Shown piece after piece: positions 1-47,523 of a DNA stretch of 47,523 bases. Source of the stretch: Betaproteobacteria bacterium (GTDB taxonomy: Bacteria > Pseudomonadota > Gammaproteobacteria > Burkholderiales > SG8-41); NCBI GenBank assembly GCA_947486575.1, contig CANKUB010000021.1, forward strand, positions 1-47,523, read 5' to 3'. The notes beneath the pieces are model-generated. The model ran no database searches, had not been told where the DNA came from, and worked only from the letters and a program-made list of their open reading frames with translations. How positions within the stretch are numbered: position 1 is the first letter of the stretch; the number at the start of each line of letters is the position of its first letter. Made by a program: the position numbers and the translations under genes.

Positions 1-159
1 ATGCGATACAAATCCTCAGCTGATCTGAAACCTTGTCCGAGGTTTTGTATCATCTGCTGTCAACACCTTAGCTTCAGATCGATTCACATCTACCTCAACA
101 GGCTTTATCCGTTACATCAAATTAATACTGTAATATATTGTTATTACACATTTTTTAAC

Positions 160-1740
160 CTACTCCCACTCAATCGTCGCAGGCGGCTTACTCGAAATAT
201 CGTACACCACGCGATTGATACCACGCACTTCGTTGATGATGCGGTTGGATACTTTTGCCAGCACGCTGTGCGGCAATTCGGCGACGTGGGCGGTCATAAA
301 ATCAGTGGTTTGCACGGCGCGTAGTGATACCACGTGCTCGTAGGTGCGGCCATCGCCCATCACACCTACGGATTTTACCGGGATGAATACGGCGAACGCT
401 TGCGCAGTTTTGTCGTACCAGCTCTTGCCATCAGCATCAATCGTGGCACGCAGTTCTTCTATAAAGATCGCATCCGCACGGCGCAGCAAGTCAGCGAATT
501 CCGGTTTGACTTCACCCAGGATGCGCACGCCCAAACCGGGGCCGGGAAACGGGTGACGAAACACCATGTCGCGCGGCAGGCCCAGCGCGAGACCCAATTC
601 GCGCACTTCGTCTTTGAACAATTCGCGCAACGGTTCCAGCAGCTTCAGATGCAACGTATCGGGCAAGCCGCCCACGTTGTGATGCGATTTTATGGTGTGG
701 GCTTTTTTACTCTTCGCCCCGGCAGATTCGATTACATCCGGGTAGATCGTGCCTTGCGCCAGCCATTTGGCTTTGGGCAGCTTGGCGGATTCATGCTGAA
801 ACACCTCCACAAATTCGCGGCCAATGATTCTGCGTTTTTGTTCCGGATCGGTCACACCTTTGAGGTGGCCCAAAAACTGTTCGCGTGCATTTACGTGGAT
901 GACTTTTACGCCGAGGTTTTTGCCGAAAGTTTCCATCACCTGTTCGGCTTCGTTCAGGCGCAGCAGGCCGTTATCGACAAACACGCAGGTGAGTTGATCG
1001 CCTATCGCTTTGTGTATCAATGCAGCGGCTACCGATGAATCAACGCCGCCCGACAATCCCAAGATCACTTCTTCACTGCCCACATCGGCACGAATTTTTG
1101 CTACTGCTTCGCTCACGTAATCCGGCATGTTCCAGTCGCCCGCAAGACTGCAAATGTCACGCACAAAGCGCGTGAGTATCGCCGTGCCCTGCGTAGTGTG
1201 GGTGACTTCGGGGTGAAACTGCACGGCGTAAAACTTGCGCGCTTCATCGGCCATACCGGCTATCGGGCACGACGCATTGCTGGCGATGACCTTGAAGCCT
1301 TCCGGCAATACATCGACTTTATCGCCGTGGCTCATCCACACATCAAGCAGGCCGTGGCCCTCGGCATTTGCGCGATCCTGTATGCCGTTGAACAACGCGG
1401 AATGGCCGCGTGCGCGCACTTCAGCATAGCCAAATTCGCGCACTTTTCCTGGGGTAACCTTACCGCCGAGTTGCGCGGCCATTGCCTGCATGCCGTAACA
1501 AATACCCAACACCGGCACGCCCAGCTTCCACACGATATCGGGCACGCGCGGCGTGTCGCCCGCCCACACCGAATTCGGCCCGCCCGAAAGAATTACTGCA
1601 CTCGGATTAAATGAGCGTATAAATTCTTCTTTAATATCAAAGGGTTGCAATTCACAATACACTTTGCATTCACGCACGCGGCGCGCGATCAGTTGCGTGT
1701 ATTGCGAGCCGAAATCGAGAATTAGTATCTTTTGATGCAT
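160..1740 (-). CDS. guaA: GMP synthase (glutamine-hydrolysing)
   Basis: This enzyme converts XMP, ATP and glutamine to GMP, the last step of guanine nucleotide synthesis in the cytosol. The 526-residue length is normal. The N-terminal class I glutamine amidotransferase domain (about residues 1-200) shows the nucleophile C81 in GICYGMQ and the FHPEV histidine/glutamate pair. The ATP pyrophosphatase domain starts with the SGGVDSS P-loop near residue 230, and the C-terminal dimerisation domain ends in the family-typical PPATIEWE. It lies 18 bases downstream of guaB on the same strand, so the two almost certainly form a guaBA operon. The 159 bases between its stop and the window edge hold no gene or clear terminator that I can see. 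Confidence 0.98.
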
Positions 1741-1758
1741 GCTTTTCTGTAAAACAAA

Positions 1759-3225
1759 TTACTCAACGCGATAATTAGGCGCTTCCTTGGTCATCTGCAC
1801 ATCATGCACGTGCGATTCGCGGATGCCTGCCGACGTTATTTCAACGAACTCGGCCTTGCGGCGCATTTCATCGATGCTGGCGCAACCGACGTAGCCCATG
1901 CTCGCGCGCAATCCACCCATTAGTTGATGTATCAGCGACACCAGGCTGCCTTTGTAGGGCACGCGGCCTTCGACGCCTTCCGGTACGAGTTTTTCGGTGT
2001 CGAGTTCATCAACTTCCTGAAAGTAGCGATCAGCCGAACCCTGCTGCATTGCACCCAGCGAGCCCATGCCACGATACGCCTTGTACGAGCGTCCCTGATA
2101 CAACTCAATCTCACCAGGCGATTCCTCGGTGCCGCCGAACAAGCCGCCGATCATCACCGCGTAACCGCCCGCAGCCAGTGCTTTGGCGATGTCGCCCGAA
2201 TAGCGTATGCCGCCGTCAGCTATCAACGGAATGTCCGTGCGTGCCAGCGCTTTGGCCACATTGGCAATTGCGGAAATCTGCGGCACGCCCACACCCGCCA
2301 CAATGCGCGTGGTGCAAATCGAACCAGGGCCGATGCCGACTTTTACGCCGTCCGCGCCGTTGTCCGCCAGCGCTTTTGCGCCGGTGGCCGTCGCGATATT
2401 GCCGCCGATCACCTGCGTGCGCGGATAGGTGCGCTTGATCCATTTCACACGCTTCAAAACTCCCGATGAATGGCCGTGCGCTGTGTCTACAACGATCACA
2501 TCCACGCCCGCATCGATCAAAAATTCCACGCGCTCTTCGGTGCCCTCACCCACGCCTACCGCTGCGCCCACGCGCAGACGTCCGAGACGATCTTTGCTGG
2601 CGTTCGGATGCTCTGACGATTTCAAAATATCTTTGACCGTTACCAAACCGCGCAACTCAAAATTTTTGCCCACCACCAGCACACGCTCCAGACGGTGCTT
2701 GTGCATCAGCGCTTTGGCTTCGTCGCGGCTGGCGCCCTCGCGCACGGTGATCAACTTCTCGCGCGGCGTCATGATGTTTTTGACGGGCTGATCGAGATTG
2801 GTCTCAAAGCGCAAATCGCGGTTGGTCACAATGCCCACCACGCGGCCGTTGGTGCCCACAACAGGCAGGCCGGAAATTTTATGCTGCCGGGTAATCTGCA
2901 GCACATCACGCACCGTCATCACGGGCGTTACGGTGTACGGGTCTTTGACGATGCCGCTTTCGAAGCGCTTGACCTTGGTCACTTCAGCTGCTTGCGCCAC
3001 CGGCGACATATTCTTGTGAATCATGCCGATGCCGCCTTCCTGGGCAATCGCAATCGCCAGGCGCGATTCAGTCACGGTATCCATCGCGGCGGATACGACC
3101 GGAATATTCAGCGAGATAGTGCGCGTTAAACGTGTTTTCAGGCTGACTTCGCGCGGCAGCACGTCGGAGAGCGCTGGAACCAGCAGAACATCATCGAAGG
3201 TAAGGGCTTTTTGCACTACGCGCAT
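1759..3225 (-). CDS. guaB: IMP dehydrogenase
   Basis: It oxidises IMP to XMP with NAD+, the committed step toward GMP, in the cytosol. The 488-residue protein is a full-length IMPDH: a TIM-barrel catalytic domain interrupted by two CBS domains (roughly residues 95-205), the catalytic C304 in GPGSICTTR, the flap sequence around [10 protein letters not shown], and the usual C-terminal end. It is the first gene of guaBA. The 193 bases upstream, up to the divergent DUF4124 gene, must contain the operon promoter, but no convincing -35/-10 pair was assigned. Confidence 0.98.
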
Positions 3226-3418
3226 TTTTTGATCCTTCGCAAAGGCAGTATTATACGCAAAGGGTGGGTAAACCGTAAACGTCAGCGTGCGTTAATCGAT
3301 TGACTCTATTGAATAAATTGGCTACTTTCGATGCTGGTTCAAAGGCTTGCGTGGCAACGTGTTTGCTGTGCAGTTAATGCGGATAGTGTTTGTGGTTGTC
3401 CGAAATAGTGAGGTACAC

Positions 3419-3895
3419 ATGAAAATCGTAATCCTGATTGGTACGCTTCTGGCAGTCACGTCGTTCGGCGCACCGGCGCAAATCCTGAAGTGCATCGGCA
3501 AAGACGGCAAAATAGAGTTCGCCACGTCGTGCCCTGCTGGCAGCAAGCAGCAGGATACCGGTGTAGGGAGCAAGCCTGCCGCTGCGCCTGCGGCGGTGCA
3601 AGGCGATGGCAAAGACAAAGGTGCGCCCAAATCGCTGGTGGATCGCGACGTGGATTTCCGCAAGCGCCAAACCGATCAAAAAGATGCAGAAGCCAAAGCC
3701 GCGCAAACCGCCACCGAAACCGCAGACCGCAAACGCGCATGCGATTCCGCGCAAAGCAATTTAATGGCGCTCAAAAATCGCCAGCGCATGTCACGCACCG
3801 ATCCTAAAACCGGCGAGCGTGTGTTCTACGACGAAGCGGACTATCAGCGCGAATTACCCGTCACTGAGCGACTGGCTGCCGAGAATTGCAAGTAG
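3419..3895 (+). CDS. DUF4124-type secreted protein
   Basis: This is a 158-residue protein of unknown function. The ATG at 3419 is preferred over upstream in-frame starts because it begins a clean signal peptide (MKIVILIGTLLAVTS...GAPA). The mature part starts with a cysteine-bearing segment (ILKCIGKDGKIEFATSCPAG), typical of DUF4124, where a short N-terminal domain with two cysteines precedes a charged helical tail. The rest is rich in Lys, Asp, Ala and Gln and probably a coiled coil. It is convergent with rnfH, only 9 bases separating the stops. Family assignment is by the motif pattern; the role is unknown. Confidence 0.75.
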   Translation: MKIVILIGTLLAVTSFGAPAQILKCIGKDGKIEFATSCPAGSKQQDTGVGSKPAAAPAAVQGDGKDKGAPKSLVDRDVDFRKRQTDQKDAEAKAAQTATETADRKRACDSAQSNLMALKNRQRMSRTDPKTGERVFYDEADYQRELPVTERLAAENCK

Positions 3896-3904
3896 CGTAA
3901 CTTA

Positions 3905-4222
3905 CTAACTATTTGTTTTTATTAAGTTTTTAATCCTGGCGCGGCGGCGGCGCGCTTCTTTGGGATCAACCGTAAGTGCCCGGTAAATCTCCACACGATC
4001 GCCGACTTTGAGCGGCGTATTCAGCGCCACCATTCTGCCAAACACGCCGACACGTGCTGTTGCTATGTTGATTTCAGCATAGCGTTGCAGCAGCCCTGAT
4101 TGATGAATCGCCTGCTCGACCGTAGCGCCCCGGAGCACCCGTAAACGCAACACCCTTTGCTCAGCGGGCAACGCGTAAACTATCTCGACATCAAACTCAC
4201 GATCACATTCACTGCCCGCCAT
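3905..4222 (-). CDS. rnfH: RnfH family ubiquitin-like protein
   Basis: This is a small (105-residue) beta-grasp protein of the RnfH/YfjF family, whose biochemical role is unsettled. The family motifs are visible: an N-terminal strand with the VEIVYALP-like segment, the central GxxVEQAI helix, a VGVFGRMV strand and the VGDRVEIYRALTVDPKEARRRRA end. Its start overlaps the 3' end of ratA by 14 bases, so the two are translationally coupled, the usual arrangement in proteobacteria. The last codons and stop are formed by the A-rich 16-mer that recurs elsewhere in the window (see the repeat entry at 3906). Confidence 0.92.
   Translation of the reverse strand: MAGSECDREFDVEIVYALPAEQRVLRLRVLRGATVEQAIHQSGLLQRYAEINIATARVGVFGRMVALNTPLKVGDRVEIYRALTVDPKEARRRRARIKNLIKTNS
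3906..3923 (-). repeat. A-rich motif, copy A, overlapping the rnfH 3' end
   Basis: On the minus strand AATAAAAACAAATAGTTA; the inner 16 bases are identical to copies B and D. Here it encodes the last residues of RnfH (Lys-Thr-Asn-Ser) and most of its stop codon, so this copy is partly coding. Confidence 0.55.
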
Positions 4223-4646
4223 AAACCTTCTCGGCGCGTTTCACAAACGCCTCAACCATGGTATCGGCAATATGACTAAACACCGGCCCTACCAGCGCGC
4301 CCAGGATGACGCTCGAAAACGCCCACGCCAGATTAAATTCTATCTTGCAGCCTTTGCCGCCCAAATCGCTGAATCGCCAGTGGCCATCCAGCGCGCGAAA
4401 TGGGCCGTCGATCAGCTTCATGGTGATTTCATGCGGCGGCGTGTTGTGATTTTCAGTCGAAAAGCTTTGCTTGACGCCGCGAAAACCGACATCAAGCGTT
4501 GCACGCAGCACATTGGCCTCGCGCGACAACACCTTGCTGCCCGTACACCAAGGCAAAAACTCGGGGTAACGCTCAACCGCATCCACCAGCCGGTAAATCT
4601 GTTCCGGCAGGTAGGACACGATTACGGTTTTGGAAACTTCAGGCAC
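4209..4646 (-). CDS. ratA: RatA/COQ10-like START-domain protein
   Basis: A 145-residue START/Bet v1-fold protein, related to mitochondrial Coq10 and to E. coli RatA. Coq10 binds ubiquinone, while RatA has been described as a ribosome-association inhibitor; which role applies here cannot be told from sequence. Family signs are YRLVDAVERYPEFLPWC near the N-terminus and VGFRGVKQSFSTEN in the middle, with a C-terminal amphipathic helix (SHIADTMVEAFVKRAEKVYG). It is divergent from smpB, 47 bases between starts, and overlaps rnfH. This smpB/ratA/rnfH arrangement is conserved in gamma- and betaproteobacteria. Confidence 0.92.
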   Translation of the reverse strand: MPEVSKTVIVSYLPEQIYRLVDAVERYPEFLPWCTGSKVLSREANVLRATLDVGFRGVKQSFSTENHNTPPHEITMKLIDGPFRALDGHWRFSDLGGKGCKIEFNLAWAFSSVILGALVGPVFSHIADTMVEAFVKRAEKVYGGQ

Positions 4647-4693
4647 GATAGATTGCGATGGGTTACGCAGAGTCGCACTGGTAGAATGAGCGT

Positions 4694-5134
4694 ATGAGTA
4701 TCGTTGAAAACAAAAAAGCCTTCCACGATTATTTTATCGAACAGCGCTACGAGGCCGGTATGGTACTCGAAGGCTGGGAGGTCAAAGCCATACGCGCAGG
4801 CCGTGCGCAGCTGAAAGAGGCTTACGTCATTGTAAAGGACGACGCGCTGCATTTAATCGGCGCGCACATCAGCCCGCTAACAACCGCATCCACGCACATT
4901 AATCCCGATCCCACGCGCACGCGCAAACTGCTGATGCACGCCGAAGAAATCAAACGACTCATTGGCAGCGTCGAACGTGCCGGCTACACCATGGTGCCCA
5001 TCAACCTGCACTACACACGCGGGCGCGTAAAACTCGAAATTGGGCTGGCCAAAGGTAAGAAGCAGCACGACAAACGCGCCGACGAAAAAGACAAAGACTG
5101 GAAGCGCGAGCAGCAGCGCCTGATACGTCAGTAA
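4694..5134 (+). CDS. smpB: SsrA-binding protein SmpB
   Basis: SmpB binds tmRNA and brings it to stalled ribosomes for trans-translation. The 146-residue protein starts with the family signature [26 protein letters not shown] split around residues 6-31, has the conserved HISPL segment and ends in a basic KGKKQHDKR...KRE tail, which is needed for function in the A site. No tmRNA gene was recognised in the window. The ATG at 4694 gives the expected N-terminus. Confidence 0.97.
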
Positions 5135-5296
5135 GTCAACACGCGTTGCTCAAGGTGTATGCAGCGAAGCCGTTCGCATCGCTCGATTGAGCGGGAGGCC
5201 TGATTCCTGTTGCAACTAGATTTTGTAATTGCCATCTACGCCGAGGCTGGCATAGCTGCCCTGTTCGACATTGACAGCGAACCAATCAACACATAT

Positions 5297-5310
5297 TATG
5301 TGCGCACATA
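5297..5310. promoter_or_regulatory. Palindromic operator upstream of toxin-antitoxin pair
   Basis: TATGTGCGCACATA is a perfect 14-base palindrome ending 18 bases before the antitoxin ATG, that is, over or just behind the expected promoter. RHH antitoxins usually bind such sites as dimers and repress their own operon, so this is the likely autoregulatory operator (inference). Confidence 0.6.
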
Positions 5311-5328
5311 GTTCTTTATTGAGGTTTT

Positions 5329-5559
5329 ATGGCGAACCTGACCCTTTCAGTAGACGAAAAAACCATCGAGCGGGCGCGCAATGCTGCGCAGGCAATGGGC
5401 ACCAGCCTCAATCAACTGGTACGCGATCATATCGAGCGCCTGTCTGGTGCCGATCAGCGCGAGGCGGATCACGCTGCGTTTGAAGCGCGCGCCCTGGCGG
5501 GAAAAGGTCGCCTGAACGGCTGGAAATTCAATCGCGAAGAAGCCAATTCGCGTGGCTAG
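5329..5559 (+). CDS. Type II antitoxin, ribbon-helix-helix-like
   Basis: This 76-residue protein is most likely the DNA-binding antitoxin of the following PIN toxin. Its N-terminus (MANLTLSVDEKTIERARNAA) has the beta-strand plus helix pattern of RHH/DUF6364-like antitoxins, followed by GTSLNQLVRDHIERL. The C-terminal third is charged and probably disordered, as expected for a toxin-neutralising tail. A TTGAGG ribosome-binding site lies 5 bases before the ATG. The gene overlaps the toxin by 8 bases, a strong sign of coupled synthesis. Confidence 0.85.
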   Translation: MANLTLSVDEKTIERARNAAQAMGTSLNQLVRDHIERLSGADQREADHAAFEARALAGKGRLNGWKFNREEANSRG

Positions 5560-5959
5560 TTTTATCGACTCCAACATTCTAGTCTATGCCGAAGCCAGCG
5601 ACGAACCGGCAAAACAATCTGCCGCATTAGCCTTGTTACGGCACTTGAAACTCAGTGGCAGCGGCATTATTTCCACTCAGGTGTTGCAGGAATACGCCAA
5701 CGTCGCACTGCGCAAAATGCGACTCGACGCAAACCATGTGCGTAAACAGTTAAACACTCATCAACAGTTTGAGATCGTGCAGGTCACGCCCGCCATCATT
5801 AACGGCGCACTCGATCTACACCAAACGCGCAGCCTGTCGTTCTACGACGCACTGATTGTTCAAGCCGCAAGCATTGCGGGCTGCGACATCCTGTATAGCG
5901 AAGACTTGAACACAGGTGAAATCATCAATGGCGTCAGGATTGTTAATCCGTTTGTTTAG
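5552..5959 (+). CDS. PIN-domain ribonuclease toxin (VapC-like)
   Basis: A 135-residue PIN domain, expected to be a Mg2+-dependent RNase that blocks translation when freed from its antitoxin. The acidic active-site residues are D6 (FIDSN), E47 (LQEYAN), D99 (SFYDAL) and D118 (SEDLN), all intact, so the toxin should be active. It starts with GTG at 5552 inside the end of the antitoxin gene. Its stop faces the stop of the neighbouring Bug gene with only 5 bases between them. RNA target unknown. Confidence 0.9.
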   Translation: MASFIDSNILVYAEASDEPAKQSAALALLRHLKLSGSGIISTQVLQEYANVALRKMRLDANHVRKQLNTHQQFEIVQVTPAIINGALDLHQTRSLSFYDALIVQAASIAGCDILYSEDLNTGEIINGVRIVNPFV

Positions 5960-5964
5960 CACCA

Positions 5965-6951
5965 TCAATCTATCCGCGCGCCAATACGGCGGATAATCGG
6001 CCCCCATTTGTCGCTTTCCGCTTGTATCAGTTGGCGAAATTCTTCGGCTGTGCCACCCACCGGATCCAGCCCCGCCGTGTTGAGTTTTGCCCGCGCATCC
6101 GCATCTTTCAACGCAACGTTGAACTCACGATTCAACCGCACCACAAGTTCTGCTGGCGTTCCCGCAGGCACCAACACGCCGTTCCACGCCAGCGCTTCAA
6201 ATCTTGGCAAGCCCGCTTCCGCCACCGTGGGTAAATCCGGCGTCAGCGCATAGCGCATTGCACCCGACACCGCGAGCAACTTCACCTTGCCCGACTTGGC
6301 CAGCGGCGTGATTGCCGTAGGCACTGCAAACAGCAACTGCGTATCGTTACCGGCAACCGAGGTGATCGCAGGCGGCGAGCCGTTAAACGGCACGTGAACC
6401 ATATCAATGCCCGCCATGGATTTCAATAACTCCATCGACAAGTGCGACGAGCTGCCGTTGCCCACCGAGGCATAACTCAGCTTGCCCGGATTGGCTTTGG
6501 CGTGCGCAATCAATTCTTTCAATGACGTAGCCGCAACCGCGCTGCTCACAGCCAGCACATTCGGCTGACTGGTGGTGATGACCACCGGCAGCAAATCCTT
6601 GAAAGGATCGTACGGCAGCTTGGCATACAAATGCGGGCCAAATGCCAGCGGCCCATTGAACGACAACACCATGGTGTAACCATCCGCCGCACTCTTTGCC
6701 ACAAAATCTGTCGCCAGTGTGCCGCCCGCCCCCGCGCGGTTTTCAACAACCACGGGCTGACGCAAAGCATCCTTGAGTTTGTCAGCGAGAATGCGTCCGA
6801 TCACGTCAATCGAACTGCCTGCAGGCGCCGTCATCACAAACTTGAGCGGCTTGGCGGGCCACATTTGCGCGGATGCTGACAACCCCCACAGCGCGCCCAG
6901 CAAACCGCCACTCAGCAGTAGCGCATCACATGCTGGAAGTCGCCTGCGCAA
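5965..6951 (-). CDS. Bug/TctC substrate-binding protein 1
   Basis: Periplasmic binding protein of the Bug (TctC) family, expected to capture a small carboxylate. The 328-residue protein has a signal peptide ending in SASAQ. Then come the usual landmarks: the strand-loop APAGSSIDVIGR, where the conserved Asp contacts ligand in Bug structures, VENRAGAGGT, the AKANPGKLSYAS hinge stretch and HVPFNGSPPA. The last replaces the family's usual HVPYKG, a change in the binding-cleft lining. The small 80-residue gene at 6957 ends 5 bases upstream of its ATG, so they are one transcription unit. Ligand unknown. Confidence 0.95.
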   Translation of the reverse strand: MRRRLPACDALLLSGGLLGALWGLSASAQMWPAKPLKFVMTAPAGSSIDVIGRILADKLKDALRQPVVVENRAGAGGTLATDFVAKSAADGYTMVLSFNGPLAFGPHLYAKLPYDPFKDLLPVVITTSQPNVLAVSSAVAATSLKELIAHAKANPGKLSYASVGNGSSSHLSMELLKSMAGIDMVHVPFNGSPPAITSVAGNDTQLLFAVPTAITPLAKSGKVKLLAVSGAMRYALTPDLPTVAEAGLPRFEALAWNGVLVPAGTPAELVVRLNREFNVALKDADARAKLNTAGLDPVGGTAEEFRQLIQAESDKWGPIIRRIGARID

Positions 6952-6956
6952 TTTGA

Positions 6957-7199
6957 TCAGCCTTTGGTTTTCAAGTTGGCATCATTCGCCGCTATGAACG
7001 CGCGAATTTCAGCGGACATGTCCATCAGCTTGAGCCACTGCTCCTTGTAGAGCGTCACCGGAAAGCGCCCCATGCCGTAGATGGAAAGCGCGCCTTTCTC
7101 ACTGACTTTCATGCTGATGCCGGTAGCCGCACCTTTTTTCAGCGCAGCATTTTCGTTACGCAGGCGTTCGAGCTCTGCTTTCATATCTTCGTCGGACAT
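6957..7199 (-). CDS. Small conserved-looking protein with N-terminal coiled coil
   Basis: I do not recognise this 80-residue protein. An AGGAG ribosome-binding site lies 5-6 bases before the ATG at 7199, which supports that start over the GTG two codons earlier. Residues 1-24 (DMKAELERLRNENAALKKG) form a clear leucine-zipper-like coiled coil. It is followed by a compact segment (SEKGALSIYGMGRFPVTLYKEQW) that looks like a short beta hairpin, then a helix. There is no signal peptide or membrane segment. It sits 5 bases upstream of a Bug gene and may simply share its promoter. Confidence 0.75.
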   Translation of the reverse strand: MSDEDMKAELERLRNENAALKKGAATGISMKVSEKGALSIYGMGRFPVTLYKEQWLKLMDMSAEIRAFIAANDANLKTKG

Positions 7200-7287
7200 A
7201 ATCACTCCTGGTCAGTCAATCGTAAATTTCGAAAGCGCAGTGTAGCGGTAGCGCCACCCGGGTTCAATCCAATTTGCACGAGCGCCC

Positions 7288-7821
7288 TCATTTCAACATC
7301 GGCTTCAACCGCCGCATAATCTCCGCGCTGTCCGGCTCGACTGCGCTGCGAAACCCATACACGGCTTTACCATCCGGCGCGATCAGGTATTTGTGAAAAT
7401 TCCACTGCGGCGCTTCGCCTGCGGCTGCCGCCAATTGACGAAATAACGGACTCGCATTCGCGCCTGTGACTGAACTCTGCTCAATCATCGGAAATTCAAT
7501 CGCATAAGTCAGCCGACAGAAATTCGCGATTTCCTTGTTGGTGGCAAGCTCCTGGTTAAAATCATTCGACGGAAAGCCCAGCACCACCAGCCCGCGCTTT
7601 TCATAGGCTTTGTTGAGACTTTCGAGCTTGTCGAATTGGCCGGTGTAGCCGCAGCGGCTCGCGGTATTGACCACCAGTATGGGTCGGTTGGCGTAACTGC
7701 ACAGGTTTACCGGCTTGCCCTGTAGCGAGGTAAAGCGGTGATCCAGCAACGCAGTACATCCCAATGCCCATTGCGTTGCAATCAATCCCCAAGCGACCAG
7801 CAGCGTTAGCACAAACCTCAT
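7288..7821 (-). CDS. Secreted glutathione peroxidase family protein
   Basis: A thiol peroxidase of the glutathione peroxidase (BtuE/GPx) family, probably reducing hydroperoxides in the periplasm. The 177 residues begin with a hydrophobic signal segment (MRFVLTLLVAWGLIATQWALG), followed directly by a cysteine; a lipoprotein is possible, but the lipobox is not canonical. The peroxidatic residue is C57 in NTASRCGYT, encoded by an ordinary TGC, so this one is not a selenoprotein. FPSNDFNQE replaces the usual FPxNQFGxQEP, and the WNFHKYLI tryptophan/asparagine pair is kept. It is a monocistronic minus-strand gene. Confidence 0.93.
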   Translation of the reverse strand: MRFVLTLLVAWGLIATQWALGCTALLDHRFTSLQGKPVNLCSYANRPILVVNTASRCGYTGQFDKLESLNKAYEKRGLVVLGFPSNDFNQELATNKEIANFCRLTYAIEFPMIEQSSVTGANASPLFRQLAAAAGEAPQWNFHKYLIAPDGKAVYGFRSAVEPDSAEIMRRLKPMLK

Positions 7822-8012
7822 GGCATTCTCCTGTTCAATTGACCGATAATCGGCGGACGGTATTGCAGGCGCTTATCGGGTAGTTTACCTTCCGTTGGCG
7901 GCGACCGTCGATGCAGGCAATGATCTGAACAGATTTGTAAACCAAAAACATAAGTATTCGTAAGCTATTGTTTTATAATACTTTTTATAACCACCCCGAA
8001 AACGGCAGAATA

Positions 8013-9572
8013 ATGACCTGGCAACCCGAACTCGATGAACTGCGCACGCGCGAAACGTTTGCCAAACAAATGGGCGGTGCTGACAAAGTCAAACGCCAGC
8101 ATGACGGCGGACGACTCACTGTGCGCGAGCGCATCGAAGGCGTCCTCGACAAAGGCAGCTTTCACGAAGTTGGCGGCATTTCCGGCAAAGCCAGTTATGA
8201 CGCCGCAGGCAACCTCACCGCATTGCAGCCCGCCAACTGCGTATTCGGGCGCGGCACGATTGATGGCCGATCAGTGGTGGTGTGCGGTGATGACTTCACC
8301 GTACGCGGCGGGTCGGCGGATGCCACCATCAAGGAAAAAACGGTGATGGCTGAGCAGATGGCAAACGAGTTTCGTTTGCCGATTCTCCGCATTATTGAAG
8401 GCTCCGGCGGCGGCGGTTCGGTCAAAACCATCGAAACCACAGGGCGCGCCAACCTGCCGGGACGTGTGGCGGGTGCAGCCGGATACCATTGGGCTGCGGT
8501 GAATCTGGGCGCCGTGCCGGTGGTAGCACTGGGGCTGGGGTCGGTTGCCGGGCTGGGCGCGGCGCGGCTCGCGGCCAGCCATTACTCGGTGATGACCAAA
8601 ACCACCTCGGCCATGTTTGTGGCCGGGCCACCGGTGGTGGAACGCATAGGGCAGAAACTCACTAAACTGGAACTCGGCGGCTGGCAGATTCAATGCAGGG
8701 CGGGGGCAGTGGATCACGCCGTCGATACCGAAGAAGAAGCCTTCGCTTGCGCGCGACGTTTTTTGTCTTACCTGCCAGCATCGGTACACGCAACGCCGCC
8801 AGTGACGCCCTATGCAGCCGATAGCACACGTCATGATGACGATCTGCTCAAAGTCATTCCCAAAGACCGCCGCCGCGTCTACAAAATGCGGCCGATCATC
8901 GAAACGCTGGTGGATGGCGGCAGCTTTTTCGAAATGGGCCAGATGTTCGGTCGCTCCATTATTACCGGCTTTGCGCGCATTGAAGGTCGGCCCGTTGCGG
9001 TAATGGCCGGTGACCCGTATCACTACGCCGGTGCCTGGACAGCAGATGCGTGCGCCAAGATCATTCGCTTTGTCGATCTGGCGCAGACGTTTCATTTACC
9101 GGTGGTGCATCTGGTCGATTGCCCGGGCTTTCTGGTGGGTCTGGAAGCCGAGAAAACCGCAACCATTCGCGCGGGGGTACGCGTGATGACAGCGCTGGAC
9201 CAATGCACGGTGCCGTGGTGCTCGATTCTGATTCGCAACGTCTTCGGCGTGGCAGGCGCACTGCACCAACCGCCAGGACGCTTGTCGCTGCGCTACGCAT
9301 GGCCATCCGGTCACTGGGGTTCTTTACCGCTGGAGGGAGGCATAGAAGCCGCGTACCGCGCAGACCTCGACGCCTCGCCGGATCCCAAAGCCAAGCTCGC
9401 AGAAATTGAAGACCGTCTGAACAAACTGCGTTCGCCTTTCCGCTCGGCAGAAACGTTTTGGGTCGAAGAAATTATCGACCCGCGCGATACCCGTAAACTG
9501 CTGTGCGAATTTGTTCACTTGGCGGAACCGTTGCTGACGCCGGGGCCTGCATCGTTTACGATGCGGCCTTGA
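8013..9572 (+). CDS. Acyl-CoA carboxylase, carboxyltransferase subunit
   Basis: The 519-residue protein belongs to the carboxyltransferase (beta) family of biotin-dependent acyl-CoA carboxylases (propionyl-, methylcrotonyl-CoA type). It would transfer CO2 from carboxybiotin to an acyl-CoA. The N-terminal half shows GKLTVRERI-like GGRLTVRERIEG, the GRSVVVCGDDFTVRGGS crotonase-fold strand and GSGGGGSVKT. The C-terminal half has RPVAVMAGDPYHYAGAWTADACAKIIRF and LVDCPGFLVG. The ATG at 8013 is chosen because homology starts with TWQPELDELRTRETFA; an in-frame ATG at 7968 would add 15 unusual residues. No biotin carboxylase or carrier gene is in the window, so the partner subunit must be elsewhere. 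Substrate undetermined. Confidence 0.93.
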   Translation: MTWQPELDELRTRETFAKQMGGADKVKRQHDGGRLTVRERIEGVLDKGSFHEVGGISGKASYDAAGNLTALQPANCVFGRGTIDGRSVVVCGDDFTVRGGSADATIKEKTVMAEQMANEFRLPILRIIEGSGGGGSVKTIETTGRANLPGRVAGAAGYHWAAVNLGAVPVVALGLGSVAGLGAARLAASHYSVMTKTTSAMFVAGPPVVERIGQKLTKLELGGWQIQCRAGAVDHAVDTEEEAFACARRFLSYLPASVHATPPVTPYAADSTRHDDDLLKVIPKDRRRVYKMRPIIETLVDGGSFFEMGQMFGRSIITGFARIEGRPVAVMAGDPYHYAGAWTADACAKIIRFVDLAQTFHLPVVHLVDCPGFLVGLEAEKTATIRAGVRVMTALDQCTVPWCSILIRNVFGVAGALHQPPGRLSLRYAWPSGHWGSLPLEGGIEAAYRADLDASPDPKAKLAEIEDRLNKLRSPFRSAETFWVEEIIDPRDTRKLLCEFVHLAEPLLTPGPASFTMRP

Positions 9573-9613
9573 ATCAGACGCTCCCAAGAAACGCCGACCG
9601 ACCTCACCCCATC

Positions 9614-9722
9614 GTCGTTCCAGCGAAAGCTGGAACCCAGTGCGCAAACCACGCCAAAAGCATCTGAATCAGATGCTTCGCATAAATGAACGAACTGGAT
9701 TCTGGCTTTCGCCAGAATGGCG
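9614..9722. repeat. Dispersed double-hairpin intergenic repeat
   Basis: Two perfect 8-base-pair hairpins face each other: GTTCCAGC-GAAA-GCTGGAAC (9617-9636) and ATTCTGGC-TTTC-GCCAGAAT (9699-9718). Between them lies a smaller GCATCT/AGATGC hairpin. This is the layout of the short dispersed palindromic repeats common between genes of Burkholderiales. It sits between the carboxyltransferase and acyl-CoA synthetase genes, and an in-frame ATG at 9717 of the latter lies inside it, which argues against that start. Confidence 0.8.
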
Positions 9723-9752
9723 GTCGATATGAACCCTTCTCCCGATAATCCC

Positions 9753-11855
9753 ATGACCACTCACACCGACCTAGCCCGCCTGCTAACCCCCCAATCCATC
9801 GCCATCATCGGCGCTTCCAGCAACAACACCTCCATCAGCGGCCAGCCGCTGCGGCTGATGATCGAGGCAGGCTACGCGGGCAAAATTTATCCGGTTAATC
9901 CCAAACGCGATGAAGTACAAGGTATCAAAGCCTATCCCGACGCGCAATCGATCCCCGGCCCGTGCGATGTGGCGTTGGTTGCAGTGTCGGCGGCGCAGGT
10001 GCCGCAGGCGTTGCGTGATTGTGGCAAAGCCAAAATACCGTTCGCAGTAGTACTAGCCGGTGGCTTCGAGGAAATTGGCGAAGCCGGTATGCCCATGCAG
10101 CGCGAACTCAATGCGGCGATCAAGGAAAGCGGCGTGCGCGTGGTCGGCCCCAATTGCATCGGTGTTGCCAACATCGCCACGCGCGCTTTTTGCGCTTTCG
10201 GCGGCGCGCTCTACGATAAGAGTCTCGAGCCTGGCCCGGTAGCCGTCGTCTCGCAAAGCGGTGGCGTGGGCCTGAGCATGCTAGCGCACGCGCATGCACG
10301 CGGCGTTGACTCCCGCTATATCGTCTCCTGCGGCAATGAAGCCGATTTGAATTTTTTCGAGTTTTGCCACACCTTGCTTGGCCAGGACGACGTGCAATTA
10401 ATTCTGGCTTACCTCGAATCCAGCACCGAAGGCGTCAAACTGCGCGAACTCGGCCAGCGCGCGCTGCAACTCGGTAAACCGATTATTCTGCTCAAGGTTG
10501 GCAACAGCGGCGCGGGTCGCCGCGCAGCCGGTTCGCACACCGGTAAACTCACCGCCGACTACACGCTGTTCAAGACAGCGTTTCACGAGGGTGGTTTTAT
10601 CGAGGTAACCGATCTGAATGAGATGGCCGATGTCGCCAAACTCGTACTGGGCGGGCGTTATCCCAAGGGGCGTAACATCGGCGTGCTAACCGGCTCCGGC
10701 GGCTGGGGCGTGATGACGGCGGAGGCCTACGAACGCAATGGCCTGCATCTGCCGCTGCCCTCACCTGAAACTGCGGAGAAACTGAAAGCCGTGGTAGCCG
10801 ATTACGGCTCGCGCGGCAACCCCATCGACACCACGCCGGTGTACGGCAAGCAACACACCGTGCTCGAAATCATCGTCGACGAGCCCAACTGGGACATGCT
10901 GCATGTACGCAGCGCAGGCGGCCCCGTGCTCAAAGAATGGCTGCCAAAATTCTTGGACATTGCCAAGCGCACCGAGAAGCTGATCATTGTCGGCTGGTCG
11001 CCCGTGCCCGGTCTTGATCTCGACATCAAAACCGAGCTGGAAAAGAACGGCATTTATTGTCCCAGTTTTTCCGCTGATGCCGGGTGCGCTGTAGGCCTGT
11101 TCACGGATTTTGCGATGAAGCGGCAGAAATATCTGTCGCGCGGCAAAAATCCGATAATGCGACCCCTGGAAAAACAATCACTTGATTTCGGCAACGGCAG
11201 CGGCGCACTGGCCGAACACGTTTCAAAGCAATGCCTCGCGCGTTATGGCATTCCTGCGACACAAGAAGTGCTGCTCTCGCTCGAAGAAATACTCGCGCTC
11301 AAAGAAAGCCCGGTATCGTTCCCTGTAGCCGTCAAGTTAGCCTCCGCCGACATCCCGCACAAAACCGAAGCCGACGCTGTGCGCCTCGGTGTGAAATCGC
11401 TGGACGAACTTAAAGCCGCAGTACAAGCCGTCACCGCAGGCGGGAAAAAGCATGCGCCCAAGGCACACATCGATGGCATATCCGTGCAGGAAATGGCCAG
11501 CGGGGTGGAAATGATCGTCGGCGCGGTGAACGATCCGCATTTCGGCCCCTATGTCATGGTGGGGCTCGGCGGCGTGCTGACGGAAGTGCTGCATGACGTG
11601 GCTCATCGCTTCGCGCCCGTAACAACCGCTGACGCGCGAGAAATGCTGGCTTCGTTAAAGGGCGCAAAAATTCTCGAAGGCTATCGCGGCGCACCGCCGG
11701 TTGATGTGGATGCCGTTGTCGATGTGCTGGTGCGCTTGTCATTACTCATAACCGATCATCGAGATCGTATAGCGGAAATCGATATCAATCCACTGTTTGC
11801 GCGCGCCAAAGGCAATGGCGTGGTTGCGGCAGATGCGCTGGTAGTGCTGCGGTAG
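9753..11855 (+). CDS. Acetate--CoA ligase family protein (ADP-forming acyl-CoA synthetase)
   Basis: A fused alpha-beta ADP-forming acyl-CoA synthetase, about 700 residues, that would interconvert an acyl-CoA and the free acid with ATP formation or use. In order come a CoA-binding Rossmann domain (SIAIIGASSNN), succinyl-CoA-synthetase-like domains with the phospho-histidine region in RRAAGSHTGKLTADYTLF, and a C-terminal ATP-grasp domain (PVAVKLASADIPHKTEADAV ... VGLGGVLTEVLHDVAHRFAP ... EIDINPLFA). In-frame ATGs exist at 9717 and 9729; 9753 matches the usual N-terminus but no start has a strong ribosome-binding site. With the preceding carboxyltransferase it suggests CoA-ester catabolism. Confidence 0.93.
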   Translation: MTTHTDLARLLTPQSIAIIGASSNNTSISGQPLRLMIEAGYAGKIYPVNPKRDEVQGIKAYPDAQSIPGPCDVALVAVSAAQVPQALRDCGKAKIPFAVVLAGGFEEIGEAGMPMQRELNAAIKESGVRVVGPNCIGVANIATRAFCAFGGALYDKSLEPGPVAVVSQSGGVGLSMLAHAHARGVDSRYIVSCGNEADLNFFEFCHTLLGQDDVQLILAYLESSTEGVKLRELGQRALQLGKPIILLKVGNSGAGRRAAGSHTGKLTADYTLFKTAFHEGGFIEVTDLNEMADVAKLVLGGRYPKGRNIGVLTGSGGWGVMTAEAYERNGLHLPLPSPETAEKLKAVVADYGSRGNPIDTTPVYGKQHTVLEIIVDEPNWDMLHVRSAGGPVLKEWLPKFLDIAKRTEKLIIVGWSPVPGLDLDIKTELEKNGIYCPSFSADAGCAVGLFTDFAMKRQKYLSRGKNPIMRPLEKQSLDFGNGSGALAEHVSKQCLARYGIPATQEVLLSLEEILALKESPVSFPVAVKLASADIPHKTEADAVRLGVKSLDELKAAVQAVTAGGKKHAPKAHIDGISVQEMASGVEMIVGAVNDPHFGPYVMVGLGGVLTEVLHDVAHRFAPVTTADAREMLASLKGAKILEGYRGAPPVDVDAVVDVLVRLSLLITDHRDRIAEIDINPLFARAKGNGVVAADALVVLR

Positions 11856-11960
11856 GCCCACAGATAGCGCTTGAAGCAGGCACTCGTAGAGAATGCGTTG
11901 TGTAGTACCGACATACATAGCGCCCTGGCGACGTCCGTTTACATTACGGAGAATAAGCTG

Positions 11961-11975
11961 TAAGTAATTGTTTTT
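11961..11975 (-). repeat. Weak copy of the A-rich intergenic motif
   Basis: Read on the minus strand, AAAAACAATTACTTA matches the motif AAAAACAAATAGTTA (exact at 3906, 27682 and 44359) with two changes. It lies in the 235-base gap between the acyl-CoA synthetase and the next Bug gene, a gap in which I see no gene. Confidence 0.35.
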
Positions 11976-12090
11976 GTTGTATTTTTTAAATTTCCATTTG
12001 ACGCCCTGATTTTATCGAGGCGCGTATTTACGGCCGAGCCGAACTAAGCCTCCGCTGTAAACCTTCGCGTCGGCAAGTATCACGGGGTGT

Positions 12091-13056
12091 CTACTCCACC
12101 TTGATGTTGGCAAGCCTGAATAGCTCCGTCAGGTTTTTCAAATCATCCTGCAAGAACGCGCGGAAGTCCGCTGGCGTACTGGCCACGGGTGCGTAGCCCC
12201 CGCTTTCCAGAAAAGCGCGCATTTTCGGAATCTGTATTGCTGCTGCAATTGCGGTTTGCAGCCGCGACACCACTGCCGCTGCCGTCGCTGCAGGCGCAAA
12301 TACGCCATGCCACGCTGCTTCAAAAACGAATCCCGGAATCACTTCGATCATCGCAGGCACATCCGGCATACCCGCCCAGCGCCTGGCACCGGAATACCCC
12401 AACGCTCTCAAACGGCCCGACTTGATATGCTGTAGAACTGCAGTGGGCGGCGCAAAACACACTTGTATTTCATTGGCCAGTACACCGGTAATCAACGGTG
12501 CCAGCCCTTTGTACGGCACGTGGATCAGCCTGGCACCTGACCTCACATTCAGAAACTCGCCGAGCAAATGCTGGCTGTTGCCGATGCCACCCGAACCAAA
12601 CTTGATGTTGGCGCCGGGTGCCTTGCTTAACTCAATCAAGTCCTTCAGCGACGTTACCGACACCTGCGCGTTCACAAGTGTCAGATAACCCGGCAACTTA
12701 CCGACCAGCGTAACCGGCGCAAAATCACGCAGCACGTGAAACGGCAACTGTTTTTGCACCAACTGGTTGTTGATAAACGAGTTGGAGGTGTACAACATCG
12801 TGTGTCCGTCGGGCGCTGCGCGCGCGACGAGTTCGCCCTCAATGATACCGTTGGCGCCACCGCGATTATCGATAACCAGGTTTTGCCCCAACGCTGGCTC
12901 CAGATATACCGCCAATGCGCGCGCGTTGGCGTCCATGCTGCCCCCCGCAGGTTGTGGCACAACCACACGCAAGGGACGCGTTGGAAACTTCTCCGGCTGT
13001 GCCCAGGCATTAACTGACAAGCCGAAGGCCATTGCTGCCAGCGCGCACGCTCGCAT
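12091..13056 (-). CDS. Bug/TctC substrate-binding protein 2
   Basis: The 321-residue secreted protein has a signal peptide ending in NAWAQ. It carries VVPQPAGGSMDANAR in the ligand loop (Asp present), DNRGGANGIIEGE, and HVPYKGLAPLI in the cleft. Its ATG lies 4 bases after the stop of the AroQ-like gene. The gene order SDR, AroQ-like protein, Bug on the minus strand therefore looks like one translationally coupled operon. The ligand may be a substrate of the two enzymes (inference). Confidence 0.95.
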   Translation of the reverse strand: MRACALAAMAFGLSVNAWAQPEKFPTRPLRVVVPQPAGGSMDANARALAVYLEPALGQNLVIDNRGGANGIIEGELVARAAPDGHTMLYTSNSFINNQLVQKQLPFHVLRDFAPVTLVGKLPGYLTLVNAQVSVTSLKDLIELSKAPGANIKFGSGGIGNSQHLLGEFLNVRSGARLIHVPYKGLAPLITGVLANEIQVCFAPPTAVLQHIKSGRLRALGYSGARRWAGMPDVPAMIEVIPGFVFEAAWHGVFAPAATAAAVVSRLQTAIAAAIQIPKMRAFLESGGYAPVASTPADFRAFLQDDLKNLTELFRLANIKVE

Positions 13057-13060
13057 GAGG

Positions 13061-13495
13061 CTACTTCTTTGCGAGAATATCTTTCAAACCACGCATGGCC
13101 AGCGAATAGCCAAAGATGCCAAAACCGACAATCACGCCACGCGCGACTTTCGCCACTTCGGATTGCCCTCCGCGCCGCGCCGGATTGGAAATATGCAACT
13201 CGATGGAAGGAAATTTCACCTGCGACATCGCGGCATACAACGCGCGGTAGCCCGAGCTGAAACCGGCAGGATTGAATATGCAGGCATCAACGCCACGCTC
13301 CTCAGCCTCATAAAACTTGTTGATCACTTCGCCCTCAATGTTCGAATGAAAAATATCGACTTCAAAGCCATGCTCCGCTGCATATTGGCGAATATGTTCG
13401 TCGTATTCCGGCAGCTTCATCGGGCCGAATACATCGAGTTGCACCTTGCCGCGCATGTTCATTCCAGCGCCGTGTACTACCAGTAGTTTTGGCAT
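13061..13495 (-). CDS. AroQ-fold (type II dehydroquinase-like) protein lacking catalytic residues
   Basis: The 144-residue protein has the length and fold pattern of type II 3-dehydroquinate dehydratase: LLVVHGAGMNMRG at the N-terminus, IFNPAGFSSGY in the middle, IELHISNPARRGG, and a GVIVGFGIFGYSLAM end. Several residues that do the chemistry in true enzymes are changed. The GPNLN asparagine is a Gly (G11), the Arg of the flexible loop is absent, the catalytic Tyr is F23, and the GxxTHTS histidine is a Ser. N75 and H101 remain. It is thus unlikely to be a shikimate-pathway enzyme. AAGGAG precedes the ATG at 13495. It lies between an SDR gene (17 bases upstream) and a Bug gene (4 bases downstream). 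Confidence 0.82.
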   Translation of the reverse strand: MPKLLVVHGAGMNMRGKVQLDVFGPMKLPEYDEHIRQYAAEHGFEVDIFHSNIEGEVINKFYEAEERGVDACIFNPAGFSSGYRALYAAMSQVKFPSIELHISNPARRGGQSEVAKVARGVIVGFGIFGYSLAMRGLKDILAKK

Positions 13496-13512
13496 TGCTA
13501 TGCTCCTTAAAT

Positions 13513-14436
13513 TTAAATTGGATCCCAACTTAACACATCACGCGAACGCTCGAGCGGCGTCAGTGATGCCTTGAACGCCGGCAACACCCTGTCGCGTATC
13601 AACTGCGGTGTCCAGCCGTCGCCATGATGCGCGGAGCGAATTGGACGCGGCTGACTGATCAGGAAAATTTCATTCGCGCGCACCGAGAATATCTGTCCGG
13701 TGACGTCCTTTGCCGCATCGCTGCACAAAAACACCGCCATCGGCGCTATCTGCTTTGGCGACATCAATTTACGCCGCGTTTCAATATGCGCCTTCTGCTC
13801 TGGCGTGTTAGCGGGAATCGCCTCGATCATGCGACTGAAGGCATTGGGCGCGATGCAATTCGAGCGCACCTGATAACGCGACATATCCAGTGCGATCTGG
13901 CGTGACAAACCAACAATGCCGAGTTTGGCTGCGCCATAATTCGCCTGCCCATAGTTGCCGAACAAGCCGGACCCTGAACTCATGTGCACGAACGCACCGC
14001 TGTTCTGCTGGCGGAAATGCTGCGCCGCCGCCAGACTCACGTGAAACGTGCCGTAAAGATGCACTTTTACTACGGCATCGAATTCCTCCGGCGTCATCTT
14101 GTGAAAAATGCGGTCGCGCAAAATCCCGGCGTTGTTGATCACCGCATCAATACGGCCGAAATTCGCGATCGCCAGTTCAATAATATGCGCGGCACTCTTG
14201 GCCTCCGCCACGCTATCAGTACTGGCCACGGCTTTACCGCCCTTGGCCTTGATTTCGTTCACTACCTGCTGCGCAACACTTTCATCGACGCCTTCGCCGT
14301 TTACGGTGGAACCCAGATCATTCACCACCACTGACGCCCCTTGTTCCGCCAGCATCAGCGCCATTTCACGCCCGATGCCGCGCCCCGCACCAGTAACGAT
14401 AGCCACCTTGCCTTCCATCATCAGATCGTTTGCCAC
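13513..14436 (-). CDS. SDR family NAD(P)-dependent oxidoreductase
   Basis: A 307-residue short-chain dehydrogenase with a Rossmann nucleotide site TGAGRGIG (residues 15-22), NNAG (in VINNAGILRD) and the catalytic Tyr/Lys in ANYGAAKLG. I prefer the GTG start at 14436 because AAGGAG lies 6 bases before it; no such signal precedes the upstream ATG at 14487. A C-terminal extension of about 60 residues after the core (DGWTPQLIRDRVLPAFKASL) is longer than in simple SDRs, as in those linked to fatty-acid or steroid-like beta-oxidation. It is the first gene of the SDR / AroQ-like / Bug unit and is divergent from the aldolase gene. Confidence 0.92.
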   Translation of the reverse strand: MANDLMMEGKVAIVTGAGRGIGREMALMLAEQGASVVVNDLGSTVNGEGVDESVAQQVVNEIKAKGGKAVASTDSVAEAKSAAHIIELAIANFGRIDAVINNAGILRDRIFHKMTPEEFDAVVKVHLYGTFHVSLAAAQHFRQQNSGAFVHMSSGSGLFGNYGQANYGAAKLGIVGLSRQIALDMSRYQVRSNCIAPNAFSRMIEAIPANTPEQKAHIETRRKLMSPKQIAPMAVFLCSDAAKDVTGQIFSVRANEIFLISQPRPIRSAHHGDGWTPQLIRDRVLPAFKASLTPLERSRDVLSWDPI

Positions 14437-14622
14437 TGCACTCTCCTTGATCAAAATTCGTCTATTTCGCCCACAGGCACTGCACATCGCATACTAACGT
14501 TATGATACGGTGAAAATCCGTACTATCCTAGACGCAGTATCGGGAATCCATATCGTCGTTGTCGTTGTCGTCATTGCAGCGCGCAAAATACTTTATCAAC
14601 CTTCAAACTGGAAGCATTAGCC

Positions 14623-15414
14623 ATGCAAATCAACCGTGTCAAGAAAATCATCCGCGAAGGCGGCCTCGCACTCGGCGCTTACGTTGGCGGCATTGCCGAT
14701 CCGCAGATTGTCGAGATCATCGGCCACGCCGGTTTTGACTCGGCCTTCATCGACATGGAACACACCAGTTTCGATCTGCGCGATGTGCAATTGATGGTGA
14801 TGGCTGCCGAGCGCGTGGGTATTTCGCCGATCGTACGCCCACCCGGATTTGATCCGGCATTTTTATTGCGTCTGCTAGACATGGGCGTGCAGGGCCTGCA
14901 AATCCCGCACATCAGCAATGCAGACGCCGCGCGGGCTGCCGTGCAGGCGGTACGCTATCCCCCACTCGGTGACCGTGGCATGGCCGGCGCATCACGCGCT
15001 ACCGATTACGGCAATGTACCGATGATGGAACACATTGAGCAATCCAATCGCGAAATCACCCTCGCGCTGATGATCGAAGACCAGCAGGCACTGGATCAGA
15101 TGGACGAAATAGCCAAGGTTGAAGGTGTCGATCTGATCGTGGTCGGCCCCTCGGACATGTCGCGCACGCTGGGTGTCACAGGCACACCGAATCATCCCAA
15201 ACTACTGGCTGTGATTGAGCGGCTGCAAAAGGCCTTGAAGAATGGCGCCGGGGCCAAACTGGCGCTGCCGATTGATCACCCTGCCCTGCCGCGCAACGCA
15301 GGCGAACTCAAGGCGATGGGCTGCGCATACGCCAACTGCTCGCCTTCGCCGGAAGTGCGGCTGATGAAATCTCTGCGGGCGCAGGCCGATGCGATGCGCA
15401 AGTTGCTGGCGTAA
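14623..15414 (+). CDS. HpcH/HpaI family aldolase
   Basis: A 263-residue class II (metal-dependent) pyruvate aldolase of the HpaI/GarL family, cleaving 2-keto-3-deoxy-sugar acids or hydroxy-ketoacids. Visible landmarks are FIDMEHTSFD (residues 42-51), the RPPGFDP segment with the catalytic arginine, GVQGLQIPHI, the PPLGDRGMAG loop, and LMIEDQQALDQMDEIAKVEGVDLIVVGPSDMS, where Glu and Asp bind the metal. It is transcribed away from the SDR operon. The 186 bases between them must hold both promoters. Exact substrate unknown. Confidence 0.93.
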   Translation: MQINRVKKIIREGGLALGAYVGGIADPQIVEIIGHAGFDSAFIDMEHTSFDLRDVQLMVMAAERVGISPIVRPPGFDPAFLLRLLDMGVQGLQIPHISNADAARAAVQAVRYPPLGDRGMAGASRATDYGNVPMMEHIEQSNREITLALMIEDQQALDQMDEIAKVEGVDLIVVGPSDMSRTLGVTGTPNHPKLLAVIERLQKALKNGAGAKLALPIDHPALPRNAGELKAMGCAYANCSPSPEVRLMKSLRAQADAMRKLLA

Positions 15415-15427
15415 CAGAAATTTGCAG

Positions 15428-16561
15428 TTACGCGATTTCTCGCCAGCGCCGGTGCCAGTTCAGAATATGCGATCCAGTTAGAAACGTCTGCGACAGTTCC
15501 TCACTGGTTGGCATGAAATTCTCGGTGGACACCAGTGCAAGATTGGCTTGATTACCATAACTGATCGCAAAATATTTTTCATCCAGCGTTACTTCAATAC
15601 CCCTGGCCTGCGGCAATGTCAGGGTCTTCAAGTGCCTGCCGTCTTGCGTTGACCAGAATGTAACCATGCCGCCAGCGGGATGCGTCACCCCGAACACCTT
15701 GCGCGTGGCGGACACCGCCACGCTCAGCGCTTCACCAGTCATGCTCTCTACCACTGATTGAGGCTGCGTCATTGTGGTCAACTGTTTTTGCCCCAGCATA
15801 ACGCTGACGCCACCGAGGTTCTTGTCGGGCAGTCCGCGCGCGGGCGCCGACACCACCACCGCTTGCCGCGCGGCAAGCACCGCGACATGCCCGGTATTGA
15901 TACGGGGATTACTGGGAATAAATTTTTCCAGCAGCTGGTTCGAAGCCACATCTATATACGTCAGCGACGCTGGTGATCCCTCTCCCATGGCGCCGCCGCC
16001 GTTGGTTACGACCATGGTTGCCCCGTCATCGATGAGATGACAGTCATGCGGATGATCGCCATACGTGGGAAATTCCCCCAGATAAGCCAGCGTACCTGCG
16101 TCGCGTATGGCGATCAGCCCGGTCTTGCGTTTTTCATCGCGCTCGGTTGAATACAGCAATCGACCATCCAGTGAGTACGCGCCATGACCATAGAAAAGCC
16201 GGTCTTTTTCCGGCGTGATGGTACGCAGGACTTTGCCACTCACAATATCAATTTCAGCAGCGCCAGGCCCGATCTTTTGAAACGTGGCGGCAATACCCCA
16301 CGCACCACGTTTGAGCGCAAAACCGTGTGCAAAAAAATCCATGGCAAAGCGATCAATCTGCCGCTTACCAATATCCACGATTGCGATAGTAGCCAGCCTG
16401 CGCGATGGCTCTCGCGCATCTGGTACGTATAGACCACCGCCAACAAAAATATCGCGCGTTGCGAGATAAGTCTTTCTTTCAGCAGAAAATGCAGAACTCC
16501 CGAACGCGCCCAAAAGCGTCGCGCTACCTGCCAGCAAAAATTCACGTCTCGTGGAGCGCAT
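15428..16561 (-). CDS. DUF1513 protein with Tat-type signal
   Basis: This 377-residue exported protein has RRREFLLAG-like STRREFLLAGS at its N-terminus, a twin-arginine signal followed by an alanine-rich h-region ending near SAFSA. The remainder is a series of about six repeated beta-rich blades (for example AIVDIGKRQIDRF, FYGHGAYSLDGRLLYSTE, GDHPHDCHLIDDGATMVVTNGG), a beta-propeller typical of DUF1513 proteins, often found with iron-transport genes. A TTG two codons upstream is an alternative start. There are no obvious operon partners; its stop faces the aldolase stop 13 bases away. Confidence 0.85.
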   Translation of the reverse strand: MRSTRREFLLAGSATLLGAFGSSAFSAERKTYLATRDIFVGGGLYVPDAREPSRRLATIAIVDIGKRQIDRFAMDFFAHGFALKRGAWGIAATFQKIGPGAAEIDIVSGKVLRTITPEKDRLFYGHGAYSLDGRLLYSTERDEKRKTGLIAIRDAGTLAYLGEFPTYGDHPHDCHLIDDGATMVVTNGGGAMGEGSPASLTYIDVASNQLLEKFIPSNPRINTGHVAVLAARQAVVVSAPARGLPDKNLGGVSVMLGQKQLTTMTQPQSVVESMTGEALSVAVSATRKVFGVTHPAGGMVTFWSTQDGRHLKTLTLPQARGIEVTLDEKYFAISYGNQANLALVSTENFMPTSEELSQTFLTGSHILNWHRRWREIA

Positions 16562-16659
16562 GTGCAAATCAGTTCAAGTCAACACGTATGCCGCCCCACA
16601 ACGCCCGCAGATATCGCGAATTTGCTGGCACACGCGATCATGGGTGATATTCATTTCTA

Positions 16660-17913
16660 CTACTCCCCTGGCCCATCAATGTTCAGCATTTTTTTCGACC
16701 GCAGCACTACTTTTTCAGTCTTCAGCGCATCCACCTCAGCTGGCGTGTAGCCGATGGACGCGAGTATCGTATCGGTATGCTCACCCAGAAAAGCGGGCTG
16801 CTTTACCGCTTCGAAATCCTGGGTACCGCCCATGCTGAAGGGCAGCTTGGGCACCTTGTAATCCTTGTCGCCCACCTTCAGTTGCATCCAGCGGCCCGCT
16901 TCGCCCATGTGCTTGTCTTCAAGGATATCCAGTGGCGTGCCAACGGGCGAATACGGCACCAGCGCCTTGTAGAGGCGCGCCGTAATATCGTCATAGGTGA
17001 GCAACTGCGTAGCTGCGGTGACGCGCTCTGCGATGCGCCACTTCTCGGCCGTGCGTTTGCGGTTGGTGTTGAACTCCGGCGAATCTTTCCAGTCGTCAAA
17101 ACCCAGCACGTCGCACAAGCCTGCCCAGTGCCGGTTACCGGTCACCGCAATAAACACCGGCTTGCCACCTTTGGTTGGAAACAACTGGTAAACGCCCCAC
17201 CCCATCGCCTTGCCCATGCCGCTGGTGCGCTCGCCGCGGGGAGACGGGTTTTTGCCACTGATTTGCGCAGCGGTAATGTGCTGACTGATCCAGAACACTA
17301 CCGTCTCATACAGACCAGACTCGATGCAGTCGCCCTCACCCGTCTGCTCGCGCCGGTAAAGCGCCGCCAGTATGCCCATCACGCCATACGTGGCCGCGCC
17401 GATGTCGGTGATCGACGCACCCGCGCGCATGGGCTGACCTTCAAAACCGGTAAGGTAAGCAATGCCACCCGCCATCTGCGCCAGCTCGTCCAGAAACGGT
17501 CGGTCGCCGTACGGCCCCGGCAAAAACCCTTTGACCGAGCAATAAATGATGCGCGGATTGACCTTACGGCCCCAACTGTAATCGAGGCCCAGCCGTTTCA
17601 GCGCACCCGGCGCAAAATTGTCCAAAACAATATCTGCTTTCTTGACCAGCTTTTCGAAGATGGCCTTGCCTTTGGCCTGACGCAAATCCAGCGCCAGAAA
17701 CTGCTTGTTTCGGTTGTAGGTGTAGAACGTGCCACCTTCGTTGGCCTGACTGCGCGCGGTGTCGCCCGTGGACGGGTGTTCAATCTTGATCACATCCGCG
17801 CCCATGTCGCCCAGCATCATGCCGCCGCTGGGCCCAGCCACAATGTGACTTAACTCAAGCACGCGCACGCCCTTTAACGGCAGCGCCTGTTTCTTTTCTG
17901 CTGCATTTCCCAT
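16660..17913 (-). CDS. CaiB/BaiF family (class III) CoA transferase
   Basis: A 417-residue family III CoA transferase, moving CoA between carboxylic acids through an enzyme-bound anhydride. The N-terminal region VRVLELSHIVAGPSGGMMLGDMGADVIKIEHP is classical, as are LDLRQAKGKAIFEKLV and DNFAPGALKRLGLDY. The central ITDIGAATYGVMGILAALY helix follows. The ATG at 17913 (AGGAAT upstream) is taken in place of an in-frame start at 18000, since homology begins a few residues after MGNAAEKK. It is divergent from the dioxygenase gene. CoA donor and acceptor cannot be named from sequence. Confidence 0.95.
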   Translation of the reverse strand: MGNAAEKKQALPLKGVRVLELSHIVAGPSGGMMLGDMGADVIKIEHPSTGDTARSQANEGGTFYTYNRNKQFLALDLRQAKGKAIFEKLVKKADIVLDNFAPGALKRLGLDYSWGRKVNPRIIYCSVKGFLPGPYGDRPFLDELAQMAGGIAYLTGFEGQPMRAGASITDIGAATYGVMGILAALYRREQTGEGDCIESGLYETVVFWISQHITAAQISGKNPSPRGERTSGMGKAMGWGVYQLFPTKGGKPVFIAVTGNRHWAGLCDVLGFDDWKDSPEFNTNRKRTAEKWRIAERVTAATQLLTYDDITARLYKALVPYSPVGTPLDILEDKHMGEAGRWMQLKVGDKDYKVPKLPFSMGGTQDFEAVKQPAFLGEHTDTILASIGYTPAEVDALKTEKVVLRSKKMLNIDGPGE

Positions 17914-18088
17914 GTTGGATTCCTGATTCGTGTATGTAAGCGCGCAAGAGCATAGTCCGGCTTCGACCGTGGACGCAAGCGGCCAACCTGACGTTCGCAT
18001 GACGTTCGCTGACAGTTGACCTCAATCCAGCGCGGGACTACATTGCCGCAGTGCGTCTCATACTGCAACTTCAGCGAGGGAGGTTCAA

Positions 18089-18925
18089 ATGACTGCCAGA
18101 CCCCAGATTGCTTTTGACGTGAAGCCACTGACCGGCGGCCTCGGTGCTGAAATCTTCGGCATCGATCTGGCTCAGCCGCTGGATGAACAAGGCTTTCGCG
18201 CCATCAATCAGGTGCTGCTGGACCACGGCGTGATTTTTTTTCGTGACCAGAAAATCACGCCCGCACAGCAGATGGCCTTTGCGCGGCATTGGGGCAGTGT
18301 GCATCTGCATCCTCACATGGCCTGTTTGCCGGAACAACCCGGCGTGATCGAAGTGCTGAAAAAGGAAACCGACACCACGGTGTTTGGCCAGAACTGGCAC
18401 ACCGATCAAATGTTCACGCCAACGCCCGCGCGCGTCACGCTGCTCTACGCCAAGGAAGTGCCGCCCTTCGGTGGCGACACCATGTACGCCAATCTCTACA
18501 TGGCCTACGACACACTGTCTGACGGCATGAAAGCCATGATTGCGAATCTGCGCACCGTTAACCTCTACAACAAAAAGAAAAAGCGCCCTGCCGCCATGGC
18601 GCCTACGGCACCGGAGCAGGACCCGGAACCCGCCGAACACCCGCTGGTGCGCCAGCATCCTGAAACCGGCAAGAAAGCACTCTACCTGTGCAACCCCGGT
18701 ATCACGAGGCACATCGTCGGCATGACTGAGGAAGAAAGTCAGCCGCTGCTGAAATATCTGCTCGACCACGCTACACGTCCGGAATTCACCTGCCGCTTCC
18801 GCTGGCAAGTCGGTTCGCTCGCCGTGTGGGATAACCGCCGTGCACTGCATTATCCGGTCAATGATTACAATGGCTATCGCCGCCTTATGCATCGCATCAC
18901 CATTGAAGGCGAACAAACTTACTGA
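18089..18925 (+). CDS. TauD/TfdA family Fe(II)/2-oxoglutarate dioxygenase
   Basis: A 278-residue Fe(II)- and 2-oxoglutarate-dependent dioxygenase of the taurine/2,4-D type. The iron triad is H104 and D106 (NWHTDQ) and H254 (RALHYPVND), followed by the 2-oxoglutarate-binding arginine in YRRLMHR. VIFFRDQ and PPFGGDTMYANLY are further family marks. GGGAGG-like GCGAGGGAGG lies just before the ATG. The next gene, a cupin, begins 31 bases downstream, and a Bug gene follows 19 bases after that, so the three are probably one operon handling one substrate. Confidence 0.94.
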   Translation: MTARPQIAFDVKPLTGGLGAEIFGIDLAQPLDEQGFRAINQVLLDHGVIFFRDQKITPAQQMAFARHWGSVHLHPHMACLPEQPGVIEVLKKETDTTVFGQNWHTDQMFTPTPARVTLLYAKEVPPFGGDTMYANLYMAYDTLSDGMKAMIANLRTVNLYNKKKKRPAAMAPTAPEQDPEPAEHPLVRQHPETGKKALYLCNPGITRHIVGMTEEESQPLLKYLLDHATRPEFTCRFRWQVGSLAVWDNRRALHYPVNDYNGYRRLMHRITIEGEQTY

Positions 18926-18956
18926 CCTTTACCTTTCGCACACGGGAGACAAAACC

Positions 18957-19421
18957 ATGGACACTATCGAGCAAGTCACGGCAAACACCGTGCAAAAAGG
19001 CATGCGGCTGCAAAAATCGTTTGTCAGCACTACGCCCTTCGCACCCGGACGGCGCTCGTTCTTTAAATACCGCAATCTCGGTCTTGAGGCTGCTACCGGC
19101 GGCCGCATGCGCGCCTATCAAAACAATTCCATCGCCGGCATGACCGAGCCAACGGGCTGGCATTATCACATCTGTGAAATGCAGTTCGTCTACGTGCTGA
19201 AAGGCAAACTGACGATTGAGTTTGAAGACGGCACCGTCGGCACCTTCGTCGCAGGCGACGCGTTCTTCGTTCCTGGTGGCGTGCGCCACAACGAGACTTA
19301 CGTGTCCGAAGACAAGGAAGCCCTCGAAGTCTCCGTGCCGGGTAAAATCGAAACGGTGAATTGTGAACGACCTGCGCATTTACCCGAAAAACTTCGCGCC
19401 GTCAGCAACGAAAATCCATAG
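18957..19421 (+). CDS. Cupin-domain protein
   Basis: A 154-residue single-cupin protein. The ATG at 18957 has GGAG 7 bases upstream and is preferred to upstream in-frame starts inside the dioxygenase gene. Cupin motif 1 is WHYHICEMQFVYVLKGKLTIEFEDG, with two histidines and the glutamate for metal, and motif 2 is GDAFFVPGGVRHNE. The related cupin at 27261 shares the FxKYRxLGLExATxGR..A-like N-terminus, so they are paralogs. Possible roles are a metal-dependent dioxygenase, isomerase or sensor. Confidence 0.85.
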   Translation: MDTIEQVTANTVQKGMRLQKSFVSTTPFAPGRRSFFKYRNLGLEAATGGRMRAYQNNSIAGMTEPTGWHYHICEMQFVYVLKGKLTIEFEDGTVGTFVAGDAFFVPGGVRHNETYVSEDKEALEVSVPGKIETVNCERPAHLPEKLRAVSNENP

Positions 19422-19440
19422 AATCTACGAAGCCTTATTG

Positions 19441-20415
19441 ATGCGATCAGCGAAACGATGGGCCAGCGCAGGCATAAGCATCTCGTTAGTGGCTGCCAGT
19501 GCTGCCTGGAGCCAAGCCTACCCTACGCGCCCCGTGCGCCTGATCGTGCCATTTGCCGCGGGCGGCCCCGGCGATGCCGTCGGACGCCAGATCGCGCCGG
19601 GCCTTTCTGAAATCTGGGGGCATCAGGTCGTCATCGACAATCGCGCAGGCGCCAACAGCATCGTCGGCAGTGAAGTGACCGCGCGCGCCGCGCCGGACGG
19701 CTACACGCTGTGCCTGCCGTCGGCGGGATTCACCATCAACGTCAGCCTCTATCCAAAACTGCCGTTCGACGCGATCCGCGACTTCACGCCGGTGACCAGC
19801 GTCACCTTCGGCCCCAGCATATTGGTCACCCACCCTTCGCTGCCGGTCCGCAACTTGAAAGATTTGGTGGCGCTCGCCAAAGCCAAGCCGCGCGCGCTGG
19901 CGTATGGCTCGTCCGGCTCCGGCGCGCCCAGCAGCCATCTCGGCATGGAACTGCTCAAAGTCACAGCGGGCATCGATATCATCCACGTGCCCTACAAAAG
20001 CATGGCACCCGCCCTGGTTGACGTCCTCGGTGGACAAATTCAGATGGCCATGCCCACCATCAACGTCACGCTGCAACACATCCGCGCAGGGCGGCTACGT
20101 GCCATCGGCGTAACCTCCCTGCAACGCTCAGCCGCCGCCCCCGACGTGCCCCCGCTCGCCGACCAGGGCATGCCTGGCTACGAAGCCAACAACTGGTACG
20201 CCCTGTTCGCGCCCGCCGGACTGCCTGCGCCTATCGCGGAAAAAATATACAACGACATGAGCAAACTGTTTCAGTCGCAGGAATTGCGCGACCGCTTTGC
20301 AGCGGCCGGCATGGAAGCGCGCAGCATGCCGCCCGCGGAGTTTGCGGCGTTTGTAAAACGTGAGATTGCGAAGTGGGGGAAGGTGGTTAAGGCGTCTGGG
20401 GCACGGGCGGAGTGA
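19441..20415 (+). CDS. Bug/TctC substrate-binding protein 3
   Basis: A 324-residue secreted receptor with signal peptide ending in AAWSQ. The ligand loop reads VPFAAGGPGDAVGR, and the cleft segment HVPYKSMAPALV carries a Ser in place of the usual Gly. It follows a cupin gene by 19 bases and belongs to the dioxygenase-cupin-Bug unit. The ATG at 19441 is used because the upstream in-frame start would add 26 residues lying over the cupin gene and spoil the signal peptide. Confidence 0.95.
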   Translation: MRSAKRWASAGISISLVAASAAWSQAYPTRPVRLIVPFAAGGPGDAVGRQIAPGLSEIWGHQVVIDNRAGANSIVGSEVTARAAPDGYTLCLPSAGFTINVSLYPKLPFDAIRDFTPVTSVTFGPSILVTHPSLPVRNLKDLVALAKAKPRALAYGSSGSGAPSSHLGMELLKVTAGIDIIHVPYKSMAPALVDVLGGQIQMAMPTINVTLQHIRAGRLRAIGVTSLQRSAAAPDVPPLADQGMPGYEANNWYALFAPAGLPAPIAEKIYNDMSKLFQSQELRDRFAAAGMEARSMPPAEFAAFVKREIAKWGKVVKASGARAE

Positions 20416-20582
20416 GGGAGATGCTTTTCGTACCAGTTCCATAGAACGGATGAACATTAGAATGCATTGTCACCCTAGGATCTTATTGGGTTTTAATCCA
20501 AGGATGGCTGATAGCTTATACATCACGTTGGAAAGTTAACTGGCGTTTATCTGTGTAACGCTAGCCGTATCAAGGAAACAAC

Positions 20583-20882
20583 ATGACAAAACGTCGCGCC
20601 GTAAACGTCATCGTCGGGGGCGTCATTCTCGGAGGAGGCGCCTATTTTCCGTACATTTTTTTAAGCGCGGAAAATCGCGTCCGAGAAGTATGCGCCGAAA
20701 TAAAGCCGGGGATGACACTTAACGCGCTTCATGCCTTTGCTGAGCTACACGGTCTGCGACAGCCCACCCGGGATGCTGGCGTTAATTTCCTCGTTGAAAC
20801 AAAAACCTTTGGACGATTCGGATGTGCGGTGAAATTGGAGTCTGGGATTGTACGGAACGTCGAGTACACCTTTGCAGACTGA
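20583..20882 (+). CDS. Small membrane-anchored protein of unknown function
   Basis: I do not recognise this 99-residue protein. Residues 7-28 (VNVIVGGVILGGGAYFPYIF) form one hydrophobic segment after a basic TKRR start, so it is either a membrane anchor with the C-terminus outside or an uncleaved signal. The rest contains a PGM-type segment (IKPGMTLNALHAFAELHGL) resembling small periplasmic beta-alpha domains, then a final VKLESGIVRNVEYTFAD strand pair. AAGGAAAC lies shortly before the ATG. It stands alone between two Bug genes. Confidence 0.65.
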   Translation: MTKRRAVNVIVGGVILGGGAYFPYIFLSAENRVREVCAEIKPGMTLNALHAFAELHGLRQPTRDAGVNFLVETKTFGRFGCAVKLESGIVRNVEYTFAD

Positions 20883-20904
20883 GACGGCTAAACACTTAAC
20901 GCGC

Positions 20905-21003
20905 GTAACCCGCAATGCGTAAGGCGTATTAAGCGTAGCGCATTGCGCCGAATGTGTTTGTGCTTCAAGTAAACATGCGGCGCAATAGGGATTACGCCCT
21001 ACG
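20905..21003. repeat. Palindromic intergenic repeat
   Basis: CGCAATGCG (20911-20919) and CGCATTGCG (20939-20947) are perfect inverted copies around a 19-base spacer rich in GCGTA units. A second small hairpin TAGGG-ATTACG-CCCTA follows near 20984-20999. The sequence style (GGCGTA, TTACGCC, CCTACG) is that of dispersed intergenic palindromes in beta- and gammaproteobacteria. Confidence 0.65.
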
Positions 21004-21061
21004 ACACTGCAAATTCGCTCAATACTTTTACCAAGCCGCAATTCGATGAAAGGAGATCACC

Positions 21062-22048
21062 GTGCGCCTTTTCCATATCGCGAAAATTATCTCTCCGATG
21101 TTATCGGTAATTGCCATCTGCACTTCGCCTCATACCGCAGCGCAAGCCTACCCCACCCGCCCCATCCGCTTCATCGTACCCTTCCCGCCCGGCGGCGGCA
21201 CCGACATTTACGCGCGCATCATGGCGCCCAAGTTATCCGAGGCGTTGCGCCAACAGGTGGTAGTGGATAACCGTTCGGGTGCGGGCGGCGCGCTGGGCGC
21301 GGAGCTGGCGGCGCGCGCGCCGACGGACGGCTATACGATCTGGATCGGGCAGACCAGTAATCTCACCATCGGCCCGTCGATGCGCGCGAAGAACAGTTAC
21401 GATCCGATCAAGGATTTCGCGCCGGTCAGTCTGCTGAGCAAAGCGCCGCAGGTGATGGTGGTTAACGCGGATTCACCGCTGAATGCGCTGAAGGATCTGG
21501 TGGCACTGGCCAAGAGCAGCCCGCCCGGCAAGCTCACTTACGCCACGGCGGGTGTCGGCGGCAACAGCCACGTCAACGGCGAGCTATTCAATCAGATGGC
21601 AGGGGTAAATATCACGCATGTGCCGTACAAGGGCGCTTCGCCCGCGATGATCGATCTGCGGGGCGGACGCGTGACGTATATGGGCACGTCACTCGCTTCG
21701 GCATCGCAGTTCATCAAGGAAGGCAAAATTCGCGGCATCGCCACCACCGGCGCGCAGCGCTCGCGGCTGCTGCCCGATGTGCCGACGGTGGCTGAACAGG
21801 GCTTCCCCGGCTTCGAATCGATTTCGTGGCTGGGGATACTCACGCCTGCCGGTGTGCCCCGCAGCATTATCGACCGCCTCAACAAGGAAACGGTGGCGAT
21901 ACTGCGAACGCCGGACGTGCAGAAAATGGTATTCGCGGAAGGCGGCGATATCACGCCGAGCACGCCGGAGGAATTCGCTGAGTTATTGCGCAAGGAATTG
22001 CCGCTGTGGGCGCGCGTGATTAAACGGGCGGGGATTGCGGCGGAGTAA
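21062..22048 (+). CDS. Bug/TctC substrate-binding protein 4
   Basis: A 328-residue exported receptor beginning with GTG at 21062, supported by AAAGGAG 6 bases before it. The signal peptide ends around HTAAQ. The ligand loop is VPFPPGGGTDIYAR and the cleft has HVPYKGASPAMIDL. The segment RGGRVTYMGTSLAS replaces the usual GGQV strand. It is convergent with the next Bug gene across a strong inverted repeat (22099-22165). Confidence 0.95.
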   Translation: MRLFHIAKIISPMLSVIAICTSPHTAAQAYPTRPIRFIVPFPPGGGTDIYARIMAPKLSEALRQQVVVDNRSGAGGALGAELAARAPTDGYTIWIGQTSNLTIGPSMRAKNSYDPIKDFAPVSLLSKAPQVMVVNADSPLNALKDLVALAKSSPPGKLTYATAGVGGNSHVNGELFNQMAGVNITHVPYKGASPAMIDLRGGRVTYMGTSLASASQFIKEGKIRGIATTGAQRSRLLPDVPTVAEQGFPGFESISWLGILTPAGVPRSIIDRLNKETVAILRTPDVQKMVFAEGGDITPSTPEEFAELLRKELPLWARVIKRAGIAAE

Positions 22049-22098
22049 TGCCCTAACTCACTATGCGCGCGAAGCACACCAAAATGACTTCTGTCCTT

Positions 22099-22165
22099 CC
22101 CGCGAAGGCGGGTATCCATAACGCACCTTCCTACCGCGCACCGCATGGATTCCCGCCTTCGCGGG
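22099..22165. repeat. Inverted repeat between convergent genes, possible bidirectional terminator
   Basis: CCCGCGAAGGCGGG (22099-22112) and its exact reverse complement CCCGCCTTCGCGGG (22152-22165) form a 14-base-pair stem. The flanking GGATTCCCGCC...GGGAATGAC is the well-known style of dispersed Burkholderiales intergenic repeats. It lies between two convergent Bug genes, where it could stop transcription from both sides, although no T-run follows. A weak copy of the A-rich motif (AAAAATCAATAAGTTAC) lies near 22213-22230. Confidence 0.8.
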
Positions 22166-22248
22166 AATGACAATTATAGTTTGGGTTCTATTGTGCAGAT
22201 TAAAATAATAGCAAAAAATCAATAAGTTACATACTTTCTGACCGCACC

Positions 22249-23235
22249 TCAATCCACGCGAATATTGGCCGTCCTGATCACTTTGAGATAAGTCGCGATA
22301 TCCGATTTGATCATCGCTGCAAACTGCTCCGCCGTGGAAGTCATGGGAATCATGCCTATACCATCGAGCCGTTCACGCACGGCGGGGATTGTCAGCATTG
22401 TGGCAATTTCGGCGGACATTTTATCGACGATGGGTTTGGGCACGCCCGCCGGCGCGAGCACGCCGTTCCAGGTTTTGACATCAAAGCCCGGCAGCCCTGC
22501 TTCGGCAAAAGTCGGCATCTGCGGCAGAGCGCTCAGACGCGTGTTGCCCGTGACCGCGATGGCCTTGATTCTGCCGCCTTTGACGTGCGCAACGATATTA
22601 GACGGCACAGAATAAAACATATGCACTTGCCCGCCAATCAGATCGACGAGTACCGGTGCGGCACCCTTATACGGAATGTGTTGCGTTTTGACGCCAGCAA
22701 TCATGTTGAACAATTCGCCCGACAGATGCGTCGGTCCGCCTGCGCCCGACGAGCCGAAATTCAGTTGCCCCGGCCGGGATTTGGCCAGCGCGATCACTTC
22801 CTGCACAGTATTGGCCGGCAGCGCTGCGTTCAAAACCAGCACTTGCGGTGCAACACCGATGGTCGCCACCGGTGAAAAATCGCGAATCGGATCGTACGGC
22901 GTTTTGGTCAAACTGGACAGAATGGCGTGCGTGCTGGTGGTCAGCATGATGGTGTAGCCATCGGGCGCTGACCGCATCATTGCCTCGGTGCCGATGATCG
23001 TATTGCCACCGGGACGGTTGTCAATGATTACGTTCTGGCCCCAACGCTCCGTCAGATGCTGGCCCACCAGCCGCGCCATTACGGACGTGCTGCCGCCTGG
23101 CGCGTAGGGGGTGATAAAACGAATCGGCTTGTTGGGATACGAAGCCACGCTTGATTGCGCGATGGCACCACTGCCGAACGACAACAGCAAACCCTCAGCC
23201 CATGCCAGTGCAAATAATCCAAAGCCTTTTCGCAT
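22249..23235 (-). CDS. Bug/TctC substrate-binding protein 5
   Basis: A 328-residue receptor with a strong GGAGGAG ribosome-binding site 6 bases before the ATG and a signal peptide ending in GAIAQ. The ligand loop is TPYAPGGSTSVMAR; the usually conserved Asp is replaced by Ser-Val, which should change how the ligand carboxylate or loop water is held. The cleft is HIPYKGAAPVLVDL, followed by GGQVHMFYSVPSN. It is divergent from Bug 6 with 122 bases between starts. Confidence 0.95.
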   Translation of the reverse strand: MRKGFGLFALAWAEGLLLSFGSGAIAQSSVASYPNKPIRFITPYAPGGSTSVMARLVGQHLTERWGQNVIIDNRPGGNTIIGTEAMMRSAPDGYTIMLTTSTHAILSSLTKTPYDPIRDFSPVATIGVAPQVLVLNAALPANTVQEVIALAKSRPGQLNFGSSGAGGPTHLSGELFNMIAGVKTQHIPYKGAAPVLVDLIGGQVHMFYSVPSNIVAHVKGGRIKAIAVTGNTRLSALPQMPTFAEAGLPGFDVKTWNGVLAPAGVPKPIVDKMSAEIATMLTIPAVRERLDGIGMIPMTSTAEQFAAMIKSDIATYLKVIRTANIRVD

Positions 23236-23357
23236 TGATTCTCCTCCCGCCGTTACGCGCCAACGGTAATTATGGTCTTGTGTAACTGCGCGCAGCGCTG
23301 CCTATTCTGGGCGACAATGGAACATGTGTCCACCGGGCAAAGCGCCGGGAATTGTTC

Positions 23358-24368
23358 ATGATCGCTTCGCATTTTTTTATCCGTTCTTCTCTGCTGCTGG
23401 CCATGGTGGCAATGGTGGCCATGTTGGCACTGTCGGCCTTGCCGCCTCTCGCCGGTGACGCACTGGCACAGCCCTTCCCGGTCAAGCCGATGCGCGTCGT
23501 CGTCGGATTCAGTCCCGGCAGTGCCGCTGACTTTACCGGCCGTCTGCTGGCGCAAAAAATGGCGGAGGTTCTGGGGCAGCCGGTGGTCGTTGAAAACCGC
23601 ACCGGTGCTGCGGGCAGCATAGCCACCGAAAGAGTGGCCGCCGCCGCGGCCGATGGTTATACATTGCATATGGTCACCGCGCCCGACACCGCACAGCCCG
23701 CGCTGCGCCTGAAGCTGCCCTATGACCTGGAACGCGATTTTGCCCCAGTGACCATGGTGGTCAGCGGCGCATTTGTACTGACGGTGAATCCGTCCGTGCC
23801 CGCGCGCAACGCCAAGGAGTTGATTACCCTCGCGCGCGCGCAACCGGGCAAACTCAGCTACGGGTCGTCAGGCGTGGGCAGTTCCGCGCACCTGGCGGGC
23901 GAACTGTTGAATGCCATGACACAGACGAAGCTGCTGCACGTGCCATACAAAGGCGCGGGCGAAGTGGTGATCGCCAACGTGGCCGGCCAGATTGATGCCG
24001 GTTTTCCCAGCTACGTGGCGGCCAATGCGCTTATACAAAGCGGTAAGCTGCGAGCGCTGGCCGTGCCCAGCGCCAAACGCTCGGCACTGATGCCCCACAT
24101 TCCCACGCTCCACGAATCCGGCGTGACAGGTTATGACCGCTATTCGTGGTACGGTATCAGCGTGCCGGCCGGTACGCCGCGCCGTATTATCGAAAGGCTT
24201 CATGCAGTGATCGTCAAAATCGTCAGTGCACCGGAAGTCACCGAAGCGCTGAACCGTCAGGGCTTTGAGCCGCAAACCAACACGCCGGAGCAGTTTGCTG
24301 CGCAGATCCGCAGCGAGATCGCGCAGAATACGAAGTTGATAAAATCGTTGGGACTAAGATCTGAATAG
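23358..24368 (+). CDS. Bug/TctC substrate-binding protein 6
   Basis: A 336-residue receptor with a long hydrophobic leader carrying a duplicated MVAMVAM-type stretch and ending in DALAQ. The ligand loop is VGFSPGSAADFTGR, and the cleft segment is HVPYKGAGEVVI, without the usual Pro-Ala. Both suggest a different ligand from its neighbours. The ATG at 23358 is preceded by CGGGA; a TTG two codons upstream is an alternative. Bug 7 follows 39 bases later on the same strand. Confidence 0.95.
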   Translation: MIASHFFIRSSLLLAMVAMVAMLALSALPPLAGDALAQPFPVKPMRVVVGFSPGSAADFTGRLLAQKMAEVLGQPVVVENRTGAAGSIATERVAAAAADGYTLHMVTAPDTAQPALRLKLPYDLERDFAPVTMVVSGAFVLTVNPSVPARNAKELITLARAQPGKLSYGSSGVGSSAHLAGELLNAMTQTKLLHVPYKGAGEVVIANVAGQIDAGFPSYVAANALIQSGKLRALAVPSAKRSALMPHIPTLHESGVTGYDRYSWYGISVPAGTPRRIIERLHAVIVKIVSAPEVTEALNRQGFEPQTNTPEQFAAQIRSEIAQNTKLIKSLGLRSE

Positions 24369-24407
24369 CCCTTTCACTTCGACACGCAACTTCACCCGCA
24401 CAAACGC

Positions 24408-25388
24408 ATGCAGCCGCGCATGAAACGATTACACCTCGCGCATTTCCTGGTTTTGACGCTGTGCGCTGCCGCGACCAGCCTTGCGCAACCTTATCCGGTG
24501 CGCCCCATCCGTCTGGTGGTGCCGTTTCCACCGGGCGGCACCATCGACATGATCGGACGCATGGTGGCACAGGGCGTCGGTGATCGTGTCGGGCAAACCA
24601 TGGTGGTGGACAACCGTGGCGGCGCAGGTGGCATGATTGGCGCGGAACTGGTGGTCAGGTCGGCACCCGACGGTTATACCCTTTGCTTGTGCGGGGCAGG
24701 ATCACTGATCAACAGCACATTGATGGCGAGCAAGCCGCCGTACGATGTGCGCCGTGATATTGCACCGGTCAGTCTGGTCGCTTCAGCGCCGTATCTGCTG
24801 CTGGTGCGGAACATGCCGGGGCTCAATTCCGTGCAGGACCTGCTCACGCAGGCCAAACAAAATCCGGGCAAGCTGAATTACGGTTCGGCGGGCAGCGGCA
24901 GCACGGCACACCTGGCGGCCGCGCTGTTCGCATCCATGGCGGGCATCAACGTGGTGCATGTGCCCTATAAAGGCAGCGCACCTGCCGCGACCGACCTTTT
25001 CGGCGGGCAGATTCAATTTTTAATGGAAGCCATCGCCGCGGGAACACAATATGCCAAAACCGGCCGCCTGCGCGCATTGGGGGTATCCACCCTGAAGCGC
25101 TCCACGCTTCTGCCCGATCTCCCGACGATTGCAGAGCAAGGTGTGCGCGGTTACGAAATGACCACATGGCATACGGTGTGTGCGCCACGCGGCACGCCGC
25201 CGGCCATTGTCGATAAACTCAGCCGCGAGATAGCCGCGGTCATACAGGCGCCCGAGACACGCGAGCGCCTCGCCATCGCCGGCGTGGAAGCACACGGCAG
25301 CACGCCCGATCAATTGCGCGACTTTATCGCTGCGGAATATCCGCGCTGGGATAAACTGCTGACGCAACTGGGATTGCGCGCCCGATAA
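24408..25388 (+). CDS. Bug/TctC substrate-binding protein 7
   Basis: A 326-residue receptor; the ATG four codons later (24420, MKRLHLAHF) is an equally good start, as neither has a clear ribosome-binding site. The signal peptide ends at TSLAQ. The ligand loop is VPFPPGGTIDMIGR, and the cleft is HVPYKGSAPAATDLFGGQIQF with LMEAIAAG after it. That last segment is close to the LFEAVAGG of Bug 16, so the two may share a ligand class. It is convergent with Bug 8, 17 bases between stops. Confidence 0.95.
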   Translation: MQPRMKRLHLAHFLVLTLCAAATSLAQPYPVRPIRLVVPFPPGGTIDMIGRMVAQGVGDRVGQTMVVDNRGGAGGMIGAELVVRSAPDGYTLCLCGAGSLINSTLMASKPPYDVRRDIAPVSLVASAPYLLLVRNMPGLNSVQDLLTQAKQNPGKLNYGSAGSGSTAHLAAALFASMAGINVVHVPYKGSAPAATDLFGGQIQFLMEAIAAGTQYAKTGRLRALGVSTLKRSTLLPDLPTIAEQGVRGYEMTTWHTVCAPRGTPPAIVDKLSREIAAVIQAPETRERLAIAGVEAHGSTPDQLRDFIAAEYPRWDKLLTQLGLRAR

Positions 25389-25405
25389 CAATCGTCACCA
25401 AAGGC

Positions 25406-26434
25406 TCACCCTGGGGTGGCGCCCGACAGCTTGACCGCCCTACCCCACTTGGCAATCTCCGACTTGATGTACGCCGTATATTCTTCTGAACTGTTGGCGA
25501 TAACTTCCGCACCGGCGCCATTCATGCGTGAGCGAAAATCTGGCCGTGTAACGCCCCGGGCCATTTCGGATTGCAGCTTGTTGACCACGTCGCGCGGGGT
25601 CGCGGCCGGCACCGCGAATCCAAACCACGATGCCGTCTCGAAACCGCGCAGCCCCTGCTCGTCTATGGTAGGCACTTTCGGCAACACGGCAGCGCGCTTG
25701 AGGCTTGAGACACCGATCGCGCGCAAGCGACCGCTTTCCACGTGCGTCACCACAGACGGCACAGCGCCGACGAAAATCTCGATCTGCCCCGCCAGCACAT
25801 CGGTAAGCGCGCCCACCGCCCCCTTGTAGGGCACATGGATCATTTTGACGGCCGCCATGGCTTTGAATATCTCGCCTGCAAGATGCTGCGGCGTGCCGAT
25901 GCCGGTAGAGCCGTGATGCAGTTCATTGGGCCGCGACTTCGCGATGGCGACCAATTCCTTTACATTCCGCGCCGGTAACGCGGGGTTTACCACGATGATG
26001 TTGGGGGTGGTTGCCACGTTCGTCACAAATGCGAACTCCTTTTCAATATCAAAGGCAAGCTTGGGATACAAAGCCACGTTGATGGTATTGGCTACCGTCA
26101 CCAACAGCAGGGTGTAGCCATCCGGAGCCGCACGCGCCACCAGCTCTGCGGCGATGTTAGAAGCGCCACCGGGACGGTTTTCCACAATCACTTGTTGGCC
26201 CCACGCTTCGGTCAGCTTTTGGCCCACGCTGCGCGCCACCAGGTCGGATGTGCCGCCCGGCGTGAAGCCCATCACGATACGCAGCGGCTTGGTAGGGAAC
26301 GAAGCCGCGCTTTGCGCGAAGACATGCGGTGTGCCAAGCATCAGTGCGCAAGCGCAATACGCTGGCAGCCAGCACCTTGCCCGGGGAAGGCGGAGGAGGA
26401 CATCGTAAGCACTTGTTTTATTTGTATTTTTCAT
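25406..26434 (-). CDS. Bug/TctC substrate-binding protein 8
   Basis: A 342-residue receptor whose start at 26434 lies 4 bases after the stop of the SDR gene at 26439, so the two are translationally coupled. The leader is unusually long (about 47 residues, NKTSAYDVLLRLPRARCW before the hydrophobic core) and ends near HVFAQ. The ligand loop is MGFTPGGTSDLVAR and the cleft HVPYKGAVGALTDVLAGQIEI. A start at 26596 would add 54 Cys/Arg-rich residues that overlap the SDR gene and is rejected. Confidence 0.94.
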   Translation of the reverse strand: MKNTNKTSAYDVLLRLPRARCWLPAYCACALMLGTPHVFAQSAASFPTKPLRIVMGFTPGGTSDLVARSVGQKLTEAWGQQVIVENRPGGASNIAAELVARAAPDGYTLLLVTVANTINVALYPKLAFDIEKEFAFVTNVATTPNIIVVNPALPARNVKELVAIAKSRPNELHHGSTGIGTPQHLAGEIFKAMAAVKMIHVPYKGAVGALTDVLAGQIEIFVGAVPSVVTHVESGRLRAIGVSSLKRAAVLPKVPTIDEQGLRGFETASWFGFAVPAATPRDVVNKLQSEMARGVTRPDFRSRMNGAGAEVIANSSEEYTAYIKSEIAKWGRAVKLSGATPG

Positions 26435-26438
26435 AAAA

Positions 26439-27203
26439 TTATAATCCCTGTCCCATCGGCGACAACAGTATGTCCTGCACCTGCACGTGGGGCGGCGTGG
26501 AGAGCATGTACAGCACGGCATCCGAGATATCCGACGGCAGCAACGGCTTGAATTTCTCGAAATACGATTCATAGGAAAACTTGCCGCCACTGGCACGCCC
26601 TCGAAATTCTGTGGCTACCATACCCGGTGAAATCATCCCCACGCGCACTCGCGTGCCTTTGCTGGCGAGTTCCGCGCGCAGCGTGTCGGTCAGAGCGCGG
26701 ACCGCAAACTTCGACGCCTGATAGAACGAGAAGTTTGGCACCTGGTCGCGGTGACTGTAGATCGACGACAAATTGATAATTTGCGCCTCTGTCTTCTCAT
26801 GCATGCCGCGCAGCGCCTCGCGCACGCACAGTGCAGGCGCGGCAACATTGATGTTGAGCGTGTCGCACCAGTCTTCCCATTTGCCATTTTCCAGCGTACT
26901 CATCATACCGGTCCCGGCGTTGTTCACCAGCACGTCCACGGTGCCCCACTGTTGACCTATGGCTTCGAATATTGCCAGCACATCGGCTTCCTTGCCCACG
27001 TCGCCCGGGCATGCCATCACCTGCCCGCCGGTCTTGGCGCAGTCCGCCGCCAGCGCCTCCAGCCGTTCGTGCCGCCTTGCGACAACAGCGACCTTCATGC
27101 CGATGCCGGCCAGTGTACGGGCAATGTCTTCGCCTATGCCGCCGGATGCGCCGGTGACCAATGCGATGCGTCCCGCCCAGCGTTTGCAGCCTTCCATGTG
27201 CAT
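26439..27203 (-). CDS. SDR family oxidoreductase
   Basis: A 254-residue classical short-chain dehydrogenase: cofactor site TGASGGIGED, the NNAG motif (VLVNNAGTG), the catalytic Ser in INLSSIYSHR and Tyr/Lys in YQASKFAV. The PGMVATEF segment after the active site is typical. GGGAGA lies just before the ATG at 27203; an ATG two codons later is possible. It is the first gene of a coupled SDR-Bug pair and is divergent from the cupin at 27261 with 57 bases between. Confidence 0.94.
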   Translation of the reverse strand: MHMEGCKRWAGRIALVTGASGGIGEDIARTLAGIGMKVAVVARRHERLEALAADCAKTGGQVMACPGDVGKEADVLAIFEAIGQQWGTVDVLVNNAGTGMMSTLENGKWEDWCDTLNINVAAPALCVREALRGMHEKTEAQIINLSSIYSHRDQVPNFSFYQASKFAVRALTDTLRAELASKGTRVRVGMISPGMVATEFRGRASGGKFSYESYFEKFKPLLPSDISDAVLYMLSTPPHVQVQDILLSPMGQGL

Positions 27204-27260
27204 GCTCTCCCTATGAATGGCGCTTATAATAACCGCTCGTCACGCCACTGGAGGCCTCAT

Positions 27261-27659
27261 ATGAGCTCAGCACACATGGACTTTGCAGTCAGTATGGCCA
27301 AGGATGCAAAATTTGAATCCGGCCTGAGACCGTTTCTCGAATACCGCGAGCTGGGCATCAAGAAAGCGACGCAGGGTAAATTCCGAGCCCATGTCATTCG
27401 CGTCAAGAAGGGCGAAGATCACACCAGTCTGCACACCACCGGCCTTCATCAACACAAGCTGGATTTTCAAATGATCTACATCCTCAAAGGATGGATCAAG
27501 TTCACCTACGAAGGCCACGGCGAACACATTTTTGGCCCCGGCGATTGCTGCCTGCAACCGCCCGGCATCGTACATAACGAGCTGGACTGCTCGGATGATC
27601 TGGAGTTGCTCGAAATTACGTCGCCGGAAAATTACGAAACAGTGGCGCTGAAGGCATAG
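27261..27659 (+). CDS. Cupin-domain protein
   Basis: A 132-residue cupin. GGAGG lies 5-7 bases before the ATG. An N-terminal FLEYRELGIKKATQGKFRAHV segment matches the equivalent part of the cupin at 18957. Motif 1 (LHQHKLDFQMIYILKGWIKF) supplies two histidines, but Asp-Phe-Gln stands where many cupins have Glu. Motif 2 is GDCCLQPPGIVHNE. The related-looking cupin at 27723 follows after a 63-base gap containing the A-rich motif. Confidence 0.85.
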   Translation: MSSAHMDFAVSMAKDAKFESGLRPFLEYRELGIKKATQGKFRAHVIRVKKGEDHTSLHTTGLHQHKLDFQMIYILKGWIKFTYEGHGEHIFGPGDCCLQPPGIVHNELDCSDDLELLEITSPENYETVALKA

Positions 27660-27681
27660 ATCAATACACTTTAAATATCCC

Positions 27682-27699
27682 TTTAAAAACAAATAGTTA
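27682..27699 (+). repeat. A-rich intergenic motif, copy B
   Basis: TTTAAAAACAAATAGTTA. The inner 16 bases TAAAAACAAATAGTTA are identical to copies at 3906-3921 (minus strand) and 44361-44376. The copy is intergenic between two cupin genes, 22 bases after the first one's stop. Confidence 0.6.
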
Positions 27700-27722
27700 A
27701 TAATATACCGGAGACCCTGACC

Positions 27723-28097
27723 GTGATGACTGACGTACCCTTTCTCGCCATTAACACCGACAACCTGCAGTGGGACGACAACGTTACGCTGTTCCAGTTG
27801 CCTACCGGCGCGCACAAGATACATCCCAACCTCAAAATCAAAGTATTGATGCGCGACGACAAGCAGGGCCAGGTCGCGGCGCTGGTGAAATTTCCGCCGG
27901 GCTACGTCGAACCAGAGCACGAGCACGTCACGTCACACTGCGTCACCGTCATTGAAGGCGAACAACACGTTGCCGGCAAGGTACTCAAAAAAGGCGATTT
28001 TCATTACGCGCCGCCGAACACCAAACACGGCCCGTTCAGCTATCCGGTCGGTGGCATTGTGTTTGCGGTATATCGCTTTCCGCCTGCGGTTCAGTAA
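27723..28097 (+). CDS. Cupin-domain protein
   Basis: A 124-residue single cupin, probably starting at the GTG or the adjacent ATG (27723/27726) behind CGGAGACC. Motif 1 is FPPGYVEPEHEHVTSHCVTVIEGEQ, with the EHEH metal ligands, and motif 2 is GDFHYAPPNTKHGPFS. It resembles ChrR-type and quercetinase-like cupins in general layout. It is followed after 50 bases by the DUF808 gene on the same strand. Confidence 0.85.
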   Translation: MMTDVPFLAINTDNLQWDDNVTLFQLPTGAHKIHPNLKIKVLMRDDKQGQVAALVKFPPGYVEPEHEHVTSHCVTVIEGEQHVAGKVLKKGDFHYAPPNTKHGPFSYPVGGIVFAVYRFPPAVQ

Positions 28098-28147
28098 GGC
28101 CCACGCGCCGGCTGCTTCGTCTTGCATTCCCATCGCCAAGAAGCTGC

Positions 28148-29050
28148 GTGCCATCCGGTCTAGCCGCCCTGCTCGATGATATCGCGACCATCACCAAGGT
28201 CGCTGCCGCCTCGCTTGATGATGTAGCCGCAGCGGCGGGCAAGGCGGGCTCAAAAGCCGCCGGCGTGGTGATCGACGATACCGCCGTCACCCCACAATAT
28301 GTGACGGGTTTTACCCCAGACCGCGAGCTGCCGATTATCTGGCAGATTGCCAAGGGCTCGCTGAAAAACAAGCTTCTTTTTATTCTGCCTGCGGCGTTGC
28401 TGCTCAGTGCGTTCCTGCCTTGGGCGATTACGCCGATATTGATGATCGGCGGCGCCTATCTGTGCTTTGAAGGCGCGGAAAAAGTTATCGAAAAATTTTC
28501 TGATACGGCCAAGCGCCGCGAGGTGCCCTTGGCCGAGGACGCAGCAAAGTTAACCAGCGCCGAGCATGAGGCGGACATGGTGGGCGGCGCGGTGCGCACG
28601 GACTTTATTCTTTCCGCGGAGATCATGGCGATTGCGCTGAATGAAGTATCCGGCCAGACCATCTTGATGCAGGCGGGCAGCCTGGTGCTTGTCGCCATCG
28701 CCATTACGCTTGCCGTGTATGGCGTTGTCGGCCTGATCGTAAAAATGGACGATATCGGCTTGCACATGGCGAAACGCCAAAATGGCATAACGCAAGCTAT
28801 TGGCCGAGCACTGGTACGTGGAATGCCCAAGCTGTTGGTCTTGCTCTCGACTGTCGGCACAGCGGCGATGCTGTGGGTGGGCGGACAGATTTTTCTGCAC
28901 GGCCTGCATGTTTATCCCGCCCGGTCCGCCGGCCTGAGCGGTGCGCCAGAATGGATGGCCGATGCCGCGCTATCAGGCGTGTTCGGCCTGGCGCTCGGCG
29001 CTACGCTCGTCTGGCTGCATCACAAGTTCATACATCGCAAAGTGCGCTAA
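28148..29050 (+). CDS. DUF808 family inner-membrane protein
   Basis: A 300-residue membrane protein of the DUF808/YedI family, function unknown. It starts with GTG at 28148 with the highly typical N-terminus SGLAALLDDIATITK, then the alanine-rich ASLDDVAAAAGKAGSKAAGVVIDD segment. Hydrophobic helices follow near residues 76-105, 160-200, 225-255 and 265-290. The last hydrophilic bit (WLHHKFIHRKVR) is basic, suggesting a cytoplasmic end. It shows no functional link to neighbours and is convergent with Bug 9. Confidence 0.92.
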   Translation: MPSGLAALLDDIATITKVAAASLDDVAAAAGKAGSKAAGVVIDDTAVTPQYVTGFTPDRELPIIWQIAKGSLKNKLLFILPAALLLSAFLPWAITPILMIGGAYLCFEGAEKVIEKFSDTAKRREVPLAEDAAKLTSAEHEADMVGGAVRTDFILSAEIMAIALNEVSGQTILMQAGSLVLVAIAITLAVYGVVGLIVKMDDIGLHMAKRQNGITQAIGRALVRGMPKLLVLLSTVGTAAMLWVGGQIFLHGLHVYPARSAGLSGAPEWMADAALSGVFGLALGATLVWLHHKFIHRKVR

Positions 29051-29092
29051 ATTGCGCTGACCTTGTGTTGGTTCGCGTTGATCGGCGCCGCT

Positions 29093-30070
29093 TCATTCTG
29101 CGCGCAGATTCAGTTCCTTGACGACGCTACCCCACTTCGCGTATTCGTCCTTCAGAAAGACCGAGAACTGTTCGGGCGTGTCGGCGACAATCTCCAGCCC
29201 CATCTTGACCAGTTGCGCCCTGGTGTTGGGCTGGGACAGCCACTGAACGATTTCGCTATTAAGTCGCTGGATGATGTCACGCGACGTCGCTGCAGGGGCA
29301 ATGATGCCGGACCAGGTGTTGGTGTCGAAACCGCGCAATCCGGATTCCGCTACTGTCGGAAACTCCGGCGCCAGCGTGGAGCGCTTTGTGGTAGTCACGG
29401 CGATGCCGCGCAGCTTTCCGCTGCGCGCGTAAGGCAGCAAAACCGAGATGCTGGCCCCCAGAAAATGCACGTGCCCACCGATGGCTTCGACAAGCGCCGC
29501 GCCTTCGCCCTTGTAATGGATTGCCATGGTGTCTATCCCGGCCATTTTCTTGAACAACTCCATCGTCAAATGCGGCGTTGACCCGATGCCGCCGGTCGCG
29601 AAGTTCAGCTGCGCGGGTCGGGCCTTTGCGAGCGCGATCAGATCGCTAATCGATTTGACCGGTAGCGAGGGATGCACCACGACCAGCAGCGGGTTATGCA
29701 CCATGCGCACGACGGTGGCAAAATCCTTGAGTGGGTCATAACCGATTCTGGCGTAAAGATGCGGCGCCACCACATTGGCCGGCGGGTTCGCCACGAACAG
29801 GGTGTGACCATCAGGCGCTGCGCGCGCAACCAGTTCAGCCGCTATCGTGCCGGTCGCACCCGTACGGTTCTCGACCACGAACGGCTGGCCCAGACGCTCG
29901 GTAAGCGCCTGCCCCACCATGCGCCCGGTGCTGTCTATCAAACCGCCGGGGGCAAAAGCAACGACCAGACGTACCGGTTTATTCGGATACGCCGTGCTTT
30001 GGCCATGCGCCGCAGCGGGTAATGCAGTGAGCATGGCGCTACACAGCAGGTTGCGCGAAGCACGATTCAT
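29093..30070 (-). CDS. Bug/TctC substrate-binding protein 9
   Basis: A 325-residue receptor with signal peptide ending in AAHGQ. The ligand loop is VAFAPGGLIDSTGR (Asp present). The cleft segment is MAIHYKGEGAALVEAIGGHVHFL, with Tyr-Lys-Gly kept but His-Val-Pro lost, a clear departure from most paralogs. It is transcribed in the same direction as Bug 10, which lies 83 bases upstream. Confidence 0.95.
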   Translation of the reverse strand: MNRASRNLLCSAMLTALPAAAHGQSTAYPNKPVRLVVAFAPGGLIDSTGRMVGQALTERLGQPFVVENRTGATGTIAAELVARAAPDGHTLFVANPPANVVAPHLYARIGYDPLKDFATVVRMVHNPLLVVVHPSLPVKSISDLIALAKARPAQLNFATGGIGSTPHLTMELFKKMAGIDTMAIHYKGEGAALVEAIGGHVHFLGASISVLLPYARSGKLRGIAVTTTKRSTLAPEFPTVAESGLRGFDTNTWSGIIAPAATSRDIIQRLNSEIVQWLSQPNTRAQLVKMGLEIVADTPEQFSVFLKDEYAKWGSVVKELNLRAE

Positions 30071-30153
30071 TTGTTCCGCCTTACCTTTTTAAAACATCCG
30101 ATCTGTCGGACGCTGCAAGACCTGCCGAAAGTCACGTAAGTCCCAACCTCCCG

Positions 30154-31146
30154 TTACTCCGGCTGTATCCCCGCTGCCTTGACCACCTTCGCCCACTTTG
30201 CCAGATCAGCCTTGATCTGCTCGCTGAATTCGGCAGGCGTGGTGCCCAGCGGGTCCGTGCCAAGACTCGCCATGCGATCCAGCACTTCCGGCAGCTTGAT
30301 GGCTTTCAGCAGTTCGCCATTCAGTTTGCTGACAATCTGTGGAGCGGTTTTCGCAGGCGCGAGAACGCCATACCACGATCCTGCTTCGAAGCCTTCAAAG
30401 CCTGCCGAAGCTATCGTTGGCACACCCGGCAATACTGCTGAGGTTTTGAGCGCCGTGACACCCAGTGCACGCAAGCGCCCGGCTTTGACGTACGGCACTG
30501 AGGACAGCATGGAATCGAAGGCCATTTGTACATTGCCCGCAATCATGTCCGGCATCATGTGGCCGCTGCCCTTATACGGCACGTGCACAAAATCCAGTTG
30601 CGCACGCGTGGTCAGGAGCATGGTCGCCAGATGCGTGGAACTGCCTTTGCCCCACGACGCATAGGAGAGTTCGCCCGGTTTGCGTTTGGCCAGGGTTACC
30701 AATTCGGTTACCGTTTTCACCGGCATTGACGGATGCACCACCAGCACAAAGGCCGAGTTGGCGACGTTGCTGACCGGTGCAAAATCCCTGAGCGAATCGT
30801 ACGGCAGCTTCAGGTACAGCAGGGGATTATTGGCAAGCCCGCCGGTGGTGCCCAGCAACAAGGTGTAGCCATCAGCGGGTGACTTGGCGACGAGCTCCGT
30901 GCCGATAATATTGGCTGCACCCGCCCGGTTATCCACCACCACGCTTTGCCCCAGGCTCCGCGTCAACGGCTGCGCGAACAGGCGCGCAATGATATCCGCA
31001 CCGCCGCCGGGTGCCGCAGGCACAATCACGCGTATCGTTTTGGCGGGGAAAGCTGCCACATCCTGTGCGCTGGCATTCGCAGCCACCAGCACGGGGGCCA
31101 CATAAAGCACGTATCCGATAAACTGCATGCTTACCGTAGTTTTCAT
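30154..31146 (-). CDS. Bug/TctC substrate-binding protein 10
   Basis: A 330-residue receptor with AAGGA before the ATG and a signal peptide ending around NASAQ. The ligand loop is VPAAPGGGADIIAR and the cleft HVPYKGSGHMMPDMIAGNVQM, where a His-Met-Met stretch replaces the usual small residues. It is divergent from the MmgE/PrpD gene across 211 bases that hold no gene but must contain both promoters. Confidence 0.95.
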   Translation of the reverse strand: MKTTVSMQFIGYVLYVAPVLVAANASAQDVAAFPAKTIRVIVPAAPGGGADIIARLFAQPLTRSLGQSVVVDNRAGAANIIGTELVAKSPADGYTLLLGTTGGLANNPLLYLKLPYDSLRDFAPVSNVANSAFVLVVHPSMPVKTVTELVTLAKRKPGELSYASWGKGSSTHLATMLLTTRAQLDFVHVPYKGSGHMMPDMIAGNVQMAFDSMLSSVPYVKAGRLRALGVTALKTSAVLPGVPTIASAGFEGFEAGSWYGVLAPAKTAPQIVSKLNGELLKAIKLPEVLDRMASLGTDPLGTTPAEFSEQIKADLAKWAKVVKAAGIQPE

Positions 31147-31357
31147 ATTTCATCCTTTTCTCACTGGCGCATTTATCCAGCCATTGTCCACCAGACGAAC
31201 GGTGAGGTGCGTTGCACGCAATGGACATCCGATAATAGCCGAGCCAACGCAACACTGTCCAAGCGCAGACAGCATCAGTATGATGCCACCCAAACATACA
31301 CTCACACGCCAGTCCGCATAACAGTATAGTCCCGCAAACAACATTCAAGGAGCAATC

Positions 31358-32731
31358 ATGGAAGGCCCTTACACCCGCGCGCTTGCCGAAAACATTTCCC
31401 AAAGCGCCTTCAGCAAACTGCCCGCATCGGTGGTGGAATATGCCAAGCTGCTGGTGCTCGATACCATCGGCGTCGGTATTTATGGCGCGTCACTGCCGTG
31501 GTCAGAACGTCTGCGCGCCACTGCGCAGGCGATGGAAGCGCCAGGAAAAGTCTCGGTATGGTGCACACCCCTGGCATTTTCCGCTCCCACAGCGGCGATG
31601 ATCAATGCGACCGCCATACACGCGTTTGAATTGGACGACGTCGGCCCAGGGGGACATAACGGTTCCGTCACCCTGAGTTCCGCGCTGGCCGTTGCACAAC
31701 ATACCGGCAAATTGAGTGGCGCCGAACTGATCAATGCTGTGGTAACCGGCGTCGAAGCGGCATCACGTGTCAATGACAGTGTCGGCCGCATCCCGCATGA
31801 GGGTCTGGGTTTTCACAACCCCGGATTGATGGGCACCTTCGCATCGGTCGCTAGCGCTGCGTGCGCCTTGCGCCTTTCCGCTGATGACATTGTGCATGCA
31901 TTGGGCCACGCCGGGCAGCAGGCCGCCAGCCTCATGTTCACGCATCACGGCGGAATGGGCAAACGGCTGCTCGCGGGTCAGGCCGCACGCGCCGGTACGT
32001 TCGCTGCCCTGCTGGCACAAAACGGTTTCACCAATGCGCCGAATGTGTTCGAAGCCGAATACGGCGGATTTTGCGCGGCACACACCGGCAACCAAAAGCC
32101 CCCGGCCTACGATCTGACCCAAATCAACAGGGATTGGGGAACCAAATACCGCACAGAAAAAATCCGCTTCAAGATGTGGGCCACGCGCGTGCCCAATCAC
32201 GGCACCTGCGAAGCCATCCGGCAAATCCGCAAGAACCATCCGGCCCCGGTGGAGCAGATCAAACAGGTGCGCATACGCCTCGGGCGCGGCTATCTGCAAA
32301 ACGTGGGTTGGGCTTATACGCCGACAACCATCACCTCCGCGCAACTCAATCTCTACTACGTGTGCGCGATCATGCTGCTGGAAAACGATGTATTCACCGC
32401 GCAGTTTACCGAGGAAAAAATTCGTGATCCGAAGGTGCTCGACTTGATCAAACGTATCGACATCACAAACGATCCCAAGATGGATGGCACCGGCTATGCG
32501 GAAGGCAATCCCGTGGAAATTGAATTGACCGACGGCACGGTGCTTTCAGCGTGGGGCAAGGTACGCGGCGACGCAGACAACCCGGTGCATCGTGAGGACG
32601 TAGCCGACAAGTTCATGAAACTCACGGCGGGCAAGTTGACTTCGCAGAAGCAAGCCCAGATTATCGACCTTTGCGAACATCTGGAAACGCTGGATGATGT
32701 TTCGGCGCTGATCGAACCGCTGCGAGGCTGA
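31358..32731 (+). CDS. MmgE/PrpD family protein
   Basis: A 457-residue member of the MmgE/PrpD family (2-methylcitrate dehydratase, cis-aconitate decarboxylase and related enzymes), which eliminate water or CO2 from tricarboxylates. It opens with an all-helical domain (LVLDTIGVGIYGASLPWSE) and has the family landmark INATAIHAFELDDVGPGGHNGSV followed by ALAVAQHTGK. The C-terminal domain contains VRIRLGRGYLQNVGW. CAAGGAG lies 6 bases before the ATG. Its reaction with a tricarboxylate fits the surrounding tricarboxylate-type receptors, but the exact substrate is not evident. Confidence 0.93.
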   Translation: MEGPYTRALAENISQSAFSKLPASVVEYAKLLVLDTIGVGIYGASLPWSERLRATAQAMEAPGKVSVWCTPLAFSAPTAAMINATAIHAFELDDVGPGGHNGSVTLSSALAVAQHTGKLSGAELINAVVTGVEAASRVNDSVGRIPHEGLGFHNPGLMGTFASVASAACALRLSADDIVHALGHAGQQAASLMFTHHGGMGKRLLAGQAARAGTFAALLAQNGFTNAPNVFEAEYGGFCAAHTGNQKPPAYDLTQINRDWGTKYRTEKIRFKMWATRVPNHGTCEAIRQIRKNHPAPVEQIKQVRIRLGRGYLQNVGWAYTPTTITSAQLNLYYVCAIMLLENDVFTAQFTEEKIRDPKVLDLIKRIDITNDPKMDGTGYAEGNPVEIELTDGTVLSAWGKVRGDADNPVHREDVADKFMKLTAGKLTSQKQAQIIDLCEHLETLDDVSALIEPLRG

Positions 32732-32832
32732 CACGCAATGCTGTCGAAATTTCAACTGGATATACGACGATAGCCCCATGCCAGCAAGCGCGGTGCCCGA
32801 CAAATCGAACCGATAGCATAAGAATTGGCCAG

Positions 32833-33798
32833 ATGATTTGCAAGCTCAAATGGGCGCTGATTGTCTGTGCGCTAAGCGCAGCAGGCACGCTATGCGCTCA
32901 AACCTACCCGGCCAAATCCGTGCGGGTGATTGTCGGCTATCCTGCGGGCGCCGGTAACGATGTGGTTGGCCGTCTGGTGATGGCGGAGCTATCGAAGCGC
33001 CTCGGTCAGCAGTTTATTGTCGACAACCGGCCAGGCGCTTCAGGCAACATTGGCGCGGAAATCGTCGCGCGCAGCGCGCCCGATGGCTACACACTGCTCA
33101 ATGCGCCAGGCTCGATTGCCATGTCATACAGTTTGTTCCCGAAACTGTCCTACAATCTGCTGAAAGATTTCGAACCCATCGCAGTCATGGGTTCGGTGCC
33201 CTTTCTGTTTGTGGTGCATCCGTCGCTGCCGGTGAAATCCGTCGGTGAGTTTATTGCATTCGCGAAGGCGCGGCCGGGGCAATTGACCTTTGGCTCTGCC
33301 GGTGCAGGTGGCGGGCCGCATCTGACGGCGGAGCTGTTCAGCCTGCGTGCGGGCGTAAAAATGCTGCACGTGCCCTATCGCGGCACCGCCTATGCAACCA
33401 CCGATGTCGCCAGCGGCGAGCTCAGCACGATTTTTGCGCCGACCTCATCGATAGTGCACCTCGTGCGATCACGGCGCGTGCGCGCGCTGGCGATTACCAG
33501 CACACAGCGCCACCCGTCGGTGCCGGATGTCCCCACCATGATCGAAGCAGGAATGGATGGCTTTGAGGCACGCAACTGGATCGCCTTGTTCGCGCCCACC
33601 GGCATGTCATCCGATGCGATCAACCTGCTCAATGCTGAAATCAACCGCATTGTGCAGACGCCTGCGATGCATGATCGCTTTACCGCGGTGGGCGCTGAAC
33701 CCCTGGTCGGCACACCCAGGCAATGGGCCGCCTATGTTCGGGATGAAGTCGCTAAGTGGACCAAAGTCGTCAAAGCGGCGGGCATTCGCCTCGAATAA
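32833..33798 (+). CDS. Bug/TctC substrate-binding protein 11
   Basis: A 321-residue receptor with a signal peptide ending in TLCAQ. The ligand loop is VGYPAGAGNDVVGR (Asn-Asp in place of the usual Ser/Thr-Asp). The cleft is HVPYRGTAYATTDVASGELS with Arg for Lys. It is the first of a run of seven same-strand genes (Bug, H-protein, Bug, AhpD-like, OsmC-like, Bug fragment, Bug) reaching 38681. Confidence 0.95.
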   Translation: MICKLKWALIVCALSAAGTLCAQTYPAKSVRVIVGYPAGAGNDVVGRLVMAELSKRLGQQFIVDNRPGASGNIGAEIVARSAPDGYTLLNAPGSIAMSYSLFPKLSYNLLKDFEPIAVMGSVPFLFVVHPSLPVKSVGEFIAFAKARPGQLTFGSAGAGGGPHLTAELFSLRAGVKMLHVPYRGTAYATTDVASGELSTIFAPTSSIVHLVRSRRVRALAITSTQRHPSVPDVPTMIEAGMDGFEARNWIALFAPTGMSSDAINLLNAEINRIVQTPAMHDRFTAVGAEPLVGTPRQWAAYVRDEVAKWTKVVKAAGIRLE

Positions 33799-33890
33799 GC
33801 GAGCCAACGATTTGTCGGATACGCGTATTGCAGTTAACCTCCAAACCGGGCTGAATAGACTGACAAATTTACACGACGCCACGGGAAAAC

Positions 33891-34271
33891 ATGTCAAACC
33901 CTGATAATTTGAAATATCACGTATCACATACTTGGCTGAAGATGGAATCGGATGGCATCTGCATCGTCGGCGTGACGCAACACGCGCAGGAGCAGTTGGG
34001 CGATGTAGTCTACGTGCAATCGCCTGAAGCCGGCGTCACCGTGAAACAGGGCGAAGCCTGCGGCGTGATTGAATCCGTCAAGACGGTAGCCGATGTACAC
34101 GCCCCGGCATCGGGCGTTGTCCTCGAGGTCAATCCCGCACTGGCTGATGTGCCGGAAGCCGTCAATACAGATCCTTACGGTGCATGGCTGTTTCGCATGA
34201 AACTCAGTGACCCTTCGGAACTGGCAATACTTCTGGATGCAGCGGCTTATGAGAAAGTAGCGGATGATTAG
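33891..34271 (+). CDS. Orphan glycine-cleavage H-protein-like lipoyl carrier
   Basis: A 126-residue single-domain lipoyl protein of the GcvH family. The lipoylated lysine is K64 in IESVKTVADVHAPASG, close to the E. coli pattern ESVKAASD, and the flanking strands (GVTQHAQEQLGDVVYV; NPALADVPEAVNTDPYGAWLF) complete the H-protein fold. No gcvT, gcvP, lipoyl synthase or ligase lies nearby, so it is not part of a glycine-cleavage operon. It sits between two Bug genes, 1.1 kb upstream of two likely selenoproteins on the same strand. H-protein paralogs without gcvTP can act as lipoyl carriers in other pathways. It may therefore provide dihydrolipoyl electrons to these neighbours (inference). Confidence 0.92.
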   Translation: MSNPDNLKYHVSHTWLKMESDGICIVGVTQHAQEQLGDVVYVQSPEAGVTVKQGEACGVIESVKTVADVHAPASGVVLEVNPALADVPEAVNTDPYGAWLFRMKLSDPSELAILLDAAAYEKVADD

Positions 34272-34340
34272 CATACGCAAGGTGCCCGAAAAGTAATAAA
34301 TCAGCAGCAAATAAGCCGTTACCCACCGAGGAGAGCACAG

Positions 34341-35324
34341 ATGAGGTCAGCAATCGTTTCGAAGGTGATCGCAGTGCTGCTGTGCAGTGCCGGAGTCTTG
34401 CCGCAGGCTGCTGTGGCGCAAGTGTGGCCAAACCGGCCGGTGCGAATCGTGAATCCCACACAGCCGGGCGGCCCCTCGGACATCATGGCGCGCAGCATGG
34501 CGCAGAAGTTTACCGAGGCGTTCGGCCAAACCTTTATTATCGACAACCGGCCGGGGGCTAACGGCATCATCGGCGTCGATCTGGTGGCGAAGGCCAGTGC
34601 TGATGGCTATACCTTGCTGGCGGGCACCAATGGCCAACTGATCGCCAATACGGCCGTGTTTCCCAAGCTGCCATTCGACGCGGTGCGCGATTTTGCACCG
34701 ATCACCATTGTGGTGTCATCGCCGTTTGTGCTGGTGGTCAATGCGTCGCTACCTGCGAAGTCCGTAACGGAACTGGTCGCGCTGGCTAAAGCGAAGCCTG
34801 GCATGTCGTATTCGTCGTTCGGCCCGGCAAGCATCGCGCACTTCGGCATGGAACTCATTAAGTTGCGCACCGGCATGAAGATGACGCACGTGCCCTACAA
34901 AGGGGGTGCGCCGTCGGCTGCGGCGCTGGTCTCCGGCGAAGTCCATGCGTCGCTGGACTCGGTGCAGAATCAGTTGCAATTCATTCGCAGCAACCGCGTT
35001 CGCGCGCTGGCTCTTGCGAACGGCACGCGGCTGAAAGTGTGGCCCGACGTGCCCACGACGGCAGAGGCCGGCATTACCGGTGTCGAAATTGGTGGCTGGT
35101 ATTCACTGCTTGCGCCAGCGGGCACGCCGAAGGCAGTAGTCAATCGTCTGTACGACGAATCCGTGAAGGCGTTCAAGGCGTCGCCTGAATTGCGCGAACG
35201 TTTTGAATCCACCGGCTCGGATGTGTTGCTGAATACGCCCGCAGATTTTGCCGCACGGATCAAGCGCGAGATCGGCGAGTACACCAAAGTAGCACGCGAA
35301 GCCAACATCACCGTCAGCCAGTAA
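34341..35324 (+). CDS. Bug/TctC substrate-binding protein 12
   Basis: A 327-residue receptor with GAGGAG 8 bases before the ATG and a signal peptide ending in AAVAQ. The ligand loop is VNPTQPGGPSDIMAR. The hinge segment is one or two residues shorter than usual (KPGMSYSSFGPASIAHF). The cleft is HVPYKGGAPSAAALVSGEVHASLDS. It lies between the lipoyl carrier and the AhpD-like selenoprotein gene, 70 bases before the latter. Confidence 0.95.
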   Translation: MRSAIVSKVIAVLLCSAGVLPQAAVAQVWPNRPVRIVNPTQPGGPSDIMARSMAQKFTEAFGQTFIIDNRPGANGIIGVDLVAKASADGYTLLAGTNGQLIANTAVFPKLPFDAVRDFAPITIVVSSPFVLVVNASLPAKSVTELVALAKAKPGMSYSSFGPASIAHFGMELIKLRTGMKMTHVPYKGGAPSAAALVSGEVHASLDSVQNQLQFIRSNRVRALALANGTRLKVWPDVPTTAEAGITGVEIGGWYSLLAPAGTPKAVVNRLYDESVKAFKASPELRERFESTGSDVLLNTPADFAARIKREIGEYTKVAREANITVSQ

Positions 35325-35349
35325 CTGTGAAATATTAAATTATTCAATA

Positions 35350-35363
35350 TAATCAAATAGTTA
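35350..35363 (+). repeat. Partial copy of the A-rich intergenic motif
   Basis: TAATCAAATAGTTA differs from the TAAAAACAAATAGTTA core in its 5' part but keeps CAAATAGTTA. It lies 31 bases before the AhpD-like start, inside an AT-rich stretch that could be the promoter region. Confidence 0.3.
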
Positions 35364-35394
35364 TAATTAACTTCTATTCTGAGTGAGGTTGCCG

Positions 35395-36021
35395 ATGGCC
35401 CGCGTTCCCTTAGTTCAAAACGACAATGCGCCGCAAGAAGTGCGCGCGGCATTTGATGCAGCAAACAGTTTCAACGGGCGCGTCGCCAACTCGATGCGCG
35501 TTTACGCGCACTCGCCCGCCATATTGAAGTTCCTGCTGCCACTTCAGGCGGTGTTGCAGAAGGATGGTCTCGGCTGCAAGCTGGACGCCAAGACGCGCGC
35601 GCTCGCGATGATTAAAGTCTCGGCGCTAAACGAATGTCAGTATTGAATAAAACACAATCGCCTGGTCGGGCGAACAACGGGTTGGAGCGACGAGCAACTG
35701 GACGCGCTCAGTGACGATGACTATCTTGATAGCGCACTGTTCGGCGAGCGTGAAAAGGCCGTCATACGCTGGGCGGAACTGGTTACGTGGAACAAGGCGC
35801 GTTATGACGATGATGCGTTCACGCAACTTTCAAAATATTTCGACAGCACCGAAATTGTCGAGCTGACGACAGTTGCCGCGTTTCGCGGATTGATGAATCG
35901 CTTTATGGATTCGCTGCACATCGAACTCGAAGAGCCCGAGCTGCAGGCACGCGGTGGCCGCGCCGATGCGAGCCGTGAAGACCTGCATGCCTATGTCGAA
36001 AAACTGGTTAATCTGATCTAA
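35395..36021 (+). CDS. AhpD/carboxymuconolactone decarboxylase-like selenoprotein (CxxU)
   Basis: Translated straight through one TGA (35644-35646, codon 84) this is a 208-residue CMD/AhpD-like protein. The TGA stands where the family has the second cysteine of its redox pair: N79-E-C81-Q-Y-[TGA84]-I-K-H87-N, against the usual CxxC followed by His. The frame stays open and family-like for another 124 codons (GWSDEQLDALSDD, EKAVIRWAELVTWN, STEIVELTTVAAFRGLMNRF). A SECIS-like hairpin begins 11 bases after the TGA. I therefore read the TGA as selenocysteine, giving a CxxU selenol-thiol active site. The alternative is a nonsense-mutated pseudogene. AhpD proteins reduce peroxiredoxins with lipoyl electrons. 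The start is ATG 35395; GTG 35383 is an alternative. The OsmC-like gene follows 45 bases later. Confidence 0.85.
35658..35673 (+). promoter_or_regulatory. Bacterial SECIS-like hairpin of the AhpD-like gene
   Basis: TCGCC-TGGTCG-GGCGA forms a 5-base-pair stem with a six-base loop containing GGUC. It begins exactly 11 bases after the TGA, and the loop begins 17 bases after it. From memory this is the spacing of the E. coli fdhF element, whose loop AGGUCU has the same central GGUC, recognised by SelB. Confidence 0.8.
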
Positions 36022-36066
36022 GGTTGTATCTTCGCGGGTCATCGCAAAAACTATCAGGAGCGCACG

Positions 36067-36627
36067 ATGAACGACAAGCCGTTAAATGCAGCAGAACAAA
36101 GCACCAAGCCCGGCGAGCGCATTACCGACAAGCCAGAGTTGCCGCCGCAAGGCCTTGCCATGCACCTGGTGGCGGATACCGAATCGATCGAGGGCGAGCA
36201 CCACCTCAAGCTCGGCCACTCGCGGGGCTTTGATATCTATTCCGATGAACCGCCCACGATTGGCGGCACCAACAAGTTTCCGCCGCCAATGAGTTACCTC
36301 GCGCTGGCAATAGGATTCTGACTGCTGACTCAGGTGGCGCGGTACGCGTCCATGATGAAGCTGAAAGTTAAAAAGGCCCGCTGCCATGTTGAGTTTGACT
36401 TCCAGGTTTCGGGGTCGGTATTAAAGGGCACGGTCAAGGGCAGTTGGCAGGGCATCAGCACGAGTCTGGAAATCGATTCGGACGAGCCGATGGACAAGAT
36501 CGTCGCTCTGACACGCAACGCCAAAGGCGGTTGTTTTGCGGAACAGTTGATTGTGAATCCGGTAAAGCTCACCAGTTCAATCACCTTGCGCGGAGAAACA
36601 GTGCATTTTGAACCCGAGAACGGATGA
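36067..36627 (+). CDS. OsmC-like selenoprotein, copy 1
   Basis: Read through one TGA (36319-36321, codon 85) this is a 186-residue OsmC/Ohr-fold protein. The TGA falls in MSYLALAIGF-[TGA]-LLTQVARYA, the position of the peroxidatic Cys (GxCxxxxLxxyA) at the start of the long central helix. The second family cysteine is kept in NAKGGCFAEQL. The downstream half (MKLKVKKARCHVEFDF ... FEPENG) is in the same frame and typical of OsmC. AGGAG lies 6-7 bases before the ATG. It belongs with the AhpD-like gene (45 bases upstream). The paralog at 38738-39298 has TGA at the identical alignment position, which argues strongly against chance mutation. Likely role: reduction of organic or fatty-acid hydroperoxides with a selenol. 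Confidence 0.88.
36336..36350 (+). promoter_or_regulatory. SECIS-like hairpin of OsmC-like copy 1
   Basis: GGCGCG-GTA-CGCGTC forms 6 base pairs (one G-U) with a GUA loop, starting 14 bases after the TGA; the loop begins 21 bases after it. Compared with the copy 2 hairpin, the outer pair is G-C here and U-A there, and the second pair is G-U here and G-C there. The pairing is preserved although the bases changed. Confidence 0.82.
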
Positions 36628-36649
36628 CGCAGAAATCGCCCTGCGTTTT

Positions 36650-37635
36650 GTGGCTCGACCGTGGCGAAGATCTGTGACCTCAAGTGCTATGGCAGCGTTG
36701 GCTGCTCTGGTTGCAGGGCTGGCTGCCAGCGCGGCGTCTGCGCAGAATTTTCCGCACAAGCCCCTGCGCATGATTGTACCCAGTTCCCCCGGCGGGGGCA
36801 GCGACATCATGGGCCGCTTTCTGGCACAAAAGCTGGCCGAGCAACTGGGGCAGCAAGTCGTGGTAGAGAATCGACCTGGCGCCAGCAGCATGCTCGGCAC
36901 GGATGCCGCGGCAAAGTCACCGCCGGATGGTTATACGCTGGTGATTCCGCCGGCCGCGGTTGCGGTCAACCCCAGCATATTCGCCAGACTGCCATACGAT
37001 ACGCTGCGTGATCTTGCAGCGATTACCCAGGTCGCCGAGTCGGCCAACGTGCTGGTGGCCCATCCGGCGCTACCCGTGCGCACGATCAAGGATTTGATCG
37101 CACTCGCAAAAGCGAAACCCGGTACGCTGTCCGCGGCATCAGTGGCACGCCCCATATGGCAGCGGAACTGTTCAAGCTAATGACGGGAGCCGATTTTCTG
37201 ATCATCGTCTACAAGGGCTCTGCCCCGGGGTCAATTGCTGTCATGTCAGGCGAAGTGCCGCTGCAGTTTTCCACACCGCCGTCGTCGTTGCCGTATGTGC
37301 GGGCCGGGCGCATGCGCGCACTTGGGGTAACCACCCGTTCGCGCGTGCCATCGATGCCGGAAGTGCCCACCATCGCCGAGTCCGGCGTGCCGGGTTATGA
37401 GGCAACTCAGTGGTTTGGGCTCTTCACGGCCGGCGGAACGCCATCGGCAATTGTTGATCGGCTCGCGCAGGAAACGTCGCGCGCGGTTCGTTCCCCCGAT
37501 CTGAAAGACAGAATGTCCGCAGAAGGATTGCAGCCGGTGGGAAATACGCCCACGGAGTTTTCTGCGTATCTCAGAGCTGAAATGGTCAAGTGGGCGAAAG
37601 TAGTCAAGGCCGCCAATATCAAACCGAAAACTTGA
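36650..37635 (+). pseudogene. Bug/TctC substrate-binding protein 13, frameshifted
   Basis: A complete Bug gene broken once. From GTG 36650 (or ATG 36689, MAALAALVAGL) the signal peptide (ending in SAASAQ), ligand loop VPSSPGGGSDIMGR and DNR-like VENRPGASSM are normal up to KPGTLSAAS. There the frame is lost, and it ends at a stop at 37178-37180. The other frame resumes with ISGTPHMAAELFKLMTG and runs on normally to the end. The shift lies at about 37131-37147, where family proteins have a Gly/Ser-rich loop (SSGIGGTPH). A deletion of 3n+1 bases explains it, for instance 7 bases lost between two GGCATC direct repeats (inference). It may also be an assembly error. It lies 22 bases after OsmC copy 1. 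Confidence 0.85.
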
Positions 37636-37640
37636 AGCAG

Positions 37641-38681
37641 ATGAACGAAATAATGCATTCCAGAGCGCCATTTGCCACCGTATACGAACGCCTTCGGCAC
37701 ACCCTGCATCAATGGCTAGTGGCAGCAGTTACGATCATTCCAATGATGGTATTTGGCATACGCGGCGCAAATGCGCAGGACAGCTATCCCCAAAAACCAG
37801 TGCGCTGGATAGCGCCTGTGCTTGCGGGCGGCGCAGGGGATTTGATTGCACGTTCGATGGCGCCGAAACTCACAGAGCTGTGGGGACAGCAGGTGATTAT
37901 CGACAATCGTGTGGGCGGCGGCGGCACGCTGGGCATGGGTATTGCGGCACGCATGGCGCCTGACGGCTACACCATTGTGCTGGGCGTATCATCGTTTGTG
38001 GTAATGGCGCCGGGTATCTATCCGAAGCTGGCCTACGACACGCTGAAGGATTTTTCGCCGATCACTCAGATACTGGCCGCGCCGTTGGTTCTGCTGGCTA
38101 ATAACGCGTTTCCCGCGAAATCGGTGACAGAATTAATTTCTCTCGCAAAAGCCAAACCGGGGCTGGTCAGTTACGGATCGCCGGGCAATGGTTCGGCAGC
38201 GCATCTCGCCAGCGAATTGTTTCGCTTCATGTCTGGAACACAGATGTTGCACGTCCCCTATCGCGGCGCGCCTCCGGTCTATACGGATCTGGTCGCCGGA
38301 CAGATAACCCTCTACATGGGCACGGTTCCGGCGGCCTTGCCGCTCACCAAGGCTGGACGACTTAAGGCCTTGGCTACAACGGGTCTCAAACGATCACGGG
38401 TCTATCCCAATCAGCCAACGGTGTCAGAGTCAGGGCTTCCCGGCTACGACGTAACCACCTGGTACGGCGTGCTGGCACCTATAGGCGTGCCGCCGCCGAT
38501 ACTCAACAAAATACATGCCGATATGATGCGGGTAATCCGCCTGCCGGAGGTGGAGGAGCGATTCGCGAACGAAGGCGGCGATATCGTCGGCAGCAAACCC
38601 GAGGCGTTCAGTGCCTTTATCGCACTGGAACTCGGCAAATGGGCAAAAATCGCCAAAGCGGCCGGCATCAAGATCGATTAA
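37641..38681 (+). CDS. Bug/TctC substrate-binding protein 14
   Basis: A 346-residue receptor with an unusually long n-region (HSRAPFATVYERLRHTLHQW) before the hydrophobic core, ending at GANAQ; ATG 37653 is an alternative start. The ligand loop is APVLAGGAGDLIAR, with the usual Pro-Gly replaced by Ala-Gly, and the cleft HVPYRGAPPVYTDLVAGQITL. It starts 5 bases after the stop of the frameshifted Bug gene, so translation may be coupled and could depend on ribosomes completing that frame. Confidence 0.94.
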   Translation: MNEIMHSRAPFATVYERLRHTLHQWLVAAVTIIPMMVFGIRGANAQDSYPQKPVRWIAPVLAGGAGDLIARSMAPKLTELWGQQVIIDNRVGGGGTLGMGIAARMAPDGYTIVLGVSSFVVMAPGIYPKLAYDTLKDFSPITQILAAPLVLLANNAFPAKSVTELISLAKAKPGLVSYGSPGNGSAAHLASELFRFMSGTQMLHVPYRGAPPVYTDLVAGQITLYMGTVPAALPLTKAGRLKALATTGLKRSRVYPNQPTVSESGLPGYDVTTWYGVLAPIGVPPPILNKIHADMMRVIRLPEVEERFANEGGDIVGSKPEAFSAFIALELGKWAKIAKAAGIKID

Positions 38682-38737
38682 CGACTCGATCACCCTGAAT
38701 TAGCCGACCCCGCCTAGGGCCACGTCAGGGCTACGCG

Positions 38738-39298
38738 CTACTGCTGCGTCACGCCTTCGATGTGAAACGGTTTGCCGTTTACTTCGATATGGCTACGCAG
38801 CGGAACCGCCTGAGTAATCAGGCCTTCTGCAAAGCAACCTGCCTTGGCGTTTTTGATCAGGTGCGCGAGTTTGTCTTCAGCCTCGTCACTGTCTACGGTC
38901 AGGTAAGTCGTTATACCCTCCCAGCGATTGAACACCGTGCCCTTCAGCACTGAGCCGCCCAGGTGTTTGCGCATCACCACACGGCATTTCGGATTGCTGA
39001 CTTTCAGCTTCATCATGTGCGCGTACCGCGCAACCTGAGTGAGTAGTCAGAAGCCGATCGACATCGCCAGATAAGTCATCGGCGACGGATAGGTATCCGT
39101 ACCGCCGATGCGTGCGGGCTCGTCGCACCAAACCTCAAATTTGCCCGACTTGCTGTATTTGAGCTGCAACTGGCCGGTAACCGTTTCGGTCAGCACATCG
39201 TTTTCGTTGGTGATGCCTGCCGCCGGAAGTTCGGGCTTGTCGATCACCCGCTCTCCCGGCTTGTCGGACAATGCATCATTACCTAATGGTTTGTTCAT
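38738..39298 (-). CDS. OsmC-like selenoprotein, copy 2
   Basis: Read through one TGA (39049-39047, codon 84) this is a 186-residue paralog of the gene at 36067, with about half its residues identical by eye. The context is MTYLAMSIGF-[TGA]-LLTQVARYAHMMKLKV, matching copy 1 residue for residue around the TGA. The second cysteine lies in NAKAGCFAEGL. AGAGGAG precedes the ATG by about 5 bases; an in-frame start at 39325 is rejected for this reason. The shared N-terminal KPGERxIDKPELP segment shows common origin. The codons around the TGA differ at silent positions (CTG CTG against CTA CTC), so the copies have been diverging for some time with the TGA retained. It lies 134 bases downstream of Bug 15 on the minus strand. 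Confidence 0.88.
39018..39032 (-). promoter_or_regulatory. SECIS-like hairpin of OsmC-like copy 2
   Basis: On the minus strand TGCGCG-GTA-CGCGCA gives six Watson-Crick pairs and a GUA loop, again starting exactly 14 bases after the TGA. The inner four pairs and loop are identical to copy 1; the outer two pairs differ in a compensatory way. Confidence 0.82.
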
Positions 39299-39432
39299 GT
39301 GACTCCTCTGGTTGCGTGTTGGCACCGTTCATATTGAATGAATTGCGCTCACAAATACTACACGAGACTCAGGATTTCAACAGCCATGCCATCTCGCTCA
39401 GGTATTTTCGTTCGCCGCAGACAAGCTTTTAA

Positions 39433-40422
39433 TTAATTGCCGGGCTTGATTCCCGCCTGTTTGATGACCTTCGTCCACACATCGATTTCTCCCTGCAAAA
39501 ACTGCCGTAGCTCATCAGGTGTGTTGCCGATGGGGTCTGCGCCTTGTGCCACGAGTTGTTCCACCACCTGCGGCGTCTTCAGTGCCTGCACCGAGGCACG
39601 GTGCAATGTGCTGACAATCGCAGCCGGTGTGCGTGCCGGCACAAACATCGCGTACCACGTGCTCGCGCGATAGCCCGGCAGCGACGCCGCTTCCGCCACT
39701 GTGGGAATATCCGGTGCTGCACGCGTACGGGCAGCCGTCGTAACGGCAAGACCACGCAACTGTCCGGACCGCACATGCGGCAATGCGGGCAACGTACTGG
39801 TGCAAACCATCTGCACCTGGCCGCCCATCAGATCGACCAATGCCTGGCCCGCACCTTTGTACGGCACGTGCAGCATCGTAATACCTGCCCTGTAGCTCAG
39901 CAGCTCATTGGCCAGATGCCCGCTGGTGCCCTGACCTGACGACCCATAGGCAATGCGATTCGGTTTGGATTTCGCCATTGCAATCAGCTCCGACAAGCTC
40001 TTCACTGGCAGCGAAGCCGGCACGACAATGATCAGCGGTGTATCCACCGCCAGCGTGACCGGCGAAAAATCCTTAACCGAATCATAGGGTAATTTGGAGA
40101 GCAGACCGGTATTCAACGCAAGCGACGTAGCAAGCAGCCCTAAGGTATAGCCGTCTGGATTGGCGCGCGCCACAATCTCGGTACCCAACACCGTGCCGCC
40201 GCCGGGCCGCGCATCAATAACAATTGGCTGACCCAGCGATTCCGTCAGCCGCGCCCCCATCAGACGCGCAATGATGTCGGCTGCCCCACCTGCGCTGAAA
40301 GGCACGATCATGCGTATGGCGCGCACGGGATATGTATCCGCAGCGTGCACCGGCGCATCTACCCAAGCGTTCATCAGCACGGCGGCAAGGATCCAACGGC
40401 GTGTCAGCACGATTTCCTTCAT
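39433..40422 (-). CDS. Bug/TctC substrate-binding protein 15
   Basis: A 329-residue receptor; the ATG at 40422 (AAGGAAATCG-type start region, MKEIVLTRRWILAAVL) gives a normal leader ending at APVHA. An in-frame start at 40845 is rejected because its first 141 residues run antisense through Bug 16. The ligand loop is VPFSAGGAADIIAR and the cleft HVPYKGAGQALVDLMGGQVQM. It is divergent from Bug 16, with only 64 bases between starts. Confidence 0.95.
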   Translation of the reverse strand: MKEIVLTRRWILAAVLMNAWVDAPVHAADTYPVRAIRMIVPFSAGGAADIIARLMGARLTESLGQPIVIDARPGGGTVLGTEIVARANPDGYTLGLLATSLALNTGLLSKLPYDSVKDFSPVTLAVDTPLIIVVPASLPVKSLSELIAMAKSKPNRIAYGSSGQGTSGHLANELLSYRAGITMLHVPYKGAGQALVDLMGGQVQMVCTSTLPALPHVRSGQLRGLAVTTAARTRAAPDIPTVAEAASLPGYRASTWYAMFVPARTPAAIVSTLHRASVQALKTPQVVEQLVAQGADPIGNTPDELRQFLQGEIDVWTKVIKQAGIKPGN

Positions 40423-40486
40423 TCGCAACGGCCCAATCACGTGACGCCAGCCAGCAGCCTGCGCCAAAGTTTGAGAAAATGGCATT

Positions 40487-41509
40487 ATGAACCAAATAAA
40501 CAGCATGTTCAGAATTGGCGCCGCGAGCGCACTTGCCGCACTCGCCGCCTTCGCTGGGGCAACCGCCTTTGCACAAACGCCTGCCGGCAAGTCTGCGGAG
40601 CCCGCGATCACGCTGCCGATTCGTTTTGTGGTACCCAACGCGCCGGGCGGCCCCACTGACGCCGTGGCGCGCATTGTCGGGCAACGGCTTGCGGAACGGC
40701 TGGGCGTGCCGGTGGTGATCGACAATCGCGGTGGCGCCACCGGCACGGTCGGCGGCGACATAGTGGCCAAGTCCGCGCCCGATGGCCGCACGTTGTTGCT
40801 GACCAGCAGCAGCGCCTTTGTATCAACTCCCATCCTGATGCCCAACGCCCCCTACGATGGCCGCCGCGACTTTGCCCAAGTCACAGCCATACTGACTGTG
40901 CCCTATTTGCTGTTTGTAAATCCCGCCAGCGGCCCGGTCTCAGTGCGCGATCTCATCACTCTCGCCAAAACCAAACCCGGGACGGTCAATTTTGGTTCGT
41001 CAGGCGCGGGCAGCACCTCGCATATGACTGCGGTGCTGTTTAACACCCAGGCGGGCATTCGCGCGCAGCATGTGCCCTACAAGGGCAGCGCGCCCGCTGC
41101 CATCGATCTCATCGGCGGACAATTGCAATACCTTTTTGAAGCCGTTGCGGGCGGCATGCCGCTGCTGAAAAGCGGCCGGCTGCGCGCGCTGGGTATATCG
41201 TCGGCCAAGCGGTTGGCACTTCTACCCGAATTGCCGACCATCGCCGAATCCGGTTTGCCGGACTACGAGGCGAGCGTGACGCATGGCGTGTGCGTCACCG
41301 CGAAAACCCCGCCAGCCCTGATCGCAAAACTCAATCATGAACTGGTGGCCTCGATCAACAGCCCCGGCGTTCGTGAACGCCTGATCGGCATCGGCGCGGA
41401 AATCCTCGCCAATTCACCCGCGGAATATCAGGCAGCGACCCAGGCAGAAATCAAGCGCTGGGAGAAAGTGGTGCGCGACTACGCGGCGTCCGCGGTGAAA
41501 GGCGGCTGA
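40487..41509 (+). CDS. Bug/TctC substrate-binding protein 16
   Basis: A 340-residue receptor with leader ending in ATAFAQ and an extra 15-residue spacer (TPAGKSAEPAITLP) before the first strand, which normally follows at once. The ligand loop is VPNAPGGPTDAVAR and the cleft HVPYKGSAPAAIDLIGGQLQYLFEAVAGG. That last part resembles Bug 7. It ends 38 bases before a copy of the A-rich motif and is convergent with the UGSC gene. Confidence 0.95.
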   Translation: MNQINSMFRIGAASALAALAAFAGATAFAQTPAGKSAEPAITLPIRFVVPNAPGGPTDAVARIVGQRLAERLGVPVVIDNRGGATGTVGGDIVAKSAPDGRTLLLTSSSAFVSTPILMPNAPYDGRRDFAQVTAILTVPYLLFVNPASGPVSVRDLITLAKTKPGTVNFGSSGAGSTSHMTAVLFNTQAGIRAQHVPYKGSAPAAIDLIGGQLQYLFEAVAGGMPLLKSGRLRALGISSAKRLALLPELPTIAESGLPDYEASVTHGVCVTAKTPPALIAKLNHELVASINSPGVRERLIGIGAEILANSPAEYQAATQAEIKRWEKVVRDYAASAVKGG

Positions 41510-41547
41510 CGCAAGGCGTACCGCCATCACTTTTTGGATAAAAATAC

Positions 41548-41565
41548 TTTAAAAACAATTAGTTA
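41548..41565 (+). repeat. A-rich intergenic motif, copy C
   Basis: TTTAAAAACAATTAGTTA, one mismatch in the 16-base core compared with copies A, B and D. It lies in the gap between the convergent Bug 16 and UGSC genes. Confidence 0.55.
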
Positions 41566-41596
41566 CATGACCCCCTGCCCAACGGGTGCGACAGCA

Positions 41597-43237
41597 TCAG
41601 CCACCCGCTTTTGCGCCACCTTCGGTTAACACGATCTCCCGGGTCACCGAACGCGTATGCGCTGACACCGGCACAAACACGGAGTGGGAACCCGCCCCGC
41701 CAGCGACAACAATGCTGATGTCTTCCGGCTTTTCCGATATCGGCACCATCGTGTCAGGGCCAATCTCACCCAGTTCGGCACGTCGGCCCGTGGCCATGCG
41801 CTCAAACTCGCTGCCTTTGGAACGGCTGGCGCGAATTTTCGACTGCTCCCACAAGCGGCGTTTCACGTCATACTTACTCCAGCCCGCGCGATGGAACAGT
41901 TGCGCATGCTGCGGCGACAAAATGATGAAGGGCGCGCCGCCGTACATGTAATCGCTGCTTGCCGGGTACTGCATGGTATCGGCAATCATCGCGAGCACTT
42001 CTTCCGCGCCCTTGGCGGTCATGTTCATGCTCCACGTGCCCAGCGCGCCAATGGTAGTCACTGTGTTTGCATCAGCAGAGAAGCCGCGCTCCACGTGCAG
42101 TGGCTGCCACGGATTTCCTTCTTCATTCTCGGCACAGCAGAAGGTGTATTTCGCGGGCTGGCCTTGCGTTGCCTTGTCGATATCCCCCGGCAGCGCGCCG
42201 CCAATGTTCAGCAGCATCAGCCGCAGTGCGCGGCCCAGCGTGGCATTGGCCCACGTGCCCGGCCCCAGACAGCCTGCGCCGCTGTTGACCTCCAGCCACT
42301 TCGCAATCGGCCCATTGACCAGCAACCACACCGCCGATGGATTGGTCGTCGCCTGTATCGCCTGCAAATGAAACTGCGATGCACCCACCGCCTCTGCCGC
42401 CGCGATCAGCACCGGCAGATATTCCGGATAACAACCCGCCATCACACCCTGAATCGCAATGTATTCGACCGTCGCAGCGCCCATGCCCGGCGCAATGGTC
42501 GCCACCACCTCATCCGGTTCACGGTTGGTATGACGCAGCATGCGCTCCACCGCTTCCCGGGTCGGCGGCGCAATAATCAGCCCGTCGCCCCAGCGGCGTT
42601 TGATGTAAAACTTGTTAAGTTCTTCCAGATCGGCAGGCGCTTCGATCAGCCGTGCGCGCGGCGCCACCGGCGCAACGGCGGCCACTTTGGTCGCCCCGAT
42701 AAGCGCAGCCTCACACAACAGACGCGCAATATCATCAGCGCATTTCGCGGCGATGTCTTTTAACTCCACTCGCGAGCGCGTGCCGAACGGATGCGGAATC
42801 AACGCCATGGGCAAATCCGGAGAACCCAGCGCCTTTTGTTGCGCGCGGCCCAGGCCAATAAAACTTTGCGATACCACGGTCAACGCCACACTGCCGCGCT
42901 TACCGGCTTCTACACTGTCGTGGATACTCCACGACGTGCAGGAACCTCAGTCGCCCGAACCAGTAATAATCGCGTCCGTCTTCGACACCAGCTCATTCAT
43001 CAAGGCTTCGGACAAGCCTTGGGAAGCGCTGCGCTTGCGTTGCTTGATCACCGCCTTCACACCGTGCTTCTCGATCAGCAGTTGCGACAGGTCTTCAACC
43101 AGTAAATTGAAATTCGGCTTGGAGTTATCGATGAAGCCGATGGTTTTGCCAGCGAGTTTATCGAGAGACTGGCGGGATTTTTGGGGTTGGGTTAAACAGG
43201 GGGCTACGGGTTCGTAGACTTGCATGGTACTTGGCAT
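41597..43237 (-). CDS. UGSC-motif selenoprotein with long C-terminal region
   Basis: Read through one TGA (42949-42947, codon 97) this is a 546-residue protein. The TGA lies in IITGSGD-[TGA]-GSC-TSWSIHDS, which reproduces the U-G-S-C motif of the UGSC family of (seleno)proteins, with C100 three residues on. The first 165 or so residues (TIGFIDNSKPNF ... ALTVVSQSFIGLGRAQ) form the redox domain. About 380 further residues (from IPHPFGTRS) are in the same frame and look like a folded enzyme or carrier that I cannot assign. GGAG precedes the ATG at 43237. A strong SECIS-like hairpin follows the TGA. The aldo/keto reductase gene ends 53 bases upstream on the same strand. Function of the family is not established to my knowledge. 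Confidence 0.87.
42917..42935 (-). promoter_or_regulatory. SECIS-like hairpin of the UGSC gene
   Basis: On the minus strand GTCGTGGA-GTA-TCCACGAC is a perfect 8-base-pair stem with a GUA loop, starting 11 bases after the TGA; the loop starts 20 bases after it. Three more pairs (CAC/GTG) extend the stem beyond a single bulged A. It is the strongest hairpin of the four. Confidence 0.85.
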
Positions 43238-43290
43238 GGATACTCCAGAGAAATGTGTGTTGTCGCAGACTTCAAATTCTACTCGGGAAC

Positions 43291-44280
43291 TTACACCCGC
43301 CTGAAGTCACTCTCGTAAAGCACATCAAGTCGGGCCAGCACATCCGCCGGCAGCGGCCCCATCGCCGCCCCCTGCAGCGCTTCGTCGATGTGGTGCAGTT
43401 CCGCGCTGCCGATGATGGCGCAGGACACATCCGGGTTCGACAGTACAAAGCGCATCGCGACCTGCGCGCGCGTGCCATGGCCCTTGCCGAGTGTATCGAT
43501 GGCGTCGAACACCGCCTTCGACTTGCGCTCGTCTTCAGCAACGCTGGTGTCTGCGGTCAGCACGCTCTCGCGCCCGGTGCGTTCATCCGTGGCAATAACG
43601 CCAGCGGCAAAAATACGAATCGCCATCACCGCAACGCCACTGGATCGGCACGCATCAATAATGCCGCCGAGATTGTGCCCCGTCCACGCGCTCGGCATGC
43701 TTCGGCCCGCACTGGGATTGAGCAAATTGTAATAGACCTGTGCAGAATCAAAGCGCTTGCTGCGGATCACTTCACACACCGGTGCAGCCTCGCCAATTGC
43801 CGTTATACCCGCGTACCGTATCAGCCCTTTCTCGCGTAGACGGTCAAGCCCATCGGCGATGCCGTTCTTGCCAAGGATTTGCTCGACCGACATCACCCGG
43901 CCCCCGGGCTTGGTGCCAATGCGGTTGTGTAATTGCAGCACATCAACGGAGGTACGCTTCAATCGGGCGAGGCTTGCCATCAACCGTTCTTCAATCTGCG
44001 CCGGGATGTCGTTTAAATTCTCGACATCAAGTTGAAACTTGGTAGATAGGTAAGGCGTGACTCCGGATTCCGGCAGCAGCCAGCCGAGCGCTTCTTCTGA
44101 TTTACCGCTGCCATATTGTGCCGCCGTATCAACCCAATTGATGCCGCCAGCGAAAGCGCGGCGCAACGCCTCGCGCTTGGTCGCATCATCCTTGTGAATC
44201 AGAACGCCACCAACCGCACCAGCGCCAAAAATGATTTCCGACACCTGGATACCGGTGCTGCCAAATGCGCGGTTTTTCAT
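43291..44280 (-). CDS. Aldo/keto reductase
   Basis: A 329-residue NADPH-dependent aldo/keto reductase of the TIM-barrel superfamily. The catalytic tetrad is visible: Asp and Tyr in WVDTAAQYGSGKSEEALG, Lys in YLSTKFQLD and His in DVLQLHNRIG. The cofactor-binding end is SNPDVSCAIIGSAELHHIDEA. The ATG at 44280 starts the usual MKNRAFGSTGIQVSEI N-terminus; an upstream in-frame start at 44340 is rejected. It precedes the UGSC gene and follows Bug 17, all on the minus strand. Substrate unknown. Confidence 0.94.
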   Translation of the reverse strand: MKNRAFGSTGIQVSEIIFGAGAVGGVLIHKDDATKREALRRAFAGGINWVDTAAQYGSGKSEEALGWLLPESGVTPYLSTKFQLDVENLNDIPAQIEERLMASLARLKRTSVDVLQLHNRIGTKPGGRVMSVEQILGKNGIADGLDRLREKGLIRYAGITAIGEAAPVCEVIRSKRFDSAQVYYNLLNPSAGRSMPSAWTGHNLGGIIDACRSSGVAVMAIRIFAAGVIATDERTGRESVLTADTSVAEDERKSKAVFDAIDTLGKGHGTRAQVAMRFVLSNPDVSCAIIGSAELHHIDEALQGAAMGPLPADVLARLDVLYESDFRRV

Positions 44281-44358
44281 GATGCGTGTCGCCGTTGTGA
44301 ATTGTTGCTGCCGCCCGAAACGCCGCCTGGCAGCATCCAAAATGCAATTTGATATTTC

Positions 44359-44376
44359 TATAAAAACAAATAGTTA
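44359..44376 (+). repeat. A-rich intergenic motif, copy D
   Basis: TATAAAAACAAATAGTTA, with the 16-base core exact. It lies in the 132-base gap between Bug 17 and the aldo/keto reductase, antisense to both genes. Confidence 0.6.
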
Positions 44377-44412
44377 CGTTACAACACCCATTGTGCTCAA
44401 CACCGCTGCGGT

Positions 44413-45381
44413 CTAATCGATGTGCGCACCTGAGAGCTTCACCACTTGTTTCAACTTGTCGTAATCCGACTGCAGCAGCTTGGCAAAATCTTCCGGCGTC
44501 GAGTGCATGGGATCGAGTGTCTGCGCTGAAAGCTTCGCGGCAATATCCGGGTCTGTGACTGCCTTCTTGAGCTCGGCGTTGAGCTTGTCGACAATCGGCC
44601 TCGGCGTGCCAGCGGGCACAAAGGCGCCAAACCACGAGGTGAAGTCGTAATCCTTGACCGTCTCCGCGATGGCGGGAATCTGGGGGAACTGCGTGGTGCG
44701 CATAGGCGACGACACCGCGATAGGACGCAAGCGGGTCGAATTGAGGTACGGGTAGACTTCGGCTATCGGGGTGAGTACCGAATGTATCTCGCCGCCTATC
44801 ATCGCCAGCACCGCTGGCGTGCCGCCTTTGAACGGCACATGATTCATCTTCACGCCAGCCATGTTGGCCAGCAGGCTCATGGAAAGATGCTGGGAAGCGC
44901 CAATACCGGCAGAGCCGTAGAGCAATTCACCGGACCTCGATCTGGCCAGGGCAATGAAATCTTTGGTCGTGCGCACCGGCAGCGCGGGATGCACGGCAAG
45001 CATGAGCACCAGCCGAGTCAACGTGGCGACGCCAATGAAATCCTTCAAGGGATCATAGGGCATCTTTTGGTAGAGGTGCGCATTGGCGACCAACGATTGC
45101 GAATACACCATGATCGTATAGCCATCCGGCGGACTTTTCGCCACGATTTCGGCGCCAATCATGCCGCCCGCGCCGGCGCGGTTATCGATGAGGAACTGCT
45201 GATTGAGCTGCTCGCCCATTTTTTGAAACACCAGCCGCGCGACAATATCCGTCGCTCCGGCGGGCGGAAACACGACCACCACTCGCACCGGCTTCGCCGG
45301 GTATGTTGGCTGCGACCATGCCGTGCCGCATGTGAACGCCATAAGCCCCATGAATACGCCTAACGATCGAATGGTAATCAT
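44413..45381 (-). CDS. Bug/TctC substrate-binding protein 17
   Basis: A 322-residue receptor with CGAGGAG 7 bases before the ATG and a leader ending in TAWSQ. The ligand loop is VVFPPAGATDIVAR and the cleft HVPFKGGTPAVLAMIGGEIHSVLTP (Phe for Tyr). It lies 132 bases upstream of the aldo/keto reductase and probably forms a Bug-AKR-UGSC transcription unit, which would give the receptor and the two redox proteins a shared substrate or signal. Confidence 0.95.
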   Translation of the reverse strand: MITIRSLGVFMGLMAFTCGTAWSQPTYPAKPVRVVVVFPPAGATDIVARLVFQKMGEQLNQQFLIDNRAGAGGMIGAEIVAKSPPDGYTIMVYSQSLVANAHLYQKMPYDPLKDFIGVATLTRLVLMLAVHPALPVRTTKDFIALARSRSGELLYGSAGIGASQHLSMSLLANMAGVKMNHVPFKGGTPAVLAMIGGEIHSVLTPIAEVYPYLNSTRLRPIAVSSPMRTTQFPQIPAIAETVKDYDFTSWFGAFVPAGTPRPIVDKLNAELKKAVTDPDIAAKLSAQTLDPMHSTPEDFAKLLQSDYDKLKQVVKLSGAHID

Positions 45382-45510
45382 GCCTATTCTCCTCGTAGTC
45401 AGATCCAGCTGTACCGAGCATAAAACATGAAGCGCTATTTTTATTTCAGGTCACTGTAGCCCCGGCCCGACAAGCCGTCAATCGCGCGATTGCATGAGCG
45501 TAGCGCACCG

Positions 45511-46485
45511 CTACTGTCTGGCAAGCCCCAAATCCGCCAACGCTGCCCGCAGGCGCTTATCTTCCGCCACCAGATACGTGCGAAACGCCGCGCTGTTGAG
45601 ATATTCCGGTTCCCATTGATTGGATTCCACAAAGGCCTTCCACGCAGGCGCATTGACGGTCGAAGCAAGCAAACCATCCCAATAGGCAATCTGCTGCGCT
45701 GAAAGCCCTTTTGCACTAAACAGCGCCGCCCAGTTCTGTAACACCAGATCAACGCCCTGCTCTTTGAATGTGGGAACAGGCGCCAGCGCACCGCCCAGCC
45801 GCTTCGGCGCGGTCACCGCAAGCATGTTGAGCTTGCCGGATTCCACGTGCGGCAAGATATTGGAGGCCACGGTTACGATGGCATCGACGTGGCCACCAAT
45901 GCCTGCCGTCATCAATTCTGCTCCGGTGAAAGCGATGATCCGCGCTTTTTTCGGATCGCCACCTGCCGCGCGCACCAGCAGTCCGGCCACGATATTCAGC
46001 GTGCCACCCGCACCATTGATGCCCATGCTGTACGTATAGGGGTCGCGCTTTAGTCGCTCCAACAAATCGCGTCCGGTTTTTACGGCTGACTCTGGACGCG
46101 TTGCCACAGCCAGATACTGTTTGCCCAGCAGCGCGAGCGGCGTGAAATCCGTAAACTGAAACTTGCCCAGCCCTGTGATGTAACCCGTGAGAAATGTGGG
46201 TGACGACACATACAGATAATGCCCATCGCCAGGATGCTGCGAAAGCGCCGTCAACGCTATCTGCCCGCCGCCGCTGGGCCGGTTGACCACATTTACCGGC
46301 ACCGAAATAGTCTTGGTTTCCTGCCAGACTTTTTGCAGTGAGCGGCCGGTGCGATCCTGCGAACTGCCCGCGGAGAGGCCAATGATGATTTCGATGTTTT
46401 TTTCGGGCTTCCACGTTTGCGCGTTTCCGCATGCGCTCGCCGAGATGAAGGTGCAGAAAAATGCCCGCGTGATTGATTGTTTCAT
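45511..46485 (-). CDS. TctC-type substrate-binding protein 18, divergent
   Basis: A 324-residue exported protein, the most divergent receptor here. The ATG at 46485 opens a signal peptide ending in ACGNAQ. The first strand reads KNIEIIIGLSAGSSQDRTGRSLQKVW, and no HVPYKG segment exists; ARIIAFTGAELMTAGIGGHVDAIV replaces it. VNVVNRPSGGGQIALTAL and PHVESGKLNMLAV still mark the family. It is nearer to the classical TctC branch than to the Bug branch, so a different ligand class is likely. Upstream in-frame starts to 46515 add nothing signal-like. Confidence 0.9.
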   Translation of the reverse strand: MKQSITRAFFCTFISASACGNAQTWKPEKNIEIIIGLSAGSSQDRTGRSLQKVWQETKTISVPVNVVNRPSGGGQIALTALSQHPGDGHYLYVSSPTFLTGYITGLGKFQFTDFTPLALLGKQYLAVATRPESAVKTGRDLLERLKRDPYTYSMGINGAGGTLNIVAGLLVRAAGGDPKKARIIAFTGAELMTAGIGGHVDAIVTVASNILPHVESGKLNMLAVTAPKRLGGALAPVPTFKEQGVDLVLQNWAALFSAKGLSAQQIAYWDGLLASTVNAPAWKAFVESNQWEPEYLNSAAFRTYLVAEDKRLRAALADLGLARQ

Positions 46486-46639
46486 GTGTGAGACCAAAGG
46501 ATCGGAATACGGCAATTATAGGGTTACCTTTGGCGGGCATTGATATCTATACGAATTTCAGTATTCACGGTTGCGCCTTACGCCCGCTGCGCCAGAAACA
46601 TACTGTGAGGCATCCGATTTCGGCATAGTATGCTGACTG

Positions 46640-46647
46640 TGTATACA
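46640..46647. promoter_or_regulatory. Possible GntR-type operator
   Basis: TGTATACA within GTGTATACAAC is a short palindrome resembling FadR-subfamily GntR operators. It lies 73 bases before the last Bug ATG in a 234-base divergent intergenic region. With only 8 bases, chance is a real possibility. Confidence 0.25.
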
Positions 46648-46719
46648 ACATAAACAATGCACGCTCCCGTCACACTACTTCAGTACAACCCAGTTTTCCC
46701 CTCTCAGGAGTTAACAAAC

Positions 46720-47523
46720 ATGCACGGTCTAAAACGCAGCGCTTCGTGGTTTTCCCGTCGAATCAAACAGTTGACCCCATGCACCGCTGTTGTGGCTTTA
46801 TTCACCATGACCACTGCTGTCGGCATCGCAGCCGATTCGCCGTTTCCATCAAAACCACTGCGCATCATCGTGACGTTCCCGGCTGGCGGTTCTTACGATG
46901 TGGTGGCACGGACAGTGGCGCAGCGCATGCAGTTGGGGCAAAACATCGTCGTTGAAAACCGTCCGGGTGGCGGGTCCGTGATTGGCACTGAACTGGTTGC
47001 GCGCGCACCGGCTGATGGCCACACACTGCTGTCAATAGGCCCCAGCTTTACCGTGATGAATGTGATGCGCAGCAAATTGCCGTACGATACCGAAAAAGAT
47101 TTCAAGGCAGTAGGACTCGCCATTGAACTGCCGATGGCCATCGCGATAAATCCGTCATTGCCCGCAAAGAACAAGAAGGAATATCTCGCACTCGCCCGCG
47201 CCCGCCCTGGTGAAATCAGCTATGGCACCTCAGGCCCCAGCGGCCTTCACAGTATTCTGGGCGAATCGCTCAAGTTCGCGGCCAAGGTCAACATCACGCT
47301 GGTGCCGTTTCAGGGGGAGGCGCCCGCAGTCATCGCGGCAATCGGCGGCCACGTTACCGGCGTGCTGGTCAATATGTTTTCTACCGCGCCGTTTATCAAA
47401 GCGGGAAAATTGCGTGGGCTGGCGGTGACCTCGAAAACACGCGAAGAGATGCTCCCCGATGTGCCAACAGCGCGCGAGGCCGGTACACCTGAAATCGAAG
47501 CCAGCAACTGGAACGGCTATGTC
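46720..47523 (+). CDS. Bug/TctC substrate-binding protein 19 (partial, runs off the window)
   Basis: The first 268 codons of a Bug receptor, open to the last base. CAGGAG lies 9 bases before the ATG. The long leader (KRSASWFSRRIKQLTP then a hydrophobic core) ends near VGIAA. The ligand loop is VTFPAGGSYDVVAR. The next helix is about two residues short (AQRMQLGQ). The cleft segment is LVPFQGEAPAVIAAIGGHVTG, with Phe-Gln-Gly for Tyr-Lys-Gly; the usual ligand-side lysine is absent. It is divergent from the TctC-type gene at 45511. Confidence 0.93.
   Translation, partial: MHGLKRSASWFSRRIKQLTPCTAVVALFTMTTAVGIAADSPFPSKPLRIIVTFPAGGSYDVVARTVAQRMQLGQNIVVENRPGGGSVIGTELVARAPADGHTLLSIGPSFTVMNVMRSKLPYDTEKDFKAVGLAIELPMAIAINPSLPAKNKKEYLALARARPGEISYGTSGPSGLHSILGESLKFAAKVNITLVPFQGEAPAVIAAIGGHVTGVLVNMFSTAPFIKAGKLRGLAVTSKTREEMLPDVPTAREAGTPEIEASNWNGYV

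Follow-up and report, generated by a model that had tools for sequence, protein, structure and literature searches.

Two paralogous OsmC-domain genes with an in-frame TGA at the first redox position are probable selenoprotein genes with bacterial-type SECIS hairpins

We detected two paralogous OsmC-domain genes, OsmC1 and OsmC2, whose in-frame TGA codons very likely specify selenocysteine (Sec), read via SelB, tRNA-Sec, and a SECIS hairpin. Both lie in the window, i.e., the whole stretch of 47,523 nucleotides analysed here (contig CANKUB010000021.1 of the Betaproteobacteria bacterium assembly GCA_947486575.1). We infer SECIS-dependent UGA reading from the sequence signature together with the presence of the decoding machinery: SelB and tRNA-Sec would decode each UGA owing to the bacterial SECIS hairpin that follows it, whose apical G is the 21st base after the TGA. 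Genes of this kind are truncated or overlooked when the UGA is taken as a stop.

OsmC1 (36067..36627, + strand) and OsmC2 (38738..39298, − strand) each encode a predicted OsmC-domain selenoprotein of 186 residues, with Sec85 of OsmC1 at 36319..36321 (+) and Sec84 of OsmC2 at 39047..39049 (−), both assigned from the in-frame TGA and homologous sites. The proteins share 52% identity over 180 residues, and both exceed the PF02566 cut-off of 27.5 bits (49.7 and 45.6 bits). A first-pass annotation had reported that two OsmC-like paralogs on opposite strands, 2.1 kb apart, carry an in-frame TGA in the shared context IGF-U-LLTQVARYA, followed by about 100 open codons and a retained second family Cys. 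We read all of these features in both genes: the open frame past the TGA counts 101 and 102 codons in OsmC1 and OsmC2, and the second (resolving-type) Cys is Cys156 at 36532..36534 (+) in OsmC1 and Cys155, in the homologous column, at 38834..38836 (−) in OsmC2. Both redox positions of the Ohr/OsmC type are present, as Sec plus the second Cys. Altogether, 71 read-through-TGA frames were listed in the window, and homology was looked at for three of them (OsmC1, OsmC2, and an AhpD/CMD-like gene). Phage records gave no match to OsmC1, and two plasmid records matched OsmC2 at 33% identity over 66% of the protein.

Across 71 distinct homologous sites, the codon at the first redox-Cys column was TGA in all but two (69 TGA, one TGC, one TGT). 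In the family search, TGA was present in all 70 rows that reach 40% identity and cover the Sec column, with two fragments that start past this column left out of the count. All 20 more distant loci that were fetched have TGC or TGT at the aligned position of one or more domains.

The host genome (98% complete) contains selA (579.3 bits), selB (455.5 bits), selD (426.1 bits), and tRNA-Sec (77.7 bits), all above their cut-offs. Three of these, selA, selB, and tRNA-Sec, lie within 4.6 kb on a single contig (C47); the anticodon of the tRNA is tca (UCA), and selD is itself TGA-bearing (HGGG-U-GC). The first-pass annotation had proposed that both TGAs encode Sec, naming the sel genes and the homolog column as checks; both came out in its favour, with the complete set of machinery in the genome and Sec or Cys in the homologs. 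Among 74 genomes of the family, 67 have a tRNA-Sec of at least 71 bits. Four of the seven genomes lacking one at that score (G003, G038, G043, and G053, 72-91% complete) carry a TGA gene. A TGA gene of 74% identity is also present in two Tectomicrobia MAGs, whose best selB scores of 68.5 and 97.6 bits fall below the cut-off of 242.25, and the selB search in G214 returned short matches only, likewise below the cut-off; these genomes are possibly incomplete or misbinned.

The core hairpins were located at 36336..36350 (+) in OsmC1, with the loop at 36342-36344, and at 39018..39032 (−) in OsmC2. In both, the stem begins after a spacing of 14 bases, six pairs (+15 to +20 with +24 to +29) close a GUA loop, and this loop starts 20 nt past the TGA. 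The outermost pair is G-C in OsmC1 and U-A in OsmC2, and the next is G-U and G-C, respectively, so the hairpin geometry reported in the first-pass annotation was reproduced throughout. Bacterial SECIS rules, as given in a figure legend of PMC13188914, describe an apical loop of 3-9 nt on a stem of 4-16 bp, a G within the first two loop positions, a distance of 16-37 nt from the UGA to the apical loop, and an MFE of at most -7.5. Both hairpins fall within these limits in loop and stem size, in distance, and in MFE (-13.9 kcal/mol for OsmC1 and -12.3 kcal/mol for OsmC2, calculated for the TGA plus 14 codons), and the G at +21 is found in all 52 distinct sequences.

Constraint at the nucleotide level was most evident in codons +6 to +9, where synonymous diversity was 0, 0, 0.06, and 0.04 of the expectation across the 69 homologous TGA sites; the 53 other conserved columns have a median of 0.87 and go no lower than 0.28. 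The Arg at +7 is encoded by CGG in 69/69 cases, while CGG makes up 16% of the Arg codons elsewhere in the same genes. In the 52 distinct sequences, pair 15-29 was TA in 35, GC in 16, and GA in one, and pair 16-28 was GC in 36, GT in nine, TA in six, and AT in one, giving two and four standard pair types, respectively. Parsimony on the tree requires only about three changes at each outer pair, and covariation in the hairpin rests on few events. One homolog (L093) has two of the six stem pairs broken. The folding energy is less striking than the synonymous constraint: 16 of 2000 synonymous shuffles folded as low for OsmC1 and 86 of 2000 for OsmC2, so that the energy of the latter is only moderate. 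Rfam returned no match to the region 35300-39400 at E values up to 1. The homolog set, which includes changes in both arms of the stem, constitutes a natural SECIS data set.

Considering these results, other explanations of the TGAs appear much less probable. If they were true stops, the genes would be pseudogenes or would yield truncated proteins of 83-84 residues. The adjacent TctC gene (36608-37635) is split over two frames, and therefore broken genes or sequence errors do occur locally; however, TGA, never TAA or TAG, is kept in 69 of the 71 distinct homologs, even where identity drops to about 41%, the half downstream of the TGA is conserved in homologs (Cys156 in 69/69), and the genome has selA, selB, selD, and tRNA-Sec, which leaves true stops with next to no probability. 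We found no supporting point for a genome-wide reassignment of TGA (e.g., to Trp or Cys) or for its suppression without SECIS. OsmC1 terminates with TGA at 186 residues, matching the length of OsmC2, which ends in a different stop; together with a tRNA-Sec with its own factors and the constraint on the stem codons, this makes reassignment just as hard to credit.

Slightly less improbable, and still very unlikely, is that the hairpin was kept for the protein sequence or as another regulatory element, the UGA being read as Sec via a different signal. In its favour, amino acid conservation at +6 to +9 is itself strong, and the folding energy is unusual only to a moderate degree, but third positions are frozen at the stem and loop codons only, codon +5 has a silent third base that tracks position +29 (T with A, G with C) with one exception in 52, and the spacing and apical G match the bacterial SECIS rules. 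On these grounds, pseudogenes, reassignment, and non-SECIS conservation were all rejected.

With SECIS-dependent Sec insertion as the preferred reading, the products would be OsmC-domain proteins in which Sec replaces the first redox Cys and Cys is kept at the second site. Given this arrangement, a selenenic acid would likely form on Sec and be resolved by the second Cys to a selenenylsulfide, as suggested by the family, and by the same analogy OsmC1 and OsmC2 would be peroxidases. At E ≤0.001, 27 PDB chains were matched, nearly all titled OsmC or Ohr (best 3cje, 8.4e-8). The structure model was moderate (mean pLDDT 70.5, 15 sequences) and the superpositions loose (3cje, TMq 0.52, rmsd 15.2). 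Ohr has a Glu ten positions ahead of its first Cys; an NPEQ motif is visible in the alignment row of 6mjn. With this Ohr numbering, position -10 of OsmC1 is Met75, and the Ohr-type Glu appears to be missing; the catalytic Arg was not located. The designation of the TGA position as catalytic or peroxidatic in the first-pass annotation holds by homology only. YhfA-type proteins, which passages of PMC8945050 describe as uncharacterised and as lacking both Arg and Glu in the vicinity of the peroxidatic Cys, may be a better model than Ohr for OsmC1 and OsmC2.

An AhpD/CMD-like gene (35383..36021, +; PF02627 36.5 bits, cut-off 23) with a CQYU (CxxU) motif ends 45 bp upstream of OsmC1. Its in-frame TGA (35644..35646, +), the third here and absent from the first-pass annotation, is a probable Sec codon on the basis of homologous sites, 33 of which are distinct (31 TGA, one TGC, one TCG). 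A SECIS-like hairpin of 6 bp with a GGUC loop lies at 35658..35673 (+), 17 nt past the TGA; its MFE of -8.6 is not below that of synonymous shuffles, 1727 of 2000 of which reach an equally low value. The protein scored under the curated cut-offs of NF053654 (80.3/310), TIGR01926 (68.1/81.8), NF041238 (23.3/175), and NF041047 (12.3/110). This AhpD-like protein could plausibly be the reductant of the OsmC selenoprotein, because Cys-type OsmC is reported, in passages of PMC8945050, to be regenerated through the AhpD pathway in C. glutamicum, and by this analogy we hypothesize an AhpD-to-OsmC relay. The OsmC1-AhpD pair occurs in the same order in G071 and G004, and in G066 an AhpD gene is divergent to a different OsmC paralog. 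No OsmC match was present in the short flanks of the other 7 of 11 loci fetched for close AhpD homologs (L106-L116), and therefore the operon is no general rule. A functional link with the TctC neighbours was set aside, with 18 TctC-like matches in the window alone, three of them the queries.

We count no fewer than eight TGA-bearing candidates in the genome, namely four OsmC genes of the window type, one resolving-site OsmC gene, AhpD-like genes on contigs C21 and C53, and SelD. The two further window-type genes are on contigs C69 and C244, and C37 has one more CMD match with TGA. In the C13 paralog, tied to Ohr by Pfam and PDB comparison, the TGA falls at the second (resolving) Cys column and the first Cys is kept. 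This form is common to 20 loci, and no published description of it was found in the literature searched. Neither the C13 paralog nor the C12 one was recovered by the window-type profile at E 0.01, and the folding-energy test for the resolving-site gene was weak (183 of 2000 shuffles as low). Within this lineage, selenium may have entered both ends of the Ohr/OsmC redox pair in separate paralogs, and together with the CxxU AhpD-like protein an undescribed selenol-to-selenol peroxide-reducing relay is conceivable; we put this forward tentatively and consider it rather doubtful. If true, paralogs with Sec at opposite ends would make the contribution of Sec at the attacking versus the resolving position testable.

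By their sequence, OsmC1 and OsmC2 belong to an already catalogued selenoprotein family. Both are far over the 95-bit cut-off of NCBIfam NF041052 (OsmC_like_Se, 'OsmC-related (seleno)protein'), at 161.4 and 163.7 bits, and we saw nothing that speaks against membership. The first-pass annotation was also correct in placing OsmC-like proteins among known bacterial selenoproteins, given this family and the literature: passages of PMC1088965 describe, in 2005, an OsmC-like selenoprotein with a UxxT motif in the Sargasso Sea set (three sequences), and parts of the reviews PMC9312934 and PMC13188914 also include such proteins. The U-L-L-T of OsmC1 and OsmC2 fits UxxT, and the OsmC domain and the SECIS right after the UGA are likewise shared with the Sargasso Sea protein as described there, whereas the present locus has two paralogs together with a CxxU AhpD-like gene. 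The upstream gene has the CxxU motif, the PF02627 domain, and a SECIS-like hairpin in common with the AhpD-like/CMD-like CxxU selenoproteins covered in passages of the same two reviews. With the Ohr/OsmC structures (3cje, 1nye, 1vla, and 6mjn), the predicted proteins share the OsmC domain and its two redox positions, but the OsmC selenoproteins differ from them in having Sec at the first site and apparently no Glu at -10.

In the source genome (5,349,341 bases, 98.04% complete, with the window as its contig C21), the first-pass annotation had proposed two OsmC-like genes with an in-frame TGA. Both are confirmed: OsmC1 (36067-36627, forward strand) has the TGA at codon 85 and OsmC2 (39298-38738, reverse strand) at codon 84. 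Their products, P0001 and P0002, are 52% identical, share the sequence IGF-U-LLTQVARYA around the TGA, and retain the second Cys. The Pfam OsmC domain was detected in OsmC1 and OsmC2 at 49.7 and 45.6 bits (cut-off 27.5), and the NCBIfam model NF041052, 'OsmC-related (seleno)protein', scored P0001 at 161.4 and P0002 at 163.7 bits (cut-off 95). Considering these scores and earlier reports of OsmC-like selenoproteins with UxxT, found in the Sargasso Sea in 2005 (PMC1088965) and also catalogued in two reviews, OsmC1 and OsmC2 are new members of a kind already known.

A third in-frame TGA, absent from that annotation, lies in an AhpD/CMD-like gene (35383-36021, forward strand) as part of a C-Q-Y-U motif, and this gene ends 45 bp before the start of OsmC1. 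The TGA is common to 31 of 33 distinct homologous sites, the other two having TGC and TCG. The codons of its hairpin are near-frozen in 11 close homologs, but the folding energy is unremarkable, as 1727 of 2000 shuffles are equally low. A remoter class of homologs (19 sites, ~37-41% identical) also shows near-frozen codons, in a hairpin of its own, and one locus of this class, L127, is changed on both sides of it.

The TGA is conserved in close homologs of P0001 and P0002. A search of 74 genomes of the source genome's GTDB family matched 51 of them in 91 rows. TGA is present in every one of the 70 rows that span the Sec column at 40% identity or more; two further rows of this identity (G063:C98 and G004:C180:4102) start past it. 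Below 40% identity, 16 of 19 rows have no stop, two have TAA and one has TGA, in a match covering residues 100-177 only. Among 71 distinct sites from tblastn (136 records), 69 have TGA, one TGC and one TGT. An even sample of the order matched in 51 of 399 genomes; beyond the family, only genomes G214 and G210 gave rows at 40% identity or more, with TGA in all, and a 26% identity row from G394 also contains a TGA. In each of the 20 distant loci fetched (L146-L165, a selection from the distant rows), at least one domain aligns a TGC or TGT with this column, and many encode two-domain proteins with Asp at this column in the first domain. Sec thus alternates with Cys here. Elsewhere in the order, proteins with tandem OsmC domains (L146-L152, L154-L158 and L162) have the active-column Cys in the second domain, with Asp in the first where it aligned there.

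Across 52 distinct 48-mers from 69 sites, the hairpin following the OsmC TGA has four near-invariant inner pairs, while pair 15-29, counted downstream from the TGA, is T-A in 35, G-C in 16 and G-A in one, and pair 16-28 is G-C in 36, G-T in nine, T-A in six and A-T in one; the single sequence not fully paired, L093, has a damaged hairpin. On a protein tree pairs 15-29 and 16-28 changed about three times each, and the covariation is based on few independent events. On the same tree, four silent sites between the TGA and the stem changed 6-16 times and four within the stem/loop 0-1 times. The synonymous-diversity ratio at codons +6 to +9 is 0, 0, 0.06 and 0.04; it never drops below 0.28 at 53 other conserved columns, where the median is 0.87. 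Arg +7 is encoded by CGG in 69/69, a codon making up 16% of Arg codons elsewhere in the same genes, and Val +5 is GTT in 46/67 (GTT = 10%). The minimum free energy of the TGA plus 14 codons is -13.9 kcal/mol for OsmC1 and -12.3 kcal/mol for OsmC2, with 16 and 86 of 2000 synonymous shuffles equally low, respectively. Both hairpins agree with the bacterial SECIS rules published in PMC13188914 (loop 3-9 nt with G in the first two positions, stem 4-16 bp, spacing 16-37 nt, MFE -7.5 or lower).

The source genome encodes the selenocysteine machinery, with selA (579.3 bits), selB (455.5), selD (426.1) and tRNA-Sec (77.7) each exceeding the respective cut-off. Contig C47 holds selA, selB and tRNA-Sec inside 4.6 kb, ARAGORN and Rfam are concordant on the tRNA-Sec (anticodon tca), and selD is also a TGA gene (HGGG-U-GCK). 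Counted by rows, a tRNA-Sec scoring 71 bits or more is present in 67 of the 74 family genomes; over the 47-bit cut-off the tally is 68/74, the added genome being G053 (47.5 bits). Completeness is 72-91% among the seven genomes below 71 bits, of which four (G003, G038, G043 and G053) have a TGA OsmC gene. For selB, G210 has one match at 442.8 bits and G214 short matches only, and none over the cut-off was found in two Tectomicrobia MAGs with a TGA OsmC gene (G461 and G462; loci L034 and L035), for which transfer or misbinning is possible. These missing selB matches, the damaged hairpin of L093 and the small number of covariation events count against the Sec reading. At 74% identity, the TGA OsmC genes of L034 and L035 are almost as close as the gene of G037 (77%), a genome from the window's own family. 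Closely similar loci L025-L028 come from MAGs titled Bordetella parapertussis, a label that looks doubtful; one such genome, G071, is placed in the window's genus. The 47.5-kb window also contains 18 TctC-like (tripartite tricarboxylate receptor) matches. One TctC gene (36608-37635) is split over two frames: PF03401 positions 3-112 fall in one ORF and 121-273 in another. Either the gene is broken or the sequence contains an error; L025 has a single unbroken match at its place.

Six OsmC-domain genes score over the cut-off in the source genome; five have a TGA, and four of these are of the window type. The fifth, on contig C13 (C13:53258-53701, L024:1378-1824), encodes P0004 with an OsmC/Ohr domain; its first Cys is kept, and the TGA sits at the second, resolving site. 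In an alignment of P0004 with the Ohr structure 6mjn, C59 matches the first Cys of Ohr and U127 the Cys of its CP-Y stretch. Close relatives occupy 20 loci among the 74 family genomes, its own included (19 near full length at 66-99% identity and one fragment), with TGA at the second Cys column in 20/20 and the first Cys in all 19 that extend as far as the first site. The other search rows are 26-31% identical and without stops; two of the loci fetched from them reach the TGA column (L215, TGT; L222, TCG with a Cys three residues earlier), and several others yielded no alignment. The P0004 hairpin has 7 bp and a four-base loop starting 20 nt past the TGA; across the type one pair is changed on both sides (C-G in 18, T-A in two), and 183 of 2000 shuffles of P0004 are equally low in energy. 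P0004 scored 30.4 bits with NF041052, under the cut-off of 95. No description of a resolving-site Sec OsmC was found in the literature searched, which left out supplements and most subscription papers; the 2026 review lacks 'UPLY', 'UxxY' and 'Ohr' in its main text, and the deep-Sep paper lacks 'OsmC' and 'Ohr'.

The structure model of an OsmC protein from the window is of moderate quality (mean pLDDT 70.5), and its top matches are OsmC structures; 3cje matched at E 8.4e-8, but with TMq 0.52 and rmsd 15.2. Among 27 chains at E ≤0.001, one, 3n2q, is titled other than OsmC/Ohr. By homology, Sec takes the place of the peroxidatic Cys of Ohr/OsmC, with the second Cys as its resolving partner. Ohr has a Glu ten residues ahead of the first Cys, whereas P0001 has Met75 there, so any peroxidase activity is putative, as is its substrate. 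Cys-type members act as peroxide-reducing enzymes that lipoyl systems recycle. OsmC of C. glutamicum is said to be regenerated via AhpD (PMC8945050), which would make the CxxU AhpD-like protein encoded next to OsmC1 a natural candidate for the reductant of the Sec-type OsmC.
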